Source of the DNA: a virus
Virus record (IMG/VR): IMGVR_UViG_3300048816_000006
Span: 1-25,583 of that record
DNA: 25,583 nt
Strand: one strand, 5' to 3'
Numbering within the stretch: position 1 is the stretch's first letter; each line of letters starts with the position of its first letter. The notes under the pieces are model-generated. The model was not told where the DNA came from, did not search any database, and saw only the letters and a list, made by a program, of their open reading frames with translations. The position numbers and the translations under genes are program-made. Below, in pieces: positions 1-25,583 of this stretch.

Positions 1-1
1 T

Positions 2-100
2 CTCGAGCGGCTGCGGACCGAGGATCGTGTCCGGATCGAGGGAGAGAAACGCAATGCCCGGTGGCTGCTGAACGAGCCGGGCGGCGGTGACGGATCGTGA
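2..100 (+). CDS. C-terminal fragment of an unknown protein (5' end outside window)
   Basis: An open frame enters from the left edge and ends at TGA 98-100 after 32 residues. The visible tail is strongly charged (LERLRTEDRVRIEGEKRNAR...) and ends in a Gly-rich stretch, like the end of a helical cytoplasmic protein. Codon third positions are GC-rich, as in the genes that follow. Too little is visible to name a family. It probably belongs to the transcription unit upstream of the GCTCAAA repeat region. Confidence 0.5.
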   Translation, partial: LERLRTEDRVRIEGEKRNARWLLNEPGGGDGS

Positions 101-179
101 TTGCCGTCTCGTCCCGCGGCGTGCCCCGGCACCCATCCGGCGGTTTGAGTGTCCGTCTCTCCATAGGGGAGGGGCAAAC

Positions 180-235
180 TTTGAGCGGCGCTCAAAGTCC
201 CGCTCAAACCCCGCTCAAAGTCCCGCTCAAACCCG
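180..235. repeat. GCTCAAA direct/inverted repeat array (iteron- or operator-like)
   Basis: Four direct GCTCAAA copies start at 190, 202, 213 and 225. They alternate as a 12-mer (GCTCAAAGTCCC) and an 11-mer (GCTCAAACCCC), so the array is a 23-bp unit present twice with one difference at the last base. An inverted copy TTTGAGC at 180-186 faces the first direct copy across GGC and forms a 7-bp palindrome. A diverged TTTGAGT lies at 144-150. The array ends about 45 bp before the 279 start codon. It could be the binding site of a regulator or partition protein, or an iteron; the sequence does not decide between these. Confidence 0.75.
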
Positions 236-278
236 GAGGCCCCCTTTCCGTCACTCTCCGCCGGCAATGGAGGCTCCC

Positions 279-890
279 GTGACCAGCTGGACCGCGCAGG
301 CTGCGGCGCTCGCCGACGCAATCCGCGAACCGGGCTTCCGCGCCGCCGAGGTCACCGCCTCGGCATGGCGCGCAGGCGTCCACCCCCAGGCAACCAACGG
401 CCTCGTCGGTGCCGCCCTGGCTCTCGCAGGGGGAGACGCGCAAGGCTCCCTGTGGGCGCAGGTGGCGCCGTGCCCGCGTGACACGGACCTGCTCGAGCAG
501 GGGGCTGAACTGGACGGCGCGGTCGCCGAGTTCGGGGTGTACGCCGTCCGGCTCCGCGACACCTGCCGTGACGCGCTCGAGGATGCGGCGGAACGCGCCG
601 CAGCCGCCCGCGCCAGGACCACCGCCGATGATCCGGGCATCAGGGCTGCGGCACTGGCCGCCCTTGAGCGCGCCCGCGCGGAGATGGCCGACTGTGAAGC
701 GGCCCTTGAGATCCTCGGCGACAAGAACGGCGGCGTCCTCGGCTGCCTGGACTACGCGCTGACGTGCCTGCGCAGGCTCCCCGGCGACTTCACTGAGCAC
801 TACGAGACGCCGAAGGCGCACATCCGCCAGCACGGGCCGCTCCCCGCCGGGGGGGACTTCCTGACCGGGCTTGTCTGGGAAGCGGCGTAA
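279..890 (+). CDS. hypothetical protein, 203 aa, helical
   Basis: First full gene of the left operon. GTG 279 is chosen because GGAGG (269-273) lies five bases before it; the in-frame ATG 267 overlaps that site, and more upstream starts would translate the repeat array. The product begins TSWTAQAAALADAIREPGF. It is Ala/Arg/Glu-rich and mostly helical, with a likely coiled-coil stretch at about residues 75-145 (EDAAERAAAARAR, ALERARAEMADCEAALE). There is no signal peptide or membrane segment. The stop TAA abuts the ATG of the DUF2637 gene, so the two are probably translationally coupled. I do not recognise the family, and the function is unknown. Confidence 0.7.
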   Translation: MTSWTAQAAALADAIREPGFRAAEVTASAWRAGVHPQATNGLVGAALALAGGDAQGSLWAQVAPCPRDTDLLEQGAELDGAVAEFGVYAVRLRDTCRDALEDAAERAAAARARTTADDPGIRAAALAALERARAEMADCEAALEILGDKNGGVLGCLDYALTCLRRLPGDFTEHYETPKAHIRQHGPLPAGGDFLTGLVWEAA

Positions 891-1772
891 ATGCACGCGA
901 ACGAGCACAGTGGATCTACAGACGGGATGACGATGGACGACATGCCAACCGCAGCACACGCGAAGCCCGCACGCCGCGATCACCTGTGGGTCCTGGTCCT
1001 CATCGCCGCCTGCTGTCTGGTCAAGGTGTGGCCGTCCTGGATCGGGATCGGTGCCGAAGCCGGATTCCCGAAGATCGGCCGCATCCCCACTGACTGGACT
1101 CTCGCGGTGATCATCGAGGCGTACTGGGGGTACGCCGTCTACGCGTGGCTCGCTGCCTCTGCCGGGCTTCGCTCCAGGCGGTACGCCATGTGGTCCGCCA
1201 TCGCCGTGTTCGCCCTCAGCCTCGTCGGTCAGTCCGCCGCACAGGTCATCTCCGCAACCGCGGTCAAGGTGTTCGCGAACGCGCTCCCGGTGACCGTCCT
1301 GGCCATCATCGCGATCCTCGTGCACCTCCGCCAGAAGGACCGCGAGGACAGCAGGCAGGCTGAGCGGCGTGACGCTGCAGCCGCGGAAGCCGCCACGCTG
1401 CGCGCCGAGCTTGCGGCCATCACCGAGACGCTCAAGACGACGCAGGCCGGGCGCGACGACGCACAGCGGGAAGCCGCGGAAGCCGCGGCGGCGAGCGAAA
1501 TCCTGACGCGCAAACTGGCCGCAGTTTCGGCCCGCAATTCGCGCGCAAAGAAGCCTGCGGTTTCGCCCCGCGGCAAGGGCGAAACTTCGCGCGCAAGCAA
1601 GGTCCCGAGCGACTTCGATGCGCAGGCCGAAGCCTTCACCATCCTCGCCGTCGAGCCGGGCATCAAGGGGGCGCAACTCGGCCCGCGAGTCGGCAAGTCC
1701 GCGCGCTGGGGCCAGATGTTCCTGAAGGGCCTCGCCACCGCCACGGCCGACCCGGAAGGCGGCGAGTCCTGA
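891..1772 (+). CDS. DUF2637-like (SpdB-type) membrane protein with C-terminal coiled coil
   Basis: The 293-aa product has about four hydrophobic segments near residues 26-48, 66-86, 98-122 and 128-146. The patterns WPSWIGIG, EAYWGYAVYAWLA and RSRRYAMWSAIAVFALSLVGQ resemble the DUF2637/SpdB-like family. Members occur on actinobacterial plasmids and integrative elements, where Spd proteins help spread of DNA between mycelial compartments. After the last helix comes a charged Ala/Glu/Arg coiled coil (about 147-205), then a basic linker, then a short segment (about 245-283) that could be a winged-helix remnant. It starts directly after the preceding TAA; ATG 927 is an alternative. The family assignment is by eye, and a role in DNA transfer is inference. 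It may equally be a phage membrane protein borrowed from a plasmid. Confidence 0.65.
   Translation: MHANEHSGSTDGMTMDDMPTAAHAKPARRDHLWVLVLIAACCLVKVWPSWIGIGAEAGFPKIGRIPTDWTLAVIIEAYWGYAVYAWLAASAGLRSRRYAMWSAIAVFALSLVGQSAAQVISATAVKVFANALPVTVLAIIAILVHLRQKDREDSRQAERRDAAAAEAATLRAELAAITETLKTTQAGRDDAQREAAEAAAASEILTRKLAAVSARNSRAKKPAVSPRGKGETSRASKVPSDFDAQAEAFTILAVEPGIKGAQLGPRVGKSARWGQMFLKGLATATADPEGGES
1560..1585. repeat. 9-bp perfect inverted repeat inside the DUF2637 gene
   Basis: GTTTCGCCC (1560-1568) and GGGCGAAAC (1577-1585) are perfect complements around an 8-base loop. Close by, TTCGCGCGCAA occurs twice (1538-1548 and 1586-1596), and a related GTTTCGGCC lies near 1523-1531. The cluster falls in the linker coding region after the coiled coil. 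It may be an operator, an RNA hairpin, or a by-product of a repetitive basic linker. Confidence 0.5.
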
Positions 1773-1773
1773 C

Positions 1774-2475
1774 ATGTGCCTAGGCCATACTCACGCGCTA
1801 TCCGGTGTCGTCGCCGGACTAGCGGTCGGCTCGCTCGTCATGCACGAGCACCCCGCGCCGCTGCTGCTGCTGACCGGCCTCACCGCGGCCTACGCGCTCG
1901 CTCCGGACCTGGATCACTGCGGCACCACCGAGGCCCGCTCGTTCGGCTTCGTCACCGAGGCGCTCGCCTGGTGCGTGGAGAAGGCCAGCGGGGGTCACCG
2001 GCATGGAACGCACAGCCTCCTGGGCATCGCCGCGTTCGCCGGGGTCGCGTGGCTTGCTTGCTTTTACCGCCACGCCATCCCCGGCCGTGCGGTCCTGTTC
2101 GTCGTCCTCGCCGCCGGTTTCGCCGCCGCTCTCGACGCCCTGCGGATCGGCGGCCACGCCGGGAACCTCCTCGCGCTCGCTGGTGCCGCTGCGATGTGCT
2201 GGACGGGCTACGGGCTGGCGCTCGTCCCGGCCGCCGCGATCCTGGGGACGGCAACCCATCTCGCCGGAGACTCGCTTACGAGGTGCGGCGTGCCTCTTCT
2301 CTGGCCGCTGACCATGCGCGAGTTCCACCTGACGCCCCGCCCGCTGCGGTTCACCACGGGCAAGATGGCCGAGCACGTCATCATCGTGCCGCTGCTCCTC
2401 GTGACCCTCGGCGTCCTCGTCTGGCGAGATGCTGGAGTCATGCACGCCATGCATCCGCATCTGGCCGTACCGTGA
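1774..2475 (+). CDS. YdjM/DUF457-type membrane-bound metal-dependent hydrolase
   Basis: The 233-aa protein carries the conserved polar motifs of the YdjM family (also called LexA-binding inner-membrane-associated hydrolase): GHTHALSG at residues 4-11, PDLDH at 44-48, GGHRHGTHS at 73-81, and a late HLAGDSLTRCGVPLLWPL block. These His and Asp residues are the proposed metal ligands, and all are intact. Five or more hydrophobic segments lie between the motifs, so it is an integral membrane protein. The substrate of the family is poorly known. ATG 1774 begins one base after the previous stop, and the stop overlaps the next GTG, so it is the middle gene of a coupled set with DUF2637 upstream. Its role in a phage is unknown; membrane remodelling or exclusion is only a guess. 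Confidence 0.75.
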   Translation: MCLGHTHALSGVVAGLAVGSLVMHEHPAPLLLLTGLTAAYALAPDLDHCGTTEARSFGFVTEALAWCVEKASGGHRHGTHSLLGIAAFAGVAWLACFYRHAIPGRAVLFVVLAAGFAAALDALRIGGHAGNLLALAGAAAMCWTGYGLALVPAAAILGTATHLAGDSLTRCGVPLLWPLTMREFHLTPRPLRFTTGKMAEHVIIVPLLLVTLGVLVWRDAGVMHAMHPHLAVP

Positions 2476-2666
2476 CCTCCACCCGCGGCCGGTCCTGCGA
2501 CGGCAAGAAAGCCCACCCGACCCGCGAGGCCGCCTTGGACCACTTCTACCGCCTCGTCCGGGCCGGTGCGGCACCGGCCGGCCTCAGCGTTTACAGGTGC
2601 CGATTCTGCGGCTCTTATCACGTGGGCCACGCCGCGAAGGTGCCGCAGCGCAAGCGAGCCAGCTGA
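2472..2666 (+). CDS. small zinc-finger protein, 64 aa
   Basis: GTG 2472 overlaps the previous stop (GTGA), indicating translational coupling. The product starts VTSTRGRSCDGKKAH and contains YRCRFCGSYHVGH, a C-x2-C plus H-x3-H arrangement typical of a single zinc ribbon, then a basic tail (KVPQRKRAS). The middle, REAALDHFYRLVRAGA, looks helical. Small single-finger proteins of this kind are common in actinobacterial phages and mobile elements. They may bind nucleic acid or protein, but the target here cannot be read from the sequence. No clear ribosome-binding site precedes the start, so the overlap is the main argument for it. Confidence 0.65.
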   Translation: MTSTRGRSCDGKKAHPTREAALDHFYRLVRAGAAPAGLSVYRCRFCGSYHVGHAAKVPQRKRAS

Positions 2667-2697
2667 CCCCCTCCCGACTAGCGACAGGAGCGACACC

Positions 2698-3171
2698 GTG
2701 ACCACTCCGGACAGTGCCTACGACTTCCACCGGGCAGTGCGCAGCACAGTACTGGCAGCAGCCGGCGGGAGCATCGACGTCAGGCCCGAGCCCCTCGCTG
2801 GCATCCGGGCCGCGCGGTCGCTTGAGCACGCCGCCGCCCGGGTCGCCGCCGGCTACATCAGGCTGGCCCGCGAGGACGGCCAGGACTGGCGCGCGATCGG
2901 GGAGGCCCTCGGCCTCGCACCCGATGACGGCGATATCGCCACCGCTGCCTGGGAGCACGCCGCAGGCCCCCGGTACCGGATGGATCCCCTCTATTTCGGG
3001 TGGACGTGCCCGGCCTGCGCCCAGCGGGTCAGGGATTACGGGCCGTACGGAGGGCACCCCGAGGACGCGGAGCAGAATCACGCCAAGGGCTGCACCCGGA
3101 TGGCCGAGGCAGTCAGGGTGTACATGGCGCAGTTCGAGGAGGACGACGCAGATGACCCCGGCCCGGCGTGA
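2698..3171 (+). CDS. HTH- and zinc-finger-containing hypothetical protein, 157 aa
   Basis: GTG 2698 is supported by AGGAG (2686-2690) at good spacing; an earlier in-frame start would overlap the zinc-finger gene in another frame. The N-terminal half is helical and includes AREDGQDWRAIGEALGL, which reads as a helix-turn-helix like those in many actinobacterial regulatory proteins (about residues 57-73). The C-terminal half has CPACAQRV, a His-rich stretch (GGHPEDAEQNHAKGC) and a closing Cys, consistent with one bound zinc ion. The tail is very acidic. Its end overlaps the next gene by 20 bp. A DNA-binding or regulatory role is likely but not shown. Confidence 0.65.
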   Translation: MTTPDSAYDFHRAVRSTVLAAAGGSIDVRPEPLAGIRAARSLEHAAARVAAGYIRLAREDGQDWRAIGEALGLAPDDGDIATAAWEHAAGPRYRMDPLYFGWTCPACAQRVRDYGPYGGHPEDAEQNHAKGCTRMAEAVRVYMAQFEEDDADDPGPA

Positions 3172-3601
3172 CTACGGTCCTCATCAGCTCGCCGACTACA
3201 TCGGCACCTTCCACAGCTCGATCGACCGGGCCCGCGAGTTCGGGCTGCTACCGGAACCCGACCGCGCACGGGGCCGGTGGTCGGCTTCCCTCGCCGACAA
3301 GATCCATGCCCGCTGGCCGGAGATCAAGGCAGAAATCGAGTGCATCGGCGCGCCCGGCCTGAAGCAGCGCGGCTGGACCGGGGTGATGATCCGCGATCTC
3401 CTCGGCGATCCGGACATGCTCACCGGCAATCCGCATTACAAGAGCGCCGCGCCACGCCGGCTCTGGCGCCTGCGGAAGGTCGAGGCCGCAGAGGCAGGCC
3501 CGGAGTTCGCCGAACGCAAGGAGCGCGCCGCCCGCCAGTCCGCTGCCGGGCTGAAGGCAGCGGGAACCCGGAAGCTATGGAAGGCGCTCGGCGGCACCTG
3601 A
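3152..3601 (+). CDS. probable DNA-binding protein (HTH-like), 149 aa
   Basis: ATG 3152 lies inside the end of the previous gene, with GAGGAGG nine bases before it. The N-terminal part (YGPHQLADYIGTFHSSIDRAREFGLLPEPD, written here only to show the pattern: QLADYIG then REFGLLPEPD then GRWSASLADKI) resembles the HTH plus recognition-strand layout of excisionase/MerR-like proteins of actinobacterial elements. The second half is basic and helical (RRLWRLRKVEAAEAG, KERAARQSAAGLKAAG). It closes the left operon; about 150 bp without a gene follow. A DNA-binding role is inferred; a recombination directionality factor is one option because of the excisionase-like start. Confidence 0.6.
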   Translation: MTPARRDYGPHQLADYIGTFHSSIDRAREFGLLPEPDRARGRWSASLADKIHARWPEIKAEIECIGAPGLKQRGWTGVMIRDLLGDPDMLTGNPHYKSAAPRRLWRLRKVEAAEAGPEFAERKERAARQSAAGLKAAGTRKLWKALGGT

Positions 3602-3669
3602 CGCGCGATAATGGCGACGGGGAGCCCCGGACTGGGTGGTAATTCCAGCTGGTCAGCCTCGAATTCCTG

Positions 3670-3720
3670 TACAATTGAAGGTAGCGGTCCCGCCAGGTGA
3701 TAGCACACCCGAACGGGACC
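3670..3720 (+). promoter_or_regulatory. promoter -10 and leader hairpin of the HNH gene
   Basis: The 153-bp gap between 3601 and 3755 holds TACAAT (3670-3675), a good -10 element, though no convincing -35 lies upstream. Just after the expected start point, GGTCCCG (3686-3692) and CGGGACC (3714-3720) form a perfect 7-bp inverted repeat with a 21-base spacer. The hairpin would sit in the 5' leader of the endonuclease mRNA. No T tract follows, so it does not look like an intrinsic terminator. Confidence 0.45.
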
Positions 3721-3754
3721 TGACCCTCACCCTGAGTAGACAGGAACGAGAGCT

Positions 3755-4285
3755 ATGGATCAGCCTATGCTGAAGCACTGCGGCGGTTGTGATGGAGACA
3801 AGCCGCTAGGCGACTTCCCGAGTGATTCCAGTAAGCGGGACGGCAAGAATTCGCGGTGCCGCGCTTGCGTCAGCAGCAAGGGGGAACGCTATCGCGCCGA
3901 AAATCGGGAAGCGATCCTGCAACGGCAGCGACGCTACCGCGAGGTGAACGCTGAGGACCTGCGGAAGCAAGACCGCGAGCGGCATGCAGCCGAGCCCGAG
4001 AAGTACAGGGCGAGATACCGCGACTGGCACGACAGCCTAAAAGATGTGGTGTTCGAGCACTATGGGCAGCAGTGCGCGTGTTGCGGATCGGCCGACCGGC
4101 TGACTGTAGACCATGTGAACGGCGACGGAGCTCAGCATCGCGCCGTGATCGGCACGACCAGTGACAGGATCTACTACTGGCTCGTCACGAACGGGTTCCC
4201 GCCAGGCTTCCAGAGCCTGTGCAGGCCGTGCAACACATCCAAGGCGAAGGGCGAGGCTTGCCGCCTCGATCACGCTGCGGCATGA
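3755..4285 (+). CDS. HNH homing-type endonuclease
   Basis: The 176-aa protein has an N-terminal zinc knuckle (C9-x2-C12 ... C35-x2-C38), then an Arg/Glu-rich helical spacer (RYRAENREAILQRQRRYRE, KYRARYRDWHDSL) seen in many phage HNH proteins. The nuclease domain follows: C107-x2-C110, the DH pair D119-H120 in TVDHVNGDG, and C156-x2-C159-N160 in LCRPCNTSKAKG. These are the metal-structuring cysteines and catalytic His of the HNH/ENDO VII-like group. It would nick or cut double-stranded DNA at a specific site. Its own promoter, isolated position and visibly lower GC suggest a free-standing homing endonuclease acquired separately. Confidence 0.85.
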   Translation: MDQPMLKHCGGCDGDKPLGDFPSDSSKRDGKNSRCRACVSSKGERYRAENREAILQRQRRYREVNAEDLRKQDRERHAAEPEKYRARYRDWHDSLKDVVFEHYGQQCACCGSADRLTVDHVNGDGAQHRAVIGTTSDRIYYWLVTNGFPPGFQSLCRPCNTSKAKGEACRLDHAAA

Positions 4286-4321
4286 TCATGTCGGGGAGCC
4301 TCGCGACTGGTGTTTCGCGGG

Positions 4322-4327
4322 TAATGT
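4322..4327 (+). promoter_or_regulatory. possible -10 element TAATGT
   Basis: TAATGT lies after the HNH gene and about 50 bp before a GTG with a good ribosome-binding site at 4380. No clear -35 is seen. It could start a short transcript covering the two small reading frames that follow. Confidence 0.25.
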
Positions 4328-4379
4328 GCCGGGGTCAGGGAGATAGGCGGGCAGACTCCCCGAGCGGAAGGATACAGCC

Positions 4380-4478
4380 GTGAAGATGCCCTTCGGCCGC
4401 CTCATGGAGCTCATAGCCGCCCTCAGCGATGGACCCCCAAGCGCTCGCGAATCACCTGCGGGACTGCCATCCCAATGA
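4380..4478 (+). CDS. very small reading frame, 32 aa, uncertain
   Basis: GTG 4380 is preceded by GGAAGGA with seven bases of spacing, a strong site, which is the main reason to list it. The product (VKMPFGRLMELIAALSDG then a Pro/Ser-rich tail) has one amphipathic helix and no recognisable motif. Its stop overlaps an ATG (4475) that opens a frame of poor coding quality. It may be a leader peptide or a decayed gene end. The rest of the 4286-4605 stretch shows nothing else I can support. Confidence 0.3.
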   Translation: MKMPFGRLMELIAALSDGPPSARESPAGLPSQ

Positions 4479-4605
4479 CGCCGAGAGCAGTGCGGCCGGC
4501 TAAACTGGCAGTAGCGTTTCGGCAGGTCACAGACCCCGGCGCGCGCCCTCTTCTACTCGCTCTACCTCCTCTGCCTGACTCTTCCAAGATCGGTGCTGTA
4601 GTCCC

Positions 4606-4779
4606 GTGCTGTCCGAATGCATCCTGTGGTCCCTTGTCGCCGCGCTCTTCGTCGTCCCCGTGATCCTCCGCTTCTTCGCAGGTGACGACACCCCCCGTAA
4701 CGAGATCACCCAGGAGCAGGACGGCAGCAGCAGACCGGAGCGTGACGCGGACGACGACGGGCTGCTGCTGGCGGCCTGA
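4606..4779 (+). CDS. small single-helix membrane protein, 57 aa
   Basis: The frame begins VLSECILWSLVAALFVVPV, then ILRFFAG: one hydrophobic helix at about residues 4-26. A strongly polar, acidic tail follows (TQEQDGSSRPERDADDD) and ends in LLLAA. Third codon positions are almost all G or C, unlike the overlapping frame at 4475-4663, so this is the more credible coding frame. An in-frame TGA at 4576-4578 limits the start; GTG 4606 is the first start codon, but no clear ribosome-binding site is visible, so it may be leaderless or coupled. The layout (one helix, charged tail) fits a small phage membrane protein such as a holin-like or exclusion factor; neither role is shown. Confidence 0.4.
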   Translation: MLSECILWSLVAALFVVPVILRFFAGDDTPRNEITQEQDGSSRPERDADDDGLLLAA

Positions 4780-4792
4780 CCGCGTGGCATCA

Positions 4793-4823
4793 TTGACGCA
4801 CCAGCTTGTCCGTACGGATGAAT
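4793..4823 (+). promoter_or_regulatory. candidate promoter TTGACG-N18-GATGAA
   Basis: TTGACG (4793-4798) and GATGAA (4817-4822) are spaced 18 bases apart. The layout matches the better promoter at 6010-6038 (TTGACA, N17, GATGAT), including GGATGA at the -10. It would drive the 4996 gene with a leader of about 170 bases. Confidence 0.35.
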
Positions 4824-4909
4824 GAACCCGAGGCAGCAGGCCGGTGTCTCGTCCGCTTGCGGGGTAGTCAATCCAGCCACATCACAGGCATAGCGCGGAT
4901 AGCGGGACG

Positions 4910-4938
4910 CCGGGGCAACGACCCGCGCGCGGCCCCGG
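4910..4938. repeat. 7-bp perfect inverted repeat (hairpin)
   Basis: CCGGGGC (4910-4916) and GCCCCGG (4932-4938) pair across a 15-base, GC-rich loop. No T tract follows. It lies in the 216-bp gap before the 4996 gene, where no credible gene was found. It could be a leader structure or a weak factor-dependent terminator. Confidence 0.35.
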
Positions 4939-4983
4939 CCTGAACATCAGCGGCCTGCGTTCTCACCAGTGCTCGCCGTGCGT

Positions 4984-4995
4984 CACAATGTCCGC
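4984..4995 (+). promoter_or_regulatory. leaderless-type -10 (CACAAT) before the 4996 gene
   Basis: CACAAT (4984-4989) ends six bases before ATG 4996, the spacing at which transcription would begin at the start codon itself. No ribosome-binding site precedes ATG 4996. The same geometry is seen at 7262 and, on the minus strand, at 15881. Confidence 0.4.
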
Positions 4996-5997
4996 ATGGC
5001 TGCGCGGGACGAAGACAATGGTCACTCCTGTTCCCGCACGCCTCCTGAGCTGTGCGACGGCGCGCGGATCGTCGTTCAGGGCGACGGCACCAGCAGGCGC
5101 GAGCCGGCCCGGACCTATCAGGCGTTCTGCGTGCCGTGCCGCTCCCGCATCGTGGCCTGCCTGGAGGAACTGCCGGGCGCTTACGGCCGGCTGGCTGACG
5201 CGCTCGGGGACGCCCCGGTAACCGGCGTCTCCTCCGTCAGGGTGCCGTTCGGGCCATCTGAGCCGATCCGCGCCGAGATCGACGCCCTGATGCGGGTCAT
5301 CGCCGCGATCCTGCCCGGCTGGGAAGCCCGCGTGCGGGGCTCCCGGCTGAAGCTCACCTCCCGCGACCCGGCCCGCGACCAGAACACCCCGGAGTCCGTG
5401 AAGGACGCGGCGGACACGATCGGGAAGCACATCGACGTGCTGCTCGCGCTGGAGCCGGCCCGGATGTCCCGCACCTTCACCTTCCCGTTCGAGAAGCCCG
5501 GCAAGACCTTCGCGAAGGGCGGCGCGGGCAAGGCCCCCGTTCCCGCCGAGATCGAAGCGGAGATCGGCGATGAGGAGATAGTGCGCAGCGGCGACGGCTG
5601 GGTGACCGTGATGCCCTGGCGCGGCGGCGCGGCGGCCGGTAACGAGATCATCTTCCTGCACTACCGGGCGCGGCGTCATCTCGGGGAGACCAAGCCGCCG
5701 CCCGAGTCGTTCGACGGCATCCCGTGCAGGGCATGCGAGTCCATGACCCTGGAGCGTGCCGAGCCCCCGTCGGACCCGCATGTGGCCGCTAACCATTCCA
5801 GGTGCCCCGGCTGCGGCGACGAGATGGACCGGGAGACGGTCGCCCAGTGGGCCGACACGTACGCGTCGTGGGCGCGGGGTGCCGGGATCAGGAAGTGCAA
5901 GCGCTGCTCGCTCGCCGAGCCGAAGCACGGGGAATGCTCCTGGGCCGGCTGCTCGTGTGACGAAGGAGAGCACCCGCGACGGCGCGCAGCCGCTTGA
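4996..5997 (+). CDS. Cys-rich hypothetical protein, 333 aa (probable zinc binder)
   Basis: ATG 4996 (MAARDEDNG) is preferred over GTG 4969 because it fits a leaderless start. The N-terminal part has a C-x2-C pair (FCVPCRS) followed by a helical segment ending ACLEELPGAYGRLADALG. A long polar middle covers roughly residues 75-230. The C-terminal 100 residues carry several cysteine pairs: IPCRACES, RCPGCGDE, KCKRCSL, then CSWAGCSC. This suggests two or three zinc sites. Similar proteins with a Cys-pair start and LPxLYxRL-like helix occur in streptomycete phages and prophages without known function. A role in DNA or RNA binding is plausible. It stands alone, followed by a regulatory gap. Confidence 0.6.
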   Translation: MAARDEDNGHSCSRTPPELCDGARIVVQGDGTSRREPARTYQAFCVPCRSRIVACLEELPGAYGRLADALGDAPVTGVSSVRVPFGPSEPIRAEIDALMRVIAAILPGWEARVRGSRLKLTSRDPARDQNTPESVKDAADTIGKHIDVLLALEPARMSRTFTFPFEKPGKTFAKGGAGKAPVPAEIEAEIGDEEIVRSGDGWVTVMPWRGGAAAGNEIIFLHYRARRHLGETKPPPESFDGIPCRACESMTLERAEPPSDPHVAANHSRCPGCGDEMDRETVAQWADTYASWARGAGIRKCKRCSLAEPKHGECSWAGCSCDEGEHPRRRAAA

Positions 5998-6009
5998 CCT
6001 GCGGCGTAT

Positions 6010-6038
6010 TTGACAGACGGGTACCCCGCAAGGATGAT
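6010..6038 (+). promoter_or_regulatory. strong promoter candidate at the head of the late region
   Basis: TTGACA (6010-6015) is a perfect -35 and is followed after 17 bases by GATGAT (6033-6038), which keeps A2, A5 and T6 of the -10 consensus. Transcription would start near 6045, just before the hairpin at 6058-6081. This is the best promoter seen in the window and lies immediately upstream of the HTH gene and the structural genes. Confidence 0.6.
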
Positions 6039-6057
6039 TACCGCTAGAAGAACTGTC

Positions 6058-6091
6058 TCCCGAGCGCGGTTGCGCCCGGGATTTTGCATTT
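6058..6091 (+). terminator. intrinsic terminator / attenuator directly after the promoter
   Basis: Bases 6058-6067 pair with 6072-6081 (TCCCG-A-GCGC with GCGC-C-CGGGA): nine pairs and one mismatch around the loop GGTT. TTTTGCATTT follows, a run of eight T's in ten bases' neighbourhood that is rare at this GC content. Transcripts ending here would be about 45 bases long. The hairpin lies 25 bases before the next start codon, so it can act as an attenuator of the downstream operon. Confidence 0.6.
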
Positions 6092-6105
6092 CCGGGGCGG
6101 TGAGC

Positions 6106-6357
6106 ATGCGCCCCAGCCGAGGAGACGGCCTGCTCACCACCGCCGAGGCGGCGCGTTTCATCGGCGTGAGCGTGAACACGATCTACAGCTGGCGCAACCG
6201 CGGTCACCTGGTCGCGCAGGGCCTGGACGAGCGCAACCGCCCGCTGCACACCCGCGAGGCCCTGCGCGCGGCCGAGCTCCGGGTGCACGAGAACGGCCTC
6301 CAGGCGTCGGGCGTCGACCCGCGCCAGCTCCGCAAGCCGCCTGCTCTCGCCGCCTGA
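6106..6357 (+). CDS. MerR/excisionase-type HTH DNA-binding protein, 83 aa
   Basis: ATG 6106 is the first start after the terminator hairpin; an upstream frame start at 6010 would lie inside the promoter. Residues 9-36 (LLTTAEAARFIGVSVNTIYSW, then RNRGHL) are a clear HTH_17-type helix-turn-helix. The following RNRPLHTREALRAAELRVHE is the typical extension of small excisionase-like regulators. Such proteins bind DNA as recombination directionality factors or as transcription regulators. Its place between an attenuated promoter and the structural genes favours a regulator of late transcription, but this is inference. Confidence 0.8.
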   Translation: MRPSRGDGLLTTAEAARFIGVSVNTIYSWRNRGHLVAQGLDERNRPLHTREALRAAELRVHENGLQASGVDPRQLRKPPALAA

Positions 6358-6423
6358 TCTTCCCCCCTTGACCCGCCCGGCCCGTGTTGCCCGGCGCTAT
6401 CCAGCCTGCCCTGAGGAGCCCCC

Positions 6424-6750
6424 ATGTCCACGCCCGCCCCCGTCACCCCGACGCTCTCGATCGCCACCGACAAGACGGTCTACAACGTCGGCGATGTCCT
6501 CACCCTCACCGCGGACTACAGCGATTCCACCAGCGCCCCGGTCACCCTGTCCATCACCGCGTCGGCTTCGGATGCCGCAGGTAACACCGTCAACGCGGAG
6601 GTTTCCGTCACGGTGAATACCGCCGAGCAGGAGCCGATGACGATCGGCGTGACCGACTCGTTCGGCGACCAGTACAGCGTGGTGTCCAACGCGGCCGGCG
6701 TCGCTGTCCTGACCGCGACTGTCGGCACTCCGCCTGCTGCCGCTGCATGA
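6424..6750 (+). CDS. small Ig-like beta-sandwich protein, 108 aa
   Basis: ATG 6424 follows GAGGAG at good spacing. The segment LSIATDKTVYNVGDVLTLTA is typical of the first strands of bacterial Ig-like folds, and ITASASDAAGNTVNAEVSVTV matches the later strands. Hydrophobic residues alternate along the whole chain, there are no cysteines, and the end is Ala-rich. Ig-like domains occur on phage capsids, tails and fibres, where they bind host-surface or mucus glycans. Here the protein is free-standing and far from the tail genes. No signal peptide is seen. It is followed by a partial copy of its own C-terminal strands. Confidence 0.65.
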   Translation: MSTPAPVTPTLSIATDKTVYNVGDVLTLTADYSDSTSAPVTLSITASASDAAGNTVNAEVSVTVNTAEQEPMTIGVTDSFGDQYSVVSNAAGVAVLTATVGTPPAAAA

Positions 6751-6872
6751 TGGTCCTGAGCATCACGGCTACCGTGACAGACGCGGCGGGCCAGACGGCT
6801 ACGGCGTCGGTCACGGTGGACGTGCAGGACCCGCAGCCTGAGGCGGCGAGCATCGAAGGGAGCCGGATGTGA
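6747..6872 (+). CDS. 41-aa partial Ig-like repeat
   Basis: ATG 6747 overlaps the previous stop (ATGA). The product begins MMVLSITATVTDAAGQTATA, close to LSITASASDAAGNTVNAEVS in the preceding protein, so it looks like a duplicated half-domain. Its tail (DVQDPQPEAASIEGSRM) is polar. It lies in the -1 frame relative to the previous gene, and no stop intervenes just upstream in that frame, so a frameshift fusion is formally possible. Re-initiation at the overlap is simpler. It cannot fold as a complete sandwich alone; it may pair with the preceding protein. Confidence 0.5.
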   Translation: MMVLSITATVTDAAGQTATASVTVDVQDPQPEAASIEGSRM

Positions 6873-7138
6873 CCCCCGCGCACTTCATCAGCGACGGCAG
6901 CCCGGCCGTCGCTGAGCCGCTGAAGGCCCCGCAGCCCGCCAGGACGTGGCAGTGCGGCCGGTACGAGATCGCCCTGTTCCCCCGCCGTGGCCGCTGGTCC
7001 ATCGCGCGCCAGGGTGAGATGACCCCGGACGGCGAAGGGCACGAGACCCTGGCCGGCCGCTGCTTCGGTGTCGCCGGGTACCGGACCCTGGCCGGGGCGG
7101 TGCTGGCCACGGTGCGGCTCGCGCGGCGGCCGGCCTGA
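6869..7138 (+). CDS. hypothetical protein, 89 aa
   Basis: GTG 6869 overlaps the previous stop (GTGA) and has GGGAG (6859-6863 region) at proper spacing. The N-terminal 30 residues are polar and Pro-rich; then WQCGRYEIALFPRRGRWSIAR looks like a beta-hairpin, and the end is helical and Arg-rich (AGAVLATVRLARRPA). No family is recognised. The overlap on both sides places it in a coupled chain of tiny genes. Confidence 0.55.
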   Translation: MTPAHFISDGSPAVAEPLKAPQPARTWQCGRYEIALFPRRGRWSIARQGEMTPDGEGHETLAGRCFGVAGYRTLAGAVLATVRLARRPA

Positions 7139-7257
7139 TGGCCCGCATCTGCGCCGAATGCCGCCAGCCGCTGGACCAGGGTCGCGACCGTGATCACGTC
7201 TGCCTTGACGAGGACGCCGGGTCTCAGGACAGCAGCGACGAGGACGAGACGGCCTGA
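7138..7257 (+). CDS. tiny zinc-ribbon-like protein, 39 aa
   Basis: ATG 7138 shares its A with the previous stop (TGATG). The product MARICAECRQPLDQGRDRDH then VCLDEDAG has a C-x2-C pair and a later H-x-C, enough for one zinc site. The tail is almost wholly Asp, Ser and Glu. Short proteins with this layout are common in actinobacteriophages. A role as a small adaptor is possible; nothing more can be said. Confidence 0.5.
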   Translation: MARICAECRQPLDQGRDRDHVCLDEDAGSQDSSDEDETA

Positions 7258-7261
7258 CCGC

Positions 7262-7273
7262 TAGGCTCATGCC
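7262..7273 (+). promoter_or_regulatory. leaderless-type promoter (TAGGCT)
   Basis: TAGGCT (7262-7267) is a standard -10 in high-GC actinobacteria and ends six bases before GTG 7274, so the transcript would start at or next to the start codon. No ribosome-binding site precedes that GTG. No clear -35 is seen. Confidence 0.5.
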
Positions 7274-7597
7274 GTGACCGGACCTGATGCGGGCATGACC
7301 GCCAATCCCGACAAGCCGTGCCCGCACGAGGACTTCGACGCCTCCGTCGAGGTAAACCGGATCACCGGCCAGGAAGGCGCGGAGATTCCCGGTGCCTACT
7401 CGGCGGTGGTCCGTGTCTCGTGCTCCCGCTGCGGCGAGGCGTTCCGCTGGATCGGCCTGCAAGCAGGGCTGATGCCCGGCCGCCCGATGGTGTCGGTGGA
7501 CGAGACGGAGCTTCGCGCACCGATCCGGCCCGCGTCGTCGGACCCTGACTTCGGCCTCGGCATCCCCGGCTTCGCAGTCACATGGAGCGAGGCGTGA
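7274..7597 (+). CDS. conserved actinophage-type zinc-ribbon protein, 107 aa
   Basis: GTG 7274 fits a leaderless start after TAGGCT. The protein has PCPHEDFDASVEVNRI near its start and VSCSRCGEAFRWIGL in the middle, so Cys and His pairs could hold a zinc ion between beta-strands. The second half (RPMVSVDETELRAPIRPA, then SSDPDFGLGIPGF) resembles a protein found repeatedly in actinobacterial phages, to my recollection, with unknown function. It may start a separate transcript inside the chain of small genes. Its stop overlaps the next GTG. Confidence 0.65.
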   Translation: MTGPDAGMTANPDKPCPHEDFDASVEVNRITGQEGAEIPGAYSAVVRVSCSRCGEAFRWIGLQAGLMPGRPMVSVDETELRAPIRPASSDPDFGLGIPGFAVTWSEA

Positions 7598-7800
7598 CCG
7601 TCATCGCCCGAGGCCGCACCTACGCAAACGGCCCCGAGACCTTCTGCGACAACGCTGACGTGCACCCTCAGCCCTGCGTGTGCGCAGCCCCGAAGATGGA
7701 CATGCGCGCGATGGCAGCCCCGGACACCGGGAGCATCGGCACCTACTGGCCGATCGAGGACGCTGACCCGGTACAGCCAGAAGGCAGCGGCAACGGATGA
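7594..7800 (+). CDS. hypothetical protein, 68 aa
   Basis: GTG 7594 overlaps the previous stop and has GGAG (7584-7587) before it; ATG 7582 is the alternative and would overlap more. The product contains three cysteines in TFCDNADVHPQPCVCAAP and a conserved-looking SIGTYWPIEDADP. It is otherwise polar and Pro-rich. No family is recognised. It overlaps the next gene by four bases. Confidence 0.45.
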   Translation: MTVIARGRTYANGPETFCDNADVHPQPCVCAAPKMDMRAMAAPDTGSIGTYWPIEDADPVQPEGSGNG

Positions 7801-8018
7801 GCAACGCCATAGGCGGCTACGTCCCCCGCAAGTACCGGCGTTACGAGCCTTGCGGGCTGCACCTGAACCCGGGTGCGCTGCTGGGGAGGCTCCGGTATGC
7901 CGTGATGCCGTCCGGTGCGGTCATATCCTGGCGCGACGAGCCTCCGCAGTTCCAGGCCGCGCCGACGCCGCCGCGCTTCGAGTCATTCGCGATACCGCCG
8001 GAAGACGGCAGCGAATGA
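7797..8018 (+). CDS. hypothetical protein, 73 aa
   Basis: ATG 7797 overlaps the previous stop (ATGA). The product starts MSNAIGGYVPRKYRRYEPCG and is basic at first, then has a likely beta-hairpin (YAVMPSGAVISWRDEPP) and a Pro-rich end. It shares a weak pattern with the next protein (VISWRDEPP against VTFWRADEQP), so the two may be diverged copies; this is a faint similarity. No function can be given. Confidence 0.45.
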   Translation: MSNAIGGYVPRKYRRYEPCGLHLNPGALLGRLRYAVMPSGAVISWRDEPPQFQAAPTPPRFESFAIPPEDGSE

Positions 8019-8254
8019 GCGAGTGGCCGCAACTGGCCTACGAGGAACCAGCCGATCCTGAGCTGATAGCCGCCCATCCGGCACCGGACTGGAAGCCGCT
8101 CACGATCGCAGAGCCGGACGACATGGTGACGTTCTGGCGCGCGGATGAGCAGCCCGCAATCCACGGCAACCCTGGCCTTGAGGTGCTGCGTACCGCCCCT
8201 GAGAATCCTGCCCCGTCCTCGCTGCCTGACGGCGCGTACATGATCGAAAGCTGA
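8015..8254 (+). CDS. hypothetical protein, 79 aa
   Basis: ATG 8015 overlaps the previous stop (ATGA). The product, MSEWPQLAYEEPADPELIAA onward, is acidic, with MVTFWRADEQPAIHG in the middle. It closes the chain of small coupled genes; a 270-bp non-coding stretch follows before the terminase. No family is recognised. Confidence 0.45.
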   Translation: MSEWPQLAYEEPADPELIAAHPAPDWKPLTIAEPDDMVTFWRADEQPAIHGNPGLEVLRTAPENPAPSSLPDGAYMIES

Positions 8255-8295
8255 GCGCACAGGATTTACCTGGCCGCAGACGGCCGAAGGTAACT

Positions 8296-8355
8296 GGCGG
8301 GGGCTGTCTCGGCAGTCACGGGCGCAAGCCGCGGTGGCGAAGGACAGCCCCCGCC
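8296..8355. repeat. 13-bp perfect inverted repeat with internal GNRA hairpin
   Basis: The 8255-8524 gap has no credible gene. GGCGGGGGCTGTC (8296-8308) and GACAGCCCCCGCC (8343-8355) are perfect complements. The 34-base interior holds GGC-GCAA-GCC (8321-8330), a GNRA tetraloop hairpin with further imperfect pairing around it. No T tract follows, so a plain intrinsic terminator is unlikely. The site is directly upstream of the small terminase gene, where cos or pac sites are often found; a structured RNA is the other option. Confidence 0.65.
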
Positions 8356-8382
8356 CCCCGGCGCGTTTGTTACCGTCCGGTA

Positions 8383-8413
8383 CGAGTGCCGCTTTCTCCG
8401 CAGGTCGCACTCG
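8383..8413. repeat. 7-bp perfect inverted repeat upstream of terminase
   Basis: CGAGTGC (8383-8389) and GCACTCG (8407-8413) pair across 17 bases. A small palindrome TACCG-TC-CGGTA (8371-8382) abuts it on the left. With the 13-bp repeat, most of 8296-8413 can fold. The remaining 8414-8524 shows nothing definite. Confidence 0.5.
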
Positions 8414-8524
8414 CCAAACTGGGGCAATCCAGACAATAGGACGTGCGAGCACACCCTTCCCCCGAGCGACTGGCGCGCTCACCACCGCAGTCCTGGCGGC
8501 TGCACGCACCACCGAGGACCGCCC

Positions 8525-9013
8525 ATGCCGAAGGCTCTCAGCGCACGCAAGCGCAACGCGGTCCTAGCCGACATCAGAGCCGGGCAGAAGGCGCGTAACC
8601 AGATCGCGCGGGACCACGGCGTATCACCGGGCACCGTCACGAACATCGCCAAGAGCGCCGCGATCGAGAACGCCTTTGACCGGTCAGGCACAAAAAGCGC
8701 TACGGAAGCCGCGGTCGCCGATGCGCGCTCGATCCGGGCCGCCACGTCGCGCCGGTTCCTGGACGAGACGAACAAGCTTCTCGATCAGCTCCACCAGCCG
8801 CACGTTGCCTACAACTTCGGCGGCAAGGACAACACGTACGAGGAGCACCAGTTCCCCGAGCCGCCGGTCGACGCCAAGCGGACCCTGGTCACCGCGGCGG
8901 CCATCGCGTTCGACAAGCACATCGCGGCCGACAGGCACGACGCCGACGAGTCCGCCGACGCGAGCTCGGTTGACCGGTGGCTGGAGTCGCTGACATCCGG
9001 CGAGGGACACTAG
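8525..9013 (+). CDS. terminase small subunit (HTH DNA-recognition protein)
   Basis: ATG 8525 follows GAGGA with six bases of spacing. The 162-aa protein begins with a basic helical segment and a helix-turn-helix at about residues 20-42 (ARNQIARDHGVSPGTVTNIA). A long helical middle follows (SIRAATSRRFLDETNKLLDQ) that could form the oligomerisation core, and an acidic tail. Small terminases recognise the packaging site on phage DNA and regulate the large subunit. The call rests on position (it ends seven bases before the large terminase), HTH plus helical core, and size. Sequence alone would also fit a general HTH protein. Confidence 0.75.
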   Translation: MPKALSARKRNAVLADIRAGQKARNQIARDHGVSPGTVTNIAKSAAIENAFDRSGTKSATEAAVADARSIRAATSRRFLDETNKLLDQLHQPHVAYNFGGKDNTYEEHQFPEPPVDAKRTLVTAAAIAFDKHIAADRHDADESADASSVDRWLESLTSGEGH

Positions 9014-9020
9014 GCGACCG

Positions 9021-10337
9021 GTGAAGGTTGCCCCTCTCGCCGGCAAGCAGCTCGAATCGGTCCGGCTGGCCACGGCTCGCGTGAATTTCTGGGAAGGCTC
9101 CGTCCGGTCCAGCAAGACGATCAGCAGCCTGATCGCGTGGCTCATCTTCGTCCGCGAGGCACCACCTGGAAACATTCTTCTCGTCGGCAAGACGACCAGG
9201 ACGCTCAAGCGGAACATCATCGACCCGCTGACGGAGATGCTCGGCAGTTCCCGGTGCCGCTACGTCGAGGGCTCCGGTGAGCTGTGGCTGCTCGGGCGCC
9301 GGATTTACGTCGCGGGTGCCCATAACGAGGGCAGTCAGGAGAAAATCCGCGGGCTCAGCCTGGTTTGCCTGTACGGCGATGAGGCTTCCACGTGGCCGGA
9401 GTCCTTCTGGGTAATGGCCATGTCCCGTCTTTCCGAGTACGGGGCTCGCGCCTACGTCACGAGCAACCCCGATTCCCCGGCCCATTTTCTGATGCGGGAC
9501 TGGCTTTCCCGCGCCTCGCTATGGCTGGACCACGCGGGGAACGTGCTCCGTTCTGAAGGTGATGACAGGCTCGACCTGGCGCGATTCTCGTTCCGCCTGG
9601 CTGATAACCCGTTCCTGCCTGCGGCTTACGTCAAGGCACTGGCCGCGGAGTTCGTGGGCCTGTGGCGGAAGCGGTTCATCGAGGGCCTGTGGGTCGCCGC
9701 CGAGGGCGCGATCTTCGACATGTGGGACCCGGACACGATGGTCGCGGACATCATGCCGCCCATCACGACGTGGCTGTGCGCCTCGATCGACTACGGCACG
9801 TCCAATCCGACGCACGCGCTGATGATCGGCCTCGGTACCGACCAGCGGATGTACGTCGTGGACGAGTGGCGCTATGACTCGCGTCAGCAGCGCAGGCAGC
9901 TGACGGACGCGGAGTACTCGCAGCGGATCCGGGCGTGGATCGAGCAGGTGAAGATCCCGGCGTCACGGCAGGCTGACGGATCGTTCATGCGCGGCGTGCG
10001 CCCTCACTACATCGTGGTCGACCCCTCCGCCGCGTCGTTCCGGGTCCAGCTCCAGCAGGACGGCCTCGTCACGGTTCCCGCGAACAACGAGGTGCTTGAC
10101 GGCATCCGCACGGTCTCAAGCCTGATGACCGCAGGCAAGCTGAGGATCAGCCGCGACTGCCCCGGACTCCTGGCCGAACTGCCGGCCTACGCCTGGGATG
10201 ACAAGGCCGCGAAGCTAGGCGAAGACAAGCCCGTCAAGGTAAATGATCACGGTTGCGACAGTTTGCGCTACGGAATATTTTCCACCCGTGCGCTCTGGCG
10301 GGGGGTAATCCCGCTCACTGCGCCGCAGGCAGCCTGA
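9021..10337 (+). CDS. terL: terminase large subunit (PBSX/phage-type ATPase-nuclease)
   Basis: The 438-aa protein has both terminase domains. The ATPase shows Walker A GSVRSSKT at residues 26-33, a Walker B-type LVCLYGDE ending with catalytic Glu at 121, and the coupling motif TSNPDSP at 147-153. The RNase H-like nuclease shows D257 (SIDYG), D334 (VVDPS) and DHGCDSLRY with D409/D413, the usual acidic triad. It drives DNA into proheads and cuts concatemers. GTG 9021 gives the common start just before a NFWEGSVRSSKT block. It follows TerS and precedes the portal. Length is normal for the PBSX-like group. Confidence 0.95.
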   Translation: MKVAPLAGKQLESVRLATARVNFWEGSVRSSKTISSLIAWLIFVREAPPGNILLVGKTTRTLKRNIIDPLTEMLGSSRCRYVEGSGELWLLGRRIYVAGAHNEGSQEKIRGLSLVCLYGDEASTWPESFWVMAMSRLSEYGARAYVTSNPDSPAHFLMRDWLSRASLWLDHAGNVLRSEGDDRLDLARFSFRLADNPFLPAAYVKALAAEFVGLWRKRFIEGLWVAAEGAIFDMWDPDTMVADIMPPITTWLCASIDYGTSNPTHALMIGLGTDQRMYVVDEWRYDSRQQRRQLTDAEYSQRIRAWIEQVKIPASRQADGSFMRGVRPHYIVVDPSAASFRVQLQQDGLVTVPANNEVLDGIRTVSSLMTAGKLRISRDCPGLLAELPAYAWDDKAAKLGEDKPVKVNDHGCDSLRYGIFSTRALWRGVIPLTAPQAA

Positions 10338-10378
10338 CTGCGTGCTTACCTCAGAATGACTCTCCGGGGAGGCTCCTG

Positions 10379-12163
10379 TTGGCCTTCTCGAACATGGACC
10401 TCCCGTTTGAGGACGCCCCGGTCGCCGGGTCGATGCTCACGAACACGCTTCCGGCCGGCGGGAAGATGCCCTGGCCGCCGACGCGGTTCAACCCAGTCCA
10501 CCTCGACCACCGCGTGTGGTCAGCGTGGTGGTCCGGCTCTGCTGACGAGCTGGTCCGCGCCTACAGCCGCGACAACGGCGGCAACTCCCCGGTTGCCCGG
10601 TCCTGGTCGGCGACGACCGGCGAGACGGGACTCCCTGCCGGGATGGGCCGGAACCGCGCGGGCCTGTTCGGCACCGTGCGCCGCTGGTTCTGGGGAAACA
10701 TCACGCCCGAGGGTGAGCGCCGGACCAATTACCATGTCCCCCTCGCCGGCGACCTCGCCAGCACCTCCGCGAACCTGCTCTTCGGCCAGCCTCCCAGCCT
10801 GAAGTACAAGGGCGATACCGCGACCCAGGACTACCTGTCCGGCCTGGTCGATGACGGCACCCACTCCAAGCTGATGGAGTCCGCGGAGACCTGCGCGGCT
10901 CTCGGCGGCGTCTACCTCCGTGTCGTGTGGGACACCGACATCGATGACAAGCCGTGGATCGACCTGGTGCCGGCTGACTGCGCGGTGCCCGAGTTCAAGT
11001 ACGGGCGCCTGACGGCGGTCACGTTCTGGTCGGTGATCCGCGACGAGGGCAAGAACGTCGTCCGGCACCTGGAGAAGCACGTTCCCGGCCAGAACGCCAT
11101 CCTGCACGGCGTCTACCAGGGCAATCAGCTTGAACTAGGCCAGCCGATGTCGCTGGCGGACTTCGAGGAGACGGCCCCCTACGCGAGCGTCCTGACCGAG
11201 GGCAACGCGATCCGGTTCCCCGACATGCCGAAAGACGCCAGCACCGTCGTGTACGTGCCGAACATGCGCCCGAACCGGGTGTGGCGGCAGCTGGGCCCGC
11301 AGGCCGCGCCGCTCGGCCGGTCGGACTACTCCGGCGTCGAGGGCCTCATGGACGCCCTGGACGAGGCGTACAGCTCGTGGATGCGGGACGTGAGGCTCGG
11401 CAAGGCGCGGCTGATCGTCCCGCAGTCGATGCTGCAGTCGCTCGGCCGCGGGCAGGGCGCGATCCTGGATCTCGACCGTGAGGTCATGGTGCCGATCGGC
11501 GGACTGGTGACCGGCGAGGGCGACATCAAGGCGCAGATCCTCCCGCAGCAGTTCGACATCCGCTGGCAGGCCCACCAGGAGACGTGCAGCAACCTGATCG
11601 AGTCGATCATCATGCTGGCGGGCTACTCGGGGCAGACCCTCGGCCTGCAAGGCGACATCGCGCAGACCGCTACCGAGGTGGTCGCCCGCGAGCGGAAGTC
11701 GATGACGACCCGCGGGAAGAAAATCAACTACTGGCGGCCGGCGTTCGCTGACATCATCTACGGCCTGATGGGCGTCAATTACGCCGTGTTCGGCAGCCCG
11801 ATCGCGCCGGTGCGGCCTGACGTCGAGTGGCCTGATGCGGTGCTCCCGGACCAGCTTGAGCTCGCGCAGACCGTCGCGGCGATGCGCGGAGCCGAATCCG
11901 CTTCGGTGGAGACGTCGGTGTCGATGCTGCATCCCGACTGGAAGCCCGAGGACGTCGCGCTGGAAGTCCAGCGGATCTACGCCGAGATCAACATCGACCT
12001 GCTGTCTCATGCGCGTATCGCGATCGGAGGGGCACCCGGCGAGTCGGTCGCGGAGGATCTCCAGGAGATCCCGGAGGCGATCGGCGCGACCGACGTCCAG
12101 GCGCAGGCCGAGGCGCTCGCGAACGTCTCCGACATGTACGACGCCCAGTCCGAGAGCAACTAG
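10379..12163 (+). CDS. portal protein, SPP1 gp6-like
   Basis: The 594-aa protein resembles portal proteins of actinophages in the SPP1 gp6-like family; the region FDIRWQAHQETCSNLIESII, then LAGYSGQTLGLQGD and TEVVARERKSMTTRGKKI, is typical of the clip/stem part. The portal forms the dodecameric ring at one vertex through which DNA passes and to which TerL docks. The start is taken as TTG 10379 because GGGGAGG (10366-10372) lies six bases upstream; the next in-frame ATG at 10394 is 21 bases from that site. Length is slightly over the usual 450-550 aa because of an N-terminal Pro-rich region and an acidic tail. Confidence 0.9.
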   Translation: MAFSNMDLPFEDAPVAGSMLTNTLPAGGKMPWPPTRFNPVHLDHRVWSAWWSGSADELVRAYSRDNGGNSPVARSWSATTGETGLPAGMGRNRAGLFGTVRRWFWGNITPEGERRTNYHVPLAGDLASTSANLLFGQPPSLKYKGDTATQDYLSGLVDDGTHSKLMESAETCAALGGVYLRVVWDTDIDDKPWIDLVPADCAVPEFKYGRLTAVTFWSVIRDEGKNVVRHLEKHVPGQNAILHGVYQGNQLELGQPMSLADFEETAPYASVLTEGNAIRFPDMPKDASTVVYVPNMRPNRVWRQLGPQAAPLGRSDYSGVEGLMDALDEAYSSWMRDVRLGKARLIVPQSMLQSLGRGQGAILDLDREVMVPIGGLVTGEGDIKAQILPQQFDIRWQAHQETCSNLIESIIMLAGYSGQTLGLQGDIAQTATEVVARERKSMTTRGKKINYWRPAFADIIYGLMGVNYAVFGSPIAPVRPDVEWPDAVLPDQLELAQTVAAMRGAESASVETSVSMLHPDWKPEDVALEVQRIYAEINIDLLSHARIAIGGAPGESVAEDLQEIPEAIGATDVQAQAEALANVSDMYDAQSESN

Positions 12164-12171
12164 GAGCGTCC

Positions 12172-12447
12172 ATGGCAGCGAAGAGCGCGCCGAAGAAGGC
12201 AGCTGCGCCAGCGGGCAGGCCGGTCACGATCAAGGGCGGCAGCGGCGAGAAGCCGGTGACCATGCAGCCGGGCGGACTCCACAAGTCGCTCGGCGTCCCC
12301 GAGGGCCAGAAGATCCCGGCCGCGAAGATGGCCGAAGCCAAGGCCGGGAAGCACGGGCCGCTCGCGCAGAAGCAGGCCGTGATGGCGACGGGCATGCTCG
12401 CCGCCGGCCGTAAGACAGCCGCACGCAACCGCAGCAGGAAAGGCTGA
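12172..12447 (+). CDS. small basic low-complexity protein, 91 aa
   Basis: ATG 12172 has AGGAG six bases before it and lies eight bases after the portal stop. The product starts MAAKSAPKKAAAPAGRPVT, is rich in Lys, Ala and Gly, and ends with AAGRKTAARNRSRKG. It is predicted to be mainly disordered with a short amphipathic helix. The composition suggests nucleic-acid binding or packing inside the head. No family is recognised. Confidence 0.6.
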   Translation: MAAKSAPKKAAAPAGRPVTIKGGSGEKPVTMQPGGLHKSLGVPEGQKIPAAKMAEAKAGKHGPLAQKQAVMATGMLAAGRKTAARNRSRKG

Positions 12448-12449
12448 CC

Positions 12450-12665
12450 ATGACCGGCACCTCGCAGAGCGCCCAGCGCAGCGTCCCCGGCGCACCGGAC
12501 ACCACGAAGCCCGCGTCCACGGACACGCTCCCGGCCCGCAAGCCCACGCACGCGGTGACCGGGCCTCCGGTGTCGCACGGCGGCAAGCCGGTCACGACTC
12601 CATCGGGTCCGCCCCCGCTGCACGGCACTGCCGCGCCTGCGGTCAAGCCGAAGGAGCAGAAGTGA
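12450..12665 (+). CDS. Pro/Thr-rich low-complexity protein, 71 aa
   Basis: ATG 12450 follows AGGAAAGG and the previous stop by two bases. The product is disordered: MTGTSQSAQRSVPGAPDTTK, then PPVSHGGKPVTTPSGPPPL, ending in KPKEQK. The GKPVT and GRPVT phrases recur in the neighbouring small proteins. The stop overlaps the next GTG. The function is unknown. Confidence 0.55.
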   Translation: MTGTSQSAQRSVPGAPDTTKPASTDTLPARKPTHAVTGPPVSHGGKPVTTPSGPPPLHGTAAPAVKPKEQK

Positions 12666-12862
12666 GCACCCCTGGCATGGAGCGCGGCGACGTGAGCTCC
12701 AACTTCAAGGGCGACCGGGAGAAGCAGGTCACGCAGACCGTCGGCGCGAACCCGGACCCGCCTGCGAAGCACTCCCAGTCGGCCCCGGCGGACTCGGTTC
12801 CGCCCCCGTTTTCCGCGCCCGGTGACTGCATGTTCGGGCCGTACGACGGCCTCTCCTGCTAG
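12662..12862 (+). CDS. hypothetical protein, 66 aa
   Basis: GTG 12662 overlaps the previous stop and is preceded by AAGGAG. The product is polar (MSTPGMERGDVSSNFKGDRE) with a Pro-rich middle and the end GDCMFGPYDGLSC, whose two cysteines could pair or bind metal. No family is recognised. It belongs to the set of small genes between portal and MuF. Confidence 0.55.
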   Translation: MSTPGMERGDVSSNFKGDREKQVTQTVGANPDPPAKHSQSAPADSVPPPFSAPGDCMFGPYDGLSC

Positions 12863-12876
12863 AGGAAGGCAGCTCA

Positions 12877-13164
12877 GTGAAGCCGAGCATCGGCCGGATT
12901 GTCCACTATGTCAGCTACGGCACACCGGGAGGCGAGTACCCAAGTGCGTGCCGCGCCGCCGTGGTGACGGAGGTCGGAGAGGCATTCGTTCCCGAGGGTC
13001 AGCCGGTGCCGCCCGGAACCCCGGTCAGCCTCGCCGTGCTCAACCCGGAAGGAACATTCTTCAACCGGGGCGTCATGCAGGACGAGGACGAGTGTGCAGG
13101 CGGGACCTGGCACTGGCCGGAGCGCGTCGAGCACGAGCCCGGCGACCGTCCGCCCCGGTACTGA
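12877..13164 (+). CDS. conserved phage protein, 95 aa
   Basis: GTG 12877 has GAGGAAGG upstream. The product is more ordered than its neighbours: SIGRIVHYVSYGTPGGEYPS, a strand-rich middle, and GGTWHWPERVEHEPGD at the end. The pattern (RIVHYVSYGTP ... TWHWPE) recurs in actinobacterial phages and prophages, as far as I recall, without known function. It lies among structural genes but a structural role is not shown. Confidence 0.65.
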   Translation: MKPSIGRIVHYVSYGTPGGEYPSACRAAVVTEVGEAFVPEGQPVPPGTPVSLAVLNPEGTFFNRGVMQDEDECAGGTWHWPERVEHEPGDRPPRY

Positions 13165-13175
13165 ACGGAGGCATC

Positions 13176-13376
13176 ATGGCTAAGGTCGGCAAGAAGACGC
13201 CGCACGTTCCCCGTCCCGCGAGGACGCCGGGAGCCGCTAAGCCGCCCGTGATCCCCGGTGCGACCAGCGGCACGATCCGCCAGCGGGCGCACGCCGACGG
13301 GACATGGAACGCGACCGGGAAAGCTGCGCCCTCGCTGGAGCAGGCACCCGTCAAGCCGGCCGGTAACGGCAAGTGA
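13176..13376 (+). CDS. small basic low-complexity protein, 66 aa
   Basis: ATG 13176 is preceded by GGAGG with four bases of spacing. The product, MAKVGKKTPHVPRPARTPGA onward, is Pro/Lys/Ala-rich and basic, with one more ordered stretch (TIRQRAHADGTWNATGKA). It resembles the 12172 and 12450 products in composition. No family is recognised. Confidence 0.55.
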   Translation: MAKVGKKTPHVPRPARTPGAAKPPVIPGATSGTIRQRAHADGTWNATGKAAPSLEQAPVKPAGNGK

Positions 13377-13387
13377 CGGGGAGTGCG

Positions 13388-13849
13388 ATGACTGCCTCGG
13401 CAGCCGCTCCCGGCGAGATCACGGACGCCGAGATGGACGGGGATGACATCCCGCGCAGGGCCTACCAGGGCTACGTGATCATCGAGTTCCCGGTGCCCGA
13501 GTCGACGCCGGAGCACCCCCGGCCGGGCATCCTGGCCGGCTACAACATGATGGTCGTCAACGCGGCGGACGAGAAGCCCGTCCTCACGGTCTCACGGGTG
13601 GAGCTCCACGCCGAGGCGAACGACATCATCACCGCCGACCTGACCATGATGGCGGACGCTGACGGCAGGCCGCTCATGGACACCAGCGTGATCTACCGCC
13701 GGGGCGACGAGATCGTCACCGGCACGTTCCCGTTCATCGTCACCGGGATCCGCAACTACGGCTCGCAGCAGGAGATCCGCGACCGCATCAAAGCATCCGG
13801 GGTCCACGCGGGCAGGTCGAAGGTTGTCGAAATCCCCGGCCAGCACTGA
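13388..13849 (+). CDS. hypothetical structural-region protein, 153 aa
   Basis: ATG 13388 is preferred because GGGGAG (13379-13384) precedes it; GTG 13373 would overlap the previous stop with no site of its own. The protein begins with a polar acidic stretch, then alternates strands and turns (YQGYVIIEFPVPESTPEHP, ADEKPVLTVSRVELHAEA, DTSVIYRRGDEIVTGTFPF) and ends in a helix (QQEIRDRIKASG). A beta-rich fold is likely. Its end overlaps the MuF gene by 26 bases. The position between portal and MuF would fit a head accessory protein, but no family is recognised. Confidence 0.55.
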   Translation: MTASAAAPGEITDAEMDGDDIPRRAYQGYVIIEFPVPESTPEHPRPGILAGYNMMVVNAADEKPVLTVSRVELHAEANDIITADLTMMADADGRPLMDTSVIYRRGDEIVTGTFPFIVTGIRNYGSQQEIRDRIKASGVHAGRSKVVEIPGQH

Positions 13850-15053
13850 CCGGCTAGCCTTCGCGCTCACCGCAACCATTGCCACCGCAGCCCGCAAGAC
13901 GCTCGCGAACCCGGCATCGGCGACACTGGCACGCCGCAGGCTGGCCAGGACAGTAGCGGTCCTGGCCTCGCAGCACGCCGGACCGCAGGCCGTGCGGGCC
14001 GCGCGGAAGGACGCTGACACCGCGCTCACCGCCGTACTGAACGCGGGCAGTCCCGCCGCCGCGCAGGCGGTCATGAACGGGATAGCGGACCGGCAGCTCA
14101 CCGCGAGACCGGCATCGGTCCGCCATGCTTCCCTCCGCGCCGCCGCCGCGATCACCCCGGAAGCGAAGATCCGGGCCCGCACGAAGCTGTCACGGGCCCT
14201 CGCGGCAGCCGGGCCGCGCATGCCCACGATCCACCTCGGCCGTCTCGAAGGCGTCTGGGCGGTCGTGTACGGCCGGCGTGAGCGGCTGCTCCGCAGGCAC
14301 CGCAAGGCGGTCGCGGAAGCGTGGGACGCAGCCACCGCGGACCTGAAGCCCCGCAGCGCCGTGCGGGCGTTCCGCAAGGCCGCCGCGGCGACACCGGGCA
14401 CGCCGGCCCGGGACACGGCCACCATTGCCGCCCTGGTGTGGCTGGAAGCGGTCTACCGCAGCGCCGCCCTCGTCGCCGCCCTCAGTTCCGTCATCAGCGA
14501 CGGGCAGGCTGAAGGCGAAGCGGACGCCATAGCGCTCGCAGCGGACCGCCACGGCATCACGGGCGCGGACACCAGGAAAGCGTTCCTGGCCGCGCTCGCG
14601 CTCGCCCAGGCTGATCCCGGACTGGCTGAGCGGGCCAGGGAAGCCGTGAAGGCGCTCATCGGCGGCGCAGCCTACGACGTGGGCCGCAAGCTCGCCAGCA
14701 TGGCAGCCGGTGACGCCAGCGAAGACGACATGGCCGCTGCCGTTCAGGACGCGATCTCGGGTGATCAGTCCCGGTCGGTCAGCGCGAACACGGACTGGAC
14801 GCTGCATGCGGCGATCCTCGCCGGGGCGGTCGGCCTGTACCAGCGGCTGTCCGGCGGGATCCTGCTGGACTGGATAACTGCCGGGGATGACAGGGTGTGC
14901 GCCCGCTGCGCGGGCTATGAGGACAACGGCCCCTACAGCCCGGACCGCGTGCCCGGCTACCCGCACACCGGCTGCCGGTGCATCACCAGCGTGTCCAGGT
15001 CCACACCGCTATCGCATGCTCTCGCGTCGCTCATCGGCGCATTCACGGGCTAG
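13824..15053 (+). CDS. MuF-like minor head protein (SPP1 gp7-type)
   Basis: The 409-aa protein is Ala/Arg-rich and helical over most of its length. It ends with the MuF signature: LDWITAGDDRVCARC (C359, C362), then YPHTGCRCITSV with H381, C384 and C386. MuF proteins bind the portal inside the prohead and help DNA delivery. The start is uncertain: TTG 13824 is the first codon in the frame with a plausible site, overlapping the previous gene by 26 bases; the next usable ATG is much further in. The stop lies 11 bases past the stop of the convergent minus-strand gene. The long helical N-terminus is more Ala-rich than usual. Confidence 0.75.
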   Translation: MSKSPASTDRLAFALTATIATAARKTLANPASATLARRRLARTVAVLASQHAGPQAVRAARKDADTALTAVLNAGSPAAAQAVMNGIADRQLTARPASVRHASLRAAAAITPEAKIRARTKLSRALAAAGPRMPTIHLGRLEGVWAVVYGRRERLLRRHRKAVAEAWDAATADLKPRSAVRAFRKAAAATPGTPARDTATIAALVWLEAVYRSAALVAALSSVISDGQAEGEADAIALAADRHGITGADTRKAFLAALALAQADPGLAERAREAVKALIGGAAYDVGRKLASMAAGDASEDDMAAAVQDAISGDQSRSVSANTDWTLHAAILAGAVGLYQRLSGGILLDWITAGDDRVCARCAGYEDNGPYSPDRVPGYPHTGCRCITSVSRSTPLSHALASLIGAFTG

Positions 15054-15873
15054 CCGCCGGGCGCACGTCGATCGTCCACAACGGTTTGCCGTCTGCGCAT
15101 CGTCGGCGGTGCTGGAGCGCCTCACGCCAGATTTCTGGCGGGTATGCCCAGCGATCCGGCAAGCCCTCCCCGCCGAGCATCTTGTCGAGATATCGCTTCT
15201 CGGCCACGGCGCCAGCAAAGATCGCCGGCTCATCAGCTGGGTCGGCCTCCGTCCAGTCGGCCTCGTCGCCACAGAGCCAGTCACCGCACTGCGGATAGCG
15301 AACCGGTTCGCGCGGCACGCTCGCCAGGACTTGCACAGAGGTCAGTCCGAGGCGGCCGTCGTACGCGCCGAACTTGAGTTGCAACTCGGACGGTTTGATG
15401 TCGTGGCCGCAGGCGCCCACGTACCATGCGAACTTCCTCCTGGCCATCTGCTCGTAGCCGTACGAGGTCATGGCGTACATACCACAGAAGTCAACCAGCC
15501 AGTACTCGCGTTCGAGCGCGGTCGGCGCACCCTCGGTAAGCATGCCTTCGCAGACCACGAGGTGGCGCGTCGTGTAGTCAGCGTCTTCCAAGAGGATCGT
15601 CGTCTGCCGGGTCAGCTTCCAGACGTCGCCAGGCAGCGTCTTATCGACCTCGACGGGCATCCCGGCGAGTGCTCCCGCCCCCCCTACTCGCCCGAGCATC
15701 ATCCAGTCTTCAAAGCTGGCCGGCGGCTTCGGCGTTTCGGTGACCGAGCGCTCGCGCAGGTGAGCGTCCACAACGGTCCCGCAGACAAACCGGATCCCGT
15801 AAGGCGCAGACCGCGAGCGGCCTGCAAACCAGTCGCGCATCTCGCGTGCGACATCTCCGGCGGCACACTTCAT
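15043..15873 (-). CDS. minus-strand cargo (moron-like) gene of unknown function, 276 aa
   Basis: ATG 15873 (MKCAAGDVAREMRDWFAGRS) follows AGGGTGG and a leaderless-type -10; GTG 15882 is an alternative. The product is soluble, with no signal peptide or membrane helix. It is rich in Trp, Tyr and Cys (FAWYVGACGHDIKP, PQCGDWLCGDEADWTEADP, WAYPPEIWREALQHRRRC). Third-position GC looks lower than in its neighbours, which suggests a separate origin. It is the only minus-strand gene in the head module and splits MuF from scaffold. I do not recognise the family. A lysogenic-expression or defence role fits the location but is inference. Confidence 0.7.
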   Translation of the reverse strand: MKCAAGDVAREMRDWFAGRSRSAPYGIRFVCGTVVDAHLRERSVTETPKPPASFEDWMMLGRVGGAGALAGMPVEVDKTLPGDVWKLTRQTTILLEDADYTTRHLVVCEGMLTEGAPTALEREYWLVDFCGMYAMTSYGYEQMARRKFAWYVGACGHDIKPSELQLKFGAYDGRLGLTSVQVLASVPREPVRYPQCGDWLCGDEADWTEADPADEPAIFAGAVAEKRYLDKMLGGEGLPDRWAYPPEIWREALQHRRRCADGKPLWTIDVRPAASP

Positions 15874-15880
15874 GCCGCCC

Positions 15881-15908
15881 ACCCTAAGCCACCCTGCCTA
15901 GCGCAGGG
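15881..15908 (-). promoter_or_regulatory. leaderless promoter with overlapping inverted repeat for the minus-strand gene
   Basis: On the minus strand, TAGGGT (plus-strand 15881-15886) ends seven bases before ATG 15873. Just upstream, CCCTGC (15892-15897) and GCAGGG (15903-15908) form a 6-bp perfect inverted repeat around CTAGC. The repeat covers the spacer and -35 region, where a repressor would block the promoter. On the plus strand the same hairpin is followed by CTTT and could act as a weak terminator before the scaffold gene. Confidence 0.45.
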
Positions 15909-15964
15909 CTTTCCGCTCCGGGCTGGTCCGGGGCAAACCCGTCAAGCCCCTGGAGGGCTCTCTG

Positions 15965-16906
15965 ATGCACCGCATCAACCTGCCGGTGACGCCTGGCGCG
16001 ATCATCGGCTACCGCAAGAACGGAACGCCCATCCGTCTCATCGCCGGCGGGTCCGGTGAAGGCGACGAGGGCGGCGGCACCACCGAAGGCCAGGAGGGCA
16101 ACGCCGGGAACAGCGGCGGTGACGCTGGCCAGACGGACAGCACCGACGGCCAGGAACCGCCTGAGGGCGCTAGCAGCGGCGATGGAGCGGACACCTCGGC
16201 CGATGACAAGACCACCCGGACCGTCGCCGCGATCCGCCAGGAGTTCAAGGATGAGCGGGCCAAGCGGCAGGCGGCAGAGAGGGAGGTCGCGTCCATCAAG
16301 GCTGCGCTCGAAGCCGACAAGGCCGAGCGCACGAAGCAGATGGACGCCCTCGCGATCGCTCTCGGGCTCAAGTCCGGGGACGAGCCGCCGGACCCGGTGA
16401 AGCTCGCCGCCGAGCTGAAGGCCGCACAGGAGAAGGCCGCTGCCGAGATCAGCCAGCGTGACGCCGCGATCAGGACGAGCCAGGTTGAGCTCGCCGTCCT
16501 CCGCAACGCGGGCAGGCACGGCGGCAACGGTGACGCGCTGCTCGACTCCCGCAGCTTCATGGCGAAGGTGAACGGGCTGGACCCGTCCGCCGATGACTTC
16601 GCTGACCAGCTCGGGGACGCGATCAAGGCCGCTGTCGAGTCGTCGCCGCAGTACAAGGCAACCGCCGCCCCGCCGGCCGGCGGTAACGGAGACGGGAACG
16701 GCGGCGGCCAGAAGCCTCCGGCAACTCCCGCGCGCTCCGGCGGCGAGCACACCACTCCGGGCGGTAACCGCCAGTGGACGATCGAGGACGTCAGGGCCGT
16801 CAGGACCGCGAACGACCCGTCCACGGCGGCGAAGCTGATCGACGAGGCGGTCAATAGCGGCTTCCTCTCCGAGCTTGGCTATCAGCCCAGCAAGAACCGC
16901 CGCTAA
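15965..16906 (+). CDS. capsid scaffolding protein
   Basis: The 313-aa product has the usual scaffold plan. A short ordered start (MHRINLPVTPGAIIGYRKNG) leads to an acidic Gly/Glu/Asp-rich region (about residues 29-85), then a long charged coiled coil (about 90-180; RQEFKDERAKRQAAEREVAS). A Gly/Pro-rich linker and a C-terminal helix with basic end (ELGYQPSKNRR) follow, which would bind coat protein. GGAGG lies eight bases before ATG 15965. It directly precedes the coat gene. Scaffolds guide prohead assembly and then leave or are cut; no protease gene is seen in the window. Confidence 0.85.
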   Translation: MHRINLPVTPGAIIGYRKNGTPIRLIAGGSGEGDEGGGTTEGQEGNAGNSGGDAGQTDSTDGQEPPEGASSGDGADTSADDKTTRTVAAIRQEFKDERAKRQAAEREVASIKAALEADKAERTKQMDALAIALGLKSGDEPPDPVKLAAELKAAQEKAAAEISQRDAAIRTSQVELAVLRNAGRHGGNGDALLDSRSFMAKVNGLDPSADDFADQLGDAIKAAVESSPQYKATAAPPAGGNGDGNGGGQKPPATPARSGGEHTTPGGNRQWTIEDVRAVRTANDPSTAAKLIDEAVNSGFLSELGYQPSKNRR

Positions 16907-16912
16907 CAGCAC

Positions 16913-16939
16913 ACCGCGCACGGCACGTACCCGCGCGGT
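16913..16939. repeat. 7-bp inverted repeat after the scaffold gene
   Basis: ACCGCGC (16913-16919) and GCGCGGT (16933-16939) are perfect complements with a 13-base loop. It sits six bases after the scaffold stop and just before the strong terminator, so the two make a tandem hairpin pair. Confidence 0.45.
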
Positions 16940-16946
16940 TCCACCT

Positions 16947-16977
16947 AAGCCCCGGAAGCAGCATTCCGGGGCTTTTT
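16947..16977 (+). terminator. strong intrinsic terminator before the major capsid gene
   Basis: AAGCCCCGGAA (16947-16957) pairs perfectly with TTCCGGGGCTT (16964-16974) around a 6-base loop, and TTT follows to give an unbroken run of five T's. The stem is 11 bp. The capsid start codon lies only 23 bases further on, and no promoter is seen between, so read-through or RNA processing is needed for capsid expression. Confidence 0.8.
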
Positions 16978-16999
16978 CATGCGCAGAGAGGTACGAGAC

Positions 17000-17905
17000 G
17001 TGACTTACCGTAACTTCATCCCCGAAGTGTGGAGCCCGCTGATCCTCGCGGCGCTCCAGAAGAAGCTGGTCTACGGCTCTTCGATGGTCACCAACCAGGA
17101 CTACGAGGGTGACATCCAGGAGCGCGGCGACACCGTGCACATCACGCAGTTCGGCGACCCGACGGTCACGACCTACGTGCCTGGTGTCGCGCTGGTCTAC
17201 CAGCAGATCGCCGACGCCGGCCAGATCCTGCTCATCGACCAGGCCAAGTCGTTCAGCTTCTCCATCACCGACGTGGACCGGGCGCAGGCCGCAGGCAAGA
17301 TGCAGCCCTACCTCGAGGGCCGGGCCGCGTACAAGATGGCCGACGCGGCGGACCAGTTCCTGGCCGCCAAGTACACCGGCGCCGCCGTGAACAACATCCT
17401 CGGCTCGACCGGCTCCCCGCTGACCCCGCAGCCGTACGCGGGCTCGACCAGCCACCCGGCCGACATGTTCGTGCAGGTGCTGGAGCCGCTAAAGGTCATC
17501 CTCGACCAGAACGATGTCCCCGACGAGGACAGGTACATCACCTGCCCGCCGTGGGCCGTGTCGCTGATCAGCCAGACGCAGGCGTTCGTCTCCGTCACCG
17601 ACATGCAGGGCGACCCGTCGCAGGTGTTCCAGCGCGGGTTCATGGGCCAGGTCTCCGGGTTCAACGTCCTGAAGACCAACAACGCCCCGCAGCCCGTCGC
17701 GGGCGGCGCCGGAACCGGCGTCTGGGCGCTGCAGGCCGGCCACCCGATGGCCCTCACCTACGCCGAGCAGATCGCCGAGACGGAAGCGCTCAGGCTTCAG
17801 ACCGACTTCAGCGACGGGGTCCGCGGGCTCCACCTGTACGGCGGCAAGCTCGTCCGCCCGGACTGCCTCGCGGTCGCCTATGTCGAGCGCCCGGTCGGCA
17901 TCTGA
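17000..17905 (+). CDS. major capsid protein (HK97/P22-coat-like fold)
   Basis: GTG 17000 is preferred to ATG 16979: AGAGAGG lies eight bases before it and the product then begins VTYRNFIPEVWSPLILAALQ, the usual start of this actinophage coat family. The 301 residues include YEGDIQERGDTVHITQFGDP, where N-arm and E-loop-like segments begin, and DRYITCPPWAVSLISQTQ in the later A/P-domain part, ending KLVRPDCLAVAYVERPVGI. It forms the icosahedral shell. The family places it in the HK97-like coats of the P22 type; the exact fold is inferred. It lies after scaffold and terminator. Confidence 0.9.
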   Translation: MTYRNFIPEVWSPLILAALQKKLVYGSSMVTNQDYEGDIQERGDTVHITQFGDPTVTTYVPGVALVYQQIADAGQILLIDQAKSFSFSITDVDRAQAAGKMQPYLEGRAAYKMADAADQFLAAKYTGAAVNNILGSTGSPLTPQPYAGSTSHPADMFVQVLEPLKVILDQNDVPDEDRYITCPPWAVSLISQTQAFVSVTDMQGDPSQVFQRGFMGQVSGFNVLKTNNAPQPVAGGAGTGVWALQAGHPMALTYAEQIAETEALRLQTDFSDGVRGLHLYGGKLVRPDCLAVAYVERPVGI

Positions 17906-17938
17906 CCGGGACCAGCGGAAAGAAAGGAACAAGCCAGC

Positions 17939-18397
17939 ATGGCACGCACCGCAGTCACGGCCCTGGTCTCGCTCGCCTACGACACCGGCGTCCTCGTCGG
18001 GTCCGCTCAGGCCGCCGACGCCACGAACGGGAACATCCTCCCGTTCTCCATCACCGGCACCCCGCCGACCTACGGGCCGTTCAAGGTGCTGCTCGTCGTC
18101 GCGAACGGCGACAGCTCCTCGCACACGCTCATCGTCCGCGGCTCCGGGTACACCGGGGCGGCGTCCGGCGCCGCGAACAGCGGCATCATCTCGCCGCAGA
18201 ACACGGTCTTCACCCAGTCGACCCTCGGCGATGCCTCCTATGTCATCGCCAACGGCACGACTCAGGCCGTCGGGCCGTTCACCACGGACCGTTTCGTCCA
18301 GCCGAACGCCACCAACGGCGGCGACCTGTGGTTCGACTGGTCCGCCGCGACGTCGATGACGTTCTGGGCGTACCTGCTGCCCGCGGCTACGTTCTGA
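17939..18397 (+). CDS. beta-rich head protein, probable decoration or spike protein, 152 aa
   Basis: ATG 17939 follows AAGGA. The product is Ser/Thr/Gly-rich with alternating hydrophobics (ARTAVTALVSLAYDTGVLVG, GPFKVLLVVANGDSSSHTLI) and no charge clusters. The small compact beta structure and the position directly after the coat protein suggest a decoration (cement) protein on the capsid surface. No exact family match is seen. The stop overlaps the next ATG. Confidence 0.6.
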   Translation: MARTAVTALVSLAYDTGVLVGSAQAADATNGNILPFSITGTPPTYGPFKVLLVVANGDSSSHTLIVRGSGYTGAASGAANSGIISPQNTVFTQSTLGDASYVIANGTTQAVGPFTTDRFVQPNATNGGDLWFDWSAATSMTFWAYLLPAATF

Positions 18398-18810
18398 TGG
18401 CGGGCGCGAAGAAAAGCGCCCGGGATGAGCCGCCGGCGGTTCACCTTCGCGCCCCCAGCGGGCATCTCATCCGGTTCACGCTGCCGCTGCACGAGGCGAT
18501 CGCCACCCAGTGGCGCAACGGGGAGCTCCAGCGTGTCCAGGAGGACGGAAGCCCTTTCGAGGGCGACCAGTACGACCTCTCGGCCCTCCTTGAAGGCAGC
18601 CCCGGCGAGGCCGCTGCCCCGGCGGCCTCCGCGGCGCCTGTCCCGGCCGGGCCCGCGCGTCCTGCCGAAAGCGCGCCGCTGAAGGCGTGGCAGGACTACG
18701 CGGTCGCCGTAGGCGCATGCACGGCCGCGGAGGCGGTCGCGATGACGAGGCCCGACCTGGTGGCGAAGTGCACGCCGCCGGAGATGCAGCCCGCAACGCT
18801 GAAGGGGTGA
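18397..18810 (+). CDS. head-tail region protein with SAP-like C-terminus, 137 aa
   Basis: ATG 18397 shares its A with the previous stop (TGATG). The N-terminal half (VHLRAPSGHLIRFTLPLHEA, then QWRNGELQRVQEDGSPF) looks like the beta domain found in a family of small phage head proteins. A Pro/Ala linker leads to a helical end (KAWQDYAVAVGACTAAEAVA, MTRPDLVAKC) that resembles helix-extended-loop-helix motifs. It lies between decoration and adaptor genes, as these proteins usually do. Its exact job is not known. Confidence 0.6.
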   Translation: MAGAKKSARDEPPAVHLRAPSGHLIRFTLPLHEAIATQWRNGELQRVQEDGSPFEGDQYDLSALLEGSPGEAAAPAASAAPVPAGPARPAESAPLKAWQDYAVAVGACTAAEAVAMTRPDLVAKCTPPEMQPATLKG

Positions 18811-18814
18811 TGAC

Positions 18815-19552
18815 GTGACCGTCCCGTACTCGGCCGACCTGTACCAGGCCGTCCTGCCGGGCGGGGCGGTCACGTTCATGCAGCTGTTCGAGACCTACTA
18901 CGGCTCGGGCATCCCGCAGCAGGTCTCAGGCGTCACGATCACGATCACGCCAGCCGGCAGTTCGGTGGCGCTGCTCGGCCCGACCGGGACCGGGATCACG
19001 ACCGGCGACAGCATGACATTCAGCTACCAGTGGCTGCCCGCGGTAAGCACCCCGCCGGGTGACTGCCTGGTGACATGGACCGCCACCGGGCTGTCCGGGA
19101 CGGTCACCTACACGCAGGCCGTCACGGTCGCCGTGCGCCCGTCGGCTACTCCCTCGCCGGGGGTCTACGCGACCATCGCCCAGTACCAGAACTGGTCAGG
19201 AGACACCCTGACACCGGGCAACCTGGTGGCGGTCACGCTGCGGCGGGCATCGGAGGTCATCGACTGGGCGCTGACCGGCGCCAGCTACGTCACCGACGCG
19301 GACTCGATGCCTACTGACCCCGGCATCATCGACATATTCTGCCGGGCGACGTGCGCGCAGTGCCAGTTCATGCTGGCGAATAACGACCTGGCGAACGTCA
19401 AGAGCCAGTACGCGTGGACGAACATGGGAACCACGCAGGTCACCCGCACGAAAAGCGCGCAGGGGCAGACCTTCCCGCCGCTGGCGCCGCACGCCGCGAT
19501 GATCCTCTCGACCGTGGGCGCGCTCCCCGGTGCCCCGCTGCTGGGCTGGTAA
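18815..19552 (+). CDS. head-tail connector/adaptor protein with N-terminal Ig-like domain, 245 aa
   Basis: GTG 18815 has GGGG a few bases upstream. Residues about 1-110 form an Ig-like stretch (SGVTITITPAGSSVALLGPT, GDCLVTWTATGLSGTVTYTQ). From about residue 115 the chain is helical: VYATIAQYQNWSGD, VTLRRASEVIDWALTGASYV and PGIIDIFCRATCAQCQFMLA, which is the pattern of gp15/gp6-like head-tail adaptors binding under the portal. The usual family length is 100-150 aa, so the Ig-like part is an N-terminal addition. The gene precedes the tail terminator, as expected. Confidence 0.65.
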   Translation: MTVPYSADLYQAVLPGGAVTFMQLFETYYGSGIPQQVSGVTITITPAGSSVALLGPTGTGITTGDSMTFSYQWLPAVSTPPGDCLVTWTATGLSGTVTYTQAVTVAVRPSATPSPGVYATIAQYQNWSGDTLTPGNLVAVTLRRASEVIDWALTGASYVTDADSMPTDPGIIDIFCRATCAQCQFMLANNDLANVKSQYAWTNMGTTQVTRTKSAQGQTFPPLAPHAAMILSTVGALPGAPLLGW

Positions 19553-19555
19553 GCG

Positions 19556-20065
19556 ATGCCCATCAGCTCGGCACTCTCGTACGTCCGGGGGCTCCTCGAC
19601 GGCCTGGGAATGCCCGGGCCCGCGACGAGCCTCGTCTGCTCCATCACGCCGCCGGACCCGTTTGCCGACCCTGGCATCATCCCCACCTGCTACCTGTGGC
19701 CCGCCAACGGCCGCGAGTCCAGGGACGGCCCGGCCGGAACGGCCTCGCGCAACCAGGGGCCGAACACGTCATCTGGTTTCAAGACCCTCGCGCACCAGAT
19801 GGAGATCTGGCTCGTCTGGGACGGTGCCGACAACGGGAGCGCCCCGCTGTTCCCCGCCATGATCGACGCGGTCAACGCGGCACTGCGGACCGCGTACCCG
19901 ATGCCCGCGGACGTCACCGACCCATATACGGGAGCCACGTCGCAGATGTCGAACATCGGCGAGGTGCTTTCCTGGCGCGTCAGCGTGCGGCCCATCCCCG
20001 ATTCGCGCAACAACAGGTACGAGGCGCTGCTTCAGGTGCTGATCACCGAGGTCATCCAGGCCTAG
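19556..20065 (+). CDS. tail terminator / minor tail-completion protein, 169 aa
   Basis: ATG 19556 lies three bases after the previous stop. The product (MPISSALSYVRGLLDGLGMP onward) contains a helical start, then strand-turn patterns (LVWDGADNGSAPLFPAMIDA, GEVLSWRVSVRPIPDSRNNR) typical of proteins that cap the tail tube. Size and position between adaptor and tail tube support this. The stop TAG and the convergent minus-strand stop share the four bases CTAG (20062-20065). Confidence 0.6.
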   Translation: MPISSALSYVRGLLDGLGMPGPATSLVCSITPPDPFADPGIIPTCYLWPANGRESRDGPAGTASRNQGPNTSSGFKTLAHQMEIWLVWDGADNGSAPLFPAMIDAVNAALRTAYPMPADVTDPYTGATSQMSNIGEVLSWRVSVRPIPDSRNNRYEALLQVLITEVIQA

Positions 20066-20436
20066 GGAGCGCTCACGTTCTCGAGCAGCGCCATTGCTGC
20101 GGCGTGCGCAACCGGGTCCTTGTCCGCGTCGATGACCCAGACGGCCGGCTGTTCCTTCATCAGGCGCACAGCCTCCTGATGTTCCCGCATCCGCTCCTCT
20201 GCGGCTCCCGCGTTCGGCGCGTCGTCAAGCATGGCCGCGAGGATGTAGCGGATAACGGCCGGGTCGTGGCGGAGATCGCCGAGCACTACCTCGAGCCGGT
20301 CCAGCATCCGGCGCACGGTGGTCCACTGGATCTGGTAGGCGGCGTCACGTTCCATGTCGCCGGGCTGGCCGGTGCGGCGGAAGTAGTCCGCTACGACCTC
20401 ATCGGCGATGGTGCGCCGCATATCGAAGATGCTCAC
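20062..20436 (-). CDS. minus-strand gene, 124 aa, unknown function
   Basis: GTG 20436 has GAGGAG upstream with eight bases of spacing and overlaps the stop of the other minus-strand gene. The product is soluble and helical: MSIFDMRRTIADEVVADYFR, then TTVRRMLDRLEVVLGDLRHD and AVIRYILAAMLDD. A coil-rich charged end follows (AAEERMREHQEAVRLMKEQP, then WVIDADKDPVAHAAAMALLE). High third-position GC supports real coding. No family is recognised; regulatory or antitoxin-like helical proteins would look similar. It would be expressed independently of the late genes. Confidence 0.65.
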   Translation of the reverse strand: MSIFDMRRTIADEVVADYFRRTGQPGDMERDAAYQIQWTTVRRMLDRLEVVLGDLRHDPAVIRYILAAMLDDAPNAGAAEERMREHQEAVRLMKEQPAVWVIDADKDPVAHAAAMALLENVSAP

Positions 20437-20597
20437 GGATTGCGCTCCTCAACCTCAAGGCAGTGGACAGAGAACGGGCATGACGGGTCCAGGGTGCAGG
20501 TGTCAGCCTCGTAGCAGGTGCTGGCCTCCATCGCTGCCTGGTCTGCGCGGTGCGGGCGCAGGCGGTCCCTGATCTGCTCGAGCTGCTCGGGGGTCAT
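20433..20597 (-). CDS. minus-strand Cys-rich miniprotein, 54 aa
   Basis: ATG 20597 is preceded by GGAGG, closely spaced, and its stop overlaps the start of the 124-aa gene. The product is MTPEQLEQIRDRLRPHRADQ, then four cysteines within 20 residues (TCYEADTCTLDPSC, then C46 in VHCLE), a pattern consistent with one metal site or disulfides. The first 30 residues are helical and charged. The gene is too short to catch in most scans. No family is recognised. Confidence 0.55.
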   Translation of the reverse strand: MTPEQLEQIRDRLRPHRADQAAMEASTCYEADTCTLDPSCPFSVHCLEVEERNP

Positions 20598-20649
20598 AGC
20601 CCTCCATTGTCCCGCTTACCCCCTTCTTGCTGCGCTCCTTGGAGACTTC

Positions 20650-20925
20650 ATGCCCCCGTTCCGCTTCACCGGCCTCATCGACTACTACTATCCCGGCACC
20701 AGGGATACGAAGGGCGTCCTCCTCGGGACCGTCGAGCCCGGCGCTGAGCGTGACCTTGACGAGGCTCCCGACCGCTGGTGGATACCCGCAGACGGCGGGG
20801 ACGTCAAGACCGGCAGCGACGACGAGAAGCCCGGCACGGCACCGCCTCAGGCACCCGAGCCCGCGAGCACCCCCGCTGCCGCGCCGTCAGGTCCGCAGCC
20901 CGCGCCGCCCGCGGTCATCCCGTAG
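20650..20925 (+). CDS. small phage structural-region protein, 91 aa
   Basis: ATG 20650 has GGAG six bases upstream. The start MPPFRFTGLIDYYYPGTRDT, then GTVEPGAERDLDEAPDRWWI, follows the layout of small proteins found next to tail genes in actinobacterial siphoviruses. The last 40 residues are a Pro/Ala tail. The gene is divergent from the minus-strand pair, with 52 bases between. A terminator follows. Confidence 0.6.
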   Translation: MPPFRFTGLIDYYYPGTRDTKGVLLGTVEPGAERDLDEAPDRWWIPADGGDVKTGSDDEKPGTAPPQAPEPASTPAAAPSGPQPAPPAVIP

Positions 20926-20957
20926 ACGCCCGACCTACCCGCATAACCGTCCCGCCC

Positions 20958-20989
20958 AGCCCTCAGCCACTCCGCTGAGGGCTTTCTTT
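20958..20989 (+). terminator. intrinsic terminator before the tail tube gene
   Basis: AGCCCTCAGC (20958-20967) and GCTGAGGGCT (20974-20983) pair perfectly over 10 bp with a 6-base loop, followed by TTCTTT. The tail tube start codon lies 15 bases after it and no promoter is seen between. This repeats the arrangement before the capsid gene. Confidence 0.8.
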
Positions 20990-21003
20990 ATGCCCGAAAG
21001 GCT

Positions 21004-22275
21004 GTGATCCAGGTGCCGGCTCCTTCGCCTCCAGTTGGGGTGTACCCGAAGTGCACACAGCTTCTCCAGGCCGGCAAGGAGGCCGGGGGCTTCGGGGTCA
21101 CTCCCGCTCAGACCGCGTTCATGTCGGTGCCGATCGTCGACTTCAAGCCGGACAACAAGATCACCTGGGTTGAGGACGGGTCGATGTGGGGCGACTTCAC
21201 GCGCACCCACAACATCCAGCCCGGCCCGGAGTGGGCTGAGTCCGAGATCGCCGAGAGCCCCCTCTACCCCGACTCGATCGGGCCGTTCCTGTACTGCCTG
21301 ATGGGCGACTACGTGGCGGCCGGGACCGCGGCAACGCCGACCTGGACGAGTTCGGCGGCACTGGCCGCGGGGGCGACGAGCATCCCCGTCACGTCCGGCT
21401 CGGTCGCGGTGGCCGGGACCTTCGTCCAGGTCGACACCGCGCTCAACAGCGAGGTCGTGACGGTCGGCACGGGGAGCACGGCGACGAACATCGTGCTCAG
21501 CGCTTCGACGCCGCTGCGGTTCAGCCACCTGACCACTATCGCCGTGGTGACTTCCGTCGCACCGTTCAGCCACACCTTCAGCCTCCTGAACCCCTATGGC
21601 AGCACCGGGGTCGTCACCGGGCAGGGGCCGAGCTACAGCATCATCCACCGCAACAACATCCCCGGCAGCGGAAACAACTACTCCTGGCTGTTCCCGTACG
21701 GCTGCATGTCCGAGATCACCATCAACATGAAGGCGTCGGGGATCCTCACCTGGTCCGGCAAGGTGACGAGCTACATCAAGGCGTACCCGAGCTTCGCCCC
21801 GGTGCCCGCCTTCTCGTCCGTGAACATGATCCCCGGATGGAAGTCCACGACAACGGTCGCGTCCACGCAGCTCAATAACATCACCGTGTGGTCGTGCACG
21901 CTGACCAGGCAGGTAAAGCCGTACCCCACGGGGGACGGCTACCAGCAGCCCTACCTGATCGGCCGGGGGAACTTCGACGCCGCGTTCAAGCTGAGCTACT
22001 CGCCGGCGCTGGACGAGACCGCCGTCACGAACATGCTGACGAACGCGCAGCCGACCCTGGCATGGTCGGTCAGCAACGGGGGATCCGGCGCGGGTCTCGC
22101 GTCGTTCGCCCTTGCCGCGGCCAACGCGGCATACAAGCAGACGCCGATGACGGGGGATGAGTTCTTCGGCTTCGACGTCTCGGGTGACCTGGTCGGCAAC
22201 GTGACTAACGCCGGGAATTCAGGTGGCCGCTCTCCGTGTTCCATCACGCTCCAGAACGCCATCTCTTCTTACTAA
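21004..22275 (+). CDS. major tail tube protein with inserted beta domain, 423 aa
   Basis: The product has the features of a siphovirus tail tube protein: a start with SPPVGVYPKCTQLLQ, DFKPDNKITWVEDGSMWGDF and GPEWAESEIAESPLYPDSIG in the first part, and FPYGCMSEITINMKASGILT and GNFDAAFKLSYSPALDETAV in the second. Typical family members are 170-350 aa. About residues 105-200 (Thr/Ala/Ser/Val-rich, strand-like) look like an insertion. GTG 21004 is the likely start, with AAAGG close by; GTG 21013 is an alternative. It polymerises into the tail tube. The terminator before it and hairpin after it bracket the gene. Confidence 0.8.
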   Translation: MIQVPAPSPPVGVYPKCTQLLQAGKEAGGFGVTPAQTAFMSVPIVDFKPDNKITWVEDGSMWGDFTRTHNIQPGPEWAESEIAESPLYPDSIGPFLYCLMGDYVAAGTAATPTWTSSAALAAGATSIPVTSGSVAVAGTFVQVDTALNSEVVTVGTGSTATNIVLSASTPLRFSHLTTIAVVTSVAPFSHTFSLLNPYGSTGVVTGQGPSYSIIHRNNIPGSGNNYSWLFPYGCMSEITINMKASGILTWSGKVTSYIKAYPSFAPVPAFSSVNMIPGWKSTTTVASTQLNNITVWSCTLTRQVKPYPTGDGYQQPYLIGRGNFDAAFKLSYSPALDETAVTNMLTNAQPTLAWSVSNGGSGAGLASFALAAANAAYKQTPMTGDEFFGFDVSGDLVGNVTNAGNSGGRSPCSITLQNAISSY

Positions 22276-22279
22276 GCGC

Positions 22280-22305
22280 AGGTCAGGCGGCTGGCTGCCT
22301 GACCT
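22280..22305 (+). terminator. hairpin after the tail tube gene
   Basis: AGGTCAGGC (22280-22288) and GCCTGACCT (22297-22305) pair perfectly, and inner bases add two more pairs. No T tract follows, so termination would be weak or factor-dependent. A second small hairpin (CTCG-AAAG-CGAG, about 22309-22320) follows. Such structures after tail tube genes can lower expression of the chaperones. Confidence 0.5.
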
Positions 22306-22325
22306 CCCCTCGAAAGCGAGCATGA

Positions 22326-22820
22326 ATGCACCTTCCACTGCCAGGCGGCCACGCCGAGCTGGCTGACCCTAAGATCCTGACGCCGGACCACCAGGATCTG
22401 TACCAGGATCTTCTCGCCGAGATCCAGGAGCAGAAGGAGCAGGCCGTCATCGACGCGGCCATGGCGGCGCACCCGGGGATGATCCCGGACCCCGACGCCC
22501 CCGCCCCCAAGGTCCGGCTGACCCGCAAGGACCTGAAGCCCCTGCATGACCTGACGCTCGCGCTGGTCGTCCAGGAGATCTCGTTCGCCGGGATCCTCCC
22601 GTGGGACGCCGGATCGCGGGGGCGGCTCTGCGCAGCGGGCGGCCTCGGGGCGTGGAACGCGCTGCTGAACTCCATGGCCCCGTACTTCACGCTGCTCCTG
22701 GGGAACACCCCAAAAGAGACCCCGACTTCGGGCACCACCTCCGCGAGTACATCCTCAGGAACTGCCGCTGCCCCCCCGGCGGACTCTCCCCCGGAGTCAT
22801 CCGCCGTGCCCAGTTCATAG
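22326..22820 (+). CDS. tail assembly chaperone (short form, G-type), 164 aa
   Basis: The zero-frame product starts MHLPLPGGHAELADPKILTP and is helical (YQDLLAEIQEQKEQAVIDAA, RLTRKDLKPLHDLTLALVVQ). Its last part is low-complexity Ser/Thr/Pro, read past the slip site. This is the phage lambda gpG-like protein made before the tape measure. Together with the frameshifted form it coats the tape measure during tail assembly. The ATG has only a weak upstream site. Position after the tail tube and before the tape measure, plus the slippery heptamer, support the call. Confidence 0.85.
   Translation: MHLPLPGGHAELADPKILTPDHQDLYQDLLAEIQEQKEQAVIDAAMAAHPGMIPDPDAPAPKVRLTRKDLKPLHDLTLALVVQEISFAGILPWDAGSRGRLCAAGGLGAWNALLNSMAPYFTLLLGNTPKETPTSGTTSASTSSGTAAAPPADSPPESSAVPSS
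22709..22715 (+). promoter_or_regulatory. -1 ribosomal frameshift site CCCAAAA
   Basis: The heptamer reads C CCA AAA in the zero frame, the X XXY YYZ arrangement required for simultaneous tRNA slippage. The -1 frame continues open to 22927. It lies near the end of the conserved region of the chaperone gene, the usual site for tail chaperone frameshifts. Confidence 0.85.
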
Positions 22821-22927
22821 CGGAAGGCTGGGCCAGCCCTCCGCCCCTTGACCAGATCCCGCTCGACGTGATGCTGGTGCTGCCCGCGGTGGCGCGCGTC
22901 ATCAGGTCAATCGGGGGAGGCCGCTGA
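22712..22927 (+). CDS. frameshifted extension of the tail assembly chaperone (GT-type)
   Basis: After a -1 slip at CCCAAAA the ribosome reads from 22712 in the new frame: KRDPDFGHHLREYILRNCRC, then PPGGLSPGVIRRAQFIAEGW, and ends RVIRSIGGGR. The fused protein is 200 aa. The extension has the RDPDF start and helical content common in chaperone T-domains of actinophages. No independent start is expected. The stop overlaps the next ATG (TGATG). Confidence 0.85.
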   Translation, partial: KRDPDFGHHLREYILRNCRCPPGGLSPGVIRRAQFIAEGWASPPPLDQIPLDVMLVLPAVARVIRSIGGGR

Positions 22928-23358
22928 TGGACCTCGCCGAAGGTGCCGCCGCATGGCGTCGTGTCGCCGAGCGCGCCGAGGAATCCCTGGCCGTCGACTG
23001 CGCGAAAGCCGCAGCGAAGGAGTTCCGTGCAGCGCTGGACATCACCGTTCCGGTCCTGTCCGGTGACCTGCGTGACTCGATGCACGTCTTCAGCGTCGAG
23101 GGAGACGGCGAGCATGCTATCGCCATCATCGGGTCCGAGCTGATCTACGCGAAGTTTCGCAATGACGGCGGCACTATCACCCGGAAGAAGGGACGCCCCG
23201 CCGTGCTGGGCACTCCCGCAACCGGGTTCTTCGGCAAGGGTAATCCGGCGACAGTCACCCAGGTCGGCAGCCAGTACATGCAGCGCGCCGAGGAGTGGTC
23301 CGATGGGCCATTGCAGGCGGCGATAAGAGGCGTGGTAGTCGAGTACTTCACCATCTGA
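22927..23358 (+). CDS. HK97 gp10-like minor tail/neck protein, 143 aa
   Basis: ATG 22927 shares its A with the previous stop. The pattern ITVPVLSGDLRDSMHVF, then IYAKFRNDGGTITRKKGRP and VGSQYMQRAEEWSD, fits the HK97 gp10-like family (helix, SG-Lr-S turn, Y-A-f-x-n-GG, and a late helix). Those proteins normally lie between the adaptor and the tail terminator. Here it lies between the chaperones and the tape measure, which is unusual. The family call is by eye. Confidence 0.55.
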   Translation: MDLAEGAAAWRRVAERAEESLAVDCAKAAAKEFRAALDITVPVLSGDLRDSMHVFSVEGDGEHAIAIIGSELIYAKFRNDGGTITRKKGRPAVLGTPATGFFGKGNPATVTQVGSQYMQRAEEWSDGPLQAAIRGVVVEYFTI

Positions 23359-23404
23359 CCAGCCTTTCTCTCGCTGATTCTTTACCGCGCGCGGGGGTGA
23401 TTCC

Positions 23405-25583
23405 GTGGCGATCAGTGAGCAGATCGAGGTCGGCGTCGCCGGTCTCGGCACGGTCGATGACCTGGCGGGCGCTCTCGACAAGGCCTCCGAGGCTGCGGGG
23501 AAGCTCAAGGACGAGCTCGCTTCCATCGGTGCCGGGTCGGACATGTCGGCAGGGGCCGGCAAGTTCGCCGCCGCCTGGGATGACGCGGCCGGGCAGGTCT
23601 CCGCGAGCATCGACAAGATCGCCTCCGCGATGGGGAAGCTTGACGACCTCGGGGCGACGGCAGGTGCGGCTGGCCCGGACAAGCTGGTCGCGTCGTGGGA
23701 TGACGCCGCTGCCGGTATCGGCGCGAGCATCGACAAGATCGCGGCCGGGGCCGGGAAACTGGACGACGTCGGGGCCGGGGCCTCTGCGGCAGCCGATGAG
23801 ATCAAGGGCCTCGGCGCGGCCGGGGACACCGCGGCCGAGGGGCTGGCCGGGGCCGCTGACGCGGGGAAGGGCCTCGCGGGCACCCTGGACGGGCTCGCAG
23901 GGTCAGGGGCCGGTGCCGGGGATGCACTGAAGGGTGCCGGGGCCGGGGCTGACGCCTACGCCGCCCAGCTGGCCTCGCTGCGGGCCGAGATGGCCGCCAC
24001 TGCCGCCGAGATGGACAAGACGACCGCGAGCATCGCGGCGAGCTCGGGCGGCAACGACGCGTCGATCGCCATGGGGCAGCGGCTGAACACCGCTGCGGCG
24101 AAGGACGCCAGCGATGACGCGGTAGCGGCGCAGGCAGCAACGTCGAAGCAGGCAGCAGCCGATGCGGCGGCGGCCGAGGAGTCCGCAGGCAAGTATCACA
24201 TGCTCGCCCTGGGCGGGGCGGTTGCCCTGGGCTATGGCGTTGACCTCGCCGCGAGGCTCCAGACGCAGGTTACGCGGCTGTATACGACGGCGGGCGAGAG
24301 CGCGAAGAACCTGCCGATGATGACTGCGGGCATCCTGGCGCTGTCCGGGCAGACGAACACCAGCCAGGCTCAGCTCGGCCAGGGCGCCTACATGGCCGAG
24401 AGCGCGGGATACCACGGGCAGAACGCGCTAGGCGTCCTCAAGGCCGCCGCCGAGGGGGCGCAGGCGGAAGGGGCGCCCCTCAGCGAGACCACGAACGCGC
24501 TGACGAGCCTGATGAACGCCTACGGGGTGCCCAAGGGCCAGTCCGACTCGCAGGCCGCGATGACCGACATGGACCAGATCATCGCGATGGTCTCGCGCGG
24601 CAAGATGACAATGTCTCAGGCCGTCTCCGCGCTCCCCTCGGTGCTTCCCGCAGCATCGGCCGCCAAGCTCTCATTCGCCGACGTGGGCGGCGCGCTGTCC
24701 ACGATGACGTCGATGGGCGCGTCTCCTGACCGGGCCGCGCAGAACCTCTCTCACGTCATCACGTCGATCATGAACCCGAGCGGCGTGCAGACCAAGGAGC
24801 AGCAGCAGCTCGGGCTCAACCCGGTCCAGATCGAGAACGACCTCGGCAAGCAGGGCCTCACGGGAACTCTCACCGAGCTGTCCGACACGGTGATGAAGAG
24901 TATGGGCCCCGCCGGGGACGTCCTGTTCAAGACGTTCAACCAGTCCAAGAGCGCGGCTGCCGACGCATCCGTGATGATCTCGGCGATGCCCCCGGCTATC
25001 AAGGGCGTGGCGCAGGCGTACGCGGACGGGAAGACCACGGCGAAGGAGTGGAACGCCGAGGTTTTCTCCGGGTCGGAGTCGGCGGCGAACAAGAACCTGC
25101 TCCAGCAGTTCGCGACGACGGAGAACCAGTCCAAGGGCTTCAATGACCTGCTGAAGACCGGCGCTCCCGATGTGCAGACGTACGCGGCGGCGATGGACAA
25201 GCTGCTGGGCGGCCAGACCGGGCTGAATGTCGCGATGGAGCTCACCGGCCAGCACATGCCGGTGATGAAGTCGAACACGGACGCGATCGCGGACGCGGCC
25301 AAGCACGCCGGCGACAACGTGATGGGCTGGTCGGCGGTCACGGACACGCTGGGCTTCAAGCTCGGGAGCTTCGAGAAGCAGGCGCAGGCTGTCGCCACCG
25401 AGGCCGGGCAGGTGGCGCTCCCGGCCCTGACGGGCCTGATGAAGGGCCTGGGCGACGTCGGCGGCTTCCTGGCGAGCAATCCCGAGGTCACTAAGCCTCT
25501 CCTTGAAGCGGGCGGCCTGATCGCCGGCGTCACGGTCGCCAGCAAGGTCGCCAGCGCCGGGACAACGGCCCTGGCCAGCGTCG
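23405..25583 (+). CDS. tape measure protein, 5' part (open at window end)
   Basis: GTG 23405 has GGGGGTG upstream and 726 codons run in frame to the edge with no stop. The product starts VAISEQIEVGVAGLGTVDDL. It is rich in Ala, Gly and helical heptads to about residue 260, followed by a hydrophobic stretch (YHMLALGGAVALGYGVDLAA). Next comes the TP901-type core region (NLPMMTAGILALSGQTNTSQ, MVSRGKMTMSQAVSALPSVL, ALSTMTSMGASPDRAAQNLS). Tape measures set tail length and help DNA exit. The gene follows the tail chaperones, as in other siphoviruses. A 40-residue internal repeat is listed separately. Confidence 0.9.
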   Translation, partial: MAISEQIEVGVAGLGTVDDLAGALDKASEAAGKLKDELASIGAGSDMSAGAGKFAAAWDDAAGQVSASIDKIASAMGKLDDLGATAGAAGPDKLVASWDDAAAGIGASIDKIAAGAGKLDDVGAGASAAADEIKGLGAAGDTAAEGLAGAADAGKGLAGTLDGLAGSGAGAGDALKGAGAGADAYAAQLASLRAEMAATAAEMDKTTASIAASSGGNDASIAMGQRLNTAAAKDASDDAVAAQAATSKQAAADAAAAEESAGKYHMLALGGAVALGYGVDLAARLQTQVTRLYTTAGESAKNLPMMTAGILALSGQTNTSQAQLGQGAYMAESAGYHGQNALGVLKAAAEGAQAEGAPLSETTNALTSLMNAYGVPKGQSDSQAAMTDMDQIIAMVSRGKMTMSQAVSALPSVLPAASAAKLSFADVGGALSTMTSMGASPDRAAQNLSHVITSIMNPSGVQTKEQQQLGLNPVQIENDLGKQGLTGTLTELSDTVMKSMGPAGDVLFKTFNQSKSAAADASVMISAMPPAIKGVAQAYADGKTTAKEWNAEVFSGSESAANKNLLQQFATTENQSKGFNDLLKTGAPDVQTYAAAMDKLLGGQTGLNVAMELTGQHMPVMKSNTDAIADAAKHAGDNVMGWSAVTDTLGFKLGSFEKQAQAVATEAGQVALPALTGLMKGLGDVGGFLASNPEVTKPLLEAGGLIAGVTVASKVASAGTTALASV
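23576..23773 (+). repeat. 40-residue internal repeat in the tape measure protein
   Basis: Two units begin with WDDAA at residues 58 and 98, 120 bases apart. Over 26 aligned residues, 18 are identical, including ASIDKIA and GKLDD. A weaker echo of the pattern continues before and after. Repeats of 11 or 18 residues are more usual in tape measures. Confidence 0.6.

Follow-up and report, generated by a model that had tools for sequence, protein, structure and literature searches.

The window, by which we mean the whole stretch of DNA analysed, is a complete IMG/VR record of 25,583 bp. Its plus strand carries a head module in the order TerL, portal, MuF, scaffold and major head protein (MCP). Between MuF and scaffold lies a gene on the minus strand, which we call P. 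The features of this region are:

9021-10337, plus strand: TerL (PHROGs/Pfam match)
ending at 12163, plus strand: SPP1-type portal (PHROGs/Pfam match)
13824..15053, plus strand: MuF-type minor head protein (C-terminal CxxC...HTGCRC motif, weak PHROG head-morphogenesis match)
15043..15873, minus strand: P, orphan and probable cargo gene, 276 aa (open frame, coding-type base bias, without family match)
15881..15886, minus strand: TAGGGT, putative -10 box of a leaderless reverse promoter, 7 nt before the ATG of P
15892..15912, plus strand: terminator-like hairpin CCCTGC-CTAGC-GCAGGG with the short T run CTTT (seen in the sequence and in alignment A2)
15915..15934, plus strand: second hairpin, loop CTGG, ahead of the ribosome-binding site of scaffold (a few compensatory pairs)
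15952..15957, plus strand: GGAGGG, ribosome-binding site of the scaffold gene
15965..16906, plus strand: scaffold gene, right flank of the cassette (PHROG scaffold matches)
16979-17905, plus strand: MCP (PHROGs/Pfam match)

P is a minus-strand open reading frame of 276 codons with an ATG start (15043-15873); an alternative GTG start 9 nt upstream of the ATG would extend the protein to 279 aa. The MuF stop codon forms the left edge of the cassette, and the 3′ ends of MuF and P overlap by 11 nt. P is the only frame across its interval which is both free of stop codons and has a coding-type position bias (GC of 0.66, 0.51 and 0.79 at the three codon positions, codon log-odds of +0.08 per codon). 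A competing open frame on the plus strand (14887-16059) has a codon score of -0.44 and a GC3 of 0.64. The original prediction of a 276-aa minus-strand gene between MuF and scaffold is thus confirmed. Its lower third-position GC also holds: the GC3 of P is 0.79, compared with 0.84 for TerL, 0.85 for MuF, 0.88 for scaffold, 0.92 for portal and 0.94 for MCP, the gap to TerL and MuF being modest.

The deduced protein has a mass of 30.8 kDa and a pI of 5.3; it is acidic and rich in Trp and Cys, and no hydrophobic or membrane segment was found in it. Asparagine is absent from all 276 residues. It is barely credible that P is a spurious reading frame in a GC-rich intergenic relic. Such a frame could well be an orphan, lack asparagine and have, as P does, a codon score that ranks with the lowest of the longer genes. 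However, P has the coding position bias, its ATG is correctly spaced from the box, only 0.1% of shuffles of the interval keep the minus frame open over its full length, and the same architecture recurs in relatives.

No family identifies P, as had been stated from the sequence at the outset. The protein has no match in Pfam, PHROGs, NCBIfam, PADLOC or PDB sequences, where the PADLOC models were searched up to E 10, and tblastn against phage and plasmid collections gave no match either. No homologue was found in about 1,900 genomes. Pattern scans of viral contigs with three peptide sets, and of genome contigs, returned nothing; these scans used exact 8-mers and have limited reach, so that distant relatives may exist. 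One genome, G909, gave a match (E 1e-3 per genome, 345 genomes); it runs antisense to an open reading frame of 784 aa, was not reproduced by tblastn and was judged to be due to chance. The single-sequence AlphaFold model of P (pLDDT 36) was unusable and was kept out of the fold search. The original prediction had named two outcomes that would speak against it, a clear structural-gene homologue and a plus-strand orthologue in related phages. Neither of the two turned up in our searches.

We collected about 50 related loci by searches with the portal and head proteins; their head proteins are 41 to 95% identical to that of the window. Three of these relatives sit in named genome records, all of Actinomycetota, one being a Streptacidiphilus carbonis contig. 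Matches to integrases or resolvases (tyrosine or serine integrase) were found in the records of four relatives and none within the 25.6-kb window, which is itself a fragment. The sequences thus point to a temperate life for relatives only and not for the phage of the window. Dereplication left 33 distinct junctions, and a MuF gene could be recognised in 25 of them. One or more minus-strand genes were called between MuF and scaffold in 11 of these 25, the window included, with a maximum of six genes in L011. Three further loci (L003, L005 and L027) have smaller minus-strand genes which the gene caller missed and which are preceded by the same box. The genes at this junction belong to several unrelated groups, none convincingly related to P, and are about 60-140 aa long; P, with 276 aa, is longer. 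In L006 and L008 only about 85 bp separate MuF from scaffold, and no gene occupies this site in the isolated phages Jace and phiSASD1.

These comparisons also bear on a structural role. P could be a lytic head-assembly or capsid-associated protein which is reversed by chance, and its place between MuF and scaffold would suit such a function. But no PHROG or Pfam head family matches P, the gene is on the opposite strand, no relative with these head genes carries it, and Jace and phiSASD1 do without any gene here. We regard this explanation as highly unlikely.

A small family with a conserved HxxxxC...HxxxC pattern, which is probably zinc-binding, recurs as reverse cargo. It is found in L009 (8604-8924), L031 (6097-6384) and L040 (18299-18625), and twice per junction in L011 (7121-7492 and 8353-8604) and L017 (1819-2064 and 2057-2290). 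The family has no Pfam match above the cut-off, and its AlphaFold model (pLDDT 76) gave no fold match. With a profile of this family P scores about best among some 950 other phage proteins, at 9 bits and E 0.1. The score is weak, and a larger profile does not raise it; we therefore treat it as a lead and not as a relation. The junction of L010 contains, on the minus strand at 8786-8869, what looks like the 3′ half of a tRNA, possibly an RNA cargo or an att relic (Rfam tRNA-Sec 18.5 bits, below the gathering score; ARAGORN negative).

The TAGGGT element had been noted seven bases from the ATG of P, and it is indeed found there, with its first T 13 nt before the ATG. We found neither a Shine-Dalgarno sequence nor a -35-like hexamer. 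In Actinobacteria leaderless genes are signalled by a TANNNT placed about 12 nt upstream of the start; they make up roughly 20% of the genes in Streptomyces (PMC3160421, PMC6742748). Judged from its sequence, P has the pattern of a leaderless gene, that is TANNNT about 12 nt upstream, an ATG and no Shine-Dalgarno sequence. The motif TANNNT-N6/7-ATG occurs once in the whole window, at P, and about two occurrences are expected by chance; the box of P alone is therefore not significant. It becomes significant because the arrangement is shared: of the 11 distinct junctions where a minus-strand gene was called, 10 have TANNNT 6 or 7 nt before a start, compared with only 16 of 490 plus-strand control genes (Fisher p about 2e-13). 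The starts scored were those of the minus-strand gene nearest to scaffold, and the gene caller, a simple one, was the same for junctions and controls. A junction gene of the Streptacidiphilus carbonis element (L053/L009), for instance, has TACCGT-N6-ATG. Across the junctions the boxes differ little from one another (TAGGGT, TACGGT, TACCGT), and their distance to the start agrees with that of the published leaderless genes of Actinobacteria (PMC3160421, PMC6742748). The relatives thus make it probable that P has a leaderless promoter of its own.

The terminator-like hairpin at 15892..15912 would end transcription from the MuF side. Its T run is longer in relatives, and in the window it was not called by the consensus terminator scan. 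A search of viral contigs with the promoter-terminator segment returned only contigs already among the relatives. In alignment A2 the arms of the second hairpin vary while pairing is kept in some relatives; it is possibly a structured leader or operator.

The most serious rival to a protein-coding cassette is an antisense RNA which starts at the reverse promoter, runs into MuF and the late operon and either represses the operon or excludes superinfecting phages, the reading frames being secondary. The promoter-terminator segment is kept while the reading frames change, L052 retains a TAGGGT box without a good reading frame behind it, and a simple consensus scan found no terminator-like site on the minus strand after P. 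Moreover, a prophage antisense RNA that excludes superinfecting phages, STnc6030, is known (PMC7067206). In most junctions with a minus-strand gene, however, the start codon lies exactly 6-7 nt past the box and the frame is coding-biased. A role of the RNA alone would need neither the spacing nor the coding bias, and is therefore disfavoured; we consider it improbable.

The edges of the cassette can be read from closely related phages. L034 is 99-100% identical to L033, L035, L050 and L054 over 4-5.7 kb to the left of the MuF stop codon. To the right, starting at the reverse -10 box, the identity is 99.3-99.8% over 1.5-6.5 kb. The stretches enclosed by these two points (193 bp vs 441 bp) have almost nothing in common. 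To judge from these alignments they are practically the same phage apart from the cassette. In the 441-bp version, 16 nt of the MuF 3′ end are present once more inside the gap, as though a cassette had been inserted next to the remnant of another. In L033 (4180-4426) two cassettes are apparently stacked, in the order reverse gene with TACAGT-N6-ATG, 16-nt copy of the MuF 3′ end and a further stretch that reaches the shared reverse promoter. The window becomes homologous to L003 and L052 again at 15880, next to the ATG of P, and the -10 box thus falls in the shared part. Since the MuF type of the window differs from that of its nearest relatives, P may have arrived alone or together with MuF. 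The swap, together with the exchangeable minus-strand genes at the junctions of the relatives, strongly supports the moron position that had been suggested for P.

MuF itself seems, from two relatives, to be dispensable or exchangeable. A MuF-type gene is present in L006 (8012-8938) and absent from L007 (4905-4950); the flanks are 81-85% identical and enclose 927 bp in the former vs 44 bp in the latter. ARAGORN calls a tRNA-Ser antisense inside the MuF-type gene of L006.

The exchange also concerns the idea that P is an immunity protein against a toxin domain at the end of MuF. MuF toxin genes usually have a small immunity reading frame behind them (PMC5576092), and P likewise follows directly after MuF. 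Unlike in these modules, the MuF protein of the window has no C-terminal toxin extension and ends 23 residues after the HTGCRC motif. P is long and reversed, with 276 aa on the opposite strand, whereas immunity reading frames usually have <150 aa, and in relatives the cassette changes while MuF remains unchanged. Such a toxin-immunity system is, in our view, extremely improbable.

Taken by its sequence, the MuF–scaffold junction is a cassette site behind a putative leaderless reverse promoter, that is, a moron locus, comparable by analogy to those of Pid in P22 and Tab in JBD26. The site lies between genes which are adjacent in related phages (about 85 bp apart in L006 and L008), and the composition of P differs, modestly, from that of its neighbours in GC3. 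With good confidence we propose that P is carried as cargo by a moron cassette and is made from a leaderless reverse message independently of the late operon; the comparisons above leave the moron reading of P well supported. The cassette would fill the space from the MuF stop codon to the reverse promoter, which abuts the plus-strand terminator before scaffold. In the prophage the host RNA polymerase would start at TAGGGT, and the transcript would begin at or next to the ATG of P. A soluble 31-kDa protein would then be translated from the leaderless message, apart from the late operon, and could be produced in the prophage state while the head genes are silent. Cassette exchange would proceed through homologous recombination within the head genes on either side. 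P is thus most likely a cargo gene that is switched on in infected, surviving bacteria.

Known systems offer some guidance to what P might do. Tab of the Pseudomonas phage JBD26 is likewise a minus-strand moron inside the late (packaging/head) region; it has its own promoter and is expressed from the prophage (PMC10884400). Unlike P, it has 83 residues and lies between the genes for the small and the large terminase subunits. Tab blocks virion assembly and has a cognate anti-Tab (PMC10884400); P is likened to it from sequence alone. Pid of the Salmonella phage P22 differs from P in its size (86 aa), its Shine-Dalgarno start and its own 3′ terminator (PMC3573128). In the carrier state its target is the host dgo operon (PMC3573128). 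The Mycobacterium phage Sbash and the phages of cluster N are actinobacterial phages with lysogenically expressed defence genes, in part leftward (PMC6426596), but the Sbash system consists of two genes, unlike P. Judged from Tab, Pid and Sbash, our leading guess would be an effect of P on other phages or on host physiology. A cytosolic action of P in the lysogen, directed against competing phages, is a base-rate guess, which we hold to be possible rather than probable. A membrane-type exclusion protein is disfavoured because of the missing membrane segment and the searches with the PADLOC models.

The regularity of the cassette site is more interesting than P alone. The junction might be a dedicated expression site in a largely uncultivated clade of actinobacterial phages: the reverse leaderless promoter and the terminator would belong to the phage backbone, only the reading frame would be exchanged, the cargo would arrive without a promoter as at a dock for cassettes, and many of the orphans, P among them, would be new effectors that protect the lysogen. 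We put this forward tentatively and consider the proposal as a whole rather unlikely. If the junction works as we read it, its signature would be MuF stop codon, reverse gene, TASSGT-N6-ATG, terminator and scaffold. This signature would then mark a pool of unstudied, prophage-expressed effectors from soil Actinomycetota which could be collected by sequence and screened together, and the near-identical phages differing only in the cassette would be a clean case of cargo exchange, resolved at a single junction.

The neighbouring gap between scaffold and MCP is a second insertion site, which adjoins the one between MuF and scaffold. Several relatives carry reverse-strand HNH endonuclease genes there:

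L005:14042-14215, minus strand: HNH gene in the scaffold-MCP gap
L015:2712-3188, minus strand: HNH gene in the scaffold-MCP gap
L028:2704-2958, minus strand: HNH gene in the scaffold-MCP gap
L030:7734-8015, minus strand: HNH gene in the scaffold-MCP gap
L036:6240-6554, minus strand: HNH gene in the scaffold-MCP gap
L043:1231-1740, minus strand: HNH gene in the scaffold-MCP gap
L047:9129-9458, minus strand: HNH gene in the scaffold-MCP gap

With such genes only one gap further, P might itself belong to a selfish element and encode, for example, a homing endonuclease. However, P matches no nuclease family, no HNH domain was found in it with Pfam, PHROG or NCBIfam and no HNH-like motif by eye, and in the relatives tested the gap between MuF and scaffold holds genes other than HNH genes. 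A selfish origin of P is therefore very improbable.

The major capsid gene of L018 is interrupted by a group I intron (10807-11065; Rfam RF00028, 64 bits, above the gathering score), and the same split head gene is found in L019-L022. Just upstream, L018 has a minus-strand HNH-type gene (9250-9726) which possibly encodes the homing enzyme of the intron. In the window a strong terminator-like hairpin, CCCCGGAA...TTCCGGGG CTTTTT, lies in the gap between scaffold and capsid genes (16907-16977). It is preceded by about 40 bp that match L052 almost perfectly, even though the scaffold genes differ at their 3′ ends.
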